DNA of 64,000 bases from Flavobacterium sp. N2270. Lineage in GTDB: Bacteria > Bacteroidota > Bacteroidia > Flavobacteriales > Flavobacteriaceae. Position numbers and translations under genes: made by a program. Shown here in pieces: positions 1 to 64,000 of the stretch. The notes below the pieces were generated by a model. That model had not been told where the DNA came from and did no database searches. It saw nothing but the letters and a program-made list of their open reading frames with translations. Location: assembly GCF_025947225.1 (NCBI RefSeq), contig NZ_CP110005.1:372001-436000 (forward strand). Reading direction: 5' to 3'. Position 1 is the stretch's first letter, and the number at the start of each line of letters is the position of its first letter.

Positions 1-1077
1 GGAGGAAGAACTTATTTTGGACCAAATGACAAATGGAGAGTTCAAGGTTATACAGCATATGGTTTTAAAGACGATAAATTCAAATATGGTATTTCAGGAA
101 AATGGATGGTTAACACTAAAAACAGGTTAATTATTTCTGCAGGAAACCGAAGAGATGTAGAACAAATTGGTGTTAGTTTAACTACATCAAATGATGTTTT
201 AGGAAGAAGCTTTGCTTCCTCTTCATTCTTTTCAAGCGGAACTAATAATAAACTTACATCTGTTAATTTAACAAATGTAGGAGCAGAAATTGAATTTGTA
301 AAAAACTTTACCTTTCAAACAAATCTATCCTATAGAACATTAGAATCTGCATCGAACACATTTAGTTTAGACTATTACACCGACAACACTTTTACAACAA
401 CAAAAAGCGATGTAAAACAGTCAGAAGTTAACTTCCAATTAGAATATACGCCGGGAAGAAAAACAGTTGGTTATGGAGTAGAAAGATTAGAGGTCGATAA
501 TAATTATGCTCGCCTATTCTTAAGCTATAGCCAAGGATTTAAAGGTGTTCTTGACAGTGATTTTGATTATCAAAAATTACAATTTTTCTACAGACAACCT
601 GTTTTAATTGGAGGTTTTGGAAGATTATTTACAACTTTTGAAACCGGAAAAATATTTGGGACTGTTCCATTAGGTTTAATGGGTGTTGTTCCAGGAAACC
701 AATCTTATTTTATTATTGAAAACACGTATAATCTTTTAGATTATTATGATTTTGTTGCTGATGAGTATGCTTCATTACATTTTGAGCACCATTTTAATGG
801 AAGACTATTCTCTAGAATACCATTATTACGTAAATTAAACTGGAGAGAAATTATTGGAGTAAAAGGAGTATATGGTAGAGTTTCAAACGAAAATAGATTA
901 ATCAATGCCTCAGGATTAACTTATGTTGCTCCAGATGACTTATACTGGGAATACCATGCTGGTATAGGAAATATTTTTAAGATTTTAAGAATTGATTTTG
1001 CTTGGCGTGGAAGTTATTTAGACATGCCAAATGCGAATAAATTTACCGTAAAAGCTTCATTCGGTTTTTATTTTTAA
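1..1077 (+). CDS. DUF5686-family outer-membrane protein, C-terminal part (5' end outside window)
   Basis: The reading frame is open from the first base, so this is the C-terminal 358 residues of a longer protein. The visible part is a run of amphipathic beta-strands with many aromatic residues and ends in an aromatic-rich final strand (KASFGFYF), as in outer-membrane barrels. It resembles the C-terminal region of the DUF5686 / carboxypeptidase-like regulatory domain proteins common in Bacteroidota, including the segments around YRQPVLIGGFGRLF and FSRIPLLRKLNWRE. An N-terminal signal peptide and a carboxypeptidase-regulatory-like domain would be expected upstream. The stop codon overlaps the next start by one base, suggesting translational coupling. 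The molecular role of this family is not established. Family assignment is by recall of sequence character, not a search. Confidence 0.75.
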   Translation, partial: GGRTYFGPNDKWRVQGYTAYGFKDDKFKYGISGKWMVNTKNRLIISAGNRRDVEQIGVSLTTSNDVLGRSFASSSFFSSGTNNKLTSVNLTNVGAEIEFVKNFTFQTNLSYRTLESASNTFSLDYYTDNTFTTTKSDVKQSEVNFQLEYTPGRKTVGYGVERLEVDNNYARLFLSYSQGFKGVLDSDFDYQKLQFFYRQPVLIGGFGRLFTTFETGKIFGTVPLGLMGVVPGNQSYFIIENTYNLLDYYDFVADEYASLHFEHHFNGRLFSRIPLLRKLNWREIIGVKGVYGRVSNENRLINASGLTYVAPDDLYWEYHAGIGNIFKILRIDFAWRGSYLDMPNANKFTVKASFGFYF

Positions 1078-1682
1078 TGATCAATTCCCTCAAATATTTA
1101 GTTGAAAAAGATAAAACCTTAAATCAAATTTATACCGATATAGGCAATCCTTATATTCCAAATAGACCCGAAGGTTTTGAAACACTTTGTAAACTTATTA
1201 TAGAACAACAAGTTTCTCTAGAATCTGCAAAAGCATGTTTTAAGAATTTAGAAGCAAATATTGGAGAAATAATCCCTAAGAACATTTTAAAATATTCTCC
1301 AGATCAACTCAGAACATTTTCGATTAGTAAGCAAAAAGCATCTTATTTAATTGCACTTTCAAATGCAGTTGTCGAAAAAACATTAGAAATTGAAAAATTA
1401 TCTGAATTAACCGATAATGAAATAAGAAATCAATTAATCAAAGTAAAAGGAATAGGTAATTGGACTATAGATATTTATTTAATGTTTTGTTTACAATCAA
1501 AAGACATCATTCCTCTTGGTGATATTGCAATTGTAAATACTATTAAAGAGCTCTACAATTGTAAAACTTCTGAAGAAATAAAACTGGTTTCCGAAAATTG
1601 GAAACCTCACAGAAGTATGGCCGCGTATATACTTTGGCACTATTACCTCACAAAAAGAAACAGAAAACCAATTATTTACTAA
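1077..1682 (+). CDS. DNA-3-methyladenine glycosylase II-like (HhH-GPD superfamily)
   Basis: A 201-residue base-excision repair glycosylase that would remove alkylated purines from DNA. The HhH-GPD core is visible: the hairpin-helix-hairpin (VKGIGNWT, about residue 122) is followed after about 20 residues by GDIAI, whose Asp is the expected catalytic residue. There is no 4Fe-4S cysteine cluster at the C-terminus, which argues against EndoIII/MutY. It is short and lacks the AlkA N-terminal domain, so it resembles compact bacterial 3-methyladenine glycosylases. The start overlaps the stop of the upstream gene by one base. Confidence 0.82.
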   Translation: MINSLKYLVEKDKTLNQIYTDIGNPYIPNRPEGFETLCKLIIEQQVSLESAKACFKNLEANIGEIIPKNILKYSPDQLRTFSISKQKASYLIALSNAVVEKTLEIEKLSELTDNEIRNQLIKVKGIGNWTIDIYLMFCLQSKDIIPLGDIAIVNTIKELYNCKTSEEIKLVSENWKPHRSMAAYILWHYYLTKRNRKPIIY

Positions 1683-1723
1683 TAATTTAAAACTACTTTT
1701 TTCTGAATACTACAAAGAATTTG

Positions 1724-1731
1724 TAACTTTG
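1724..1731 (+). promoter_or_regulatory. Bacteroidota -7 box upstream of ppa
   Basis: TAACTTTG matches the TAnnTTTG -7 consensus of Bacteroidota sigma-A promoters and lies about 30 bases before the ppa start. No clear TTG -33 element was seen. This is a motif match only. Confidence 0.5.
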
Positions 1732-1759
1732 CAATCCTTAAAAAAAAGAAATAATTAAA

Positions 1760-2290
1760 ATGACAGTAGATAAAGTAACTACGTTTGACGTATTAATCGA
1801 AATTCCTAGAGGAAGTAGAAACAAGTATGAATATGATTTCGATTTAAAAAGAATGAGATTTGACAGAATGCTATTTTCGTCGATGATGTATCCTGCAGAT
1901 TATGGATTTATTCCTGAAACACTAGCATTAGATGGTGATCCATTGGATGTTTTAGTTTTAGTAACAGAACCAACTTTTCCTGGTTGCGTTATGGAAGTAA
2001 AACCAATTGGAGTATTCCACATGGCTGATGACAAAGGACCTGATGAAAAGGTAATTTGTGTACCTGTATCAGACCCTATTTGGAACAAACTAAACGACTT
2101 AAGTGATGTAAACACTCACTTAATAAAAGAAATTGAGCATTTTTTCCAAGTTTACAAAGATTTAGAAAACAAACAAGTTGATGTTGAAGGATGGGGAGAT
2201 GTAATCGAAGCAAAAGAAATTTTTATAAAATGCACAGAACGTTTCAATGCAATAGAAAATAAACCAGAAGGTTTATTTAGCATTAAATAA
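1760..2290 (+). CDS. ppa: Soluble inorganic pyrophosphatase, family I
   Basis: Cytoplasmic Mg-dependent hydrolase converting pyrophosphate to two phosphates, pulling biosynthetic reactions forward. The 176-residue length is typical of bacterial family I enzymes. Diagnostic segments are visible: EIPRGSRNKYEYD near the N-terminus (substrate-binding Lys/Glu), YPADYGFIPET, and the signature DGDPLDVLV with its metal-binding aspartates. It has its own promoter-like box and a terminator directly after it, so it is probably a single transcript although the membrane-bound pyrophosphatase gene follows at once. The cell thus encodes both a heat-dissipating and an energy-conserving pyrophosphatase side by side. 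Confidence 0.97.
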   Translation: MTVDKVTTFDVLIEIPRGSRNKYEYDFDLKRMRFDRMLFSSMMYPADYGFIPETLALDGDPLDVLVLVTEPTFPGCVMEVKPIGVFHMADDKGPDEKVICVPVSDPIWNKLNDLSDVNTHLIKEIEHFFQVYKDLENKQVDVEGWGDVIEAKEIFIKCTERFNAIENKPEGLFSIK

Positions 2291-2309
2291 TCTTCATTAA
2301 AATTATTAA

Positions 2310-2344
2310 AAAAGGCAATATTCATTAGCAATATTGCCTTTTTT
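2310..2344 (+). terminator. Rho-independent terminator after ppa
   Basis: A perfect inverted repeat (aaaggcaatatt ... aatattgccttt) with a short loop is followed by a T-rich tract, 20 bases after the ppa stop. It separates ppa from hppA. Confidence 0.85.
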
Positions 2345-2398
2345 GTTTATTTTTGTTTGACTTTGAACTATATTTTACAACTAAAACAATAAAATTTT

Positions 2399-4972
2399 AT
2401 GAATTCAGTAATGATTTATTTGCCAATAGTTATGGCAATAATTGGTCTACTTTTTATGTGGGCAAAGAAAGCGTGGGTTTTAAAACAAGATGCTGGAGAT
2501 GGTAAAATGAAAGAAATTTCAGATTACATATACGAAGGCGCATTAGCCTTCTTAAAAGCAGAATATAAATTATTAACTTATTTTGTAATTGGAGCAAGTG
2601 TTGCTTTAGCAGTTATTGCATATTTTGTACCAACAACTAGTTACCTTATTATAATTGCATTTATTGTAGGAGCTATTTTCTCAGCATTAGCAGGAAATAT
2701 GGGGATGAAAATTGCGACAAAAACAAATGTGCGTACAACTCAAGCAGCCCGCACAAGTTTACCACAAGCATTAAAAGTATCTTTTGGTGGTGGTACTGTT
2801 ATGGGACTAGGAGTTGCTGGTTTAGCTGTTTTAGGTTTAACCGCATTCTTTATTATCTTTTTTCAATATTTTATGGATGGCGTTTGGACTTCTACAGACC
2901 AAATGACAATTGTATTAGAAACATTAGCAGGTTTTTCACTAGGTGCTGAATCTATTGCATTGTTTGCTAGAGTTGGTGGTGGTATATACACAAAAGCTGC
3001 CGATGTAGGTGCAGATTTAGTAGGAAAAGTTGAAGCTGGTATTCCAGAAGATGACCCTCGTAATCCCGCTACAATTGCAGATAATGTAGGTGATAATGTA
3101 GGTGACGTTGCAGGAATGGGTGCCGATTTATTTGGTTCTTATGTAGCAACTGTTTTAGCCGCAATGGTTCTTGGAAATTATGTAATCAAAGACATGGGAG
3201 GCTCTATAGATGATGCTTTTGGTGGAATTGGACCAATTTTATTACCAATGACAATTGCTGGTTTCGGAATTTTATTTTCAATCATTGGTACATTAATTGT
3301 TAAAATTAAAAATGATGATGCAAAAGAAGCAGAAGTTCAAAAAGCATTAAATTATGGAAACTGGGTTTCTATTGCTTTAACAGCAATTTCTTGCTATGTT
3401 TTGGTAAAATATATGTTACCCGAAACCATGAACATGAATTTCTTTGGTGAAGGATTAATGGAAATTTCTTCAATGAGAGTATTCTATGCTTCATTAATTG
3501 GATTATTTGTTGGTGGAGCTATTTCATCAGTTACTGAATATTATACAGGATTAGGCACAAAACCAGTATTAGCAATCGTTCAAAAATCTTCAACAGGAGC
3601 AGGAACAAATGTAATTGCAGGTTTAGCTACAGGAATGATTTCAACTTTTCCAACAATTATTTTATTTGCCGCTGCAATTTGGTCTACTTATGCTTTAGCA
3701 GGGTTTTACGGAGTAGCTTTAGCCGCTTCTGCAATGATGGCAACTACTGCTATGCAATTAGCAATTGACGCATTCGGACCTATTGCAGATAATGCAGGTG
3801 GAATTGCCGAAATGAGTGAATTACCAAAAGAAGTAAGAACAAGAACAGATATTTTAGACTCAGTTGGTAACACAACTGCTGCAACAGGAAAAGGTTTTGC
3901 AATTGCTTCTGCTGCATTAACTTCGTTAGCATTATTTGCTGCATATGTAACTTTTACAGGAATTGACGGTATTAACATCTTTAAAGCTCCAGTATTAGCG
4001 ATGCTATTTGTAGGAGGAATGATTCCGGTTGTATTTTCTGCATTAGCAATGAATTCTGTTGGAAAAGCAGCTATGGACATGGTTTACGAAGTTCGTCGTC
4101 AGTTCAAAGAAATTCCAGGGATTATGGAAGGAACTGGAAAACCAGAATATGGCAAATGTGTTGAAATTTCTACAAAAGCTGCATTAAGAGAAATGATGTT
4201 GCCAGGAATTTTAACAATTGGTTTCCCTATTCTAATTGTATTATTAGGAAAGTTAGTGTATTCAGACAACAACCAATTAGTTGCTGAAATGCTAGGTGGT
4301 TATATGGCTGGTGTAACGGTTTCAGGTGTTCTTTGGGCAGTTTTCCAAAACAACGCTGGTGGAGCTTGGGACAATGCTAAAAAATCTTTTGAAGCAGGTG
4401 TGGAAATTAATGGAGAAATGACTTTTAAAGGTTCAGATGCACATAAAGCAGCAGTAACTGGAGATACAGTTGGGGATCCATTTAAAGATACTTCTGGACC
4501 ATCTATGAACATCTTAATTAAGTTAACTTGTTTAATTGGTTTAGTAATTGCCCCTATTTTAGGTGGTCATGGAGCAAGTACAGAAAAAGGAGCATGTTGT
4601 GCAAAAACGGAAGTTGTTTGTAATGAAGGTAAATGTGATTTGTCTAAATGTGCTACAATGACTAAAGATGAATGTGCTGCTATGTGTGAAAGTAATGGTT
4701 GTTCTGATGCATGTAAAGAAAAATGCATGTCTCAATATGATGAGAACGGAAAATACATTGGAACTGAAACTCATGTTCATGGTCCAAACTGCAATCATGA
4801 AAAAGCAGAAATTAAAGACGTTAAAATTGAAAAAACAAAATCAGATGATGGAAAAGTTACTGCTAAAGTTACCCTAAAAACACTGGTTAACGGAAAAGAA
4901 GTTGTTGAAGAAAAAGTTTTTGAAGGTGACGACTTAGAAGTTGAAGCTAAAATTGCTGAATTAGGTTTATAA
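2399..4972 (+). CDS. hppA: Membrane-bound ion-translocating pyrophosphatase with Cys-rich C-terminal tail
   Basis: Integral-membrane pump using PPi hydrolysis to move H+ or Na+ across the inner membrane. The 857-residue protein has the 16-helix M-PPase fold; the catalytic loop (about 192-245) includes KAADVGADLVGKVEAG, DDPRNPATIADNVGDNVGD and GMGADLF. GNTTAATGKG (about 490) has Ala rather than Lys at the K+-site position, predicting a K+-dependent enzyme. The usual gate Glu of DLFE is Gly246 here, whereas Glu184 appears one helix earlier in GAESIALF. As I recall, this arrangement marks the Flavobacterium-type H+-pumping subgroup, so proton transport is likeliest. Residues from about 722 to 857 form an extra hydrophilic tail with 11 Cys and a HVHGPNCNH segment; it should face the periplasm, because M-PPase C-termini lie on that side. 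The start follows an A-rich leader without a Shine-Dalgarno site. Confidence 0.95.
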   Translation: MNSVMIYLPIVMAIIGLLFMWAKKAWVLKQDAGDGKMKEISDYIYEGALAFLKAEYKLLTYFVIGASVALAVIAYFVPTTSYLIIIAFIVGAIFSALAGNMGMKIATKTNVRTTQAARTSLPQALKVSFGGGTVMGLGVAGLAVLGLTAFFIIFFQYFMDGVWTSTDQMTIVLETLAGFSLGAESIALFARVGGGIYTKAADVGADLVGKVEAGIPEDDPRNPATIADNVGDNVGDVAGMGADLFGSYVATVLAAMVLGNYVIKDMGGSIDDAFGGIGPILLPMTIAGFGILFSIIGTLIVKIKNDDAKEAEVQKALNYGNWVSIALTAISCYVLVKYMLPETMNMNFFGEGLMEISSMRVFYASLIGLFVGGAISSVTEYYTGLGTKPVLAIVQKSSTGAGTNVIAGLATGMISTFPTIILFAAAIWSTYALAGFYGVALAASAMMATTAMQLAIDAFGPIADNAGGIAEMSELPKEVRTRTDILDSVGNTTAATGKGFAIASAALTSLALFAAYVTFTGIDGINIFKAPVLAMLFVGGMIPVVFSALAMNSVGKAAMDMVYEVRRQFKEIPGIMEGTGKPEYGKCVEISTKAALREMMLPGILTIGFPILIVLLGKLVYSDNNQLVAEMLGGYMAGVTVSGVLWAVFQNNAGGAWDNAKKSFEAGVEINGEMTFKGSDAHKAAVTGDTVGDPFKDTSGPSMNILIKLTCLIGLVIAPILGGHGASTEKGACCAKTEVVCNEGKCDLSKCATMTKDECAAMCESNGCSDACKEKCMSQYDENGKYIGTETHVHGPNCNHEKAEIKDVKIEKTKSDDGKVTAKVTLKTLVNGKEVVEEKVFEGDDLEVEAKIAELGL

Positions 4973-4991
4973 TTCAACATTCATAAAAAGT

Positions 4992-5021
4992 AAAGCCCTG
5001 TATTTCTACAGGGCTTTTTTT
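4992..5021 (+). terminator. Rho-independent terminator after hppA
   Basis: Stem aaagccctgta / tacagggcttt with a 4-base loop, then a run of T, 20 bases after the hppA stop. Confidence 0.88.
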
Positions 5022-5154
5022 ATTACTCATTAAAGTCAATTTTACACAAATACTACTTCTATACTAATTTAAAAACATAATTATAACACTTATAGATTCT
5101 TAAATATTTCCTGTAGTTAGAAAATTAAGCTCATTAAAAGAAAGAAAAAAACAT

Positions 5155-5187
5155 AAAAAAGCCTCGAGAATTTCGAGGCTTTTTTTA
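5155..5187 (-). terminator. Terminator after the Prc-like protease gene
   Basis: GC-rich stem (gcctcga / tcgaggc) flanked by A and T tracts, just beyond the minus-strand stop at 5193. It can also act for the plus strand. The 130 bases between this and the hppA terminator hold nothing I recognise. Confidence 0.85.
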
Positions 5188-5192
5188 TTAAT

Positions 5193-7361
5193 TTAATCAA
5201 CTCTTACAAGTTTCTTTTTCTTATTTTGAACAACAGGCTTAACTTCGTTATATACTTTTAAATCAGATAATATATTTACACCTTCATCAATATATACATC
5301 TTTCTCCATATCTTCATGCCATCTTTGTCTTTTCTCTTTTAAAAGATCATCCTTATCTAAAACAACTGTTTCTTCTGGCAATGATGTAAAAAGTAATTTA
5401 TTATGAAATTTAGAAATAGCTTTGAATTTTTTAAGCTGTTCTTCTGAAGATTCAATTTCCTTTTTAAAATTGTCAATATTCAAACTATACTCATTAATAT
5501 CTTTTCTTTCGAAAATCCACTTAGCATTTTCTGTAATTAATTTAAATTGTTCATTTGCATCAATTCTTGATTTACTTTTTGCAATGATTGGTTCAAAACC
5601 AGAAAACACAGGTTTGTAACTTGCTTGCTCAATTTTATCCCAAGGCAAAGCTTCTTTTTCATCGCGCTCCCCCATATCAATAAAAGCATATCTGTCTGGC
5701 AAAACAACATCACTTAAAACTCCTTCTCTTTGAGTAGAACCTCCATTAATTCTGTAGAATTTTTGCGTTGTTGTTTTTAAAGCCCCTAAATCTCCGTAAG
5801 AACTCCCTCTAACGAATTGATTTAAATCAATCACATTTTGAACCGTTCCTTTACCATATGTATGTTTGCTCCCTATTACAATTCCTCTTTTATAATCTTG
5901 TATAGCGGCTGCAAAAATTTCTGAAGCTGAAGCTGAAAAGTTGTCAACCATTACAACTAAAGGACCTGTCCATTGTACTTTTGAATCTTTATCAGAAAGG
6001 ATTTCTGGTCTTCTATTTGGCGATTTTACTTGTACAACCGGACCTTGCTCAATAAACAATCCAGTCATATTCACAACTGTTTCTAAAGAACCTCCCCCGT
6101 TTCCTCTAAGATCAACTATTAAACCTTTAATATTTTGTTTTTTTAGCTTTTCAATTTCAATAGCTACATCTTTAAATGCATCTCTTTCATCTTTATTATC
6201 AAAGCTAATATAGAATTTTGGTAAATAAATAATTCCATACTTTTCTCCGTTTTTATCAATAATAGATGATTTTGCGAAAGTTTCTTCAGTTTCAACTTCA
6301 TCACGAATAATTGAAATTACTTCTAAAGTTCCATCAACTTTTTTAACTGTTAAACGAACTTCCGTTCCTTTTGGGCCTTTAATTTTTTTCACTACATCAT
6401 CTAAACGCATTCCTGCAATATCTAATGGTTCTTCTTTACCTTGGGCAACTTTAATAATTAGGTCTCCCGCTTCTAGTTTTTTCCCTCTCCAAGCTGGTCC
6501 GCCAGAAATTAGTTCTGAAACTTCAACTGCATCATTTTTCTTTTGAAGTCTTGCCCCAATTCCTTCAAATTTTCCACTCATACTGATGTCAAACTTATCT
6601 TTGTCATCTGGCGAAAAATAAAAAGTATGAGGATCAAAACGTTCTACAATTGAATTAATGAAAATTGAAAACCAATCGTTTCTATCTAATTCTTTTTCTA
6701 TAAAATCGAAATATTCATTTAATGATTTTAAAGAATTCTCTCGAGATTCAATTTCAATTTCTTTAAAAGTTTTAACTACATAAATTGAATCTTTTTCTTT
6801 TTTACTTGCCTCAATTTTTTCCTTATCAATTATACTAGGTAAAACTGAAAGTTTTAATTGTTTTACCCATCTATCTGTAAGTTCAGCTTTAGATTTAGCA
6901 TACGATTGTTTTTCATAATCAACATTAATCATTTGATTAGTAGAAAAATCTAATGGTTTACTTAAAATACTTTTATAAATATCTTTAGATTCATCAATTC
7001 TCTTAAGTAATCTAGCGTTAGTTAAATCAAAAAATGTTAGATCTTTATTTTTAATCATATCATCAATTGAAGTTTCATACTTTGAAAATTCATCCATATC
7101 AGATTGCAAAAAGAAACGTTTTGTAGGATCAATTGCTGTTAAATATTTTGAATATACATTTTTGGAAAACTCATCATCCATTGCAATAGGACTGTAATGA
7201 CCTTTTTCCAATACAAGTGTTAAAAGCTCAAGAAGCACTTTGTCTTTCTCAGGATCTTCATTTTTCGAAGACGGAACAAAACTCCACAAAACAGCAGAAA
7301 GAGCCGTAATAAGTAAAATTATTTTATAATTTCTTTTCATAAAATCAACAATTCGATTCAT
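5193..7361 (-). CDS. prc: Carboxy-terminal processing protease (Prc/Tsp, family S41A)
   Basis: Periplasmic serine protease that trims or degrades proteins from their C-termini. From the chosen start the protein has 722 residues: a signal/anchor segment (about 10-30), a long helical N-terminal region, a PDZ domain (about 240-335, GIGARLQKK then VSELISGGPAW), the S41 core, and a C-terminal domain of the Prc type ending in basic residues. Catalytic Ser lies in FSASASEIFAAAIQDY (about residue 480) and Lys in TYGKGTVQ about 25 residues later, as in E. coli Prc. A frame extension to a TTG at 7376 exists, but the promoter-like TACCTTAG at 7377-7384 argues for ATG 7361, or ATG 7340, which gives a cleaner signal peptide. 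Confidence 0.93.
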   Translation of the reverse strand: MNRIVDFMKRNYKIILLITALSAVLWSFVPSSKNEDPEKDKVLLELLTLVLEKGHYSPIAMDDEFSKNVYSKYLTAIDPTKRFFLQSDMDEFSKYETSIDDMIKNKDLTFFDLTNARLLKRIDESKDIYKSILSKPLDFSTNQMINVDYEKQSYAKSKAELTDRWVKQLKLSVLPSIIDKEKIEASKKEKDSIYVVKTFKEIEIESRENSLKSLNEYFDFIEKELDRNDWFSIFINSIVERFDPHTFYFSPDDKDKFDISMSGKFEGIGARLQKKNDAVEVSELISGGPAWRGKKLEAGDLIIKVAQGKEEPLDIAGMRLDDVVKKIKGPKGTEVRLTVKKVDGTLEVISIIRDEVETEETFAKSSIIDKNGEKYGIIYLPKFYISFDNKDERDAFKDVAIEIEKLKKQNIKGLIVDLRGNGGGSLETVVNMTGLFIEQGPVVQVKSPNRRPEILSDKDSKVQWTGPLVVMVDNFSASASEIFAAAIQDYKRGIVIGSKHTYGKGTVQNVIDLNQFVRGSSYGDLGALKTTTQKFYRINGGSTQREGVLSDVVLPDRYAFIDMGERDEKEALPWDKIEQASYKPVFSGFEPIIAKSKSRIDANEQFKLITENAKWIFERKDINEYSLNIDNFKKEIESSEEQLKKFKAISKFHNKLLFTSLPEETVVLDKDDLLKEKRQRWHEDMEKDVYIDEGVNILSDLKVYNEVKPVVQNKKKKLVRVD

Positions 7362-7376
7362 TAATAAAATTTTCAA

Positions 7377-7384
7377 CTAAGGTA
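7377..7384 (-). promoter_or_regulatory. -7-like box upstream of the protease gene
   Basis: On the minus strand this reads TACCTTAG, one mismatch from TAnnTTTG. It lies 16 bases before ATG 7361 and would place the transcript start inside the TTG-initiated extension, supporting the shorter protein. Confidence 0.35.
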
Positions 7385-7508
7385 CATAAAAAACCATGCC
7401 ATAAAAATGCAATATACGATAATTTTTTGTTAAAGATTCCCAATGACATTAACACATAGTCTCGTTTTTTACGTTTAATTTAATTAAATTAGCCAAAAAT
7501 ATGTTTTA

Positions 7509-8276
7509 ATGAATAAGCCACTTATTTTAGTTACTAATGACGATAGTATTGTTTCGCCAGGAATAAGAACTTTAATAGAAATAATGAAAACTATTGGAGA
7601 TGTTGTTGTTGTAGCGCCAGATAGTCCGCAAAGTGCAATGGGTCATGCGATAACATTAAATAACACCTTACATATTGATAAAGTAAATCTTGACAAAGAC
7701 TTAATCCATGAATACAGCTGTTCAGGAACACCAGTAGATTGTGTAAAAATGGCGGTGAGAGAACTGTTAAAAAGGAAACCCGACTTATGTGTTTCTGGAA
7801 TTAATCATGGTTCAAATTCTTCAATAAATGTAATTTACTCAGGAACAATGAGTGCTGCCGTTGAAGCTGGTATTGAAGGAATTCCTGCAATTGGTTTTTC
7901 ACATTTAGATTACAGTTGGGAAACCAACTTAGAACCTATTAAAAAATGGGTTAAAAAAATTACACTTGAAGTTCTTGAAAAAGGATTACCAGAAGGTGTT
8001 GTTTTAAATGTTAACTTTCCTAAAGAAAAAACAGGAACAATAAAAGGAGCTAAGGTTTGCCGACAAGCGAAAGCGAACTGGGAAGAAAAATTTGATAAAA
8101 GAACCAATCCGCAAGGAAAAGAATATTATTGGCTAAGCGGAGAATTTGTAAATCATGACAAAGGTCAAGATACTGACGAATGGGCACTTGAAAATGGCTA
8201 CGTTTCGATAGTACCGGTTCAATTTGATTTAACAGCATATCACGCGATACAAACTATTAATAATTGGGATTTATAA
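7509..8276 (+). CDS. surE: 5'/3'-nucleotidase SurE
   Basis: Metal-dependent nucleoside-monophosphate phosphatase, a survival/stationary-phase protein. At 255 residues it has the family length. The hallmark N-terminal metal site LVTNDDS is present (residues 7-13), with SGTPVDCVK and the substrate segment VSGINHGSNSS. The C-terminal part (GYVSIVPVQFDLTAY) is also typical. It is followed with a 2-base gap by a small membrane protein and then lpxB; surE-lpxB pairing is frequent in Bacteroidota, so these three are probably one operon. Confidence 0.96.
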   Translation: MNKPLILVTNDDSIVSPGIRTLIEIMKTIGDVVVVAPDSPQSAMGHAITLNNTLHIDKVNLDKDLIHEYSCSGTPVDCVKMAVRELLKRKPDLCVSGINHGSNSSINVIYSGTMSAAVEAGIEGIPAIGFSHLDYSWETNLEPIKKWVKKITLEVLEKGLPEGVVLNVNFPKEKTGTIKGAKVCRQAKANWEEKFDKRTNPQGKEYYWLSGEFVNHDKGQDTDEWALENGYVSIVPVQFDLTAYHAIQTINNWDL

Positions 8277-8278
8277 TT

Positions 8279-8554
8279 ATGAAGAATAAGAAAGATTTAA
8301 TCATTGGAATTTTATTAGGAATTATAGGAGCAATTGTAGGTTGTTTTATATTTCTAGAGTTTTTTACAAATTTTGGCTTTATAGATGGAGTAACTGAAAT
8401 GAAAAAACGAGGAATATTGAATAAAGTAATCACACTTGGTGCCATTTTAAACCTTATCATCTTTTTTATTTTATTGCAAAAAAATAAAGATGTTATGGCA
8501 AAAGGGGTTGTTTTGGCTATGTTTATAATCACAATTGTAACTTTGGTAATGTAA
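8279..8554 (+). CDS. Small three-helix membrane protein, unknown function
   Basis: A 91-residue protein with three predicted transmembrane segments (about residues 7-28, 48-65 and 73-90) and few charged residues outside short loops. I chose ATG 8279, two bases after the surE stop, rather than the overlapping upstream ATG at 8264, since it gives a normal MKNKK start. Its stop overlaps the lpxB start by one base (TAATG), so it is translationally coupled to lpxB. I do not recognise a family. Position between surE and lpxB suggests an envelope role, but that is only context. Confidence 0.75.
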   Translation: MKNKKDLIIGILLGIIGAIVGCFIFLEFFTNFGFIDGVTEMKKRGILNKVITLGAILNLIIFFILLQKNKDVMAKGVVLAMFIITIVTLVM

Positions 8555-9669
8555 TGAAATACTACATCATAGCAGGAGAAGCATCGGGCGATTTACATGG
8601 CGCCAACTTAATGAAAAAATTGTATGAAGAAGATCCAAATGCTGAAATACACTTTTGGGGCGGCGATTTAATGCAAAATGTTGGCGGCACTTTGGTAAAA
8701 CACTATCGTGATCTTGCATTTATGGGTTTTCTTGAAGTTATTTTGAACTTAAAAACCATTTTAAACAACATAAAATTTTGCAAAAAAGACATTGAAGAAT
8801 TCAATCCTGATTGTATTATTTTTATTGACTATCCTGGTTTTAACATGCGAATTGCTACTTGGGCCAAAGAAAGAAAAATCCCAACACATTATTATATTTC
8901 GCCACAAATTTGGGCTTGGAAAGAAAATAGAATTAAAGCCATAAAACGCGATGTCGATTTTATGTATGTTATTCTTCCTTTTGAAAAAGATTTTTATGAA
9001 GGAAAACACAACTTCCCAGTTACATTTGTTGGCCATCCTTTAATTGATGCCATTGAAGATAGAAAAGACATATCTATTGAAGCATTCAGAAAAGAACATA
9101 ACTTAAGCGAAAAACCAATTGTAGCATTGTTGCCAGGAAGCAGAAAACAAGAAATTGCAAAAATGCTTTCTATCATGTTATCTGTAGTTTCAGATTTCCC
9201 CGAATATCAATTTGTAATCGCTGGAGCTCCAAGTCAGGATTTTGAATTTTACAAACCTTTTTTAAACAAAAAAAATATTAAATTTATATCGAACAAAACC
9301 TACGACTTATTAAGTGTTTCGCATGCTGCGTTAGTTACGTCAGGAACGGCAACCTTAGAAACTGCTTTATTTAAAGTGCCAGAAGTAGTTTGCTATAAAG
9401 GAAGTTGGGTTTCATATCAAATTGCAAAACGAATAATTACTTTAAAGTATATTTCTTTAGTCAACTTAATTATGGACAAGGAAGTAGTTAAAGAATTAAT
9501 TCAAGATGAATTGAACACTAAGAACTTAAAACTTGAATTAAACAAAATAATTGAAGGTAAAGAAAGAGAACAAATGATTGAAAATTATCAATTATTAGAA
9601 ACTAAACTTGGTGGTTCTGGCGCAAGTGCTAAAACAGCACACTTAATTGTTAGTTCACTAAAAAAATAG
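8554..9669 (+). CDS. lpxB: Lipid-A-disaccharide synthase
   Basis: Inner-membrane-associated glycosyltransferase (GT19) joining lipid X and UDP-diacylglucosamine to form the lipid A disaccharide. The 371 residues cover the whole family: N-terminal YYIIAGEASGDLHGANLM, then MGFLEV, IDYPGFNMRIA, YYISPQIWAWKENR, and the C-terminal nucleotide-sugar region LPGSRKQEI ... TSGTATLETAL with VVCYK. It confirms a Gram-negative outer membrane with lipid A. It follows the small membrane protein with one base of overlap and is followed 4 bases later by an NlpC/P60 hydrolase. Confidence 0.97.
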   Translation: MKYYIIAGEASGDLHGANLMKKLYEEDPNAEIHFWGGDLMQNVGGTLVKHYRDLAFMGFLEVILNLKTILNNIKFCKKDIEEFNPDCIIFIDYPGFNMRIATWAKERKIPTHYYISPQIWAWKENRIKAIKRDVDFMYVILPFEKDFYEGKHNFPVTFVGHPLIDAIEDRKDISIEAFRKEHNLSEKPIVALLPGSRKQEIAKMLSIMLSVVSDFPEYQFVIAGAPSQDFEFYKPFLNKKNIKFISNKTYDLLSVSHAALVTSGTATLETALFKVPEVVCYKGSWVSYQIAKRIITLKYISLVNLIMDKEVVKELIQDELNTKNLKLELNKIIEGKEREQMIENYQLLETKLGGSGASAKTAHLIVSSLKK

Positions 9670-9673
9670 TATT

Positions 9674-10303
9674 ATGAAAAATAATTATTTCATTTACATT
9701 TTATTTTTGTTTACAACTATTTTACAAGCACAAAATAGCATAAACAACTTTGAAATCACCGATATTTATGATGGTGAAATGGAATTTATTCTTAATAAAA
9801 ACTTCAAAGACAGCTTACAAAAAAATCGAACTAGTGTTTCAGCTTTTTTTAAAAAAAAGAAAAAACAACTCAAAAAAATTGAGTTTGAAAATTTTGTTGA
9901 AGATGTTGACATGTTCTTAGTTAGAAACAAAATTATAGATTCTGCAAAAATATATATTGGAACACCTTATAAATATGGCGGAATGAGCTTAAATGGTATC
10001 GATTGTTCTGCTCTAATTTTTAGAGCATTTCAAAAAAACAATCATGAATTACCACGAACTTCTTCTGCTCAAAGTAAATTAGGTAAAAAAATAAAGAAGA
10101 ATAAGGCTGAAATAGGCGATTTAATTTTCTTTAAAACTTCAAGAAGAAATGTAATTTCTCATGTAGGAATTGTTGTTGAAAATAAAAATGGATCTATTAA
10201 ATTCATACACGCATCTTCAAGCAGAGGCGTAACTATTTCATCACTAGATAATGAAACGTATTTCAAGAAAAAATTTGCTAAAATAAAACGCATCATCGGA
10301 TAA
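9674..10303 (+). CDS. NlpC/P60 (C40) family cell-wall hydrolase, copy 1
   Basis: A secreted 209-residue protein: signal peptide (residues 1-19, ending LQAQ), a Lys-rich linker (about 55-75), then a C-terminal NlpC/P60 domain. The catalytic Cys is in NGIDCSALIF (about residue 114) and the His in RNVISHVGIVV about 50 residues later, followed by FIHASSS. These enzymes usually cleave peptidoglycan stem peptides (gamma-D-Glu-diaminopimelate bonds). The domain is closely similar to that of the next gene, including GDLIFFKTSRRNVI, so the two arose by tandem duplication. The 4-base gap after lpxB suggests the same transcript. Confidence 0.9.
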   Translation: MKNNYFIYILFLFTTILQAQNSINNFEITDIYDGEMEFILNKNFKDSLQKNRTSVSAFFKKKKKQLKKIEFENFVEDVDMFLVRNKIIDSAKIYIGTPYKYGGMSLNGIDCSALIFRAFQKNNHELPRTSSAQSKLGKKIKKNKAEIGDLIFFKTSRRNVISHVGIVVENKNGSIKFIHASSSRGVTISSLDNETYFKKKFAKIKRIIG

Positions 10304-10310
10304 ATAAATT

Positions 10311-10964
10311 ATGAAAAAAACATTATTACTTTTTTTATTAGCGCTCTTTTTTGTTAGTTGTAAATCCAAATCTAATATTGTTACTTCAAAAAAAGTAGCC
10401 TTAGAAAAGGGAATTTACGAATACGACAAAGATAAAAGTATCGTTATTGCTAAAAAGGCAGCTGAAAAAAAAGCTAAAAAAGAACAAAAAGAAAAAGACA
10501 AACAAAATGCAATAATTATTAAAGCTGAAAAAAAGAAAAAAGATGCTTTGGTAAAAAAAGAAGAACAAAAAGAAAGAAATCCGCAAAGAGCAAGTGTTGT
10601 TGAAAGCGCCAAAGAATTTTTAGGGACTCCTTATAGATATGGTGGAACCACTACAAACGGATTTGATTGTTCTGGATTAACTTGTATTTCTTACAAAGAA
10701 ATTGAAATAGAATTACCAAGAACATCAATAGCACAATCTGAGGAAGGAAGAAAAGTTAAAAAAGCAAAAGCAAAACCTGGCGATTTGATTTTCTTTAAAA
10801 CCAGCAGAAGAAACGTCATTAATCACGTTGGAATTATTACTGAAAATACTGACGGTGAAATTAAATTTATTCATGCATCAACAAGTAGTGGAGTTGTAAT
10901 TTCTTCGTTATTAGAATCTTATTACGAAAAAGCATTTGCAAAAATTAAAAGAATAATTGAATAA
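10311..10964 (+). CDS. NlpC/P60 (C40) family lipoprotein, copy 2
   Basis: A 217-residue paralogue of the preceding gene with a lipoprotein signal (FFVSC, Cys about residue 17) instead of a cleaved signal. Between lipobox and catalytic domain lies a highly charged Lys/Glu stretch (about residues 50-90) likely to be a helical spacer that lets the domain reach peptidoglycan from the membrane. Catalytic Cys is in NGFDCSGLTC and His in RNVINHVGIIT. The domain should hydrolyse peptidoglycan peptide cross-bridges. The 7-base gap from copy 1 indicates co-transcription. Confidence 0.9.
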   Translation: MKKTLLLFLLALFFVSCKSKSNIVTSKKVALEKGIYEYDKDKSIVIAKKAAEKKAKKEQKEKDKQNAIIIKAEKKKKDALVKKEEQKERNPQRASVVESAKEFLGTPYRYGGTTTNGFDCSGLTCISYKEIEIELPRTSIAQSEEGRKVKKAKAKPGDLIFFKTSRRNVINHVGIITENTDGEIKFIHASTSSGVVISSLLESYYEKAFAKIKRIIE

Positions 10965-10980
10965 TTTTTAAATATAAAAC

Positions 10981-12996
10981 TTGAAGCCGATAAAATTTCC
11001 TATAATTCCTATCGTTATATTTTTAGCATTAGGAATTGTTTTTGGTTCTTTTTTTAAGTTCAAATTTTCAATTATATCAATTACTACTTCAATTTTATTT
11101 TTAGTCTTTAGCCTTTTATTTTTCAAAAAAAACAAAAAAGGCACTGTTTTTTATTTTGGTTTAATTACTTATTTATTGGCTTTTCAAATTGGAATTGCAC
11201 TTCAGTATTTTCATCATGAAAAAAATCATAAAAATCACTACACCAAATTCATTACAAACAACGAAAAAGTTTTCTTAGAAGGAACAATTAAAAATAGTAC
11301 CAAACCGTCTAAAACAAAAAACAAATACATTGTTGAAATAAACAAAATAAACAACAACTTAGTAAGCGGAAAAACGCTTATTTACATTCCAAAAGAAGAT
11401 AAGATTAAATTAAAACCTGGAACTCAAATTTCGGTTGTAACCAATTTATACCCTATAAAAGACAACTTAAATCCGTATCAATTTAATTATGCAAAGTATA
11501 TTGAAAAGCAAAATATATTTCATCAAATTTATACTTCTGCAAACGATATAAAAACTGGTAATCAAGAAAAAAGTTTTGATTACTATGTGTTTGAAATTAG
11601 AGAAAATCTGATAAATAGTTTTAAAACTCATCAATTTAATCAAAAAACGGAAGGCATAATTAACGCGTTATTATTTGGACAACGCATTTTACTCGATCAA
11701 GAAACCATTCAATCCTACTCAAATGCTGGTGTAATTCATATTTTAGCTATTTCCGGACTACATGTAGGAATTATATACTTGATTCTTGGTTTTTTATTTA
11801 AGCCGCTAAATCGCCTTAAAAACGGAAGAATCATCAACTTAATTTTAGTTCTTGGAGCACTTTGGTTTTTTGCGTTTTTATCTGGATTATCTCCATCTGT
11901 AACTAGAGCCGTTTTAATGTTTTCAATACTTGCTATTGGAAAACATTTTAACCAACAAGCATCAACCTTAAATACAATAGCGGTTTCTGCATTAATTTTA
12001 CTTTGTTACAACCCAAATTACATTTTTGATGTTGGATTTCAAATGAGTTATGCTGCAGTAATTTCTATTGTGCTTTTAAATCCTTTTTTTAATTTTTTCT
12101 ATTTTTCAAAAAATAAAATTTTAAACTATTTTACAGGAATTATATTAGTATCATTAGCAGCACAAATTGGTGTTTCACCTTTAAGTATTTATTATTTTAA
12201 TCAGTTTCCAGTTTTATTTTTATTCGCCAATATTATCGTTATTCCGTTAACATTTGCCATATTATCATTAGGAATAGTGACGTTGTTTTTTAATTTTATT
12301 TCAGCTACAATAGCTTCGTTTTTTGGAGTTATACTTTCAAAAACAATTGAAGTTATGAATCAATATATTGCTTGGATTTCGCAATTTGAATCATTTGTAA
12401 TTAAAAATATATCTTTTTCATTATCACTTTGCATTATTTCTTATTTATTGATTTTCACTTTCATTTATTTGGCTTATCATCCAAAAGCAAAAAATTTGAA
12501 ATACACATTACTAACATTATTTATATTTCAAATTGCTTTTATATTAACAAAATATAATGAAAATAACACTGAAGAATTGATTGTTTTTGGAAGTAAAAAC
12601 AGTTTAATTACGATTAAACAAAAAGATAAAATCTCGGCTTTTACTAATAGTCCCGAAGAAAATACTGAAAGTATATCGCAATACAAAAGAAATACTTTTT
12701 CTGAAGATGTTTCTGTTCTTCCGTTAGAAAATGTTCTCTTATTTAAAAACACTAAAGTATTAATAGTAGATAGTTTAGCTACGTATAAAATATCTCAAAA
12801 ACCAGATGTTATTGTGCTTACACAAGGTACAAGAGTTAATCTTGAGAGACTTATTAAAATTAATACTCCAAAAATTATTATTGCAGACAATAGCAATTCA
12901 AAATATAAAGTTGAAAACTGGAGAGCAACTTGTTTAAAAGAAAAAATCCCTTTTCATAGCACGTATGAAAAGGGACTTTATATTATTAGAAAGTAA
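10981..12996 (+). CDS. comEC: ComEC/Rec2-family DNA-uptake channel protein
   Basis: A 671-residue inner-membrane protein of the ComEC/Rec2 family, which imports single-stranded DNA in natural transformation. An N-terminal DUF4131-type region (two membrane helices, then a soluble beta domain to about 190) is followed by the Competence domain (about 225-490) with ILAISGLHVGIIYLILGF, SGLSPSVTRAVLMF and about ten membrane helices. The C-terminal 165 residues occupy the place of the metallo-beta-lactamase domain but show no HxHxDH motif, so they are degenerate or non-catalytic. The start is TTG; no ATG lies near the expected N-terminus. It ends two bases from the convergent thioredoxin gene. Confidence 0.88.
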   Translation: MKPIKFPIIPIVIFLALGIVFGSFFKFKFSIISITTSILFLVFSLLFFKKNKKGTVFYFGLITYLLAFQIGIALQYFHHEKNHKNHYTKFITNNEKVFLEGTIKNSTKPSKTKNKYIVEINKINNNLVSGKTLIYIPKEDKIKLKPGTQISVVTNLYPIKDNLNPYQFNYAKYIEKQNIFHQIYTSANDIKTGNQEKSFDYYVFEIRENLINSFKTHQFNQKTEGIINALLFGQRILLDQETIQSYSNAGVIHILAISGLHVGIIYLILGFLFKPLNRLKNGRIINLILVLGALWFFAFLSGLSPSVTRAVLMFSILAIGKHFNQQASTLNTIAVSALILLCYNPNYIFDVGFQMSYAAVISIVLLNPFFNFFYFSKNKILNYFTGIILVSLAAQIGVSPLSIYYFNQFPVLFLFANIIVIPLTFAILSLGIVTLFFNFISATIASFFGVILSKTIEVMNQYIAWISQFESFVIKNISFSLSLCIISYLLIFTFIYLAYHPKAKNLKYTLLTLFIFQIAFILTKYNENNTEELIVFGSKNSLITIKQKDKISAFTNSPEENTESISQYKRNTFSEDVSVLPLENVLLFKNTKVLIVDSLATYKISQKPDVIVLTQGTRVNLERLIKINTPKIIIADNSNSKYKVENWRATCLKEKIPFHSTYEKGLYIIRK

Positions 12997-12997
12997 A

Positions 12998-13459
12998 TTA
13001 TTTAAAAATAATTTTATTTGCTTCTACTAACCATTTTTCAGGACCACCAGCAACATAACCAGTACTTCCTTGACCAACAAGGTTTATCTTCCCATCTTTT
13101 TTCTCTGGGTTCACAAACCAAATTGTAGGATATCCTCTTACTTGAAACATGTTTTGCAATTCAAAATTTTGCTTCTTAATCGCTTCATCTTGTGGAGTTC
13201 TTCTTGGGAAATCTAATTCAACAAGAATTACATTATCCTTAGCCCATTTAGCAAAATCATCTGTTTTTAAAACTTCTTTTTGTAAACGAATGCACCATCC
13301 GCACCAGTCAGAACCTGTAAAAAACAATAATAATGGTTTTTTTTCTTTTATTGATAATTCTGAAGCTTTAGCCATATCGGTATGCCAAGTTAAATTTTCT
13401 TGAGCATTTACTACAAATGAACTAACTACAAATAAAAGTGTAAAAAATATCTTTTTCAT
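12998..13459 (-). CDS. Periplasmic thioredoxin-family protein (WCGWC)
   Basis: A 153-residue protein with a signal peptide (1-19, ending VNAQ) and one thioredoxin-fold domain. The redox motif is WCGWC (about residues 52-56), an unusual dipeptide between the cysteines (CGWC), and the cis-proline is in RGYPTIWFV. It matches the thioredoxin-7/DUF255-like secreted thioredoxins of Bacteroidota, thought to reduce or rearrange disulfides in the periplasm. It is transcribed in the same direction as the downstream minus-strand genes but apparently from its own promoter (13480-13487). Confidence 0.87.
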   Translation of the reverse strand: MKKIFFTLLFVVSSFVVNAQENLTWHTDMAKASELSIKEKKPLLLFFTGSDWCGWCIRLQKEVLKTDDFAKWAKDNVILVELDFPRRTPQDEAIKKQNFELQNMFQVRGYPTIWFVNPEKKDGKINLVGQGSTGYVAGGPEKWLVEANKIIFK

Positions 13460-13479
13460 AATTTATATAATTTATTAAA

Positions 13480-13487
13480 CAAAATTA
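13480..13487 (-). promoter_or_regulatory. -7 box for the periplasmic thioredoxin gene
   Basis: The minus strand reads TAATTTTG, a full match to TAnnTTTG, about 20 bases before the start at 13459. No -33 element was confirmed. Confidence 0.45.
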
Positions 13488-13514
13488 GGCAATAAAGGTG
13501 CCAAACTTTGTTTG

Positions 13515-15320
13515 TTATCTAACACCGTGCATTAATTTTTTGATAACTGGTGTCATTAATATTGAGAAAGCAGCCATAACAAGAGAAACAATTGTAAGCA
13601 TCCAGAAGAATGAACTTAAACCTGATTCGTTTGCAATTGCATCAATTTTTTCTCCAAACATACCTGCTCCTTTCATACCAATTGCAACTGCTAAGTACCA
13701 AACACCAAACATAAATGCAATCATTCGAGCTGGAACTAATTTACTTACATAAGACAATCCAACTGGTGAGATACATAATTCTCCCATTGTATGGAAAAGA
13801 TAGACTAAAATTAACCAAATCATACTTACAGAAGCTGTTTTTGCACCTGGCTCAATACCTGTTGCTCCAATAGCTACACAAGCCATACCAAGAGCTAACA
13901 ATCCCATTCCGATTCCATATTTCATATTTGCAGAAGGATTGTATTTACTTTCCCACCATTTAGAAAACAATGGCGCTAATGATATAATAAATAAAGAGTT
14001 TAATGTAGAGAACCATGTTGCAGGAACCTCAGTAATTGCAGTTGTAACCTTTTCGATTTTCAACATTTCTAAAGTACTATCAGATAAAGATAAATATCCT
14101 GCAGTATAAAAATCTTTCATAAGCATCCAAATTGCAATACCCCAAATAATTACAAAACTCATTGATAAAATAATATTTGCAACAGCGTAATTTTTAAATG
14201 TTTGTTTAAATAATAAATACAATACCCAAGTAATAATTGCTAAAGGAACAATTGTAATTAATGAATTCATAATTAAGAAAAAAGTACTCCAATTTCCTTC
14301 TAAAACTCTATCAGTATAATCACTTGCAAAAATAGTTAACGAGTTAGGCGATTGCTCGAAAATAGCCCAAAAGAAAATCGTTAAGAATGCGAAAAAAGTT
14401 ACAGCGATTAATTTCTCTCTTGTTATTTGAGAATACTTCATTAAACGAGTCACTAACAAATAAATGAATAAAATTAAAGCTGTAGAAATTGCAATTGTAT
14501 TTCCGTTTTCCCCTAAGAAACCAAAAATATTAACTTTTCCACCTGAAATTTTAGATGCTGGATCATTAATAATCCATAATAAACCTAAAGTTGAACAAAC
14601 AGCAATAATACCTAACTCTAGTTTAGTAAACGGATTTCTAGTATCTGTATCAGCTGCTTCTGATTTTGCTTTACTTTCAGCAGTTGGTTTTAAACCAATA
14701 TCACCAAAAATATTTTGTGATAACCAAAACTGTAGCATTCCGAAGAACATAAAAATTCCAGCTAATCCAAATCCGTAACTCCATCCCACTTTTTCACCTA
14801 AATAACCACAAAGTAATATTCCGAAGAAAGCACCAGCATTTACACCCATGTAAAATAATGTATACGCACCATCTTTTTTCTCTGGCCTGTCTTTATACAT
14901 TTCAGAAATAATAGAAGTCATATTAGGTTTGAAAAATCCATTTCCAAAAACTAATAATATAAGTCCTAAATAAATTGAAAATTCAGTTTCGATAGCCATA
15001 GAAGCGTGCCCTAATGTCATTAATACGGCTCCTACCACAACCGCCCATCTAAAACCGATGATTTTATCGGCAAAGTATCCACCTAACATTGTAGATAAAT
15101 ATACTAAACCAACATACGAACCAAAAAGTGCAGATGCATTTTCTCTAGTCCATTCCCAACCACCGTCTACAAAAGAAGAAGTTAAAAATAATATTAATAA
15201 TGAACGCATTCCGTAGAATGAAAAACGTTCCCACATTTCTGTAAAGAACAACACAAATAACCCAGAAGGATGTCCTAGAACTGTGCTTTTAAAAAATTGA
15301 TCAGTTGAATTTTGACTCAT
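13515..15320 (-). CDS. Proton-dependent oligopeptide (POT/PTR) transporter 1
   Basis: A 601-residue inner-membrane symporter of the POT family (MFS fold) importing di- and tripeptides with protons. The N-terminal signature EMWERFSFYGMRSLL (TM1, the ExxERFxYY-type motif) and the PTR2 signature region GFFKPNMTSIISEMY ... LFYMGVNAGAFFG are clear. About 14 membrane helices are predicted, with a longer central part than the next paralogue. It lies 32 bases after a second POT gene and at the end of an operon starting with dipeptidyl peptidase IV, which would supply dipeptides. Confidence 0.93.
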   Translation of the reverse strand: MSQNSTDQFFKSTVLGHPSGLFVLFFTEMWERFSFYGMRSLLILFLTSSFVDGGWEWTRENASALFGSYVGLVYLSTMLGGYFADKIIGFRWAVVVGAVLMTLGHASMAIETEFSIYLGLILLVFGNGFFKPNMTSIISEMYKDRPEKKDGAYTLFYMGVNAGAFFGILLCGYLGEKVGWSYGFGLAGIFMFFGMLQFWLSQNIFGDIGLKPTAESKAKSEAADTDTRNPFTKLELGIIAVCSTLGLLWIINDPASKISGGKVNIFGFLGENGNTIAISTALILFIYLLVTRLMKYSQITREKLIAVTFFAFLTIFFWAIFEQSPNSLTIFASDYTDRVLEGNWSTFFLIMNSLITIVPLAIITWVLYLLFKQTFKNYAVANIILSMSFVIIWGIAIWMLMKDFYTAGYLSLSDSTLEMLKIEKVTTAITEVPATWFSTLNSLFIISLAPLFSKWWESKYNPSANMKYGIGMGLLALGMACVAIGATGIEPGAKTASVSMIWLILVYLFHTMGELCISPVGLSYVSKLVPARMIAFMFGVWYLAVAIGMKGAGMFGEKIDAIANESGLSSFFWMLTIVSLVMAAFSILMTPVIKKLMHGVR

Positions 15321-15352
15321 AAGTTAATTATTATAGTTTTATATTGGTTTTT

Positions 15353-16897
15353 TTAGTTGTTTAACTCTTTATCTACTCCGTGCATTAATTTTTTAATGAT
15401 AGGCGAAAGTACTAAAAGTAGTGCTCCAAACCCAATTCCTGTATAGAATAAATACTCAAATAATTTTAAATAACTCTGTTTTGCAATGTTTAAATCTGGC
15501 GCTAATCCGTTTGAAGTATCTACCGAGGCAATATTAGCCAATACAGAAGCAATAAATTCTGAACTTGCAGTTGCTAAGAACCAAACTCCCATCATAAACC
15601 CGACAATTTTAACTGGCGATAATTTAGTTACTGCTGAAAGACCAACTGGTGATAAACTTAATTCACCACAAGTGTGTAAAAAATAAGCTAATATTAACCA
15701 AATAGCCGCAACTTTTCCAGCTCCAGAAACATTTATTCCCATTACTAACGCTCCAAAACCTAACCCAACTAAAGCAAGTGCTAAAGCAAACTTAACAGCG
15801 GTATTTGGATTGTATTTTCCTAATTTTACCCATAACCAAGCAAAAACTGGAGCTAATAAAATAATGAATAAAGCATTGAAACTTAAAAATTGTCCTGCTG
15901 ATAATTCAATTCCAAAAATATGTCTATCTAAAATTCTATCTGCAAATAAATTCATAGAAGTATACGCTTGTTCAAATAAAGCCCAAAATACAATTGTGAA
16001 AACAATTAATATTGTTAAAGCAATTAATTGCTCACGTGCTTTACCATCTAACTGTGTCATTGCATAGTAAACTATATATAAGAATGAAACGCCACCTGCA
16101 ACTTGTAATGCCAATGAAACCGCATCGTGGTTTTGTACCATTTGCCAAAACAATAATGCTGAAAGTGTACTACCAATATAAATCAACCATTCATTTTTAA
16201 GACCAAATGATTTTTTCTCTAAAAATTCAGGAGCATTAGATTCTCCTTTACCCATTAACAATTTTTTTCCAGAAATAAATGTCAACAATCCAAAAAACAT
16301 TCCAACACCTGCAGCTCCAAAACCGTAGCTCCAACCATACGTTTCTCCTAACCAAACACAAATAAGTGTTGCTAAGAACGATCCAAGATTAATTCCCATA
16401 TAGAATAATGTGAATCCAGAATCACGACGCTTATCACCTACTTCATACAATTCTCCTACTAATGACGAAATATTGGCTTTTAAAAATCCAACACCTACTA
16501 TAATTAATGAAAGTGAAAAATAAAAAACTTGTAAAGCCAAATTATCTCGGGTAATCTCTCCAGTTATAGATTCTGTAGCTGCATTACCTTCATAAGCCAT
16601 TCCTAAATGCCCTAAAACCAGCATAATTCCTCCAAAAACAATTGCTTTTCTAAATCCTAAATATTTATCGGCAATAAATCCACCAATAACCGGAACAGCA
16701 TATACTAATGCTGCATAACTACCAATTAATAAGTTCCCTGAATCATCTGAAAACAAATGATATTTTGTAAGATAAAATATTAATAAAGCTTTCATTCCGT
16801 AGAATGAAAATCGCTCCCACATTTCTGTAAAGAACAATATAAATAATGCTCTTGGATGTCCGAAAAACGTTTTCTCTTCAATATTCATATTGCTCAT
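15353..16897 (-). CDS. Proton-dependent oligopeptide (POT/PTR) transporter 2
   Basis: A 514-residue POT-family peptide symporter, clearly paralogous to the neighbouring 601-residue transporter: EMWERFSFYGMKALL in TM1, GFLKANISSLVGELY ... LFYMGINLGSFLA in the middle, and LSPVGLSAVTKLSP near the C-terminus (LSYVSKLVP in the paralogue). Both end with IKKLMHGV. It starts 1 base from the stop of the DPP IV gene upstream, so translation is probably coupled. Two diverged copies suggest different peptide preferences; this is inference. Confidence 0.93.
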   Translation of the reverse strand: MSNMNIEEKTFFGHPRALFILFFTEMWERFSFYGMKALLIFYLTKYHLFSDDSGNLLIGSYAALVYAVPVIGGFIADKYLGFRKAIVFGGIMLVLGHLGMAYEGNAATESITGEITRDNLALQVFYFSLSLIIVGVGFLKANISSLVGELYEVGDKRRDSGFTLFYMGINLGSFLATLICVWLGETYGWSYGFGAAGVGMFFGLLTFISGKKLLMGKGESNAPEFLEKKSFGLKNEWLIYIGSTLSALLFWQMVQNHDAVSLALQVAGGVSFLYIVYYAMTQLDGKAREQLIALTILIVFTIVFWALFEQAYTSMNLFADRILDRHIFGIELSAGQFLSFNALFIILLAPVFAWLWVKLGKYNPNTAVKFALALALVGLGFGALVMGINVSGAGKVAAIWLILAYFLHTCGELSLSPVGLSAVTKLSPVKIVGFMMGVWFLATASSEFIASVLANIASVDTSNGLAPDLNIAKQSYLKLFEYLFYTGIGFGALLLVLSPIIKKLMHGVDKELNN

Positions 16898-16898
16898 A

Positions 16899-19070
16899 TT
16901 ATAATTTTTCTATGATGAAATTAGTCATTTTTGTATATAATTGAAGGCGTGTTTTACCGCCATAAATTCCGTGGTTTTTATCCGGATAAATAGCCCAATC
17001 AAATTGTTTATTTGCTTGCACCAAAGCTTCAATCATTTTCATTGTATTTTGAACATGTACATTGTCATCGGCTGTACCGTGAATTAAAAGATAGTTCCCT
17101 TTTAACTTATCTACATGATTAATTGGCGAATTTTCATCGTAACCGCTAGCGTTTTCTTGTGGCGTACGCATGTATCTTTCGGTATAAATGCTGTCATAAT
17201 ATCTCCAGCTTGTTACTGGCGCTACAGCAATGGCAGTTTTAAAGACATCGTTTCCTTTTAAGATACAGTTACTCGACATAAAGCCTCCGTAAGACCAACC
17301 CCAAATACCAATTCTAGAAGCATCTACAAACTCATAACCCGCAATAACTTTTGCCGCATCAATTTGATCTTCAACTTCATATTTACCTAATTCTTTATAC
17401 GTACATTTTTTAAAGTCGGCACCTTTAAAACCAGTTCCTCTTCCGTCAACACAAATTACAATATAGTCTTTTTGTGCTAACATATAATACCAATAGTCGT
17501 TTGAACTATTCCATTGATTTGCAACCGACTGCGAACCCGGTCCTGAATATTGATACATTAAAACCGGATATTTTTTCTTAGTATCAAAATCAGTTGGTTT
17601 AATGATCCAAGCATTTAATTTATTTCCTTTTTCTGTAATTAAAGGGAAAAACTCTTTTGGTGTAATATTGTATGCTGCTAGTTTGTTTTCTAAACTTTCG
17701 TTTGAAACAATCTTTTTTACTTCATTTCCTAAAATTGACTCATTTAATGTATAAGTTGGTGCTTTTGTAACACTTGAAAATGAGTTAATAAAATAATCAA
17801 AATTAGGACTAAAAGTAGCGTCATTAGTTCCTGTTTGTTTTGTTAATCGTTTTTTATTTTTCCCTTTTAAGTCAATTGAATAAACATCTCTATTAATCGA
17901 ACCATTTTCAACAGATTGATAAAAAACTTTATTAGATTTTGCATCGTAACCATAATAAGCAGTTACTTCCCAATCACCTTTAGTAATTTGATTTTTTAAT
18001 TTTCCATTTTTATCGTAGTGATAAATATGATTAAATCCGTCTTTTTCAGATGTCCAAATAAAACTATTATCAGCTAGAAAAGTAAGGTTATCTGTAACAT
18101 CAACATAAGCCGCATCTTGTTCTTTTAAAACAATATTTGAAACACCATTTGTTGCATTTATAAAATGCAAATTCAATAAATTTTGATGTCTATTTAAAAT
18201 TTGAGCACTTAATGTATTACTATCGTTTGTCCATTTAATTCTTGGAATATAAAAATCAGTATAATTTCCTAGATTGATATCTGCTTTTTTATTTGTTTTT
18301 AAATCATAAATATGCAAAGAAACTAATGCGTTTTTTTCACCAGCTTTAGGATATTTAAAAACTTCTTGTGTAGGATACAAACCTTGGTTGTACATATCCA
18401 TAGAGAATTCTGGAACATCCTTTTCGTTGAAACGAATAAAAGCAATTTTATCACCAGTTGAGTTCCATTCATAAGCTTTTACAAAAGCAAATTCTTCTTC
18501 GTAAACCCAGTCTGTAATACCATTAATAACTTCATTTTTCTTACCGTCAGAAGTAATTTGAACGGTAACATTTGAAATTAAATCCAATACATATAAATTG
18601 TTTTCATAAGCATAAGCAATTTTGGTTCCATCTGTAGAAAAAGAAGGTTCTTGAATTGCTTTATCGGTCACTAAACTCAATTTTTTAGAATTTATATCGT
18701 AAATATGATAGGTTGCCGTAAAAGAATGTCTAAATATTGGAGATGAATTTGAAGCAATTAACAATTTATTTTCTGCCTTATTGAAAGTATAAGAATCAAT
18801 TCCGTTAAGTTCTGAATGATTTTTTGTATCAATTAAAGTAGAAACTTTATTTAAAGTTGCAAAATCATACAAATCAATTTGCATTGATCTTGAAGTTCTA
18901 TCGTAATTTAAAACCGTATACTGATTTGTATTCGTCATAGAATGAAGCTCATCCATTCCTTCTGTTCTAAATTTTCCTGTCCAAATTTCTTCAAGTGAAA
19001 TTTTTTGCTGAGCATTTATTGAAAATACATTTAAGAAAACAACAATTGCAACAATACTAAGTTTTTTCAT
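16899..19070 (-). CDS. Dipeptidyl peptidase IV (prolyl oligopeptidase family S9B)
   Basis: Secreted or periplasmic serine exopeptidase removing X-Pro/X-Ala dipeptides from N-termini. ATG 19070 gives 723 residues starting with a signal peptide (MKKLSIV ... NAQQ); the further upstream TTG at 19091 is rejected. A beta-propeller (about 40-480) contains DWVYEEEF, the Glu-Glu pair that holds the substrate N-terminus and distinguishes DPP IV from other S9 enzymes. The alpha/beta-hydrolase triad is Ser593 (GWSYGG), Asp668 (HGTADDNVH) and His700 (DKNHGIYGG), the same numbering I recall for the Porphyromonas gingivalis enzyme. It heads an operon with two peptide transporters. Confidence 0.95.
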   Translation of the reverse strand: MKKLSIVAIVVFLNVFSINAQQKISLEEIWTGKFRTEGMDELHSMTNTNQYTVLNYDRTSRSMQIDLYDFATLNKVSTLIDTKNHSELNGIDSYTFNKAENKLLIASNSSPIFRHSFTATYHIYDINSKKLSLVTDKAIQEPSFSTDGTKIAYAYENNLYVLDLISNVTVQITSDGKKNEVINGITDWVYEEEFAFVKAYEWNSTGDKIAFIRFNEKDVPEFSMDMYNQGLYPTQEVFKYPKAGEKNALVSLHIYDLKTNKKADINLGNYTDFYIPRIKWTNDSNTLSAQILNRHQNLLNLHFINATNGVSNIVLKEQDAAYVDVTDNLTFLADNSFIWTSEKDGFNHIYHYDKNGKLKNQITKGDWEVTAYYGYDAKSNKVFYQSVENGSINRDVYSIDLKGKNKKRLTKQTGTNDATFSPNFDYFINSFSSVTKAPTYTLNESILGNEVKKIVSNESLENKLAAYNITPKEFFPLITEKGNKLNAWIIKPTDFDTKKKYPVLMYQYSGPGSQSVANQWNSSNDYWYYMLAQKDYIVICVDGRGTGFKGADFKKCTYKELGKYEVEDQIDAAKVIAGYEFVDASRIGIWGWSYGGFMSSNCILKGNDVFKTAIAVAPVTSWRYYDSIYTERYMRTPQENASGYDENSPINHVDKLKGNYLLIHGTADDNVHVQNTMKMIEALVQANKQFDWAIYPDKNHGIYGGKTRLQLYTKMTNFIIEKL

Positions 19071-19193
19071 TTTATAGTTTTTAACCCCCAATTTTAGTGA
19101 AAATTTATGAATTTAGCACAATTTTTATTCTTAAAATATTAAAGTAGTCCTTTTTTTATTTAACTTTAAAGTTCTTATATCTTATGTAAATAC

Positions 19194-22100
19194 ATGAATG
19201 AAATTACAATATATTATAATAGCTCATTACACATTATTTTTCAAAACTATTTAAATCAAAGAGTTAAGCTCGTTACCGATAATGGTTTTTTAAATAGTTA
19301 TGTCTTCATTTATATTGGATTAATTGCAGCACTTTTTTTATTGTTTTATTTGTTTCAAAAAAAATCGTCAAAATTTAATGTTAATACATTAAAGAACTTA
19401 TTTGAATATCATACCGAAAGTGAGCACAGATACTATTTTTTATATCTAGGAATAATTTTTCCTGTCACAGAGATATTTTATATTATTGTTGATTCTCATC
19501 AATTATCGGATTTAAAAAATAGCTTATTCATAGGTCTATATTGTCTTTTAGCCTATTCTGTTACATCTTTAAAAAGCATACAAAAACATACCTCTACCAT
19601 TTTTTTATTAAGCTATGTAACTTATTTTTGTTGTACATTATATCAAATTGTTTTTTATGAAATAACGTTTATTTTATTTTCTGAATTTCTGTTATTATTA
19701 TTCTTTTCATTTAATATCTTTAAACGTTTTGCTATTTACCTTTCATTTATAATAGCTACTTTTTTACTTCTCTTTTATCTTTTATCATACAAATCTTCAG
19801 ACAAGGAAATAATCCTCGCTCTTATAAATGCTTGTTTTATAATATTAATAATAAACTTTGCAAGGCGAATAAATATTATAAAATCAAATGAAAAACTACT
19901 TTTTACCAATGAAATTATAAACAACACAAATTCAATAATTATAGCTGCTGATAAAACAGGAAAACTTGTCTATTGTAATGATTCTATTGAAAAGATATTA
20001 GGCTATACTTCTAAAGAAGTTTTAGGAATGGAGTTTTGGAAATTAACCGAAGACATTGAATTTAAACAAGTAGATTACAATACCATTTTCAAACCTAATA
20101 CGGTTTATACCCGTGTTTTAAAAACAAAAAAAGGAGATTACAAAACCATTCAATGGAGTGATTTTAAATACACGAACAACTTGTTTGTATCTAATGGCCA
20201 AGACATTACTCATTTACTAAATTTAGAAAAGAAATATAGCTCATTAATTCAAAGTGCTAGAGATATAATTTATGAAATTGATGATAAAGGGTATGTAACT
20301 TATGCAAACAATTTTACTATTGAGCATTTAGGATATACATTTGAAGAAATTTTAGGAAATCATTTTACATTTTTGATAAAAAAAGAATACTTAACAACTG
20401 TTGTCGATTTTTATAAAGAAATTAGTCCTAATTCAATTGACTTTGATGTACTAGAGTTTCCTATTTTAAAGAAAGATGGAAGCGAAATTTGGGTTTCTCA
20501 AAAAGTAACTATTAAAAGAGATGAAAAAAATAAAATCGTTGGATATTCATCTATTGTTAGAGATATCACTCAAACTAAAAAAATTGAACAAGAAGAACAT
20601 GAAAAAACAGAACGCGCAACATACCTAAATTCAATTTCAAACAAGCTTTCAACATTAAACTTCCTTACTTTTAAAAACCTAGAATCGCTAATTCAACATA
20701 TTACTAAAGAAGCAGCAATAGGCTTAAACATTAATAGGGTTTGTTTATGGGAAAACAAAAACAACCAAATGTTGTTATACAACTGTTATTCTCTCAATAA
20801 TAACGAAAATCATTCTGGGATTATTTTAAACAAGAAAGATTACCCGTTTTTTTTAAAAAGTGTAGAGAATGAACCTATAATAGTTGCTTCAAATGTTAAA
20901 AAAAACAAACTATATAATGAATTTAATTCTGATTATTTTATAAGTCAAAATATAAAATCAATTATTAATGTACCTATTCATAGTTCAGGTAAATTAATTG
21001 GAATATGTTGCTTTGAAGCCACGGATAACATAAAAGAATGGTCGCACGAAGATATTAACTTCGCCAAAACAGTTACAGAGATAATTGCACTAGCAATAGA
21101 AACCATAAAAAGAAAAGAAGCTGAAGATCAAATTATTTATAAAAACCAAATTTTAACTGCGATTGCAAAAGTAACTTCAAATTTAATTCGCAAAAAAGAT
21201 CCAAATCAAATTTTTGACCAATCATTAAGTTTAATTGCAAAAGCGGTTAATGCAAATAGACTTTACTTTTTTGAAAACAACACCAATACAAATCTAATGA
21301 ACCAAAGATTCGTTTGGACTTCAAACCCTGATTTATATAACTTTAACAATCAAAAACTTATAGACATATCTCATGAAACCTACCCACATTTTATGAGCAA
21401 ATTGCTAAACAAGAAAGTATATAAAAAGATTGTTCATGAAATTAAAGAAGAAAAATTAAAAGAAGTATTACAAGAACAAAAAATTAAATCAATTTTGATT
21501 ATTCCACTTTTCTATCAAAATATTTTTCTAGGCTTTATAGGCTTTGATGATTGTGAGAATGAAAGAAACTGGAGAGATGAAGAAATAAATATTTTAGAAA
21601 CCTTAGCTCATAATATCTCAACTACAATAATTAGAATAAAAAACGAAAAAGCAATAGAAGAAAGTGAAGAGAAGTTTAAATTACTAGCAAATAATATTCC
21701 GGCTGGTGTTTATTTAGTAAAATTTGACGAAGAACGATCAAAAGTATATTTAAACGATGAAATTGAGAAACTAACAGGCTATAGTAAATCTGACTTTTTT
21801 GAAAATAAAATTAAACTTTTCGATTTATATCACCCTGAAGACAAACAAAAAGCTTTAGTAGAAATTTCAAATGCTGTAAAAAACAAAGAATCATTTGTAA
21901 TTACTTGTCGATTGATACGAAAAGACAAAAGTATTGTTTGGGTAGAAGAACACGGTGAAGCAATTTTAATTGATGGAAATGTTGAATATATTGAAGGGGT
22001 TATTCTTGATATTACCGAAAGAAAAGAAACAGAAAAAGCAATTCTTGAAAAAGAATTAGCAATAACTTCAAATAAAGCAAAAACAGAGTTTTTAGCCAAT

Positions 22101-23575
22101 ATGAGTCATGAAATTAGAACTCCTTTAAATGGAATTATTGGCTTTAGCAAATTATTACAAAACACTAATGTAGATGACATTCAAAAACAATATTTAGCAA
22201 CTGTTAACCAATCTGCAGAAACACTTTTAAATGTAGTAAATGATATTTTAGATATCTCAAAAATAGAAGCTGGTAAACTAACACTCGAAAATTCAAAAAC
22301 CAATTTAAATTTTATCGTTAATGATTCTATAGACATGATGAAATACGCAGCTCATCAAAAAAATTTAGCTCTAATTGTAAACATAGACAAAGATGTAGAT
22401 TGCGCAATTTGGACAGATGAAATAAGATTAAAACAAATCCTCCAAAACCTAATAAGTAACGCCATAAAATTTACACTTAATGGCGAAATAGAAATAAAAG
22501 TAACTTCCAAAAAAATTACCGATACAACTTCAAAATACTTCTTTAGTGTAAGAGATACCGGAATTGGAATTAAAAATGAAAATAAAGAATTAATTTTAGA
22601 AGCATTCTCCCAAGAAGATACTTCTACAACAAGAAATTTTGGAGGAACAGGCTTAGGACTTTCCATAACTAATAGTTTACTTAAAATGATGAATAGTAAA
22701 CTTATAATAGAAAGTGAGGTTAAAAAAGGAAGTGTTTTTAGCTTTGAAGTTGTATTAAAAAGCGAATCTTGTAAAAAACATTTCAATCTACTCAATAACA
22801 ACTTTAAAAAGGCAGTCATAATTGATAATAATAAACTTTTAGGGAAAATTATTTCAAATATGTTAAATGGCTTTAGCATAAACAATGTACATGAAGTCAA
22901 TTTCTCTAAAAAATTAATTAACTCAAATTCAGAATTTGATTTAATATTAATAGATTATGAATTTTTATCTAAAGAAAATTTCAATGAAGTTCTAGATGCC
23001 GCAAAATCTAACCCAAAGGCAACCTATTTAATTATGCAAAATTCAACTTCCGATTTTAACAACTTTAATATCTCAAAAAACATATTTTCGCTTATTAAAC
23101 CTTTAAAAGCAAATGTCTTACAAAATATTTTAAACAAAATAAATAATCCAAATCAAAACGTGGAAAAAGTAATTACAGAACAGCAAACAGCAAACAAATC
23201 TAAAATTAATTTATTAATTGTCGAAGACAACAAAATAAACATGTTGCTTACTAAAACGCTTATTTCTAAAAAGTTCCCAAATATTCATATAACAGAAGCG
23301 ACAAACGGACTCGAAGCTTTAGAAATGTTTAGTAAACTAAAACACGAAGTAATCTTAATGGACATACAAATGCCGGTTATGAATGGCTATGAAGCTACTA
23401 AAAAAATAAAAAAGAAAAAACTTCTACTATAATAATAGCTTTAACTGCAGGAATTATTACTGGAGAAAAAGAAAAATGTATGGACATTGGTATGAATGAT
23501 TTTATTATAAAACCGATAGACAAAGTACAATTTGAGAACACTTTATTAAAATGGATAAATACCATTAAAAAATAA
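19194..23575 (+). CDS. Hybrid sensor histidine kinase (7TM-like, PAS/GAF, HisKA, two receivers), frame-shifted near 3' end
   Basis: Very large membrane sensor kinase. About seven hydrophobic helices (residues 35-220), PAS domains (about 235-345, 350-460 and 820-950), GAF domains (about 475-640 and 650-815), HisKA with phospho-acceptor His972 (NMSHEIRTPLN), HATPase (N box LQNLISNAIKFT; DTGIGIK; GGTGLGLSI), a first receiver-like domain (Asp in ILIDYEF, Lys in SLIKPLK) and a second receiver with Asp1390 (LMDIQMP). The zero frame stops at 23430-23432 after EATKKIKKKKLLL, truncating the second receiver. The rest (ALTAGIITG ... MNDFIIKPI ... NTIKK) continues in the -1 frame to a stop at 23573-23575. 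The switch falls in an A-rich stretch containing AAAAAAG at 23408-23414. It may be a sequencing indel, a real mutation, or programmed -1 frameshifting; zero-frame length is 1412 residues. The signal sensed is unknown. Confidence 0.88.
23408..23414 (+). other. Candidate -1 slippery heptamer A-AAA-AAG in the sensor kinase
   Basis: In the zero frame the codons read ATA AAA AAG, so the phase is exactly X-XXY-YYZ for the classic A AAA AAG heptamer. Slipping back one base would continue with GAA AAA ACT and restore the receiver-domain ending. No stimulatory hairpin or internal Shine-Dalgarno site was confirmed; a single missing A in this tract would look the same. Confidence 0.4.
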
Positions 23576-23584
23576 TCCGTTTTA

Positions 23585-23592
23585 TATCTTTG
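23585..23592 (+). promoter_or_regulatory. -7 box upstream of HMG-CoA reductase
   Basis: TATCTTTG fully matches TAnnTTTG, 20 bases before the start at 23613 and just after the sensor-kinase end. Confidence 0.5.
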
Positions 23593-23612
23593 CATATCAA
23601 TTATCAATAAAC

Positions 23613-24929
23613 ATGAATCAAAATATAAAAGGCTTTTCTAAGCTTTCCAAACAAGAAAAAATCGAATGGATTTCAAACACTTATTTTAGTAATCCTGCCA
23701 AAGCAACTGAAACTGTTAAACAATATTGGAATTCAAATGAAGATTTACAAAAACTTCATGATGAATTTATCGAAAATACTTTAACCAACTTTTATTTACC
23801 ATACGGAGTTGCGCCAAATTTTGTCATCAACGGAAAAAATTACACTATTCCTATGGCAATCGAAGAAAGTTCAGTGGTAGCAGCAGCTTCAAAAGCAGCT
23901 AAATTTTGGGAACAAAGAGGCGGATTTAAAGCAACCGTAATCAATACCGAAAAAATTGGTCAAGTGCATTTTTTATTCAAAGGTTCATTTGAAAAACTGC
24001 AGAATTTCTTTTCAGTTATAAAACCAAAATTCTTTTCTGATACTGAAAATTTCACCAAAAACATGCAAAAACGTGGCGGTGGAATTTTAGATATTGAATT
24101 AAGAGACAAAACATCTGATATTGAAAATTATTTCCAACTTCACGCTACTTTTAACACAAAAGACAGCATGGGAGCTAACTTCATCAATACCTGTTTGGAG
24201 CAATTCGCCAAAACATTAGAAAACGAAGCAAGAGAATATAATAACTTTAATGAAGAAGAAAAAAACATTCAAGTTATCATGAGCATCTTGAGTAATTATG
24301 TGCCAAATTGCATTGTAAGAGCCGAAGTTTCTTGCCCAATAGACCAATTAAGTGATGATCCTTCAATCGACTCAAAAGAGTTTGCCGAAAAGTTCGTTAA
24401 CGCTATTAAAATTGCCGAAATTGAACCGTATAGAGCCGTAACGCACAACAAAGGAATTATGAACGGAATTGACGCTGTTATTGTAGCAACCGGAAACGAT
24501 TTTAGAGCAGTTGCAGCCGGAGTTCACGCTTACGCAAGCAGAAACGGAAGTTATTCAAGCTTATCACATGCAAAAATAGAAAATGACGTTTTCACCTTTT
24601 GGATAGATATTCCACTTGCTATTGGAACCATTGGCGGGTTAACCACTTTGCATCCATTAGTTAAATTTTCTTTAGAAATGTTAGGCAAACCAAGCGCAGA
24701 AGAGTTAATGAAAATTGTTGCCGTTACAGGTTTAGCACAAAACTTCGCTGCTGTTCGTTCTTTAACTACAACAGGAATTCAACAAGGACACATGAAAATG
24801 CACATCATGAATATTTTAAATCAACACCAAGCAACAAAAGAAGAAAAAGCAAAAGTGTTAGATTATTTTAAAAACAACACCATTTCTCATAGTTTAGTGG
24901 TTGATTATTTAGAACAATTAAGAAAGTAA
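23613..24929 (+). CDS. mvaA: Hydroxymethylglutaryl-CoA reductase, class II (degradative-type sequence)
   Basis: Cytoplasmic oxidoreductase interconverting HMG-CoA and mevalonate. The 438 residues match class II (Pseudomonas mvaA-type) enzymes. Visible landmarks are IEESSVVAAAS with the catalytic Glu, DSMGANFINT (cofactor region), THNKGIMNGIDAV with the catalytic Lys, GTIGGLTTLHP, and the C-terminal QQGHMKMH with the catalytic His. In flavobacteria this class is presumed to work biosynthetically, feeding isoprenoid synthesis; that fits the adjacent GHMP kinase. It has its own -7 box. The downstream interval carries a dispersed repeat. Confidence 0.93.
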   Translation: MNQNIKGFSKLSKQEKIEWISNTYFSNPAKATETVKQYWNSNEDLQKLHDEFIENTLTNFYLPYGVAPNFVINGKNYTIPMAIEESSVVAAASKAAKFWEQRGGFKATVINTEKIGQVHFLFKGSFEKLQNFFSVIKPKFFSDTENFTKNMQKRGGGILDIELRDKTSDIENYFQLHATFNTKDSMGANFINTCLEQFAKTLENEAREYNNFNEEEKNIQVIMSILSNYVPNCIVRAEVSCPIDQLSDDPSIDSKEFAEKFVNAIKIAEIEPYRAVTHNKGIMNGIDAVIVATGNDFRAVAAGVHAYASRNGSYSSLSHAKIENDVFTFWIDIPLAIGTIGGLTTLHPLVKFSLEMLGKPSAEELMKIVAVTGLAQNFAAVRSLTTTGIQQGHMKMHIMNILNQHQATKEEKAKVLDYFKNNTISHSLVVDYLEQLRK

Positions 24930-24935
24930 TAAGAA

Positions 24936-25030
24936 GCTATTCCCGCTTTTCGCTATATCTGTCATTGCGAGGCACGAAGCAATCTCATCAAAACCACACA
25001 ATGACAGGATGCCGCTACAATCGGGGCTAA
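24936..25030. repeat. Flavobacterial dispersed intergenic repeat (full-length form)
   Basis: Read on the minus strand, the element begins TTAGCCCCGATTGTAGCGG, has a central inverted repeat (tgtcattg ... caatgaca, with GATTGCTTCGTGCCTCGC between) and ends GATATAGCGAAAAGCGGG then AATAGCTTC. Its base composition is richer in GC than its surroundings. The ends match the shorter element at 35070-35148, and I recall very similar sequences scattered through Flavobacterium intergenic regions. No coding potential was seen. Confidence 0.75.
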
Positions 25031-25041
25031 AAACACAAAAA

Positions 25042-25956
25042 TTGAAACAAACCTATTACAGCAACGGAAAATTATTACTCACTGGCGAATATGTAGTCCT
25101 TAATGGTGCGAAAGCATTAGCAGTTCCTACAAAGTTTGGGCAAAGTTTAACTATCGAAAAAGGAAGCAACAATCTTATCCAATGGAAAAGCTTTGATTCA
25201 GACCACACCATTTGGTTCGAAGACACAATTCGTTTTGATGAAATTATTTCGAAAACAAAATCAGATGCTTTTTCCGATGTAAAAACAAAACTAATTGCTA
25301 TTTTACATCAAGCTTATATTCAAAATCCTACATTCATTTCAAAAGCTAAAGGATATATCATAGAAACCAAACTTACCTTTCCTCGCCTTTGGGGCTTAGG
25401 AACATCTTCTACACTATTAAACAACATTGCACAATGGTTAAATATTGATGCTTTTGAATTATTGCAAAAAAGCTTTGGCGGAAGCGGTTATGATATTGCT
25501 TGCGCGCAAACCAACGAACCTATAATTTATACTTTAGAGAACGGCAAACCTCATTTTGAAACGGTTAATTTCAACCCAACATTCAAAGAAAACATACATT
25601 TTGTTTACCTGAACAAAAAACAAAGCAGCAGCAACGCCATTAGCAATTATATAAGCAAACAACATAAAGTTGACAAAATAATTACTAAAATAAACACTAT
25701 AACCGAAGAAACTTTACTGGTTAATGAAGGAAGAGATTTTGCTCTTCTTATGGAAAAACACCAAGCTATAATGAACGATGTACTTGAAATGTTAACCGTA
25801 AAAGAACAGCTTTTTCACGATTTTAAAGGAGTTGTAAAAAGTCTTGGCGCTTGGGGCGGCGATTTTGTAATGGTGCTTTCTAAAAACGACCCTACTGATT
25901 ATTTTAGAACAAAAGGCTACACTACGATTTTAACTTATGATGATATGGTGTTCTAA
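25042..25956 (+). CDS. GYDIA-family GHMP kinase (mevalonate-pathway kinase-like)
   Basis: A small-molecule kinase of the GHMP superfamily, about 304 residues. Visible features: KLLLTGEYVVLNGAKALAVP at the N-terminus, the phosphate-binding loop LWGLGTSSTLLN (about 125) and the family hallmark GGSGYDIACAQ (about 150). The conserved N-terminus (KQTYYSNGKLLLTGEY) begins right after a TTG at 25042; the more distant ATG at 25009 sits inside the dispersed repeat, so TTG is preferred. The position next to HMG-CoA reductase suggests mevalonate, phosphomevalonate or diphosphomevalonate processing, but the exact substrate cannot be read from the sequence. Confidence 0.85.
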   Translation: MKQTYYSNGKLLLTGEYVVLNGAKALAVPTKFGQSLTIEKGSNNLIQWKSFDSDHTIWFEDTIRFDEIISKTKSDAFSDVKTKLIAILHQAYIQNPTFISKAKGYIIETKLTFPRLWGLGTSSTLLNNIAQWLNIDAFELLQKSFGGSGYDIACAQTNEPIIYTLENGKPHFETVNFNPTFKENIHFVYLNKKQSSSNAISNYISKQHKVDKIITKINTITEETLLVNEGRDFALLMEKHQAIMNDVLEMLTVKEQLFHDFKGVVKSLGAWGGDFVMVLSKNDPTDYFRTKGYTTILTYDDMVF

Positions 25957-25987
25957 TGTACACATGTTATAAGTGTTAAAAACAAAA

Positions 25988-26012
25988 AACCCGAATATTT
26001 CTATTCGGGTTT
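25988..26012 (-). terminator. Terminator after tRNA-Phe
   Basis: Stem aacccgaata / tattcgggtt. On the minus strand it is followed by a T-rich tract and lies 7 bases after the tRNA 3' end; it may also stop plus-strand reads from the GHMP kinase. Confidence 0.8.
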
Positions 26013-26018
26013 ATAAAG

Positions 26019-26091
<73 letters not shown>

Positions 26092-26107
26092 TTCCTTATT
26101 GCGAGTG

Positions 26108-26137
26108 CAAATATAGAACCATTTTTATATTATCCAA
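26108..26137 (-). promoter_or_regulatory. Promoter of tRNA-Phe (TTG-N19-TATATTTG)
   Basis: On the minus strand TTG (26135-26137) is followed after 19 bases by TATATTTG (26108-26115), a full match to the Bacteroidota consensus, 17 bases before the tRNA 5' end. Confidence 0.7.
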
Positions 26138-26163
26138 AACAATTTTTAAAAAAAATCAATTTG

Positions 26164-26171
26164 TATATTTG
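26164..26171 (+). promoter_or_regulatory. -7 box of the coaX operon
   Basis: TATATTTG, 20 bases before ATG 26191. It overlaps the alternative upstream TTG start of coaX, arguing against that start. It is divergent from the tRNA-Phe promoter. Confidence 0.55.
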
Positions 26172-26190
26172 CTTTTCAAATTACAAGATA

Positions 26191-26928
26191 ATGTTATTAG
26201 CAATAGATATTGGAAATTCATATATTAAATGTGCTGTTTTTGAACAAAATACACTTTTAAACAAGTTTATTTTTAAACAAGATGAAGCACAAAAAAATTT
26301 TAAAAAAATTTTAAAAAAATATGAGAAAGTTTCAAATGGAGTCATTTCTTCTGTGGCTAACCTAGATGAAAACACTATTTCTTATCTAAAAAAAAATATC
26401 AATTTACTTGAAATCTCAAATAAAACTCCTTTCCCGTTTTCAAACAATTACAAAACAAAAGAAACTTTAGGCATTGACAGACTAGTTTTAAGTGCCGGAG
26501 CCGTTTTAAGCTTTAAAAATCAAAACCGACTTATAATTGATGCCGGAACATGCATTACATATGATTATGTAGATTCAAATAATGTGTATCAAGGAGGGGC
26601 AATTTCACCAGGTTTATCGCTTAGATATAATAGTTTGAATACTTATACAGCAAAATTACCGTTATTAGAAAATAAAGAAATTGATTTTTTAATTGGAAAA
26701 AGCACTTCAGAATCTATTTATTCTGGAGTAATTAATGGTGTTATAAATGAAATTGATGGCTTTATAACTCAATATAAAGAACTAAATAAAGATTTAACAA
26801 TAATTTTAACAGGTGGAGACGCAGTTTTTTTGGCTAAAAGTTTAAAAAACACCATATTTGCGAATTCAAATTTCTTATTGGAAAGTTTGAACAATTTATA
26901 CACCTATTGTAACAATAAAAATGACTAA
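26191..26928 (+). CDS. coaX: Type III pantothenate kinase
   Basis: First enzyme of coenzyme A synthesis, phosphorylating pantothenate with ATP. ATG 26191 gives 245 residues. The ASKHA-fold motifs are visible: LLAIDIGNSYIK (phosphate 1, residues 2-13), TLGIDRLVLSAGA (substrate Asp), LIIDAGTCITYDYV (phosphate 2) and TGGDAVFLA. Type III enzymes are typical of Bacteroidota. It opens a run of same-strand envelope genes (outer-membrane protein, TPR protein, lptC); the next start overlaps its stop by 8 bases. It acts downstream of panC/panD, also in this window. Confidence 0.95.
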   Translation: MLLAIDIGNSYIKCAVFEQNTLLNKFIFKQDEAQKNFKKILKKYEKVSNGVISSVANLDENTISYLKKNINLLEISNKTPFPFSNNYKTKETLGIDRLVLSAGAVLSFKNQNRLIIDAGTCITYDYVDSNNVYQGGAISPGLSLRYNSLNTYTAKLPLLENKEIDFLIGKSTSESIYSGVINGVINEIDGFITQYKELNKDLTIILTGGDAVFLAKSLKNTIFANSNFLLESLNNLYTYCNNKND

Positions 26929-28186
26929 AAAAATAATCGTTATTATCGGCTTATTAACATCGTTTATAGGCTTCGCGCAAGAAAACACTTCTTCACCTTA
27001 TTCATTTTATGGTCTTGGAGATGTTAAATTTAGAGGTACTGAAGACGCTAAAGCAATGGGTGGCTTAAGTTTCGCTGGAGACAGTATAAGTCTTAACTTA
27101 TTAAACCCTGCATCATATTCTAACTTAAGACTTACAACTTTTGGAGTTGGAGGAACATCAACATTTAGTAAATTAAGTAATACTGAATCTGAAGAAAATG
27201 CTAAAAGAACAACTTTAGACTATATATCTGTAGGTGTACCTATGGGAAAATTTGGAGCAGCTTTTGGGCTTATGCCATATAGTTCAATTGGTTACAAAAT
27301 AAGTAGCAGTATAACTGAATCAGACGATGCCGAAAGAAACAACACCTTTAAAGGAATTGGAAACATCAACAGATTATTCATAGGAACAGCTTATTCGTTT
27401 AACGAGAACATTAGTGTTGGAGCAGACATACATTATAATTTTGGAAGTATTGAAAACATTGCTATAGAATCAATAAGTAATGTACAATATGGAACAAGAG
27501 AAAAAAACACTTCAACAATAAGTGGAATATCAGTAAGTTTTGGAGCTTTATATAATAAAAAAATAACTGAAAAGTTAAAATTATATTCAAGTATAACTTA
27601 TAATCCTGAAGTAAAACTAAATTCTGCCAACGAAAGAAATATTGCCACAGTAACTTACAGTTCAATTACAGGAACCGAATATGTAATCAATCCTAGAGAC
27701 ATTGAAGTTCCTGATTCTAAATTAGTAATCCCTTCTAAACTTTCGATCGGAGCCGGTATAGGTGAGACAAACAAATGGCTTATTGGAACAGAAATTACCT
27801 TCCAAAACAGTAGTAATCAAAACAATAGATTTACTGATTTCACATCTACATCTGTATCGTCTAGCTACGAAAATTCTCAAAAATATATCATTGGTGGATA
27901 TTATATCCCAAAATTCGACTCTTACTCAAACTATTTTAACAAAATAGTATATAGGGCTGGTTTTAGATATGAAAAAACAGGATTAATAATACAAAATGAA
28001 AGTATAAACGATTATGGCATGAATTTTGGACTAGGACTACCTATAGGTTATTCAAAAATCAACATAGGTGTTGAATTTGGTAAAAAAGGAACTACTTCAA
28101 ACGGCTTAATAGAAGAAAATTACTTTAACTTAAGTATTGGTTTGTCATTAAGTGATAAGTGGTTTAGAAAAAGAAAAATAGATTAA
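26921..28186 (+). CDS. Outer-membrane beta-barrel protein, function unknown
   Basis: A 421-residue secreted protein: signal peptide (1-19, ending GFAQ), then TSSPYSFYGLGDVKFRG and a repeated pattern of amphipathic strands typical of an outer-membrane barrel (PMGKFGAAFGLMPYSSIGYKI, SLGAGIGETNKWLIGTE type segments). The N-terminal NSSPYSxYGLGD pattern recurs in Bacteroidota proteins encoded beside coaX. A distant relation to FadL/OmpP1-type barrels is possible but I cannot confirm it. It overlaps coaX by 8 bases and is followed 6 bases later by a TPR protein gene. Confidence 0.8.
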   Translation: MTKKIIVIIGLLTSFIGFAQENTSSPYSFYGLGDVKFRGTEDAKAMGGLSFAGDSISLNLLNPASYSNLRLTTFGVGGTSTFSKLSNTESEENAKRTTLDYISVGVPMGKFGAAFGLMPYSSIGYKISSSITESDDAERNNTFKGIGNINRLFIGTAYSFNENISVGADIHYNFGSIENIAIESISNVQYGTREKNTSTISGISVSFGALYNKKITEKLKLYSSITYNPEVKLNSANERNIATVTYSSITGTEYVINPRDIEVPDSKLVIPSKLSIGAGIGETNKWLIGTEITFQNSSNQNNRFTDFTSTSVSSSYENSQKYIIGGYYIPKFDSYSNYFNKIVYRAGFRYEKTGLIIQNESINDYGMNFGLGLPIGYSKINIGVEFGKKGTTSNGLIEENYFNLSIGLSLSDKWFRKRKID

Positions 28187-28207
28187 TAAATTTTGAACAG
28201 ATTAAAG

Positions 28208-29572
28208 ATGAAAACGAAATTAACATTATTATTTGCTATAGCAACTGGTTTTTTTGCACAAGCTCAAAGCCCAGAAGTTTGTACAGAAACTTTAAGCTTA
28301 ATGGCTTCTTCTGCAAAAGCTAAAGATCCATCTGCTTACGAATACTTAAACACTTTAAGAAAAGACTGCCCTTCTTTTCATAATGGAATATATACTTATG
28401 GTGAATTTGTTATTAACCAAGCTATAGATAAAGCAGCAACTCCTGCTGACAAGGAAAAATATGTTCGTGATTTAATTAAATTATATGATGAACACGACAA
28501 AAATTTTCCAAATAATGGCGCAGGAAATGGAATGAAAAAAGCAATGGCTTTGTTCGAAAACAATATTGGAACAAAAGATGAAGCATACAAGTTATTAGAT
28601 AATGCCTTTAAAACAGATATTGCAAATTTTGATTCACCTAAAGCTTTATATACTTATTTTGAATTATTTGTAAACGACTATGAAGCAAATACTAAAGGAA
28701 TTACTTTACAACAAGTTTTTGATAAATACGATGATATTTCTGAAAAGTTAACGGAAGAAGAAAAAGAGCTATCTGACGCTAAAGATATTTTATTAGCTAA
28801 AGAAGAAGCTGGAGAAGTATTAGACAGTAGAGAAGAAAGAGCTAAAAATAAATATGAAATTAATTTAGAAGCTTTTTCAACTGTTATGGGAAGTATGGAT
28901 TCTAAAATTGTTGAATTATCTACTTGTGAAAAACTTATTCCTTTCTACCAAAAAGGTTTTGAGGAAAATAAAAACAACGAACTTTGGCTAAAGAGAGCTG
29001 CCGACAGATTAGAAGCTAAAGAGTGCGATGGAGATCCACTTTTCTCTAAAATATCTGAAGCACTTTACAAACTAAACCCAAGTGCAGACGCTGCGTATAA
29101 GTTAGGAATTGTTGAATTACAAAGAAAAAACACTTCAAAAGCTGTTGACTATTTTAACAAAGCTGCAGAAATGTTTACTGACAATTCTAAAAAAGCATTT
29201 GTTTATTATCGTATGGCAACAATGTATAGCAAATCTAACAAATCTCAATCAAGAGCTTATGCTAGAAAAGCTTTAGCTGTAAAACCTTCTTATGGTAAAG
29301 CATATTTATTAATTGCTCAATTATATGGAAGCAGCATTAACGACTGCGGAAGCAATCCTTTTGAAAAAAGAGCAATGTACTGGCTAGCGGCTGATGAAGC
29401 AGACAAAGCCGGAAAAGCAGACAGTTCTTTAAAAGGAACTGCATCAAAATTAGCTGCTAGTTATAGAGCTGCTGCACCATCAAGAACTGAGATTTTCGAA
29501 TCTGGTAAAGCAGGGCAAAGAATAGCATTTAATTGCTGGGTTGGCGGAAGCATAACTGTACCAAAACTATAA
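28208..29572 (+). CDS. Secreted TPR-repeat protein
   Basis: A 454-residue protein with a signal peptide (ending FFAQAQ). ATG 28208 is preferred over the TTG at 28193, which would add five residues before the signal peptide. Most of the chain is helical; tetratricopeptide-like repeats are visible at about 285-370 (AAYKLGIVELQRKNTSKAVD, then KAFVYYRMATMYSKSNKSQ and GKAYLLIAQLYG). Four or more cysteines are spread along it. It ends directly at the lptC start. TPR proteins scaffold complexes; here an envelope assembly role is plausible from context only. Confidence 0.82.
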   Translation: MKTKLTLLFAIATGFFAQAQSPEVCTETLSLMASSAKAKDPSAYEYLNTLRKDCPSFHNGIYTYGEFVINQAIDKAATPADKEKYVRDLIKLYDEHDKNFPNNGAGNGMKKAMALFENNIGTKDEAYKLLDNAFKTDIANFDSPKALYTYFELFVNDYEANTKGITLQQVFDKYDDISEKLTEEEKELSDAKDILLAKEEAGEVLDSREERAKNKYEINLEAFSTVMGSMDSKIVELSTCEKLIPFYQKGFEENKNNELWLKRAADRLEAKECDGDPLFSKISEALYKLNPSADAAYKLGIVELQRKNTSKAVDYFNKAAEMFTDNSKKAFVYYRMATMYSKSNKSQSRAYARKALAVKPSYGKAYLLIAQLYGSSINDCGSNPFEKRAMYWLAADEADKAGKADSSLKGTASKLAASYRAAAPSRTEIFESGKAGQRIAFNCWVGGSITVPKL

Positions 29573-30130
29573 ATGAAAAAATCATTTAAAAATATATTTA
29601 AAACCATAGTCACGATACCTATCGCGACTATGTGTTTTTCATGTGAAACCAGTTTAAAAGACGTACAAAAATTTAATCAATCTTCTTTTATACCTGCAGG
29701 TGAAGCAGAAGATTTTGTCGCAAAGTACACCGATTCAGGAAAAATAAAGTCTATTTTAGTCAGTAAAAAAATGTTAGATTACAGTAACATTAAAAACGCT
29801 TTTACTGAATTTCCAAATGGAATAACTGTTACCATGTTTGATGACAATGGTAAAACAACTACAATTGTTGCAGATTACGCAATATCATATAAAAAAACAG
29901 ACATAATAGATCTTCAAGGTAATGTGGTCATCAACTCGCACGATGGCAAAAAACTAGAAACGAGTCAACTTTACTTTGACCAAAAAAACGAATGGTTTTT
30001 TACCGAAAAAATATTTAAATACACCGATGAAGCTGGAGGATTTCTTCAAGGCCCTGGTGTAGACTTTAGCAAAGACTTTAAAGTGTTTAACATGCAAAAA
30101 AGCAGTGGAGAAGTAAACAACTTAAATTAA
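29573..30130 (+). CDS. lptC: LPS export ABC transporter periplasmic protein LptC
   Basis: A 185-residue lipoprotein-like LptC that bridges the inner-membrane LPS exporter to the periplasmic LptA. The N-terminus carries a signal ending in a lipobox-like MCFSC (Cys about 24). The LptC pattern follows: GEAEDFVAKYTDSGKIKSIL, a strand-rich body, YAISYKKTDIIDLQGNVVIN and TSQLYFDQKNEWFFTEK. It begins immediately after the TPR protein stop. In Bacteroidota a lipid-anchored LptC replaces the single-pass helix of E. coli LptC. Confidence 0.9.
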   Translation: MKKSFKNIFKTIVTIPIATMCFSCETSLKDVQKFNQSSFIPAGEAEDFVAKYTDSGKIKSILVSKKMLDYSNIKNAFTEFPNGITVTMFDDNGKTTTIVADYAISYKKTDIIDLQGNVVINSHDGKKLETSQLYFDQKNEWFFTEKIFKYTDEAGGFLQGPGVDFSKDFKVFNMQKSSGEVNNLN

Positions 30131-30183
30131 TTGTCTTATTCCTTATATTTATATTTTCATTACTTTTGCTAAAACAATAAATC

Positions 30184-30372
30184 ATGAAGTATCTTAAATT
30201 CATTCAATACGCATATTTGGTATGTGGCTTCTTATTTCTTTATAAAGCATATGAAGAATACACAAATGAAAAAAATCCAATTCTTTATTTAGCATTTGGA
30301 GCAGCAGCTATTGGAATGTTTTTCTTTAGAAGGAACTTCCATAATAAATACCAAAACAGAAACAACAAATAA
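30184..30372 (+). CDS. Small two-helix membrane protein
   Basis: A 62-residue protein with two hydrophobic segments (about 8-22 and 33-49), an acidic loop (YEEYTNEKN) and a basic tail (RRNFHNKYQNRNNK). A start at 30184 is supported by the TACTTTTG -7-like box about 16 bases upstream (30161-30168). Its stop overlaps the next start by one base. I do not recognise a family; neighbours are LPS export and a CNNM-type protein. Confidence 0.72.
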   Translation: MKYLKFIQYAYLVCGFLFLYKAYEEYTNEKNPILYLAFGAAAIGMFFFRRNFHNKYQNRNNK

Positions 30373-31640
30373 TGGAGATAGCTATTATTGTTATTTGCTT
30401 ATTACTTTCTGCTTTTTTTTCAGGAATGGAAATTGCTTATGTTTCTTCAAACAAAGTATTTTTATCAATTGAAAAAAAACAAAATAATTTTAACTCAAAA
30501 ATTCTTTCAAAACTTACCGAAAAACCATCACAATTCATAACCTCCATGCTTATTGGCAACAATGTTGTTTTGGTAATTTATGGTATTTATTCGGGAGATT
30601 TACTTATGAATTGGATTGAGTCTTTAAGTTATACATTTTCACCTTTCATAAGTCTCTTACTTCAAACCATATTATCTACAATCATTATTTTAATGACTGC
30701 AGAGTTTTTACCTAAAGTATTTTTTCAAATTTACGCCAACTCTTTCATTAAATTATTTGCAGTACCAGCTTACTTATTTTACATTTTATTTTTTTGGATC
30801 ACAAAGTTTGTTTTATGGATTTCAGATTTTATTCTAAAGAAATTTTTTAAAACAGAAGGCGATCAAATACAGGATTACTTTAGTAAAGTAGAACTAGGCA
30901 ATTATATAAACGAGCAAATGAGTAGCGTTTCTGATGATGATGAAATAGATTCGGAAATACAAATGTTTCAAAATGCACTTGAATTTTCAGAATTGAAAGC
31001 AAGAGACATTATGACGCCTAGAACTGAAATATCAGCAGTAGATGTTCTAGACTCTGTTGAAGAATTAAAAGAATTATTTGTAAAAACAGGTTATTCAAAA
31101 ATTTTAGTGTATCAAAATTCAGTTGATGATATTTTGGGTTACGTTCATTCATTTGAGTTATTCAAAAAACCAAAAACAATTAAATCAGTAATGATTTCTA
31201 TTGAATTTGTTCCTGAGACAATTCTAATTAAAGATTTATTAGATATTTTAACAAAGAAAAGGAAAAGTGTTGCTGTTATTTTAGATGAGTATGGTGGAAC
31301 ATCCGGAATTATAACAGTTGAAGATATTATTGAAGAACTTTTTGGCGAAATTGAAGACGAACATGATTTAGAAGAAGAGTTAATAGATGAAATTATCGAA
31401 GAAAATACTTATTTATTTTCAGGAAGGTTAGATGTTGAATTTATTAATCAAAAATACAACTTAAACATACCTGAATCTGATTCATACATTACTCTTGGAG
31501 GCTTTATAGTTAATAACACGAAAGAAATACCACAAAACAAAGAAAAAATCAAAATCGACAATTTCGAAATAACGATTCATTCCGCTTCAAATAAAAAGAT
31601 AGAATTAGTCCGACTTTCAATCTTGGATGAGAAACAGTAA
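30372..31640 (+). CDS. CNNM/CorC-type membrane protein with CBS pair (hemolysin family)
   Basis: A 422-residue protein with the order DUF21/CNNM membrane domain (about 1-185, four helices), a CBS-domain pair (about 205-330: ARDIMTPRTEISAVD, GYSKILVY, SVAVILDEYGGTSGIITVEDIIEELFGEIEDEHD) and a C-terminal CorC/HlyC domain (about 345-420). Such proteins are implicated in Mg2+ or other cation efflux; the old hemolysin name is misleading. Flavobacterial GldE is a member of the same family, but gldE normally neighbours gldD and ssb, which are absent here, so I do not call it GldE. Confidence 0.88.
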   Translation: MEIAIIVICLLLSAFFSGMEIAYVSSNKVFLSIEKKQNNFNSKILSKLTEKPSQFITSMLIGNNVVLVIYGIYSGDLLMNWIESLSYTFSPFISLLLQTILSTIIILMTAEFLPKVFFQIYANSFIKLFAVPAYLFYILFFWITKFVLWISDFILKKFFKTEGDQIQDYFSKVELGNYINEQMSSVSDDDEIDSEIQMFQNALEFSELKARDIMTPRTEISAVDVLDSVEELKELFVKTGYSKILVYQNSVDDILGYVHSFELFKKPKTIKSVMISIEFVPETILIKDLLDILTKKRKSVAVILDEYGGTSGIITVEDIIEELFGEIEDEHDLEEELIDEIIEENTYLFSGRLDVEFINQKYNLNIPESDSYITLGGFIVNNTKEIPQNKEKIKIDNFEITIHSASNKKIELVRLSILDEKQ

Positions 31641-31737
31641 AAAACTTTAAAAAAATAACTGAAAATATAAAATTACTATTTTATAATTGAATAGATAATT
31701 GTATTTTCGCCCTCTATATAAAATAAATTAAATAAAA

Positions 31738-33840
31738 ATGGCAGTATTATCTAAAATTAGACAACGTTCATTCTTTCTAATTGTAATCATTGCGTTAGCA
31801 TTGTTTTCATTTGTATTAGCAGATGTTATTAAAGGCGGTGGATTTGGCGGTGGATCAAATGATGTTGGATCTGTAAATGGTCAAGAAATAGCAGTACAAG
31901 ATTTTATGCAAAAAGTTGCACAAGCTGAAAAACAAGGACAAGGCACAACAAATACTCAAGCTGTCAATAGTGTTTGGGAACAAGAAGTTAGAGGTCTTTT
32001 ACTTAATGATGAGTTTGAAAAACTTGGAATAAGAATTGGTAATGATCAATTAATAAACATTATTAAAACTGATCCAAATATTGCTCAGAATCCACAATTT
32101 TTAAACGAAGCAGGTCAATTTGACGAAAATAAATTCAAAGAATTTGTTAAGTCGAAAAGAAATGATCCAAATCCAGAAACATGGAATCAATGGAAAAGCT
32201 ATGAAAATAGTGTTGAAAAGTATGCTAAAGAATTAATGTACAACAATATGCTTAAAGGCGGTATGTATGTAACTAAAGTTGAAGGACAATTTAAATATGA
32301 GATAGACAATAAAAAAGTTGATTTCGATTTTGTAACTCTTCCTTTTTCAAACATCAATGATGATGAAGTTAAAGTTTCTGATGATGAAATCATGGCTTAC
32401 ATTAAAAAATATCCAAAAAAATATAAATCAGACAACACAGTTGATATTGATTATGTTTTATTTGAGAACAAACCTTCAAAACAAGACGAAGATGCAATGA
32501 TTGTTTCAATAAACGATGCCTTATATGGAAAAATCGCTTACAATGAAGCAACTGGAAAAAATGACACATTACCAGGATTAAAAACTGTTGCAAATATAGG
32601 TGAATATGTAAATGCAAATTCTGATATTAAATTCGACTCAACTTATTTAGCTAAAAAAGACTTACCGTTAGATTTTCAAGAACAATTATTTAATTTAAAT
32701 AATGGTGAGGTTTTTGGACCATATGTTTTCAATGGACATCAGTGTTTATCAAGAATGATTGGTCGCAAGCCAAATGCAAGCGCAAAAGCAAGTCATATTT
32801 TAATTTCATTTGCAGGCGCTTCTCAATCTACATCAACAAGAACTAAAGAAGAAGCTCAAGCATTAGCGAATGACTTATTAGCTCAAGCAAAAGCTAACCC
32901 TGCAAATTTTGCTGCATTAGCAACTGCAAATTCTGACGATCCAGGATCAAAAGGAAATGGTGGAGAATATGACAACATTACACCAGGACAAATGGTTCCA
33001 ACTTTTAACGATTTCGTATTCAATAATCCAATAGGATCAATTGGAGTTGTAGAAACTGACTTTGGATTCCACGTTATTAAAATTTCTGACAAATATAACG
33101 CGGTATTATTAGGAACTATTGCTCAAAAAATAGAACCTTCTGAAGCAACAATTGATGAAATTTACACAAAAGCTAGTAAATTTGAAGCAGATGCAAACGA
33201 AAAAGGTTTTGAAACTGTAGCAACTACTAATAAATCTACAGTAACACCATCTAACAACATTAGAGCATTTGATGAGTACATTCAAGGATTAGGTGCACAA
33301 AGAGAAATTATCAGATGGGCTTTTAATAGCGATAACTCAGTAGGCACAATTAGTAGATTTGATATTCCACAAGGATATGTAATCGCTAAAATTAAATCAA
33401 AAAATGAAACTGGTTTAATGAGCATTGCAACTGCTAAAGAAGTTGTGCTTCCAATTTTAAAAAATGAAAAGAAAGCTGAATTAATTAAGAAAAAAATGTC
33501 TGGTAGCACTTTAGAAGCTGTTGCACAAAGTTCTAAAGCAACTATTTCAAATGCAACTGGAGTTTCAGTTGGAAGTCCGGTTTTACCAAATATTGGTTCT
33601 GAACCAAAAGTTGTAGGTACTGCTTTTAGCTTAAAACCAAATGCAACTTCAAAATTAATTGTCGGAAATTCAGGTGTTTATATGGTTAAATTAAAAACTG
33701 TTGCAAATGCTCCAGCTGTAACAAATTACAACTCATTTATTTCGCAAGAAAAAACACAACAATTAAATTCTGCACAAACAAGAGCTTATCAAGCAATAAA
33801 AGAAAAAGCAGACATTAAAGATAATAGAGCAAAATTTTAA
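31738..33840 (+). CDS. PpiD/SurA-like peptidyl-prolyl isomerase
   Basis: A 700-residue membrane-anchored periplasmic folding factor. One N-terminal helix (residues 13-32), a SurA_N/PpiD-like chaperone region (about 40-180), and a parvulin PPIC domain (about 345-445: ASHILISFAGA, NSDDPGSKGNGGEYDNITPGQMVPTF, GVVETDFGFHVIKI), then a long C-terminal helical region. The architecture matches E. coli PpiD, which assists newly exported proteins at the Sec translocon. It has a strong terminator after it, shared with the convergent ketoacyl synthase. Confidence 0.92.
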   Translation: MAVLSKIRQRSFFLIVIIALALFSFVLADVIKGGGFGGGSNDVGSVNGQEIAVQDFMQKVAQAEKQGQGTTNTQAVNSVWEQEVRGLLLNDEFEKLGIRIGNDQLINIIKTDPNIAQNPQFLNEAGQFDENKFKEFVKSKRNDPNPETWNQWKSYENSVEKYAKELMYNNMLKGGMYVTKVEGQFKYEIDNKKVDFDFVTLPFSNINDDEVKVSDDEIMAYIKKYPKKYKSDNTVDIDYVLFENKPSKQDEDAMIVSINDALYGKIAYNEATGKNDTLPGLKTVANIGEYVNANSDIKFDSTYLAKKDLPLDFQEQLFNLNNGEVFGPYVFNGHQCLSRMIGRKPNASAKASHILISFAGASQSTSTRTKEEAQALANDLLAQAKANPANFAALATANSDDPGSKGNGGEYDNITPGQMVPTFNDFVFNNPIGSIGVVETDFGFHVIKISDKYNAVLLGTIAQKIEPSEATIDEIYTKASKFEADANEKGFETVATTNKSTVTPSNNIRAFDEYIQGLGAQREIIRWAFNSDNSVGTISRFDIPQGYVIAKIKSKNETGLMSIATAKEVVLPILKNEKKAELIKKKMSGSTLEAVAQSSKATISNATGVSVGSPVLPNIGSEPKVVGTAFSLKPNATSKLIVGNSGVYMVKLKTVANAPAVTNYNSFISQEKTQQLNSAQTRAYQAIKEKADIKDNRAKF

Positions 33841-33858
33841 ATAAAACTCTAACATAAT

Positions 33859-33890
33859 AAAAAAGCCTTACTAATTAGTAAGGCTTTTTT
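33859..33890. terminator. Bidirectional terminator between ppiD-like gene and ketoacyl synthase
   Basis: Stem aaaagccttact / agtaaggctttt flanked by A and T tracts, between convergent genes; it can serve both. Confidence 0.87.
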
Positions 33891-33891
33891 A

Positions 33892-35049
33892 TTACTTAGA
33901 AATTAAAATGCTTACTGCATTTCCTCCAAAACCTACGGCATTAATTAAAACTTTATTTATTTTAGTTTTTTTAGATATACTATTAACATAAGGTATTCCA
34001 ATAAATTCTTGTTTTTGAAGCATAAGAATGGCCAACTCTAAACTCAACATTCCAGATGTTGCAAATGTGTGACCAACTTTCCACTTATTAGAAGTTAATA
34101 ATGGAGTTTTTGAACCGAAAACTTTTTGGATAGCTTTAAACTCAGACAAATCTCCTTTTATAGTTCCTGGCGCATGCATAACAATTACATCAACATCATT
34201 AAGCGAAACATTCTCTAATGCCATTTTCATTGATTTTTGAAAGCAATCTGCCTCAGTAGAAATTGAAATATTATGTTCTAGAATTTCGGTAGCATAACCT
34301 ATTCCTTCGATAACAGCAATTGCATTTTCTTTAATTCCGTTTTCTAAACAAACGACACTAGCTGCTTCACCAATAACCATTGTGTTTTCCCTTTTATTTA
34401 AATCTAAAGCCAAACAAGGGTAATTAGAATCCGTTATTCGAGAATAAATTTTAAGCGCTTTCATTTGGGCAATAGTAAACGGCGTAATTGGCGCTTCACT
34501 ACCTCCAACTAAAAACTTATTTACAAAACCAGCATTAATCCATGCAATTCCATTTAAAATAGCGTGAAAAGCAGTAGAACATGTAATTGAATGAGAAATA
34601 TCTGGACCTTGACTTCTTAAATCATTGGCCACCCAACTCGAAATGTTACCGAGGGTTGTGGTTGGAGAAGCTAATAAAGAGACTCTTTTTGTTTTTAAAA
34701 ATTCTTCGTGATATTCTTCAAATAAAGCCGTTGCTCCACGAGAAGAACCAATGTTTATTCCAAATACATCATTTTTGTCCCAACCAGCGTTTTTAACCGC
34801 ATTTCTAGCGACTAAAATTGCAAAGAGCACAGAATTGTCTAAAGATTTATATTTTGAATCTGAAACTCTTAAATCTTCAATTTCATTTTTAATTTCTTTA
34901 GATAAGCTCGCTACATTAACAAGCTCATTATTGATAATTTCTTTCGAAATACAACTTGAATCATTTAAATAAGAATCCCATATTTCATTAAATTGAGAAC
35001 CTAATGCAGAAATACTGGATTGTGAAATTATAGAAATTGATGTTTTCAA
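33892..35049 (-). CDS. Divergent beta-ketoacyl-ACP synthase associated with biotin genes
   Basis: A 385-residue thiolase-fold condensing enzyme. All three catalytic residues are visible: Cys157 (SITCSTAFHA), His292 (VMHAPGTIKGD) and His327 (KVGHTFATSG), so it should be active. It is shorter and more divergent than housekeeping FabF (about 410 residues). It lies directly downstream of bioF, bioD and bioA on the same strand. I infer that it contributes to the pimeloyl precursor of biotin or to a modified acyl chain; another acyl-condensing role is possible. It has its own promoter (35151-35180), and a dispersed repeat occupies its leader. Confidence 0.85.
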   Translation of the reverse strand: MKTSISIISQSSISALGSQFNEIWDSYLNDSSCISKEIINNELVNVASLSKEIKNEIEDLRVSDSKYKSLDNSVLFAILVARNAVKNAGWDKNDVFGINIGSSRGATALFEEYHEEFLKTKRVSLLASPTTTLGNISSWVANDLRSQGPDISHSITCSTAFHAILNGIAWINAGFVNKFLVGGSEAPITPFTIAQMKALKIYSRITDSNYPCLALDLNKRENTMVIGEAASVVCLENGIKENAIAVIEGIGYATEILEHNISISTEADCFQKSMKMALENVSLNDVDVIVMHAPGTIKGDLSEFKAIQKVFGSKTPLLTSNKWKVGHTFATSGMLSLELAILMLQKQEFIGIPYVNSISKKTKINKVLINAVGFGGNAVSILISK

Positions 35050-35069
35050 AAAGGTAATAAGATTAAAAA

Positions 35070-35148
35070 TTAGCCCTGATGGAAGTGAAAATCCTTTTTA
35101 TTTTTTTTTAAAATTAAAAAGATTGTAACAAACAGCAGGAAAATGGAT
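35070..35148. repeat. Flavobacterial dispersed intergenic repeat (second, diverged copy)
   Basis: Begins TTAGCCCTGATGGAAGTG then aaaatcc, has an AT-only centre (a T run followed by ttaaaattaaaaa), and ends AGATTGTAACAAACAGCAGG then aaaatgg. Both ends align with the element at 24936-25030 read on its minus strand (TTAGCCC.GAT, ATCC, AGAT, AGC.GGAA), but the central hairpin arm differs. It lies in the leader of the ketoacyl synthase gene. Confidence 0.7.
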
Positions 35149-35150
35149 TG

Positions 35151-35180
35151 CAAAGATACCAAGAGATACGCTCCAAACAA
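35151..35180 (-). promoter_or_regulatory. Promoter of the ketoacyl synthase gene (TTG-N19-TATCTTTG)
   Basis: Minus strand TTG (35178-35180) is followed after 19 bases by TATCTTTG (35151-35158), a full consensus match. The leader from here to the start codon is about 100 bases and contains the repeat. Confidence 0.65.
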
Positions 35181-35182
35181 AA

Positions 35183-36454
35183 TTAGATATAATCTAATGC
35201 TTCTTCAATGGTTTGGTATATTTTTTTTAAATGTTCTTTTGAAATTATATATGGAGGCAAAACGTAAATAATATTTCCAACAGGACGAAGTATAACACCT
35301 TTTTCAATGAAGAAAGAATATAATTTATTTCGCATTTCTCCGTAATAATCTTGCTTACCATTGACTTTAATTTCCAATGCAAAAATGACTCCTAAAACTC
35401 GCGTAGAGGAAACTTTAGGATGGTTTTTAATATGTTGCTCAAAAGCTAAATGACTTTGATTTACTAGTTGAATGTTATTTTGAATTTCTTTTGTTTCTAA
35501 TAATTCAATACTTGCTAAAGCTGCAGCACAACCTGTTGGATTAGCCGTAAAAGTGTGACCATGAAACAAAGCTTTATTTACATCATCATCATAAAAACCA
35601 TCAAATATTTCTTGCGTAAAACTGGTTACAGCCATAGGAATTGTACCGCCAGTAAGTGCTTTAGAAAGACACATCATGTCAGGTTTTTCAATTAAATAAT
35701 CGCAAGCAAAGTTTTTACCTGTTTTACCAAAACCTGTCATTACTTCATCGGCAATAGTAAAAACATTACCTTTTTTTGCAATGGAAATTAATTCGTCTAA
35801 AGCCGAAGACGAATACATAACCATTCCTGCCGCTCCTTGAACTAATGGTTCGAAAATAAAAGCAGCATAGTCATTTGTAGCAACTAATTTTTTTAAAGCA
35901 TTTGCACTTTTTACTTCATTCCCTTTGGTTGGAACCGGAATACGAACCACTTCTAACATTGAGCCTTTGAAAGCTTCTGTAAAAAAAGAGATACCACTTG
36001 TTGCCATAGCCCCGAATGTATCGCCATGGAAAGCATCTTCAAAAGCGATAATTTTTGTACGTTTTTCACCTTTGTTGTAAAAATATTGTAATGCAACTTT
36101 TAAAGCTACTTCAACAGCAGACGATCCATTATCGGAATAAAAAAAACGTTTTTGATTGTTAGGTAAAATTTGAGCTAATTTTTCAGAGAGCAAAATAGCG
36201 GGTTCATGTGTAAAGCCACCAAATAGAACATGTTCTAATTGTGTTAACTGCTTAAAAATAGCTTGAGCAATAAATACATTACTATGCCCGAATGGATTAA
36301 CCCACCAACTTGCAATTGCATCAACATATTCTTTACCCGAATCATCCCAAAGTAAAGCGCCACTTCCTTTTACAATAACAGGATGATTAAATGCATTTTT
36401 GTGTTGTGTATAAGGATGCCAATTGTATAAATTGTCTTTTTCTGAAAGCGTCAT
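35183..36454 (-). CDS. bioA: Adenosylmethionine-8-amino-7-oxononanoate aminotransferase
   Basis: PLP-dependent class III aminotransferase making 7,8-diaminopelargonate from KAPA with S-adenosylmethionine as amino donor. The 423 residues match BioA. Visible: WHPYTQHK near the N-terminus, ASWWVNPFGHS, YSDNGSSAVEVALKVALQY, AFHGDTFGAMA, IADEVMTGFGKTG (PLP Asp) and the Schiff-base Lys in CLSKALTGG. A TATCTTTG box at 36505-36512 suggests its own promoter about 50 bases upstream, although it lies in line with bioD and bioF. Confidence 0.96.
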   Translation of the reverse strand: MTLSEKDNLYNWHPYTQHKNAFNHPVIVKGSGALLWDDSGKEYVDAIASWWVNPFGHSNVFIAQAIFKQLTQLEHVLFGGFTHEPAILLSEKLAQILPNNQKRFFYSDNGSSAVEVALKVALQYFYNKGEKRTKIIAFEDAFHGDTFGAMATSGISFFTEAFKGSMLEVVRIPVPTKGNEVKSANALKKLVATNDYAAFIFEPLVQGAAGMVMYSSSALDELISIAKKGNVFTIADEVMTGFGKTGKNFACDYLIEKPDMMCLSKALTGGTIPMAVTSFTQEIFDGFYDDDVNKALFHGHTFTANPTGCAAALASIELLETKEIQNNIQLVNQSHLAFEQHIKNHPKVSSTRVLGVIFALEIKVNGKQDYYGEMRNKLYSFFIEKGVILRPVGNIIYVLPPYIISKEHLKKIYQTIEEALDYI

Positions 36455-36504
36455 GATTTATAAATAAAATAAAGAAAATAGATTGTTTTGTTCAAGATTT
36501 AATG

Positions 36505-36512
36505 CAAAGATA
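36505..36512 (-). promoter_or_regulatory. -7 box upstream of bioA
   Basis: Minus strand reads TATCTTTG, a full TAnnTTTG match, about 50 bases before the bioA start. No TTG -33 was found at the usual distance. Confidence 0.45.
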
Positions 36513-36549
36513 AAAGTCTAATCACTTATATCTTTACATTTTTGAGCTT

Positions 36550-37170
36550 TTATTTAATTGCTAAAAGACTTTCTCTAAACAAATCTGCATAATATTTTAC
36601 CACATTTTGATCGAAATAAGGTTCGTTTTCAATGCGACCTAAAAATTTACAATTGGTTTTTGATAAGATAATTTCTTCAGTAGCTGAATTTTCGTCACCA
36701 TTAAATATAATTCCGGCAATAGAAATATTTCTATTTTTTAAAGCTTCAATTGTCAATAAAGTATGATTTATGCTCCCTAAGTAATGACGAGAAACAACAA
36801 TAACTTTATAATCAGGTTGAATTAAATCTACAATAGTATCTTTTTCGTTCAAAGGAACAAACAAACCTCCTGCACCTTCAATAATCAATTTATTCTTCGT
36901 TTTAGGAACTTTAATGTTTTCTACATTAATAACAACATTATCTATATTTGCTGCTAAATGCGGACTTGCAGGCGTGTTTAAAGCATAACTATTATTATGA
37001 AAAGTAGTTTTAGCATTGGAAATATATTTTTTAACCTTATGACTATCGGAATTATCTAAATCACCAGCTTGTATTGGTTTCCAATAATCTGCTTCTAATG
37101 CTTCGGTTATAATGGCTGATGCAATTGTTTTACCAACATCTGTTCCTATTCCTGTAATAAAATATTTCAT
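36550..37170 (-). CDS. bioD: Dethiobiotin synthetase
   Basis: ATP-dependent carboxylase closing the ureido ring of dethiobiotin. The 206-residue length is typical. The N-terminal P-loop YFITGIGTDVGKTIAS is diagnostic (GTDVGKT), with KPIQAGD (about residue 32), IIEGAGGLFVPL and VVSRHYLGSINHTLLTIEAL. The start lies 10 bases after the bioF stop, so bioF and bioD are co-transcribed; the next gene is bioA. Confidence 0.96.
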   Translation of the reverse strand: MKYFITGIGTDVGKTIASAIITEALEADYWKPIQAGDLDNSDSHKVKKYISNAKTTFHNNSYALNTPASPHLAANIDNVVINVENIKVPKTKNKLIIEGAGGLFVPLNEKDTIVDLIQPDYKVIVVSRHYLGSINHTLLTIEALKNRNISIAGIIFNGDENSATEEIILSKTNCKFLGRIENEPYFDQNVVKYYADLFRESLLAIK

Positions 37171-37180
37171 TTTTTTATTT

Positions 37181-38308
37181 TTATAAATTAGCTAACAAAT
37201 CTAAAACTTGCTTTATTTCATCTTTAGAATTGTACGAATGCAAACAAAATCGTAATCTTTCTTGTCCTTCAGGAACAGTTGGTGATAAAATAGGCTTCAC
37301 ACCAAAACCGTTTTTTTGAAGAAAATGTGCAGTCTCTTTTACTTTACTATTTCCAGAAATTACAATTGACTTTATACTTGAATTATTAGGTTTATATCCA
37401 TCCCAATTAATACATAAATTATCAAAATATAGAGAATTTTCCTTTAGTTTTTGAATTTTATCTTGGGATAAATTCAACTCTTGATAAGCAACTAATATTG
37501 TAGCCACAGCATGAGGTGAAAGCGCTGTTGTATAAATAAAACTTCTGCAAAAATTAATTAAATATTCTCTTAATTGATTGCTTCCTAAAATAGCAGAACC
37601 ATGACAGCCTAAACCTTTTCCAAAAGTCATAATTCTAGCAAAAATGTCATCTTGGACTTCAAGACTTTGAACTAAACCTTCACCTTTTTCACCCAAAGCA
37701 CCTAACGCATGCGCTTCGTCAACAACTAAGAGCGCTTTGTGTTTTTTTGAAAGTAATGCGATTTTTTTAATATCTGGAGAATCACCATCCATAGAAAAAA
37801 CAGATTCGGTAACAATATAAATTTCAATAGTTTCAGACTGAAAACGGAGAATTAGTTCCTCTAAATTTTCTAAGTTATTGTGCTTAAATTTATATGATTT
37901 AGCTAAACTTAGTTGAATTCCATCACGAATAGAAGCGTGACAAAGTTCGTCATAAAGAATTATATCATTACGCTCTGGAACTGTACTGAAGAAACCAACA
38001 TTAGCATCATAACCCGAATTAAACAATAATGCTGTTTCCGCTTGATGAAAATTAGCAATAAAGTTTTCGGTCAGCTCAAATAATTCATGATTACCCGAAA
38101 GTAATCGAGAACCAGTTGCGCCATTTTGAATTATTTGTTTATCTACTAAAAATTGGTGCGATTTATTAAAAATAGATTCACACTTTGAAAAACCTAAATA
38201 ATCGTTTGAAGCAAAATCAACAAGTTGACTTTGTGGCTTTAGTACTCGTAAAGCGTTATTTTCTTTACGATTGCTGATTTTATTTTGTAATGATTGTGGA
38301 AATTTCAT
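37181..38308 (-). CDS. bioF: 8-amino-7-oxononanoate synthase
   Basis: PLP-dependent alpha-oxoamine synthase joining pimeloyl-ACP/CoA and alanine. The 375 residues contain FASNDYLGFSK, GATGSRLLSGNHELF, ALLFNSGYDANVGF, LVVDEAHALGALGEKG and the Schiff-base Lys in TFGKGLGCHGSAIL. The start overlaps the stop of the upstream membrane protein gene by 4 bases (ATGA), so it is translationally coupled to it. Operon order on the minus strand: membrane protein, bioF, bioD, bioA, ketoacyl synthase. No bioB or bioC is in the window. Confidence 0.96.
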   Translation of the reverse strand: MKFPQSLQNKISNRKENNALRVLKPQSQLVDFASNDYLGFSKCESIFNKSHQFLVDKQIIQNGATGSRLLSGNHELFELTENFIANFHQAETALLFNSGYDANVGFFSTVPERNDIILYDELCHASIRDGIQLSLAKSYKFKHNNLENLEELILRFQSETIEIYIVTESVFSMDGDSPDIKKIALLSKKHKALLVVDEAHALGALGEKGEGLVQSLEVQDDIFARIMTFGKGLGCHGSAILGSNQLREYLINFCRSFIYTTALSPHAVATILVAYQELNLSQDKIQKLKENSLYFDNLCINWDGYKPNNSSIKSIVISGNSKVKETAHFLQKNGFGVKPILSPTVPEGQERLRFCLHSYNSKDEIKQVLDLLANL

Positions 38309-38826
38309 AATTCAGCGTTTTCTATCCATACTGGTTTTCCTGAAGTTCTATCTAGTAAATCAATTTTTAATTGCTTACAAAGGCTTTTTGCATATAAAAC
38401 AGCTTTACTTTTTTTATTAAAACTTAATATAACAAAGTGTCTATTACCGTCATACCACAAAGTAATTTCATAGGAAAAGTTTTTATTTGCTAAAACAACA
38501 TATTCAAATTCGACAGCATCAATAGTTTTTACTTTTTTATAAAAGACAATCTTAGTTGTTATGAATATTAATTTATTTAGCACATCAACTTCAACAATAC
38601 TAACTTTTGAAAATTTAACAGATGCCGCAAAAGAAAAACAAAAAATAAAAATAAAACGAGGAAATGATTTAAAAGAATCTTCGCTCAACTCAGTTACATA
38701 TAAAAAGTTGAAATAGTAAAATGCTATTCCAAAAGTGATTGTATATAGTATTGCAGCAAATATAGACCGTACAACACTTAATGTGTTATCAAAAATTACA
38801 ATAGGCTTATTATTATCTAGATCCAT
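38305..38826 (-). CDS. Two-helix membrane protein leading the biotin cluster, unknown function
   Basis: A 173-residue protein with two hydrophobic helices (about 18-42 and 52-72) followed by a soluble strand-rich domain of about 95 residues (LNKLIFITTKIVFYKKVKTI ... ILSFNKKSKAVLYAKSLCKQ), resembling the PH-like fold found in small bacterial membrane proteins. Its stop overlaps bioF by 4 bases. The position could suggest a link with biotin, but nothing in the sequence shows one. Confidence 0.72.
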   Translation of the reverse strand: MDLDNNKPIVIFDNTLSVVRSIFAAILYTITFGIAFYYFNFLYVTELSEDSFKSFPRFIFIFCFSFAASVKFSKVSIVEVDVLNKLIFITTKIVFYKKVKTIDAVEFEYVVLANKNFSYEITLWYDGNRHFVILSFNKKSKAVLYAKSLCKQLKIDLLDRTSGKPVWIENAEL

Positions 38827-38840
38827 TCTTCAAAAATAAA

Positions 38841-38866
38841 AAAAGTCCTGCAGTTGCAGGACTTTT
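38841..38866 (-). terminator. Terminator after the 1565-residue T9SS protein gene
   Basis: Perfect stem aaaagtcctgca / tgcaggactttt with a 2-base loop, followed by T-rich sequence on the minus strand. The same 26 bases recur at 43622-43647. Confidence 0.88.
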
Positions 38867-38884
38867 CTGTTTAATAATATCTTT

Positions 38885-41800
38885 TTAATGAATAATTTTT
38901 TTAGTCATTTCTTGACCGCTCATTAATTTTATTTTTACAAAAAGTGCTTGTTTGTTTGTTTGCAAACTTGAAATCGTGAATAGTCTTTGGCCAACATTAT
39001 TATTTTGGAACAATAATCTCCCTAATAAATCAAACACTTCTACACTTTTTATTTCTTCAGAAGCATTTAGATTTACATTATTTACATCAGAATAAACGAG
39101 TATCGAACCATTCAACTCAAAGTCTTCACTACTTAAAGCTCCGCTTTTATAAACCAATTCAAATCTATCTTCAAATGTTCCTACTTGCGTAAAAAACGAA
39201 TAATCAGATTGCTTTATATCGTGAATAATATTTGTATAGTTATCTTTTAAAAATACATCTTGGCTTGTAAATAATCCATCAACTTCTTCTAATGATATTG
39301 AATAATTTCCTTGTGTTAAAGTTTTTAAACCTAACACAACAACATCATCAATATCAAATGGTAACATTTTCCCTTGAATAACATAAGCTTCATTATTTAA
39401 TAAATTATAAATCATTGACTTAGAATTATCTAATGTTTTTCCATCCATTTGAGAGTCTACTCCATTTGTAGCTCCTTCAATATAACCAACTAATATTTGA
39501 TTATAAGACACGTTAGAATCGTTCAGGTTTAACCAAATTCTATTACGTTCTATAGAACTAATATCATTTGAATTTCTAAAAAATTGTGTGCTAGTAGATG
39601 CGTTTACTCTTTGGTTATTATTAAAAACTGCTGTTGAAGCAGAAGAAGTTTGGATATAAAAACCTTGCCCTGTTTGAATTGTACCATTAGGAATTTTAGC
39701 ACTTGCATAAGCCCCAACTCCACCAGTACCAGAATTATATGCAGCAAAATTATTTTGAGGATATGCACCGCCAGTTGCTGCAGTTGTATTGGTCCAAAAA
39801 TATAATGTTTCAATATTAGAATTATCACTAAGAAAAACATTTGCACTTATTGGTGATGCGTATGGATTTCCTATAAGGTTATACCCTGAACCAATTGACT
39901 GATTAATGACTCCATTTAATAGCACACCCGAAAACTCTCCGTTAAATACTGTAGAAACGGTATAAGTATTATCTGCACGAATCATATATCCTTTTCCAGG
40001 CATAAAATTAGTTGTTGCATTAACTGACTGATATGCTGTAGGCGTTGTTGTTCCAGTATATAAATACTCATAAAAACGTGTTGAAACTGTATTAGGTGAA
40101 AATGACTGTAACTGTTGTCCGTTTACTGGAGATGACCATGCGGTATAATCTTGTCTGTTCATTGCCGTTGCATTTCTTTTTATAATAACAGCGCCCGTAT
40201 TAATTGCTGTATCATCTATTTGACGTAATGCAGAGTTGTTTTCAATTGTTAGAACTGCACCAGCATCAACAGTAACATCTCCATCAACAATTAAAGTGTT
40301 TCCAGAATTAAAAGTAACTTGAGCATTATTTGTTATGACTATAGAACATGCTTCTAAATCAGTTGAAGAAGTATAATTTCCTGTAAAAATTACACTTTTT
40401 GTAGCTGATGCAGTTCCATTTGACCAGGTTGTTCCATTCCAAGTTGTAGACTCAGAACATTTTGGTACAAATTTTAAATCATCAATAGCAATATCAGAGG
40501 CAAAACCAGTTCCTGTAATTCCTCTAATTCTTAATTTAATTGTTTGACCTTCGTATTCATATAACTCAGTTGTTGATACAAACCATGTATTTCCTTTATC
40601 TCCTGATAAAGCAGGAACAAAATCTTCAACCCAAGCTCCATTAACAAATAAATCTATATGTAAACTTCCAATACTAGTTCCATACATGTGATATGCAAAA
40701 ACAAAATCATATTTGTCATCTAATAATACACATTGACTTTCTAAAATTGCAGTTTGAGAAGAACACGAAGATGCTTCTATATAAGCATAATTGCCAGTAG
40801 CTGTTCCAGGATTAAAATCAACAGAAGGACCTGTTCCTGTAGAAGGCGTGCCATTTTCATCTATTCTCCAGTCAATATTATCTTGAGATCCATTTGTTAA
40901 ATTTGACCAAAGCCCACCTAAAGAACAAACAGTTGTAGCACAATCAGAAGCTGTACCACACAATGCCGTTGATTCAAAATCATCATTAAAACTAGTAGCA
41001 ACACTTCCGGCAGCTACCTGAATATAAGATGTATTAGTTTTAACATCATTACCTATTCCATTTGTTGCAGTTAATGCAATTGTATAGTTTCCAGGTGCTG
41101 TAAATTGAATTTCTGGATTTTGAGAAGTTGATGAAGTACTATTTACATAAACAAAAGTAGCTGGTGTAATTGTCCAAGCCCAAGATGTCGGCGTAAAGTC
41201 AGAATTATCAATTAATATAAAAGTATTTCCAACACATCCATTTGTAGAACTAGCATAAAAACAAGCCTTAGGAGCAAGGTTTCCGGGGTCTTTTAAATCT
41301 CCTTTCCACAAACCCTGCCCATATGTTCCAGCATAAATTGTGCTTTTACATTCTACATTATTGTAATGAATTTCTAATTCTGTAATTTCAACATTTGCTA
41401 AACCAGTTGAATATGGCGACCAATCTGACATTGTATTATCTCTATAGTATACACCAACATCCATACCTACATACATTGCTTTAACAGAACTATCTTTATC
41501 AATAACAATTGTATTTAAAGAGATGTTTGGTAAAGTTCCAGAAAAATTAGTCCAACTACTACCACTATTTGTAGATTCATAAATATCATTACCTAAAGCA
41601 ATAAATAAATGAGTTGGATCTGCAGGATCAATTTCAATATCCTTAGGTGTTAAAGCTACAGGCAGGCTTCCGGTTAAGTTTGTCCATGTAGGAGAACCTG
41701 CCAATGCATTATTTGTACTGTAAAACTTATCTGTTCCTTCTCTAGAAACATACATTACATTACTATTTGAAGGTGCAAAAGCTAAATCAGTTATGTTACT

Positions 41801-43582
41801 TGTGCCACCAAAACTTGATATTTGAGTCCAAGTTGTCCCTGTACGCACTGCTGTATTCTTCCAAACATTATCATAACCTGCAAACATTGTATTTGCATTA
41901 TTTGGATCTAATTTATAAGGTGTTACCCATCCGCCTTGTTCTGTAATTGGATATGACATACCTCCAAAAGAAGTTCCTCCATTTGTAGATCTACGAATAT
42001 CACCATAGTACAAAGCACCATACATATAGTTGTCATCTGTTGGATCTATTATACATTCCATACCGTCACCACCAATTTCTGTTATAAAATTTGTACCTCT
42101 ACTTATTGAAGTACCATTATCTTGATGTCCATTAATTACTAAATCAGCAACTGTTTGTGATACTCCAATTTTATATAATTGTGCAATTGCAAGTCCACTA
42201 CTTAGGTCGTCCCAATTTACTGCGCCATCTGAAGTAACATATAAACCACCGTCATTACCTGAATAGACGGCATTTGTATATGGAGAAAATTCTAAAGCAT
42301 GTTGATCAGCATGTACACCATCAATACTTCCACTTGTTCCAACCCAATAAGAAACACAACTCATAGTAGACCCTCCATTAATGGACTTCCATATATTTAC
42401 ACCTCCAGTATAAATTATATCAGCATTTGTAGGGTCAGCAGCGATAACTAAATCATAAAACGATTGACTACCTGTTCCTCCTGTTGTATCATATCCTAAA
42501 ACATTAGGAGTTGTAGTTCTGGTCGCAAAGTTAAGGCCACTGTCTTCTGAACGATAAATACCAATCAATCCAGAAGAACCTCCAACTAAAGCATAAACCC
42601 AATTAGGTTGATTTGGAGATACAGCTAAAGCCAAGCGGTTACCTGTTGTGCCTAAACCACTTGTTATTTGAGTAAAGTTTACTCCTCCATCTGTAGAACG
42701 ATGAAATTCACCTCCGTTATATGTACCAACATAAATAATATTTGAATTTGTAGGATGTAAAGCAATATCTTTAGGATTATCGCCTAAAAAAGAAGAATTT
42801 GTCCAATTAGACCCTCCATCAGTAGTTTTGTAAATATAACCATTACTACAAGCAGCATACATTTTATTTGAATCTAAAGGATCCATTACAATTTCATTGA
42901 CCGTTCTATTTCCCATTCCTGAATTATGAGAAATCCATGTAACCCCACCATCAGTACTTCTCCAAACCCCATAACCAGGTGCATCTCCGGCGTCCCTGTC
43001 ACCTGTTCCTATATAAATAATATCAGGGTTTGACGGATTAACAACAATACTTGAAACTCCCAAACGAACTAAACCATTTGAATATTCAGTCCATGTTACT
43101 CCATTATCTGAAGACTTCCAAAAACCACCGGCTGGAGCACCAACATAAATTACATTAGGGTCGGTAGGATGAAAAGCTATACAATTAAGTCTTCCACTAC
43201 CATTTAATTGCCCAGTACCATTTGAAGGGACTGGTGTAGGCCCTAAAATAGTCCAATTACCTGTTCCAGAAGCATATCTAGCATTCAATTGACGGCTTTT
43301 ATAGTTCTCAATCTCATTTAATGTATTACCATCAACAGGAAAATTCCCATTAACATCAACACGATTTTTCCAATAATAACGCCATCTTTCAAACTGCTTA
43401 ATACCTAAGCCTTTTGGGATTACTTTTGATTCCCCAATATTTATACTTTTATATATTTCAAAATCTCTTTCAATTGAATAAAAATTTTCATTTCTATCTG
43501 ACATTTTATTTTGCCATTGGTTTTGTGAAAAACCAAGAAGCGACATAAAAAAAACCACAATTACTAGTAAAATTTTTTTCAT
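38885..43582 (-). CDS. T9SS-secreted multi-domain protein (BNR/VPS10-type beta-propellers, PKD, MAM-like, sorting domain)
   Basis: A 1565-residue extracellular protein. Order: signal peptide (1-19), about residues 100-770 of beta-propeller with at least eight Asp-box repeats (SSDNGVTW, STDGGVTW, TTDGGSNW, STNSGSSW), as in GH74/VPS10-type propellers; a PKD-like domain (about 780-865); a MAM/lectin-like domain (about 870-1040, DDFES start, IDDLKF end); a roughly 500-residue module shared with the endonuclease at 57480; and a C-terminal T9SS type A sorting domain (SVEVFDLLGRLLFQ ... KKIIH). It should be exported to the cell surface or medium with the C-terminus cleaved. No catalytic pair typical of GH74 could be verified, so the substrate (polysaccharide, protein or adhesion target) is unknown. 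Confidence 0.9.
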   Translation of the reverse strand: MKKILLVIVVFFMSLLGFSQNQWQNKMSDRNENFYSIERDFEIYKSINIGESKVIPKGLGIKQFERWRYYWKNRVDVNGNFPVDGNTLNEIENYKSRQLNARYASGTGNWTILGPTPVPSNGTGQLNGSGRLNCIAFHPTDPNVIYVGAPAGGFWKSSDNGVTWTEYSNGLVRLGVSSIVVNPSNPDIIYIGTGDRDAGDAPGYGVWRSTDGGVTWISHNSGMGNRTVNEIVMDPLDSNKMYAACSNGYIYKTTDGGSNWTNSSFLGDNPKDIALHPTNSNIIYVGTYNGGEFHRSTDGGVNFTQITSGLGTTGNRLALAVSPNQPNWVYALVGGSSGLIGIYRSEDSGLNFATRTTTPNVLGYDTTGGTGSQSFYDLVIAADPTNADIIYTGGVNIWKSINGGSTMSCVSYWVGTSGSIDGVHADQHALEFSPYTNAVYSGNDGGLYVTSDGAVNWDDLSSGLAIAQLYKIGVSQTVADLVINGHQDNGTSISRGTNFITEIGGDGMECIIDPTDDNYMYGALYYGDIRRSTNGGTSFGGMSYPITEQGGWVTPYKLDPNNANTMFAGYDNVWKNTAVRTGTTWTQISSFGGTSNITDLAFAPSNSNVMYVSREGTDKFYSTNNALAGSPTWTNLTGSLPVALTPKDIEIDPADPTHLFIALGNDIYESTNSGSSWTNFSGTLPNISLNTIVIDKDSSVKAMYVGMDVGVYYRDNTMSDWSPYSTGLANVEITELEIHYNNVECKSTIYAGTYGQGLWKGDLKDPGNLAPKACFYASSTNGCVGNTFILIDNSDFTPTSWAWTITPATFVYVNSTSSTSQNPEIQFTAPGNYTIALTATNGIGNDVKTNTSYIQVAAGSVATSFNDDFESTALCGTASDCATTVCSLGGLWSNLTNGSQDNIDWRIDENGTPSTGTGPSVDFNPGTATGNYAYIEASSCSSQTAILESQCVLLDDKYDFVFAYHMYGTSIGSLHIDLFVNGAWVEDFVPALSGDKGNTWFVSTTELYEYEGQTIKLRIRGITGTGFASDIAIDDLKFVPKCSESTTWNGTTWSNGTASATKSVIFTGNYTSSTDLEACSIVITNNAQVTFNSGNTLIVDGDVTVDAGAVLTIENNSALRQIDDTAINTGAVIIKRNATAMNRQDYTAWSSPVNGQQLQSFSPNTVSTRFYEYLYTGTTTPTAYQSVNATTNFMPGKGYMIRADNTYTVSTVFNGEFSGVLLNGVINQSIGSGYNLIGNPYASPISANVFLSDNSNIETLYFWTNTTAATGGAYPQNNFAAYNSGTGGVGAYASAKIPNGTIQTGQGFYIQTSSASTAVFNNNQRVNASTSTQFFRNSNDISSIERNRIWLNLNDSNVSYNQILVGYIEGATNGVDSQMDGKTLDNSKSMIYNLLNNEAYVIQGKMLPFDIDDVVVLGLKTLTQGNYSISLEEVDGLFTSQDVFLKDNYTNIIHDIKQSDYSFFTQVGTFEDRFELVYKSGALSSEDFELNGSILVYSDVNNVNLNASEEIKSVEVFDLLGRLLFQNNNVGQRLFTISSLQTNKQALFVKIKLMSGQEMTKKIIH

Positions 43583-43611
43583 AAAACTCTTTATTACAAT
43601 ATGTTAATGTT

Positions 43612-43619
43612 CAAATATA
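43612..43619 (-). promoter_or_regulatory. -7 box of the 1565-residue T9SS protein gene
   Basis: Minus strand reads TATATTTG, a full consensus match, about 30 bases before the start at 43582. It abuts the T tract of the atpC terminator, so the terminator tail and promoter are contiguous. Confidence 0.55.
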
Positions 43620-43650
43620 AAAAAAGTCCTGCAGTTGCAGGACTTTTTTT
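43619..43650 (-). terminator. Terminator after atpD-atpC
   Basis: Stem aaaaagtcctgca / tgcaggacttttt followed by a T run on the minus strand, about 20 bases after the atpC stop. The core is identical to the terminator at 38841-38866. Confidence 0.88.
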
Positions 43651-43670
43651 ATATTTAAATAAGCATTATT

Positions 43671-43952
43671 TTAGTCAGCTAAAACAATTACTTTATTCTC
43701 ATTCATTTCAATAGTACCTGAATTAATAGGCAACCAAAATGTTTGCTCGTTAATTTTAGTGAATTTAGAAACAAATTCTTTTTGAATTTTAATATTCTGA
43801 GCGTTTATTTTAACATTCCCTTTAATCAATAACGACACAATAGATGCGTGATTATTTAACATTTGGAATTCACCGTTTACTCCAGGAACCGCTACCGAAG
43901 TAACTTCTCCTTTAAATAATGTAGCTTCTGGTGATACTATTTCTAAAATCAT
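43671..43952 (-). CDS. atpC: F1 ATP synthase epsilon subunit
   Basis: A short (93-residue) epsilon subunit, the rotor-stalk protein that couples and regulates F1. ATG 43952 gives MILEIVSPEATLFKGEV, the conserved N-terminal strand, followed by VPGVNGEFQMLNNHASIVSLL. An in-frame extension to 44000 would run through an AT-rich inverted repeat and is rejected. The C-terminal helical hairpin of longer epsilon subunits is missing, as is common in Bacteroidota, so helix-based ATPase inhibition is unlikely. It follows atpD. Confidence 0.93.
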   Translation of the reverse strand: MILEIVSPEATLFKGEVTSVAVPGVNGEFQMLNNHASIVSLLIKGNVKINAQNIKIQKEFVSKFTKINEQTFWLPINSGTIEMNENKVIVLAD

Positions 43953-43975
43953 ATTAATATAATTGATAATTAATA

Positions 43976-44001
43976 ATTGACAATCATAATTAATTGTCAA
44001 T
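43976..44001. repeat. AT-rich inverted repeat between atpD and atpC
   Basis: Arms attgacaat (43976-43984) and attgtcaat (43993-44001) form a hairpin, flanked by further direct AT-rich echoes (aattgataattaataattg, tcaatcatcaactgttaatt). Such sequences recur between flavobacterial genes as far as I recall. In the atpD-atpC message it could set relative expression or mRNA processing. Confidence 0.5.
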
Positions 44002-44025
44002 CATCAACTGTTAATTGCAAATTTA

Positions 44026-45540
<1,515 letters not shown>

Positions 45541-45597
45541 TTATGTATTTATTTAATAGCTATTTAGTGTTGGAAAAAACATATATTTTTCCGTGTG

Positions 45598-45629
45598 CAA
45601 AGATAGTTTTTTATAAAACAATTTTGCAA
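45598..45629 (-). promoter_or_regulatory. Promoter of atpD-atpC (TTG-N21-TATCTTTG)
   Basis: On the minus strand TTG (45627-45629) is followed after 21 bases by TATCTTTG (45598-45605), a full Bacteroidota consensus. The leader to the atpD start is about 55 bases. Confidence 0.72.
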
Positions 45630-45654
45630 TAATTTCTTTGAATTTTTTCTAATA

Positions 45655-45685
45655 AAAAAGCGAAATGTTTAAATTTCGCTTTTTT
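45655..45685 (-). terminator. Terminator after glmS
   Basis: Stem aaaagcgaaat / atttcgctttt with a short loop and T run on the minus strand, immediately after the glmS stop at 45690. Confidence 0.85.
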
Positions 45686-45689
45686 ATTC

Positions 45690-47537
45690 TTATTCTACTG
45701 TAACAGATTTAGCTAAATTACGAGGTTGATCTACATTACATTCTCGCATTACTGCTATATGATATGATAATAATTGTAATGGAATTGTTGTAAGCAACGG
45801 TGTTAAAGCTTCTGTTGCTTCAGGAATTTCTATTACATGATCTGCTAACGCTCTAACTTGTGTATCACCTTTGGTAACAACAGCAATAATTTTTCCGCTT
45901 CTTGATTTAATTTCCTGAATATTACTAACCACCTTATCATAATGCCCTTGATTAGGAGCAATTACAACTACAGGCATTGACTCATCAATTAAAGCAATTG
46001 GACCATGTTTCATTTCAGCAGCAGGATAACCTTCAGCATGAATGTAAGAAATTTCTTTTAATTTTAAAGCTCCTTCTAATGCAACAGGAAAGTTATATCC
46101 TCTTCCTAAATATAAACAATTCGACGAATCTTTATAAATAGACGCAATTTCTTTAGCTACATCATTTGATTTTAACGCTTCAGTAACTTTTTCTGGCATC
46201 ATTTCTAATTCTAACAAATATCTTTGATAATTTGAATTAGACATTTTACCATTTGCTTTTGCTAATCGTAATGCTATTAAAGTTAATACTGTAATTTGAG
46301 TTGTAAACGCTTTTGTTGACGCTACACCAATTTCAGGACCAGCATGTGTATAAGCACCTGCATGAGTTTCTCTTGAAATTGACGAACCAACTACATTACA
46401 AACCCCAAAAACAAAGGCTCCGTTTTGTTTAGCCAACTTAATTGCAGCTAAAGTATCTGCCGTTTCCCCTGATTGAGAAATTGCAATTACAACATCATTT
46501 TTGTTTATAATAGGATTTCTATACCTAAATTCTGAAGCATATTCAACTTCAACAGGTATTCTAGCAAACTCTTCAATTACATATTCCGCAACTAAACCTG
46601 CGTGCCATGAAGTACCACAAGCTATTATTATAATTCTATCGGCATTTAGGAATTTTTCAAGATTATCTTCAACTCCAGCCATACGAATAATTCCTTTATT
46701 TGCAAGAAGCCTACCTCTATATGTATCTTTAATTACACTCGGTTGTTCATAAATTTCTTTCATCATGAAATGGTCATAACCTCCTTTTTCAATTTGCTCC
46801 AAATTCATTTGCAGCTCTTGAATATAAGGATCAACCAAAGTATCATCTTTTATTTTTCGAACCTTCATAGGTTTATGAAGTCTAATAATTGCCATTTCTT
46901 CATCTTCTAAATAAATAGCATTTGAAGTATATTCAATAAATGGAGAAGCGTCTGAAGCAACAAAAAATTCATCTTCACCAACACCAATAGCTAATGGACT
47001 ACCTAATCGAGCTGCGATAATTTCATTTGGTTTTTCTACATCTATAACAGCAATCGCATAAGCGCCAACTACCTGATTAAGAGCTATCTGAACAGCCTTA
47101 CCTAGACCGATATTATCTTTTTTCTTAACATCTTCAATAAGATTAATTAAGACTTCAGTATCAGTATCAGATTTAAAAGTATAACCTCTTTTTATTAATT
47201 CCTTTTTTATTGGCTCATAATTTTCAATAATTCCATTATGAATAATTACCAATTTACCTGAATTTGAAAAATGAGGGTGAGAATTTACATCATTTGGAAC
47301 ACCATGAGTAGCCCAACGTGTATGCCCCATTCCTACTTTACCTATTTTAGTGTTTTCTTTTTCACATATCAACTCCAGGTCAGAGACTTTACCTTTTGTT
47401 TTAGATAGTTTTAATTTTTCACCATCAAACAAAACGAGTCCTGCACTATCATAACCCCTATACTCTAGTCTATGCAACCCTTTAATAATTACAGGGTAAG
47501 CATCCCTATGTCCAATATATCCAACAATTCCACACAT
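45690..47537 (-). CDS. glmS: Glucosamine-6-phosphate synthase (isomerizing)
   Basis: Cytoplasmic enzyme turning fructose-6-phosphate and glutamine into glucosamine-6-phosphate, the entry to peptidoglycan and lipid A amino sugars. The 615 residues have an N-terminal class II glutaminase domain with Cys2 as nucleophile (MCGIVGYIG) and GMGHTRWATHG, then two SIS domains (about 290-420 and 460-600) with CGTSWHAG, ISQSGETADTLAA, and the C-terminal PRNLAKSVTVE. It begins 11 bases after the DUF4270 gene, so the two are probably co-transcribed. No glmS ribozyme-like leader is possible in this tight gap. Confidence 0.98.
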   Translation of the reverse strand: MCGIVGYIGHRDAYPVIIKGLHRLEYRGYDSAGLVLFDGEKLKLSKTKGKVSDLELICEKENTKIGKVGMGHTRWATHGVPNDVNSHPHFSNSGKLVIIHNGIIENYEPIKKELIKRGYTFKSDTDTEVLINLIEDVKKKDNIGLGKAVQIALNQVVGAYAIAVIDVEKPNEIIAARLGSPLAIGVGEDEFFVASDASPFIEYTSNAIYLEDEEMAIIRLHKPMKVRKIKDDTLVDPYIQELQMNLEQIEKGGYDHFMMKEIYEQPSVIKDTYRGRLLANKGIIRMAGVEDNLEKFLNADRIIIIACGTSWHAGLVAEYVIEEFARIPVEVEYASEFRYRNPIINKNDVVIAISQSGETADTLAAIKLAKQNGAFVFGVCNVVGSSISRETHAGAYTHAGPEIGVASTKAFTTQITVLTLIALRLAKANGKMSNSNYQRYLLELEMMPEKVTEALKSNDVAKEIASIYKDSSNCLYLGRGYNFPVALEGALKLKEISYIHAEGYPAAEMKHGPIALIDESMPVVVIAPNQGHYDKVVSNIQEIKSRSGKIIAVVTKGDTQVRALADHVIEIPEATEALTPLLTTIPLQLLSYHIAVMRECNVDQPRNLAKSVTVE

Positions 47538-47548
47538 AAATAATAAAT

Positions 47549-49228
47549 TTAGTTTGTAGGTTCTGTATAATAAATTTCAAGTTTTAATTTTAAAGGAGTA
47601 TCGACTCCAGTATCAGGATCAGTATATATAACAGGACTATTTGGACCATATAAAACAGTTCCTAATGGACTCATAACTTGCCCAAAAGGCACCCTATCAG
47701 TGGTATTAGCCGCTACAAAAGCATTAGAATATAAATTTATATTCTCAGTAACAACAAGACCTATTCTTATGTTTTCATTTTCATCAGAGTCTCCATTTAA
47801 AACTCTATTTATATGATTTGTTATTTTTACTTTATATTTAATTCCTTTTGGATTGACTTGATCATCTTTCTCTATAATACCGCCAAAAGAACTTTTATTT
47901 CTTTTAGTATCTGAATTTGTAGAGGTATCTGAATAATAATCCAATAGAGGAGTATTATTTGTTGCATCAAAAAGATAAATTCTTTCAGGCTCAAATTGAG
48001 TTGCGGCGCCCATTTGTGTTGTATTAATATAAAAAACCAAGTTAGCTTCATTTATCAACAAATCTCTGTCCCTTAAGGCATTAATATCCGACAAGGGAAT
48101 ATCAATATAAACCACAGATCCACTACCACCTTTTATGTATAAATTTTCACCGCTAGTATCGGCTAATCCGGCATTATACGTACTACTAAATTCATAATCA
48201 ATTAAGTTAATACAATTAGCAGTTCTAGTAGTTCCATTATAACCAAGCCCCAAAGTTAAATTTTTACTTGTAGTTGTAGTACTAGTTGAACCATCTGTAT
48301 TAGTAATTGTATTCTCAGATTTATACAACACCTTCAACTCTGCTTTAGAAAAATCAAGTGTAGCAAGGGTTCCAACGCCAGGAGTTATTTCTTCAACCTC
48401 AAAAAGTAATCCTCTAAAAAAGTCCTTAAATACTGTATTGCTATATAACTTACCAGAGGCAGATGTTCCAAACAATTTTTGTTCAAAAAAACTCTTATTC
48501 AAATCCAACCAAATACCAGGATCCTTTCTTTCTTTTACAACTCTATCATTTTGACCAACCAACACTCCATCTTCATCAACATAATTACCATTCCCATCAG
48601 TTTCATAAATAACAATTTCTTTATTACTAACAAAAAATTCTTCGTTTTGAGACAAATCAGAACTATTATTTAAAAGAACAGACCCTTTAAATGGATCAAT
48701 TTTAGAATTTTTATCGTTTGTATAATATTTTTGAGCAGATAAAAAATTGTCTGTAGGATCAAAATTTCTTATAAAATAACCGTTTTCATAAACATGTAAT
48801 TTAAACTTAGCGTCTTCATTGTACCCGTATACAGAATCTAAAACAAAGGTACTTGATCCATCAGTGTCGGTAACAGTTTCATCTGAATCAACAAAATAAG
48901 GTATATAAATGTAAACGGAATCAATAACCTGAGTACCTGCATTTCCAATAATAGGATTTTCACTAGTTAACTCTAACTGACTAACAAAATGAGCTTTTGT
49001 AATTCCGAAGGCTGGATCACTATAAATACCCAAATGATTAATTGGCAAATTATTTGACTGGACAGGGCCGGTTATTTTTGTTTCTACAGAAACCTGCACA
49101 TCAATTTTATCTAAATCAAAATGATTTCCACCAACAATATCAGACCCAATTGTATTAAAATCCTTATCACATGATGTTAATGAAGTAACTGATAGCAAAA
49201 CAGTTAAACCTAAAATAATCTTTTTCAT
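47549..49228 (-). CDS. DUF4270 family lipoprotein
   Basis: A 559-residue surface or periplasmic lipoprotein. The signal ends with a lipobox (SLTSC, Cys20), followed by DKDFNTIGSDIVGGNHFD, the conserved start of DUF4270. The remainder is strand-rich with a central segment containing acidic loops (SDETVTDTDGSS) and a C-terminal IRIGLVVTENINL ... LKLEIYYTEP pattern. In Bacteroidota DUF4270 genes often sit next to the glycogen/starch synthase-like gene and panC, as here. Function is unknown. Confidence 0.87.
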   Translation of the reverse strand: MKKIILGLTVLLSVTSLTSCDKDFNTIGSDIVGGNHFDLDKIDVQVSVETKITGPVQSNNLPINHLGIYSDPAFGITKAHFVSQLELTSENPIIGNAGTQVIDSVYIYIPYFVDSDETVTDTDGSSTFVLDSVYGYNEDAKFKLHVYENGYFIRNFDPTDNFLSAQKYYTNDKNSKIDPFKGSVLLNNSSDLSQNEEFFVSNKEIVIYETDGNGNYVDEDGVLVGQNDRVVKERKDPGIWLDLNKSFFEQKLFGTSASGKLYSNTVFKDFFRGLLFEVEEITPGVGTLATLDFSKAELKVLYKSENTITNTDGSTSTTTTSKNLTLGLGYNGTTRTANCINLIDYEFSSTYNAGLADTSGENLYIKGGSGSVVYIDIPLSDINALRDRDLLINEANLVFYINTTQMGAATQFEPERIYLFDATNNTPLLDYYSDTSTNSDTKRNKSSFGGIIEKDDQVNPKGIKYKVKITNHINRVLNGDSDENENIRIGLVVTENINLYSNAFVAANTTDRVPFGQVMSPLGTVLYGPNSPVIYTDPDTGVDTPLKLKLEIYYTEPTN

Positions 49229-49243
49229 AACGTAACTAAATAA

Positions 49244-50050
49244 TTATAGTACTTGATTTTTTAAAAAACTAGTATATTTTTCTTGAACTTCTTCTTTATT
49301 GGCGAAAGGTAAAAAAGGTTTACCTGAACTTTCTATATATTTTGTTAAATCTGAAGAAAGCTCCTCTGAACCAACAATAACAGCATCTGAATAATCAACC
49401 GTTAACTTCATTAAGTTATCGTAAGACGGCCTTTCCAACAATTTAGCATCTTCTTTTGACACATTATCAAAACAAACCTTATCTATTAAATCACCATCTA
49501 ACTCCCCCTCAAAACCAGTACCATAAACCGAAGTAACAATTTTTGTTTCAGCAAATATACCTTCGTTTTTATAGAAATGCTTTAGATACAAAGGTAATAA
49601 AGACGCCATCCATCCGTGAACATGAATTACATCTGGAACCCAATTTAATTTTTTCACTGTTTCAACAACTCCCTTTGCAAAAAATATTGCTCTTTCGTCA
49701 TTATCAGAAAATAAATTCCCTTCCTCATCTGTAAAAGTTGCTTTTCGTTTAAAATATTCGTCATTATCAATAAAGTAAACTTGAATTCTTTCTTTAGGTA
49801 TAGAAGCAACTTTAATAATTAAAGGCATATCCATATCATTAACCACAAGATTCATACCTGATAAACGGATTACTTCATGTAATTGATGTCTTCTTTCATT
49901 AATATTCCCATATCTAGGCATAAAAATTCTAATTTGACCTCCTAAATCGTTAATCATTTTTGGAAATTCATACGATTGTAGAGAAACTTCATTTTCCGCT
50001 AAATAAGGCACCACCTCAGATGATACATACAATATCCTCTTATCTTCCAT
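49244..50050 (-). CDS. Half-length glycogen/starch synthase-like protein (GT5 N-terminal domain only)
   Basis: A 268-residue protein matching only the N-terminal Rossmann domain of GT5 glycogen/starch synthases: RILYVSSEVVPYL, FPKMINDLGGQIRIFMPRYG, DNDERAIFFAKGVVE and DVIHVHGWMASLLPLYLKHFY. The usual KTGGLAD nucleotide-sugar motif is replaced (LAENEVSLQSYEFP), and the C-terminal GT1-like domain with the ADP-glucose site is absent. It is therefore not expected to be a normal glycogen synthase. ATG 50050 is chosen over the frame start at 50086, which overlaps the promoter region. The gene is divergent from panC and followed by DUF4270. Confidence 0.85.
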   Translation of the reverse strand: MEDKRILYVSSEVVPYLAENEVSLQSYEFPKMINDLGGQIRIFMPRYGNINERRHQLHEVIRLSGMNLVVNDMDMPLIIKVASIPKERIQVYFIDNDEYFKRKATFTDEEGNLFSDNDERAIFFAKGVVETVKKLNWVPDVIHVHGWMASLLPLYLKHFYKNEGIFAETKIVTSVYGTGFEGELDGDLIDKVCFDNVSKEDAKLLERPSYDNLMKLTVDYSDAVIVGSEELSSDLTKYIESSGKPFLPFANKEEVQEKYTSFLKNQVL

Positions 50051-50087
50051 AATTATATTGAATTGTGTATTAAGTTCAAAAAACACG

Positions 50088-50134
50088 CAAAATTACAAAA
50101 ATTTATGGATTTATCCACTAAAATAGTAAGTTTG
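50088..50134. promoter_or_regulatory. Divergent promoter region between the starch-synthase-like gene and panC
   Basis: Two -7 boxes point outward: minus-strand TAATTTTG at 50088-50095 (38 bases before ATG 50050) and plus-strand TAAGTTTG at 50127-50134 (25 bases before the panC start). No -33 elements were confirmed. Confidence 0.5.
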
Positions 50135-50158
50135 CACTTTAAATAAACTCAAATTTTC

Positions 50159-51010
50159 ATGCAAGTTTTCCATAGAAAATCAGAATTAACAAATTTTTTA
50201 AACTCGCAAATTACTGATTTTAAAACAATTGGCTTTGTTCCTACAATGGGAGCTTTGCATTCTGGACACCTGTCTTTAATACAAAACTCCTTAAAAAACA
50301 ACGCATTAACTGTTGTAAGTATTTTTGTAAACCCAACACAATTTAACAATAGTGAAGACTTAAAGAAATACCCAAGAACCTTAGAAAAAGATATTGAAAA
50401 AATAAATACATTAAGCGATAAAATAATTTTATATGCACCTTCGGTAGAAGATATTTACGAAAAAAAAATTGAATCTACAGCCTTTAACTTTGATGGAATA
50501 GAAAATCAAATGGAAGGCAAACATAGACCAGGACATTTTGATGGAGTTGGAACAATAGTAAAAAAATTATTCGAAATCATACAACCAACAAGGGCTTATT
50601 TTGGAGAAAAAGACTTTCAGCAGCTTCAAATAGTTAAAAAAATGGTTTCTAAAGAAAAACTACCTGTGAAAATTATAGGTTGTGAAATTCTAAGAGAACC
50701 AAACGGATTAGCAATGAGTTCTAGAAACGAAAGACTTTCAAAAGAAACAAGACAAAACGCAGCAATAATTTATAGCTTTTTACAGAAAGCTAAAGTTTTA
50801 TTTAAAACAAAATCGGCACAAGAGATTTTAAACTTAGCTAAGAAAACTTTCCAAACAAATCCTTATTTTGAGCTTGAATACTTTGAAATAAGTGACGAAG
50901 AAAAATTACTACCTTGTTTAAGGAAAAATAAATCAAAAAAATACAGAGCATTTATAGCAGTTTATGTTGAAGGAATAAGACTAATCGACAACATATCTCT
51001 AACAGAATAA
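50159..51010 (+). CDS. panC: Pantothenate synthetase
   Basis: ATP-dependent ligase joining pantoate and beta-alanine. The 283 residues carry the nucleotidyl-transferase HIGH-like motif in FVPTMGALHSGHLSLI (about residue 27), VVSIFVNPTQF, RPGHFDGVGTIV, YFGEKDFQQL and the KMSKS-like AMSSRNERLS. It is followed by panD, which supplies beta-alanine, so the last two pantothenate steps are paired; coaX at 26191 takes the product onward. Confidence 0.97.
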   Translation: MQVFHRKSELTNFLNSQITDFKTIGFVPTMGALHSGHLSLIQNSLKNNALTVVSIFVNPTQFNNSEDLKKYPRTLEKDIEKINTLSDKIILYAPSVEDIYEKKIESTAFNFDGIENQMEGKHRPGHFDGVGTIVKKLFEIIQPTRAYFGEKDFQQLQIVKKMVSKEKLPVKIIGCEILREPNGLAMSSRNERLSKETRQNAAIIYSFLQKAKVLFKTKSAQEILNLAKKTFQTNPYFELEYFEISDEEKLLPCLRKNKSKKYRAFIAVYVEGIRLIDNISLTE

Positions 51011-51071
51011 CAGTCCAATTTAAAAAAATTATATTTAATTAAAAATTAATAATTAATTTATTCGAAATAAT

Positions 51072-51079
51072 TAACTTTG
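51072..51079 (+). promoter_or_regulatory. -7 box upstream of panD
   Basis: TAACTTTG, a full TAnnTTTG match, just 4 bases before ATG 51084; transcription would begin at or inside the start codon, giving a nearly leaderless message. Confidence 0.4.
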
Positions 51080-51083
51080 CACC

Positions 51084-51434
51084 ATGCATATTCAAGTAGT
51101 AAAATCAAAAATTCATAGAGTAACCGTTACCGGTGCTGATTTGAATTACATCGGAAGCATTACAATTGACGAAGCGTTATTGGAAGCATCCAACATTATT
51201 GAAGGAGAAAAAGTACAAATCGTAAACATAAATAATGGTGAACGATTAGAAACTTACGCAATAAAAGGACCTCGAAACACAGGAGAAATAACACTTAATG
51301 GTCCGGCCGCAAGAAAAGTTCATAGAGGTGATATCATAATTATCATTTCTTACGCAACTTTAGAGTTTGAAGAAGCAAAAAAATTCAAACCTTGTTTAGT
51401 TTTTCCTAACGAGAAAGACAATTCTTTAACCTAG
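51084..51434 (+). CDS. panD: Aspartate 1-decarboxylase
   Basis: Pyruvoyl-dependent enzyme making beta-alanine from aspartate for pantothenate. The 116 residues match the family. The self-cleavage site is Gly-Ser in NYIGSITID (Ser about residue 25), which forms the pyruvoyl group. Other landmarks are [47 protein letters not shown]. It lies between panC and a flippase-like gene whose TTG start follows one base after its stop. Confidence 0.97.
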
Positions 51435-51435
51435 T

Positions 51436-52398
51436 TTGAAAAAAAAAATAAACAATACTCTGAGTATAGCGCTCCCATTGTTATTGGGAGTTTTTTTAAT
51501 TATATATACTTATAAATCGTTTACACCTGATCAAATAGAAAAACTTAAAAACTCAATATTAGGTGCAAATTATAAATATGTAATAATTTCTGGGTTTTTA
51601 GCTTTCTCTGGATATGTTTTAAGAGCTTATCGATGGAAGTACACTCTTGAATACGTAGGATATAAGTCTAATTTCAAATTAAACCTAATTGCTGTAAGTA
51701 TAGGTTATTTTTTAAATTTAACCATTCCTAGGTCTGGTGAATTTTCTAGAGCCGCATTACTAACAAAATATGATGGAGTTCCTTTCGACAAAGCTTTTGG
51801 AACTATTATTTCTGAACGAATTATAGATTTCATTGTTTTAATTATTTTTATACTTACAGCTGTAGTTTTAGAATTCAACACCCTTAAAAGTTTTTTATTA
51901 GAATACATTCCATTAAAAAAATTAATCATTTTATTAATTCTCGGAGTCATCTCTACATTAATTGGAATTTATTTAATGATTTACTCTAAATTGAAATGGG
52001 TTTTATGGATAAAACAGAAAATCTCTGGACTTACAGACGGTGCGTTAAGTGTTTTTAAAATGCCAAATAAACTACCTTTCATTGTAATAACATTATTAAT
52101 TTGGCTTACTTATGTATTAATGTTCTACTCCATTATTTTTGCATTAGAAGAGACTCAAGTAATTTCATTTGGAGCAGTATTAGTCGCATTTGTAATTGGA
52201 AGTTTAACAATAGCCTTTACCAATGGTGGATTTGGTTTTTTCCCTGTTTTAATTGCTAAAATATTATTTTTATACAACATTCCAATAGAAGCGGGAAATG
52301 CTTTTGGATGGATTGTTTGGACTTCACAATTAATAATTACCATTCTTTTAGGTGGAATTGCTTTTTTAATACTCCCATCACTAACAAAAAAGAAATAA
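51436..52398 (+). CDS. Lysylphosphatidylglycerol synthase-type transmembrane (flippase-like) protein
   Basis: A 320-residue integral membrane protein with about eight helices matching the MprF flippase-like domain (older DUF2232/UPF0104-type family): FSGYVLRAYRWKYTLE, LTIPRSGEFSRAALLTKYDGVPFDKAFGTIISERIIDF and FTNGGFGFFPVLIAKI. The MprF synthase (GNAT-like) domain is absent, so it may flip a lipid rather than aminoacylate one. The start is TTG at 51436, two bases after the panD stop. The panC-panD-flippase order is recurrent in flavobacteria. Confidence 0.85.
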   Translation: MKKKINNTLSIALPLLLGVFLIIYTYKSFTPDQIEKLKNSILGANYKYVIISGFLAFSGYVLRAYRWKYTLEYVGYKSNFKLNLIAVSIGYFLNLTIPRSGEFSRAALLTKYDGVPFDKAFGTIISERIIDFIVLIIFILTAVVLEFNTLKSFLLEYIPLKKLIILLILGVISTLIGIYLMIYSKLKWVLWIKQKISGLTDGALSVFKMPNKLPFIVITLLIWLTYVLMFYSIIFALEETQVISFGAVLVAFVIGSLTIAFTNGGFGFFPVLIAKILFLYNIPIEAGNAFGWIVWTSQLIITILLGGIAFLILPSLTKKK

Positions 52399-52439
52399 AT
52401 TAGTATATTGGTCTTCTAATAATTCAATATATCTTTTTT

Positions 52440-53651
52440 ATGAAATCAAAATTGTTTTTAATCCTTTTCTTAAGTGCTATTACCACTTTTGCTCAACGTA
52501 TTCCAGAATCAATTGACTCTAAAAAATTAAATGGAACAAGAGAATTTACTGTCGTTCTACCTACAACTTACGAAAGTTCTCCCGATAAAAAATATCCGGT
52601 ATTAGTATTATTAGATGGTGAATATTTATTAAGTCCGTTTGAAGGAATTCTTAAATACGGTAATTATTGGGATGATTTACCTGAAATGATTATCGTTTCA
52701 ATTCCTCAAAATTATGGAGAAACAAGATATTTAGACAGTGAATTTGATGAAGCAGGTTTTCCTACTGCTACTGGAGCTAGTTTTTTTGAATTTATTGGTA
52801 TTGAATTATTGCCTTACGTTGAAAAAAAATACAGAACACAACCTTTTAGAGTAATCGCAGGTCACGATACTACTGCAGGTTTTATGAATTCATATTTATA
52901 CAAAGACAATCCTGTTTTTAATGGTTACATTTCGCTTTCTCCAGAATTTGCATTCGATATGGAAAAAAGAGTTCCAGAAAGATTGGCTTTAATTTCAAAA
53001 CCAATTTTTTATTACCAAGCAATGGCTGAAGGAGATAAAGACGAATTAAAGGAAAGAGCATTAACTTTAACCCAAAATGTAAAAGCAATTCCTAATGCAA
53101 AATTCAAGTTTGCCTCTGAAGAAATTATTGGAACAACTCACTATTCAGTAGTTGCAAATGCTATTCCTAGTGCTCTATATTTTATGTTCGATGGTTATGC
53201 ACCAATTTCTATGACCGAATTTCAAACTAAAATTGTAACATTAGACAAAGGTTATGCGCAGTATTTAATTGACAAATACACAACTTTACAAGAAAAACTA
53301 GGAATTGATATTAAACCAAGATTAACTGACTTTAAAGCAATTGAAGCCGCTATCTTAAAAAACAAAGCGTACCCAGAATTACAAGAATTATCAAAATATG
53401 CTGAAAAAAATTACCCAAAAACAACATTAAGTGTTTATCACCAAGCATTGTACTATGAAAAAATGGGTGAATACAAAAAAGCTACAAAAGAATATAAAAG
53501 TGCATTTACTAAAGAAGAAATACGCGAATTAACAAAGGACTTTATGATTTCTCGTTCTGAAGATTTAAAAAACAAGCAAGACAAATCTAAAGTTGAAGAA
53601 TATGCAGAACCAGCACCTGTTGAAGAAGGTGAGAAAAAAGAAGGCGAATAA
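52440..53651 (+). CDS. Secreted esterase-like alpha/beta-hydrolase with altered nucleophile and TPR-like tail
   Basis: A 403-residue exported protein: signal peptide (1-18, ending TTFAQ), an esterase D/enterochelin-esterase-like alpha/beta-hydrolase domain (about 35-265), and a C-terminal helical, TPR-like region (about 290-380) ending in an acidic tail. The nucleophile elbow expected as GxSxGG reads GHDTTAG (141-147), so Asp143 replaces the Ser; a His in TTHYSVV (about 235) is retained. The fold call is reasonable but normal esterase activity is doubtful. It is followed by radA after 5 bases. Confidence 0.82.
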   Translation: MKSKLFLILFLSAITTFAQRIPESIDSKKLNGTREFTVVLPTTYESSPDKKYPVLVLLDGEYLLSPFEGILKYGNYWDDLPEMIIVSIPQNYGETRYLDSEFDEAGFPTATGASFFEFIGIELLPYVEKKYRTQPFRVIAGHDTTAGFMNSYLYKDNPVFNGYISLSPEFAFDMEKRVPERLALISKPIFYYQAMAEGDKDELKERALTLTQNVKAIPNAKFKFASEEIIGTTHYSVVANAIPSALYFMFDGYAPISMTEFQTKIVTLDKGYAQYLIDKYTTLQEKLGIDIKPRLTDFKAIEAAILKNKAYPELQELSKYAEKNYPKTTLSVYHQALYYEKMGEYKKATKEYKSAFTKEEIRELTKDFMISRSEDLKNKQDKSKVEEYAEPAPVEEGEKKEGE

Positions 53652-53656
53652 TAATT

Positions 53657-55018
53657 ATGGCTAAAGTTAAAACTTCGTTTTTTTGTCAAAATTGTGGTAC
53701 ACCGTTTTCAAAATGGCAAGGACAATGTCATAATTGTAAAGAATGGAACACCATTGTTGAAGAAATAGTTCAAAAAGAAGAAAAAAAAGCATGGAAAAGT
53801 GATTCGGGTTCAACCTCAAGAGCTTCAAAACCGCTTTTAGTTAAAGAAATAGATTCGTCTCAAGAAATACGTTTAAACACTAATGATAACGAATTAAACA
53901 GAGTTCTTGGTGGCGGAATTGTGCCTGGTTCTCTTATATTATTAGGCGGAGAACCGGGAATTGGAAAAAGCACCTTATTACTTCAAATTTCTCTAAAATT
54001 ACCTTATAAAACCTTATATGTTTCGGGCGAAGAAAGTCAGAAACAAATAAAAATGCGTGCGGAAAGAATTACGCCAAATGGCGACAATTGTTACATTCTT
54101 ACCGAAACCAAAACGCAAAACATATTTAAACAAATTCAGGAAATGCAACCTGAAATTGTCATTATTGATTCTATACAAACCCTACATACCGATTATATTG
54201 AATCTTCAGCTGGAAGTATTTCTCAAATTAGAGAATGTACGGCCGAACTGATAAAATTTGCAAAAGAAACCAATACTCCGGTTCTATTAATTGGTCACAT
54301 TACCAAAGATGGAACCATTGCAGGTCCGAAAATTTTGGAACACATGGTCGATACCGTTTTACAGTTTGAAGGCGACAGAAATCACGTGTATAGAATTTTA
54401 CGTTCGTTAAAAAACCGATTTGGTTCAACTGCAGAACTAGGAATTTATGAAATGCTAGGAAGTGGTTTACGCGAAGTTGAAAACCCTTCTGAAATTTTAA
54501 TTTCCCACAAAGAAGAAGCTTTATCAGGAACCGCAATTGCTTGTACATTGGAAGGAATGCGTCCGTTAATGATCGAAATTCAAGCATTAGTAAGCTCTGC
54601 AGTTTATGGAACACCTCAACGAAGCACAACAGGTTATAATGCCAAACGGTTAAACATGATATTGGCCGTTTTAGAAAAAAGAGCTGGTTTTCGTTTAGGT
54701 ACAAAAGATGTATTTTTAAACATTACTGGTGGAATTTCTGTGGAAGACACAGCAATTGATTTAGCCGTTGTAGCTGCTATTTTATCGTCTAATGAAGACA
54801 TTGCCATTGAAGACGGATTTTGTTTTGCAGGTGAAGTTGGACTTTCGGGCGAAATACGCCCAGTTAACAGAATTGACCAACGCATACAAGAAGCTGAAAA
54901 ACTTGGATTTACTTCTATTTTGGTTTCAAAACACAATAAAATTTCCTTAAAAAACACGAAAATAAAAGTGGTTTTGGTTTCGAAAATTGAAGATGTTGTA
55001 GGTGAGTTGTTTGGGTAA
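53657..55018 (+). CDS. radA: DNA repair protein RadA/Sms
   Basis: RecA-related helicase that promotes branch migration during recombination. The 453 residues show the N-terminal zinc finger (FFCQNCGTPF ... CHNCKEW, four Cys), the Walker A GGEPGIGKSTLLLQ (about 96-108), Walker B EIVIIDSIQT, the RadA-specific LKNRFGST (KNRFG) and a Lon-like C-terminal domain (FLNITGGISVEDTAIDLAV, GFCFAGEVGLSGEIRPV). Length and order are complete. Confidence 0.97.
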   Translation: MAKVKTSFFCQNCGTPFSKWQGQCHNCKEWNTIVEEIVQKEEKKAWKSDSGSTSRASKPLLVKEIDSSQEIRLNTNDNELNRVLGGGIVPGSLILLGGEPGIGKSTLLLQISLKLPYKTLYVSGEESQKQIKMRAERITPNGDNCYILTETKTQNIFKQIQEMQPEIVIIDSIQTLHTDYIESSAGSISQIRECTAELIKFAKETNTPVLLIGHITKDGTIAGPKILEHMVDTVLQFEGDRNHVYRILRSLKNRFGSTAELGIYEMLGSGLREVENPSEILISHKEEALSGTAIACTLEGMRPLMIEIQALVSSAVYGTPQRSTTGYNAKRLNMILAVLEKRAGFRLGTKDVFLNITGGISVEDTAIDLAVVAAILSSNEDIAIEDGFCFAGEVGLSGEIRPVNRIDQRIQEAEKLGFTSILVSKHNKISLKNTKIKVVLVSKIEDVVGELFG

Positions 55019-55034
55019 ATTATAAAATGAAAAA

Positions 55035-55682
55035 ATGAAAAAAATCATATTTATTCTAATTTTAATTTCAAACAGTGTAAGTTCACAAAACAAAGGAATA
55101 AAACACGGAACAATTGGCTCAACAAAAGACATTGAAGTATTCATCTCTAACGATTATGTTGTATCTAAAGAAATTATTTATACAGATTTCATCTTTGAAG
55201 GTGAGTTAAAAAAAATCGATATTGATACAGATTCAATATATATAAAAGATAGTTCGGAAGCCTATTTAGGAAATAACTCGGATAAAAAAACAGATTATAA
55301 ACAAAAATATTACTTATTATCTAAGGACAATTTTTTTAACCCTACATTTTATGGTGATTATTTAAAAAAAAGCGATACTCTATTTGAAAATTTTAATAAA
55401 ATTTCTTTTACTAAAACAGAATTTGATTTAAATCTGCAAAAAAGATTTATAAACTATGAAATTCAAATAGATAAAGAAGATTTTATTTTTGAATTAGGTA
55501 AATGGCAATTTCAAATTAAAAATTTAAAAGAAGAGAAAACAGAAATTCTAATTTATTACAATTTCCAATTTTTTAATAACGATACTATTAACTCAACCTT
55601 TTTAAAAGAATACTTCTATTTTGAAGAAAAAATATTTTTACGATTTGACCATACAATTTTTTGGTACGCACTTTCTCAATAA
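55035..55682 (+). CDS. Secreted protein of unknown function
   Basis: A 215-residue protein with a signal peptide (about 1-18, ISNSVSSQ). The body is Lys, Asp and Phe rich with strand patterns (KIDIDTDSIYIKDSS, FINYEIQIDKEDFIFELGKWQ) and no recognisable family. It starts 16 bases after radA. A three-codon reading frame (ATG AAA AAA TGA) at 55027-55038 overlaps its start and seems incidental. Codon use resembles the neighbours, so it is probably a real gene. Confidence 0.65.
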   Translation: MKKIIFILILISNSVSSQNKGIKHGTIGSTKDIEVFISNDYVVSKEIIYTDFIFEGELKKIDIDTDSIYIKDSSEAYLGNNSDKKTDYKQKYYLLSKDNFFNPTFYGDYLKKSDTLFENFNKISFTKTEFDLNLQKRFINYEIQIDKEDFIFELGKWQFQIKNLKEEKTEILIYYNFQFFNNDTINSTFLKEYFYFEEKIFLRFDHTIFWYALSQ

Positions 55683-55758
55683 GTAAATAAAATAATTCCC
55701 TTCCCAACCTTTTAATGAAAATGTCACTCTATAATAGAAAGACATAAAATTCATAAAC

Positions 55759-57372
55759 ATGAAAAAAATAATTTTCTTATTCACTTTATTGGTTTCGGCA
55801 ACCTTGTTTGCACAAAAGCCAATCTTTACAACCGCAACTGTAAAAGGAGCTACTGTTTACAGCAACAGTGCTGAACTTATTCAAACTACTTCGGTAAACT
55901 TACCCAAAGGAACAAGCGAAATTGTAATTAAAAACGTTGCCGATTATTTAAACGAAAATACGGTTCAAATTGGCGCGCCAAACTCCTTAACGGTTTTATC
56001 GGTTCAGTTTACCCAAAATTACATTTCAGAATATGAAATTGACGAAAGTAATCCTGCAATTAAAAAAGTAAGAGACAGCATCAATTGGGTTCAAAAAGAA
56101 ATAATAAAAGTGCAAACGGAGAAAAATTCGCATGCTAAAACTATTGAGTTATTGGATAAAAACCAACAAGTTTCTGGAACTAATACAGGTTTAAATGTAG
56201 CCGAATTAATGAAATTAGTTGATTATTATAATTCGAAACGAACTCAACTAAGCAATGCAATTACTTCTTTTCAAGAAAAAGAAAATAAATTGAATGAGAA
56301 GTTGAAAAAACTAAATTCTAAACTGGAAATCAATACTAAAAATGAAGAAAAATCTTCGAAAGGAAAACTGATTTTACAAGTGATGAACGAATCTGCAGGA
56401 ATAGTAAATTTAGATATCAATTACCTTACAGGTGGAGCAACTTGGAAACCTTTCTATGATTTAAGAGCAGAAAGCATCAGTACACCAATTAATATGATGT
56501 ATAAAGGGCAAGTAACGCAAAACACTGGAATTGACTGGAAAAAAGTAAAACTTACTTTATCTAGTGGAAACCCAACCCAAAACAATAACGCACCTATTTT
56601 ACAAGCTTGGTTTTTACGTTTTGGTTATAATAGAGGATTTGTACAATACGATAATTCTAATGCGAAAATGAATACTATACAAGGAAAAGTTTCTGGAATT
56701 AAAGTAAGTGCTGATGAATTAGAAGAATCTTCAGTTTCAAATTACACAAGCATCAATGAAAATCAATTAAACGTTTCATTTGACATTGATATTCCTTATG
56801 ATATTTTATCGAATGGAAAAGCGCATAGCGTAGCTTTAAAAGAAATAAAATTACCCGCTACTTATAGATATTATGCAGTTCCAAGAATTGAAAAAGAAGC
56901 ATTCTTATTGGCTGAAATATCAGATTATTCAAAATTTAATTTATTACCTGGAGAAGCAAATATTATTTTTGAAGGAATGTATGTTGGTAAAACAATGATT
57001 AATCCAAATCAAACGGCAGACACGTTGAATTTAAGTATGGGAAGAGATAAGAAAATCTCTATTAAACGTGAAAAAATTGCAGATAAATCGGGAACTAAAT
57101 TCTTATCAGCTTATAAAGAGCAAACGTTTACTTATGATATTACCATTCGTAACAACAAAAAAGAAAGTGTTGAACTGTTGCTGAAAGATCAATATCCTAT
57201 AAGTACCGACAAAGAAATTACAGTTGAGCTTTTAGAAAAAGACAGAGCGAAAGTAAATGAAGAAACCGGAATTTTAACCTGGGATTTAAAACTTGGTGCA
57301 AATGAAACCAAGAAAATAAGAATCAGTTATAAGGTTCGTTATCCAAAAGATAAAGTGATTGACAACTTGTAA
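55759..57372 (+). CDS. DUF4139 (mucoidy-inhibitor A-like) family protein
   Basis: A 537-residue exported protein: signal peptide (ending LFAQ), an N-terminal DUF4140-type region (about 25-110, VYSNSAELIQTTSVNLPKG), a coiled coil (about 100-200), and a C-terminal DUF4139 beta domain (about 205-530: NYLTGGATWKPFYDLRAES, LTLSSGNPTQNN, PATYRYYAVPRIEKEAFLLA, ITWDLKLGANETKKIRISYKV). An odd short stretch, NTIQGKVSGIKVSADE (about 306-320), resembles the QGKVxGV motif of SusC-type TonB plug domains. Function is unknown. A terminator follows. Confidence 0.87.
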   Translation: MKKIIFLFTLLVSATLFAQKPIFTTATVKGATVYSNSAELIQTTSVNLPKGTSEIVIKNVADYLNENTVQIGAPNSLTVLSVQFTQNYISEYEIDESNPAIKKVRDSINWVQKEIIKVQTEKNSHAKTIELLDKNQQVSGTNTGLNVAELMKLVDYYNSKRTQLSNAITSFQEKENKLNEKLKKLNSKLEINTKNEEKSSKGKLILQVMNESAGIVNLDINYLTGGATWKPFYDLRAESISTPINMMYKGQVTQNTGIDWKKVKLTLSSGNPTQNNNAPILQAWFLRFGYNRGFVQYDNSNAKMNTIQGKVSGIKVSADELEESSVSNYTSINENQLNVSFDIDIPYDILSNGKAHSVALKEIKLPATYRYYAVPRIEKEAFLLAEISDYSKFNLLPGEANIIFEGMYVGKTMINPNQTADTLNLSMGRDKKISIKREKIADKSGTKFLSAYKEQTFTYDITIRNNKKESVELLLKDQYPISTDKEITVELLEKDRAKVNEETGILTWDLKLGANETKKIRISYKVRYPKDKVIDNL

Positions 57373-57399
57373 AACATTTGTTAAAATTAACGTAAACTT

Positions 57400-57440
57400 A
57401 AAGAGTTCGAAGATTTAAAAAATTTTTGAACTCTTTTTTT
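57400..57440 (+). terminator. Terminator after the DUF4139 gene
   Basis: Arms aaagagttc and gaactcttt around an AT-rich loop, followed by a T run. Confidence 0.75.
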
Positions 57441-57479
57441 TAAAAATAATTATTAAATTCGAGCCCCAAATTTTTTAAC

Positions 57480-59819
57480 ATGAAGATAAAATTACTTTTT
57501 TCGTTACTTATATGTAGTGTTTTACAAGCTCAAATTCCAGCATACTATAGTTCTATAGATTTTACTCAAACTGGAAACACCTTGAAAAGCCAATTAACCA
57601 ATTTAATAACGACAACACACACAACAAATTTATCCTATACTCCAGGAGTTTGGGAAGCTTTAAAACTAACCGATTTAAATCCGAATAATTCTAATAATGT
57701 TTTTTTGGTATATGGATATAATGATTTCAACGCTTCAGTTATTGACGACAGGAATAGAGGTAAAAACAATAATGGTGGAAATGTTGGAGATTGGAACAGA
57801 GAACATTGTTACCCTAAATCTTTAGGAAATCCTGATTTAGGAACATCAGGTCCAGGGGCAGATGCGCATCATTTAAGAGCATCCGATGTTCAATTTAACA
57901 ACAGTAGAGGAAATAGACTATATGCAGACAGTGAGGGTGACGCAGGAAATGTGGGAATCTATTGGTACCCTGGTGATGAATGGAAAGGTGACATTGCTAG
58001 AATGATGATGTATATGTATGTTAGATATCAAAACCAATGTTTGGCAACAGCTGTTGGTGCTGGTTCAACAACATATAGCGCAGAAATGCCGGATATTTTT
58101 TTAGAATGGAACGAAGAAGACCCGGTTAATTTTTATGAACGAAATAGAAATGATATTTTAGAAGGATTACAAGGAAATAGAAATCCGTTTATAGATAATC
58201 CGTATTTAGCAACCCAAATTTGGGGAGGACCTCAAGCTCCTGACTCATGGAATTTATTATCATGCCCAACTACAACAACTTGGAACGGATTGGCCTGGGA
58301 CAATGGAGCACCTAATAAAACAACAAGAGCTACAATCAATGGCAACTATACCTCAACTGGTAATTTAGAATTTTGTTCGTTAGAAATTACAGGAACTGCT
58401 CAAGTTACATTACAAAGCAATCATACTTTCACAGTAGTTAGAGATGTAAATGTTGCCCCAACAGCTAATTTTACGGTGCAAAACAATGCCAATTTGGTTC
58501 AAATAAATAATATAGCAAATACAGGCAACATTACCGTATTAAAAGAAAGCGCTCCAATAATTAGATTAGATTACACATCATGGTCTTCTCCAGTAAGCGG
58601 TCAAAATTTATTGACTTTTTCACCATCTACGCAAAGTAATCGTTTTTATGAATATGTTCCTTCGGGAAATACACCAACAACAGCTTACGCTAGTATTGAC
58701 CCAACTGTAAATGACTTTTTACCAACGAAAGCTTACATTATTAGAGCGCCAAACAATTGGTCTGCATCATCAGCTTCAGCATATTCGGGTCAATTTACAG
58801 GCACACCAAATAACGGAGAGTTTAACATACCAGTTGTAACAGGATTTAATATGCTTGGAAATCCATATCCTGCAACAATTGAGGCAAGTCATTTTATTGC
58901 AACGAATAGAACAATTGAAACACTTTATTTTTGGACACATACTGTTGCGGCTTCTGGCGGTTTATACCCACAAAATAACTTTGCTTCTTACACTACTCTA
59001 GGAGGAGTTGCATCGGCAGCTGGAGGACAAATTCCAGATGGAACGATTAAACCAGGACAAGGTTTTTATGTCAATTCTATTGAAGACGAAACTGTTTTGT
59101 TTCACAATGCACTTCGCTATGATGTAAAAAATACGCAGTTTTTTAGAGATTCTAATTCTATTGTTGAAAAAGACATCTACAGATTAAATTTAACCGATTC
59201 CGAAAACAGTTACAACCAAATATTAATTGGTCATGATACAAAAGCGACAAATGGTTTTGATATTGGGATTGATGGAAAAATATTTGACACTTCAAAATCG
59301 ATAATTTATACTGTAATTGACGAAGAAGAATATGCAATAAATGGTTTGCCTGAATTTAATGAAAATGAAAAAGTAGCATTAGGGTTTAAAGCATTACAAA
59401 GTGGAAACTATAGCATATCATTAGAAAATACGGAAGGAATTTTCAATACTCAAACTATTTATTTGAAAGATAATTTTAACGGAAACATTACTGATATAAA
59501 AGAAAATCCTTATTCATTTCATTCAGAAGAAGGAGTTTACAACAGTAGATTTGAAGTGTTATATAAGGTTAACACTAATGATTACTCATTAAACAATGAT
59601 GTTGTTGTCTATACAAGCAATAATCAATTAGAGATTAATGCTTTTGAAAACAAAATTAATCGTGTAACTATATACGATATTACTGGAAAGAAAATAGCTG
59701 AACGAGACTTTAATAGTTCTTTAATAACGTTTAACTCTTTCACAAAACAAAATCAAGCTTTATTACTACTAATAAAACTTGAAAATGGTAATGAAGTTAC
59801 TAAGAAAATTATTTTTTAA
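57480..59819 (+). CDS. T9SS-secreted endonuclease I family nuclease
   Basis: A 779-residue extracellular nuclease. Signal peptide (1-17, ending LQAQ); an endonuclease I / EndA-type domain (about 60-260) with the catalytic WNREHCYPKS (His about 110) and GADAHHLRASDVQFNNSRGNRLY; then from about residue 264 a roughly 500-residue module homologous to the C-terminal third of the protein at 38885-43582 (RLDYTSWSSPVSGQNLLTFSP, GNPYPATIEASHF, PDGTIKPGQGFYV); and a C-terminal T9SS sorting domain (RVTIYDITGKKIAE ... KKIIF). It likely degrades extracellular nucleic acid for nutrients or DNA acquisition. Confidence 0.92.
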   Translation: MKIKLLFSLLICSVLQAQIPAYYSSIDFTQTGNTLKSQLTNLITTTHTTNLSYTPGVWEALKLTDLNPNNSNNVFLVYGYNDFNASVIDDRNRGKNNNGGNVGDWNREHCYPKSLGNPDLGTSGPGADAHHLRASDVQFNNSRGNRLYADSEGDAGNVGIYWYPGDEWKGDIARMMMYMYVRYQNQCLATAVGAGSTTYSAEMPDIFLEWNEEDPVNFYERNRNDILEGLQGNRNPFIDNPYLATQIWGGPQAPDSWNLLSCPTTTTWNGLAWDNGAPNKTTRATINGNYTSTGNLEFCSLEITGTAQVTLQSNHTFTVVRDVNVAPTANFTVQNNANLVQINNIANTGNITVLKESAPIIRLDYTSWSSPVSGQNLLTFSPSTQSNRFYEYVPSGNTPTTAYASIDPTVNDFLPTKAYIIRAPNNWSASSASAYSGQFTGTPNNGEFNIPVVTGFNMLGNPYPATIEASHFIATNRTIETLYFWTHTVAASGGLYPQNNFASYTTLGGVASAAGGQIPDGTIKPGQGFYVNSIEDETVLFHNALRYDVKNTQFFRDSNSIVEKDIYRLNLTDSENSYNQILIGHDTKATNGFDIGIDGKIFDTSKSIIYTVIDEEEYAINGLPEFNENEKVALGFKALQSGNYSISLENTEGIFNTQTIYLKDNFNGNITDIKENPYSFHSEEGVYNSRFEVLYKVNTNDYSLNNDVVVYTSNNQLEINAFENKINRVTIYDITGKKIAERDFNSSLITFNSFTKQNQALLLLIKLENGNEVTKKIIF

Positions 59820-60854
59820 TTAAGGAGCCGGATTTGGAATTAATTCTTGGATAATTTCAATTTCGGCTAAAACCTCTTTTGATAAAACAACATCAAAAGC
59901 ATCAATATTTTCCTTTAGCTGCCCTAAAGTTGTAGCTCCAATTATAGTTGAAGTTACACATTGTTGTTGATTTACAAAAGCTAAAGCCATTTGGGTTAAC
60001 GTAAGATTGTTTGCTTCTGCTAAATCCTTATATAATTTGGTTGCTTTAAAACAATTTTCGTTAATGTATCTTTTAAAGTTTGGAAACAATTTCATTCTAG
60101 AATTTTCAGGAAAACCATTTAAATATTTACCTGATAAAAAACCAAAACCTAAAGGAGAATAAGCCAATAAGCCAACATTTTCACGCATGCACATTTCGCT
60201 CAACCCAACTTCATATAATCTATTCAATAAAGAATACGGATTTTGTATTGTAGCAATTCTTGGCAAATTATGTTTTTCACTTTCTCTAAGAAACTTCATC
60301 ACTCCATATGGATTTTCATTAGAAACACCAATATGTTTAATTTTACCTTCTTTAATCAGACCTTCATAAACGGTTAAAACATCAAAAATATTATCTTGCC
60401 AATTAGGATCTAATTCTTGCACACCACGCTTTTGAAACATATTCATTACACGTTCTGGCCAATGCATTTGGTACAAATCAATATAATCGGTTTGCAGGTT
60501 TTTCAAACTTAGCTCCACCGCTTCCGTAATGCTTTTTTTAGAAAAATCTAACGGATTTCTTATGTAGGTCATTCCACGATTTGGTCCGGCAATTTTTGTT
60601 GCCAAAACAATTTCATCTCGCTTCCCCGATTTTTTAATCCAAGAACCAATATGTCTTTCGGTACTCCCGAAAATTTCTGCATTTCCGCCTATTGGATACA
60701 TTTCGGCTGTATCAATAAAATTAACTCCTCTTTCTAAAGCGTAATCTAATTGTGAATGCGCTTCTGCCTCTGAATTTTGATTTCCAAAAGTCATGGTACC
60801 AAGGCAAATTTTACTGATTTTTAAAGAAGTATTGGGTAAAGTAGTGTAGTTCAT
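59820..60854 (-). CDS. NADP(H)-dependent aldo-keto reductase (Tas-like)
   Basis: A 344-residue cytoplasmic oxidoreductase with the AKR TIM barrel. The active-site tetrad is visible: Asp and Tyr in FIDTAEMYPIGG, Lys in VLATKIAG and His in YQMHWPER. The C-terminal LAFVNQQQCVTSTIIGATTLGQLKENIDA binds the cofactor. The length and WPER motif resemble E. coli Tas. Its stop adjoins the convergent endonuclease gene with no gap. A TAACTTTG box on the minus strand at 60877-60884 may be its promoter. Confidence 0.92.
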   Translation of the reverse strand: MNYTTLPNTSLKISKICLGTMTFGNQNSEAEAHSQLDYALERGVNFIDTAEMYPIGGNAEIFGSTERHIGSWIKKSGKRDEIVLATKIAGPNRGMTYIRNPLDFSKKSITEAVELSLKNLQTDYIDLYQMHWPERVMNMFQKRGVQELDPNWQDNIFDVLTVYEGLIKEGKIKHIGVSNENPYGVMKFLRESEKHNLPRIATIQNPYSLLNRLYEVGLSEMCMRENVGLLAYSPLGFGFLSGKYLNGFPENSRMKLFPNFKRYINENCFKATKLYKDLAEANNLTLTQMALAFVNQQQCVTSTIIGATTLGQLKENIDAFDVVLSKEVLAEIEIIQELIPNPAP

Positions 60855-60876
60855 TTTTTTTTAAGTTGCTGAACAG

Positions 60877-60884
60877 CAAAGTTA
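60877..60884 (-). promoter_or_regulatory. -7 box of the aldo-keto reductase gene
   Basis: Minus strand reads TAACTTTG, a full TAnnTTTG match, 23 bases before the start at 60854. Confidence 0.45.
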
Positions 60885-60910
60885 CAAAGTTGTAACCTTA
60901 CATAAAAGAA

Positions 60911-60941
60911 AAACCTGTATCGTATTTCTACTAACAGGTTT
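60911..60941 (-). terminator. Terminator after the VOC protein gene
   Basis: Stem aaacctgt / acaggttt with a loop of about 15 bases, then a T-rich stretch on the minus strand, 17 bases after the stop at 60958. Confidence 0.65.
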
Positions 60942-60957
60942 CTGTAGACTTATTTTT

Positions 60958-61383
60958 TTATCTTTTGGAATCAAAATCTACCATCCATTCGATACCATAT
61001 TTATCTCTAAACATTCCAAAATAAGAACCCCAAGGACTATCCCCAATTGGCATTTCCACAATGCCGCCAGACGAAAGTCTGTTAAACAATTTGTCAGCTT
61101 CTTCTCGGCTTTCTGCACTTATAGAAATTTTTGATCTATTCTCATTTTCATCTACTTTACCTAAAATTTCTGGAACATCGTTAGCCATTAAAACATTATT
61201 GCCAATAGGTAAAGCTATGTGCATAATTTTATTCGCTTCTTCATCTGAAACTTGAAAGTCTGAATTAGAAATATCTTTGAAGCGCATAAGGACTGTAAAT
61301 TCTCCGCCAAATACAGATTTGTAAAAATTAAATGCTTCTTCTGCATTTCCATTAAAATTAATATGTGGGTTTATAATTGCCAT
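60958..61383 (-). CDS. VOC-superfamily protein (PhnB/glyoxalase-like)
   Basis: A 141-residue protein of the vicinal oxygen chelate fold, resembling the PhnB-like family: INPHINFNGNAEEAFNFYKSVFGGEF at the start, then MHIALPIGNNVLMANDVPE and a C-terminal PWGSYFGMFRDKYGIEWMVDF. The pattern of metal ligands is only partly conserved. Members are often annotated as glyoxalases without a known substrate. It is a single gene with its own terminator. Confidence 0.88.
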   Translation of the reverse strand: MAIINPHINFNGNAEEAFNFYKSVFGGEFTVLMRFKDISNSDFQVSDEEANKIMHIALPIGNNVLMANDVPEILGKVDENENRSKISISAESREEADKLFNRLSSGGIVEMPIGDSPWGSYFGMFRDKYGIEWMVDFDSKR

Positions 61384-61473
61384 GCTTACTTTTAATTAAT
61401 AGTTGAACTAAAGTTAATTATTTTCATATTAAAAAGTAAGATGTTGAAAAAAATATTTTTATAAATTCAAAAA

Positions 61474-61508
61474 AAAAAGACTCAAAGTAAATACTTTGAG
61501 TCTTTTTT
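61474..61508 (-). terminator. Terminator after the OmpA-family lipoprotein gene
   Basis: Long perfect stem (aaaaaagactcaaagta / tactttgagtctttttt) with a T run on the minus strand. Confidence 0.87.
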
Positions 61509-61528
61509 AGAATCTTTCATGCTTAATA

Positions 61529-62494
61529 TTATAATTCGCTCATTAATTTAGAAATCTCATCTAATTTTGGCGTTAAAATAATTTCAATTCTACGGTTTTT
61601 AGCTTTTCCTTCAGCCGTTTCATTTGCCATTAAAGGCGCATATTCTCCTCTACCCGCAGCTGTTAAATTCTTTTTATCTACTTTTTTATTTTCAGATAAA
61701 ATATTTACAATTGCAGTGGCACGTTTTGTAGATAAATCCCAGTTGTTTTCTACTCCACCACCAATTGTTCCTGTGATTTTATCGTTATCAGTGTGACCTT
61801 CAATTAGTACAGAAATTTCAGGATTATCACCTAATACTTTTCCAACAGCAGTAACTGCTTTTTTCCCTTCTGAACCAACAGTCCAACTTCCTGATTCGAA
61901 AAGTAATTTATTTTCCATAGAAACATAAACTTTTCCATTTCTGTGCTCTACTGTTAACCCTTTTCCTTCAAATGCATTTAAAGCTTTAGATAACGTTTCT
62001 TTTAATTTGTTCATTCCAGCTTCTTTATCAGCCATCATTTTTTCTAATTCCGCTAATCGAGAAGTTGACGATGCTAAATCGGCTTTTAATTTATCTAAAC
62101 GCTCTTGCTCAGCAGTCAGTTTGCTTTGTTTTGCTTCTAATTCAGCTAATAATTCTCTGTTTTTCTTCATGTTGCTATCTAAAGCATCATTACTGTTTTT
62201 TTCTAAAGCCGCATAAGAAGCCTTTAAGTTATCTAAACTTTTCTTTGTAGCTGCATAGTCATTTGCTAACTTATCTCTTTCCGCTTTTGCTTTATCTAAT
62301 TCTGTTTGTAAACTTGTTTTTTCTTGTTCTAACTGATTTTTGCTTTTAGACAAAGCTCCGTTTTCATCTGCTAAAGCATTACGCTCTTTCTTTAAATCGG
62401 CATATTTGTTTTCTAAATCATTATATATTTTTTTAGAAACACAAGAAGTAGTTAATCCTAGAACTACAACAGCAAGGGCAACTTTTTTTATCAT
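61529..62494 (-). CDS. OmpA-family lipoprotein with long coiled coil
   Basis: A 321-residue outer-membrane lipoprotein: signal with lipobox (LTTSC, Cys18), a coiled coil of about 140 residues (25-165) rich in Lys, Glu, Leu and Ala, and a C-terminal OmpA peptidoglycan-binding domain (about 195-315: LLFESGSWTVGSEGKKAV, VLIEGHTDNDKI, LSTKRATAIVNIL, GRGEYAPLMANETAEGKAKNRRIEIIL). It should tether the outer membrane to the cell wall, with the coiled coil as spacer, similar to Pal or YiaD-type proteins. It is followed by its own terminator. Confidence 0.93.
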   Translation of the reverse strand: MIKKVALAVVVLGLTTSCVSKKIYNDLENKYADLKKERNALADENGALSKSKNQLEQEKTSLQTELDKAKAERDKLANDYAATKKSLDNLKASYAALEKNSNDALDSNMKKNRELLAELEAKQSKLTAEQERLDKLKADLASSTSRLAELEKMMADKEAGMNKLKETLSKALNAFEGKGLTVEHRNGKVYVSMENKLLFESGSWTVGSEGKKAVTAVGKVLGDNPEISVLIEGHTDNDKITGTIGGGVENNWDLSTKRATAIVNILSENKKVDKKNLTAAGRGEYAPLMANETAEGKAKNRRIEIILTPKLDEISKLMSEL

Positions 62495-62516
62495 CTTTTA
62501 TTATTTAATTTATTGG

Positions 62517-63278
62517 TTATTTTAATTCTACTACAACTGGGCAATGATCGGAATGTTTGGCTTCGGGCAAAATATAAGCACGCTCAATATTGCTTTCTAA
62601 TGCTTTATCAACTAAACAATAATCAATTCTCCAACCTTTATTATTATTTCGAGCATTTGCTCTATAACTCCACCAACTGTAATGGTGTGGCTCTTTGTTT
62701 AAATGCCTGAAAGTATCAATGAATCCACTTTTCATAAACGCATCTAACCAAGCTCTTTCTTCAGGCAAAAATCCAGAAGTATTTTTATTTCCAACAGGAT
62801 TATGAATATCAATAGCTTCATGACAAATGTTATAATCGCCACAAATAACTAAGTTTGGAACCGATTTCTTTAAATCATTAATATATTCCTGAAATTCATC
62901 CATGTATTGAAACTTGTAACTTAATCGCTCTGAATTAGTTCCAGAAGGAAGATACAAACTCATTATAGAAAACTTATCAAAATCGATACGTAAATTTCGT
63001 CCCTCAAAGTCCATATGCTCAATTCCTGTGCCAAAAACAACATTTTTTGGTTCAATTTTAGAGAAAATAGCTACACCACTGTATCCTTTTTTTTGAGCTG
63101 AGAAATAATATTGATAAGGATAACCTGCTGCTTCAATTTCAAGTTTAGGGACTTGTTCTTCCATTGCTTTAATTTCTTGAAGGCAAATTACATCAGGACT
63201 TGCGTGTTGTAACCATGAAATAAAGTCTTTAGAAATTGCAGCTCTAATTCCATTTACATTATAAGAAATAATCTTCAT
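62517..63278 (-). CDS. xth: Exodeoxyribonuclease III (AP endonuclease)
   Basis: Base-excision repair enzyme cleaving at abasic sites and degrading DNA 3' to 5'. ATG 63278 gives 253 residues starting MKIISYNVNGIRAA; the longer frame (to 63302) is rejected. Metal and catalytic motifs of the EEP fold are visible: LQEIKA (metal Glu), GYSGVAIFSK, GDYNICHEAIDIHNP (Asp/Asn), RIDYCLV and the final SDHCPVVVEL (Asp-His). It complements the DNA glycosylase at 1077. Confidence 0.95.
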   Translation of the reverse strand: MKIISYNVNGIRAAISKDFISWLQHASPDVICLQEIKAMEEQVPKLEIEAAGYPYQYYFSAQKKGYSGVAIFSKIEPKNVVFGTGIEHMDFEGRNLRIDFDKFSIMSLYLPSGTNSERLSYKFQYMDEFQEYINDLKKSVPNLVICGDYNICHEAIDIHNPVGNKNTSGFLPEERAWLDAFMKSGFIDTFRHLNKEPHHYSWWSYRANARNNNKGWRIDYCLVDKALESNIERAYILPEAKHSDHCPVVVELK

Positions 63279-63436
63279 TTTATAGATTTGGTTTTCGTTC
63301 AAATGTAATAAAATACTATTGAAAACAAAACTAGTTTATGAGTAATTTAAATGGCCGACACAAACATTATAATTTATTAATCATTACAGAAAAAATATCG
63401 CTAAAGTTAAACGTAAAAGAATTCCATTATAATTCA

Positions 63437-63450
63437 TTTTTTTTTTTTTT
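63437..63450 (+). repeat. 14-base T homopolymer upstream of the small secreted peptide gene
   Basis: An uninterrupted run of 14 T lies 60 bases before the ATG at 63510, in the promoter region. The 231-base interval 63279-63509 holds no gene or clear hairpin. Confidence 0.6.
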
Positions 63451-63509
63451 CATTTGCGCACTTTTTGCTGGTTAAAAAAAATTTTACAAAAAATTAATTA
63501 AAAAATCAT

Positions 63510-63740
63510 ATGAAAAAACAAATCTTATTCACTTTCTTAAGTGTAACTATGTTTGGTTTAAGTTTAAACGCAAACACGATGAACAACAACAAATTATTTA
63601 CAAATAAAAAAACTGAATTAAAAGAAGTTCTTACGATGAAACCTTATGATGTATATTGTAATGGCGTATGGAAGAAAAGAATTTATGCCTCTTCACAAGA
63701 AATTGCTGATTCAATAGCATATAACGTTTGTAACGGATAA
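63510..63740 (+). CDS. Small secreted peptide, unknown function
   Basis: A 76-residue protein with a signal peptide (about 1-21, ending LNANT). The mature part (about 55 residues) is Lys-rich and has two cysteines (VYCNGVWKKR and the C-terminal YNVCNG), which could form one disulfide. Similar short secreted peptides are frequent in flavobacteria but I do not recognise a family. The start follows an A-rich leader. A gene for a GLPGLI protein begins 43 bases later. Confidence 0.65.
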   Translation: MKKQILFTFLSVTMFGLSLNANTMNNNKLFTNKKTELKEVLTMKPYDVYCNGVWKKRIYASSQEIADSIAYNVCNG

Positions 63741-63783
63741 ATAAAACAATCAGCAAAAAGTTTTAACACCAGAAATAATCATT

Positions 63784-64000
63784 ATGAAAAAATATTTTAT
63801 TTTGTTTTTACTAGTTCCTGTTTATTTATTTTCACAAGAAAATAAAGGAATTGTTTATTATGGGTTTGTAGACGCCATGGCTACCGGTAATGGAAATGGA
63901 TTAGACTACAATGCTTATATGACTTTTAATAAAGAGCAATCGTATTATGTTACTGCAAAAGATAGTTTAGAAAAAACAGAAAACCTAAATGTACAAAAAA
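63784..64000 (+). CDS. GLPGLI family protein, N-terminal part (3' end outside window)
   Basis: Begins with ATG 63784, a signal peptide (MKKYFILFLLVPVYLFSQ) and then ENKGIVYYGFVDAM, strand-rich, with YMTFNKEQSYYV. The start NKGIVYYG and the following pattern fit the GLPGLI family of exported Bacteroidota proteins, sometimes paired with TonB-dependent receptors. Only about 72 residues lie in the window. Confidence 0.7.
   Translation, partial: MKKYFILFLLVPVYLFSQENKGIVYYGFVDAMATGNGNGLDYNAYMTFNKEQSYYVTAKDSLEKTENLNVQK

Follow-up and report, generated by a model that had tools for sequence, protein, structure and literature searches.

A hybrid sensor kinase gene divided within its terminal receiver

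The window analyzed here is a stretch of 64,000 nucleotides from the genome of Flavobacterium sp. N2270. On its forward strand, which carries all parts of the locus described below, an open reading frame (ORF) at 19194 to 23432 encodes a hybrid sensor histidine kinase of 1412 aa, as indicated by the reading of the ORF, by Pfam and by homologues. The protein consists of an N-terminal region with hydrophobic stretches, PAS and GAF domains, HisKA, HATPase_c, a degenerate receiver-like stretch and a truncated terminal receiver. The degenerate stretch (22800-23170; IIDNN ... LILIDYE ... LIKPL), located upstream of the terminal receiver, was assigned by eye and was not reported by Pfam. The zero frame ends inside the terminal receiver with GYEATKKIKKKKLLL-stop, and the ORF reading confirmed the description, in an earlier note on this DNA, of a frame that stops at 23432 with the tail KKIKKKKLLL.

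The zero-frame part of the terminal receiver (23219 to 23420) covers positions 2-68 of PF00072 (Response_reg), and positions 69-108 are encoded, together with a C-terminal tail, in the -1 frame (23414 to 23575; 53 aa and a stop codon), as identified by Pfam, by translation and by a homology test. The open part of the -1 frame begins at 23402, downstream of a TAA at 23399-23401, runs up to the stop that ends at 23575 and encodes IIIALTAG...GMNDFIIKPI; translation and the gapless division of PF00072 thus bear out the earlier placement of the missing receiver part in this frame. The zero-frame part matched the family with an E-value of 2.2e-15 and the -1 piece with an E-value of 1.5e-4, the score of the latter (22.3 bits) falling below the cut-off of 30.2 because the piece is only 53 aa long. 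A genome-wide search with PF00072 divided the terminal receiver in the same way, and chance falls far short of explaining the split. The zero-frame piece retains the phospho-accepting Asp (in ILMDIQMP) and lacks the conserved Thr and Lys as well as the last strands and helices. The loss of the Lys and of the last strands had been recognized from the start, and the present reading adds to it that the Asp is kept and that the Thr is lost as well.

Downstream of the kinase gene, TATCTTTG was found at 23585-23592, between the end of the kinase gene and the start of an HMG-CoA reductase gene at 23613. This sequence fits TAnnTTTG, the -7 element of Bacteroidetes, and a separate promoter may therefore serve the HMG-CoA reductase gene.

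The receiver in homologous loci

Homologues were drawn from 60 relatives, a genomic contig collection, 398 genomes of the genus and 395 relatives searched at the DNA level. Although 236 of the 398 genus genomes had a match with an E-value of 1e-200 or lower, only part of these became receiver loci that were examined. The receivers of 52 distinct loci were examined, comprising 49 loci (34 recognized by pattern, the other 15 by eye) and three loci from further genomes, and no two of the compared sequences were more than 95% identical over the last 300 aa. The terminal receiver was complete in one frame in all 52 homologous loci; a recheck by pattern recovered it in 51, and the remaining locus (L284) has an intact receiver on direct view. 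The nearest relatives of the kinase share about 58% protein identity and 70% DNA identity with it, and the comparison is thus confined to more distant relatives; the best named full-length homologues, at 41-43%, are from Flavobacterium. The motifs NGYEA and IIIA are 11 residues apart in the closest relatives and also at the kinase locus when it is read across the split, which argues that nothing else has been lost there.

Stop codons were found inside the kinase matches of two relatives. One of these (G031), with an assembly of about 590 contigs, has one TGA and one TAG in one match and one TAA in another, and its receiver (L023) is complete and lies downstream of the stops; the other (G388) has one TAA. 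Therefore, breakage elsewhere in such genes is not unheard of. The orthologues at L005, L006, L122-L127 and L130-L132 lie in far longer open frames of about 2000-2200 aa, which suggests a long extension at their N-terminus.

The slippery heptamer and the tract around it

The frame changes within an A-rich tract at 23400 to 23420 (A7, T, A6, G, A6), in which 19 of the 21 bases are A; no run is longer than A7, and the one beside the heptamer is A6. The codons ATA AAA AAG at 23406-23414 place A_AAA_AAG (23408-23414) in the X_XXY_YYZ phase of dnaX-type slippage, exactly as had been proposed. The frequency of AAAAAAG in the window is at chance level (91 copies compared to a mean of 89.0 in dinucleotide shuffles). 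Among ORFs of at least 250 aa in 464 kb of the genome, made up of the window and the further stretches L136-L155, 35 copies stand in the slippery phase, fewer than the 203 and the 49 in the remaining phases (counts uncorrected for codon usage). Of the 56 in-phase heptamers in ORFs of at least 100 aa, none is followed by a longer open -1 stretch than the kinase copy (53 aa), as expected since the gene is broken there. Two homologous loci (L113 and L115) carry ATA AAA AAA ATA, a run resembling A_AAA_AAA, at the equivalent codons in an unbroken frame, suggesting that the A run is a by-product of coding Ile-Lys-Lys. Moreover, runs of at least 8 A/T occur 209 times in the sampled 464 kb and the kinase tract is therefore not unusual.

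Assembly quality and age of the change

A homology test for split genes, in which 1020 ORFs of two relatives served as queries, covered 464,000 of the 2,791,361 bases of the genome and counted a match of at least 80 bits that covered more than half of the query, or a second colinear piece with an E-value below 1e-4, so that splits close to gene ends would be missed. Among the 148 distinct genes tested (178,830 bases), only the kinase gene was split, and it was found through the orthologues of both relatives; in the reverse control, in which genes of the relatives were compared with the ORFs of this genome, none of 144 was split. Runs of at least 8 A/T, which number 338 in 1,080 kb of one relative (G222) and 17 in 120 kb of the other (G193), are not shortened here relative to these two genomes, and their frequency is in line with the lower G+C content here. 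Taken together, the single split gene and the unshortened runs indicate no general homopolymer trouble in the assembly, and widespread homopolymer error is not supported. Of the 21 receivers found genome-wide with the Pfam profile, all but the split one of the kinase run unbroken through 99 or more of the 111 positions, 19 of these 20 scoring above the cut-off. An ab initio hidden Markov model of frame changes, run on the 464 kb, returned 78 frame changes, most of which are probably ordinary gene overlaps, missed the kinase split and was replaced by the homology test.

Compared with the 12 closest relatives in gapless alignment, the 47 aa encoded in the -1 frame have a mean identity of 0.77, with values of 0.72-0.85 among intact relatives, and the preceding 67 aa have a mean identity of 0.63, compared to 0.61-0.76. 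Decay of the -1 encoded part is thus not visible against these 12 relatives, which indicates that the change is recent, or that it is an error, or that the -1 part is still made.

Origin of the frame change

The earlier note had left three explanations open, namely a sequencing or assembly error, a fixed or phase-variable indel and programmed frameshifting, with a title that leaned towards the heptamer. Only part of this range is supported by the comparisons above, which leave a single error or an isolated indel. We assign a probability of about 0.5 to an isolated, non-programmed loss of one base in the A-rich tract, as a real and recent indel of this strain or lineage. The split, its position and the intact homologues are observed, and the loss itself would have occurred by slipped-strand mispairing at the adjacent A runs in the stretch coding for I-K-K, in a gene that is otherwise intact. 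The main product would then retain the PAS, GAF, HisKA and HATPase domains of the kinase and end in a terminal receiver that presumably cannot work, because the Asp is kept but the Thr, the Lys and the last strands are missing. As the only tRNA-Lys genes found have the anticodon UUU, chance -1 slippage at A_AAA_AAG may also give a trace of full-length protein, probably one without a regulatory role. Several points temper this reading. A lone sequencing or assembly error would look exactly alike, and undecayed sequence downstream is also expected from an error or from working frameshifting. In addition, the in-phase heptamer at the break becomes a coincidence if the change is an indel, although tracts rich in A give rise to heptamers as well as to indels.

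The tract may instead hold one residual error of sequencing or assembly, with the true gene unbroken; we give this possibility somewhat less than an even chance. The frame changes amid runs of A7, A6 and A6 that are parted by single bases, the loci of all 52 relatives are intact and the downstream part encoded in the -1 frame shows no decay, all of which fit an error. Antonov et al. 2013 (PMC3711429) consider frame-shifted singletons of such a kind to be mostly sequencing errors, and singletons with intact homologues are expected there to be errors rather than genuine indels. The finding of just one split gene among those tested argues against a general error, as does the frequency of long A/T runs, which is at least as high as in the two relatives of higher G+C; one error is still compatible with both. 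Of the error explanation, the form with widespread homopolymer error is thus not backed by these tests and the lone residual error still fits.

Programmed -1 frameshifting of the dnaX kind at A_AAA_AAG, giving the kinase with and without its terminal receiver, appears highly unlikely. The heptamer is exactly in phase and, according to two studies (PMC5009743, PMC4066793), belongs to the class most prone to shifting in E. coli; a tRNA search (150 of 293 candidates scored, 47 matches, anticodons read for tRNA-Lys) found two tRNA-Lys genes, both UUU and none CUU, as in E. coli, and the -1 frame stays intact for 53 aa, more than at any other of the 56 in-phase heptamers. The heptamer with its split frame is not conserved, however, and with one frame in 52 of 52 homologous loci, the comparison of orthologues that had itself been put forward to judge programming speaks against it. 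The heptamer is also no more frequent in the window than expected by chance, the 31 bases upstream (23378-23408) contain no Shine-Dalgarno (SD)-like core that could act as a stimulator, and no Rfam match was found around the site (22900-24000). While one 60-nt window, starting at 23418, has a folding energy of -7.7 kcal/mol that 4% of 200 mononucleotide shuffles attain, the other eight of the nine fold windows were reached by 10-68% of shuffles and the 121-nt fold was matched by 22 of 200 dinucleotide shuffles; the hairpin downstream of the heptamer is weak. Shift-prone motifs without stimulators are reported in E. coli (PMC4066793) to shift at 2.1 to 10 times a background of about 0.055%, from which we calculate a shift of at most about 0.5% if these values transfer to this organism. 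Judged by title and the opening of the abstract, none of the papers found on Flavobacterium and programmed ribosomal frameshifting dealt with this subject.

A -1 frameshift that was acquired by chance in this lineage and kept as a working switch, altering phosphotransfer in this species only, seems very doubtful; most of the kinase would then lack the terminal receiver and a small share would carry it through slippage of the UUU tRNA-Lys at A_AAA_AAG. It is also very unlikely that the receiver is switched on and off by slippage of the A runs, or that RNA polymerase slips on them, despite the concentration of A at the break and the precedent of the interrupted tssM of Citrobacter rodentium, which an A11 run rescues by transcriptional slippage according to PMC4256274. 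The longest run at the site is A7 and the run adjoining the heptamer is A6, and such tracts are ordinary in a genome with so many runs of at least 8 A/T. Of the indel explanation, the phase-variable form is thus disfavored, given runs of A7, A6 and A6 and no long repeat, and the isolated indel stands.

If the isolated indel is real, the terminal receiver of the kinase is likely non-functional in this organism, and full-length protein would be made in trace amounts at most. If frameshifting were shown to occur, translation would determine whether this hybrid kinase carries its receiver.

Comparison with known systems

The frameshift in dnaX yields the shorter form of its product, whereas a shift in the kinase gene would yield the longer one. 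The kinase site and the E. coli site (PMC5009743) share the in-phase A_AAA_AAG and a tRNA-Lys with the anticodon UUU as the sole tRNA-Lys found, but at the kinase site no SD-like stimulator was found, the hairpin is weak and there is no conservation. The tssM gene of C. rodentium (PMC4256274) is likewise interrupted before a C-terminal domain beside an A run; this run is A11, compared to A6-A7 in the kinase gene. There is also a likeness to the singleton class of GeneTack (PMC3711429), which covers isolated indels and sequencing errors; with it the kinase shares a frame change at poly-A in one gene, intact homologues and no conserved recoding signal found, and nothing was found to set the kinase apart from it. 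The main value of this case is a caution on slippery heptamers beside broken genes: in a genome with a G+C content of about 30%, such a gene can be expected to have A_AAA_AAG in phase next to it because runs of A-rich codons make both heptamers and indels.
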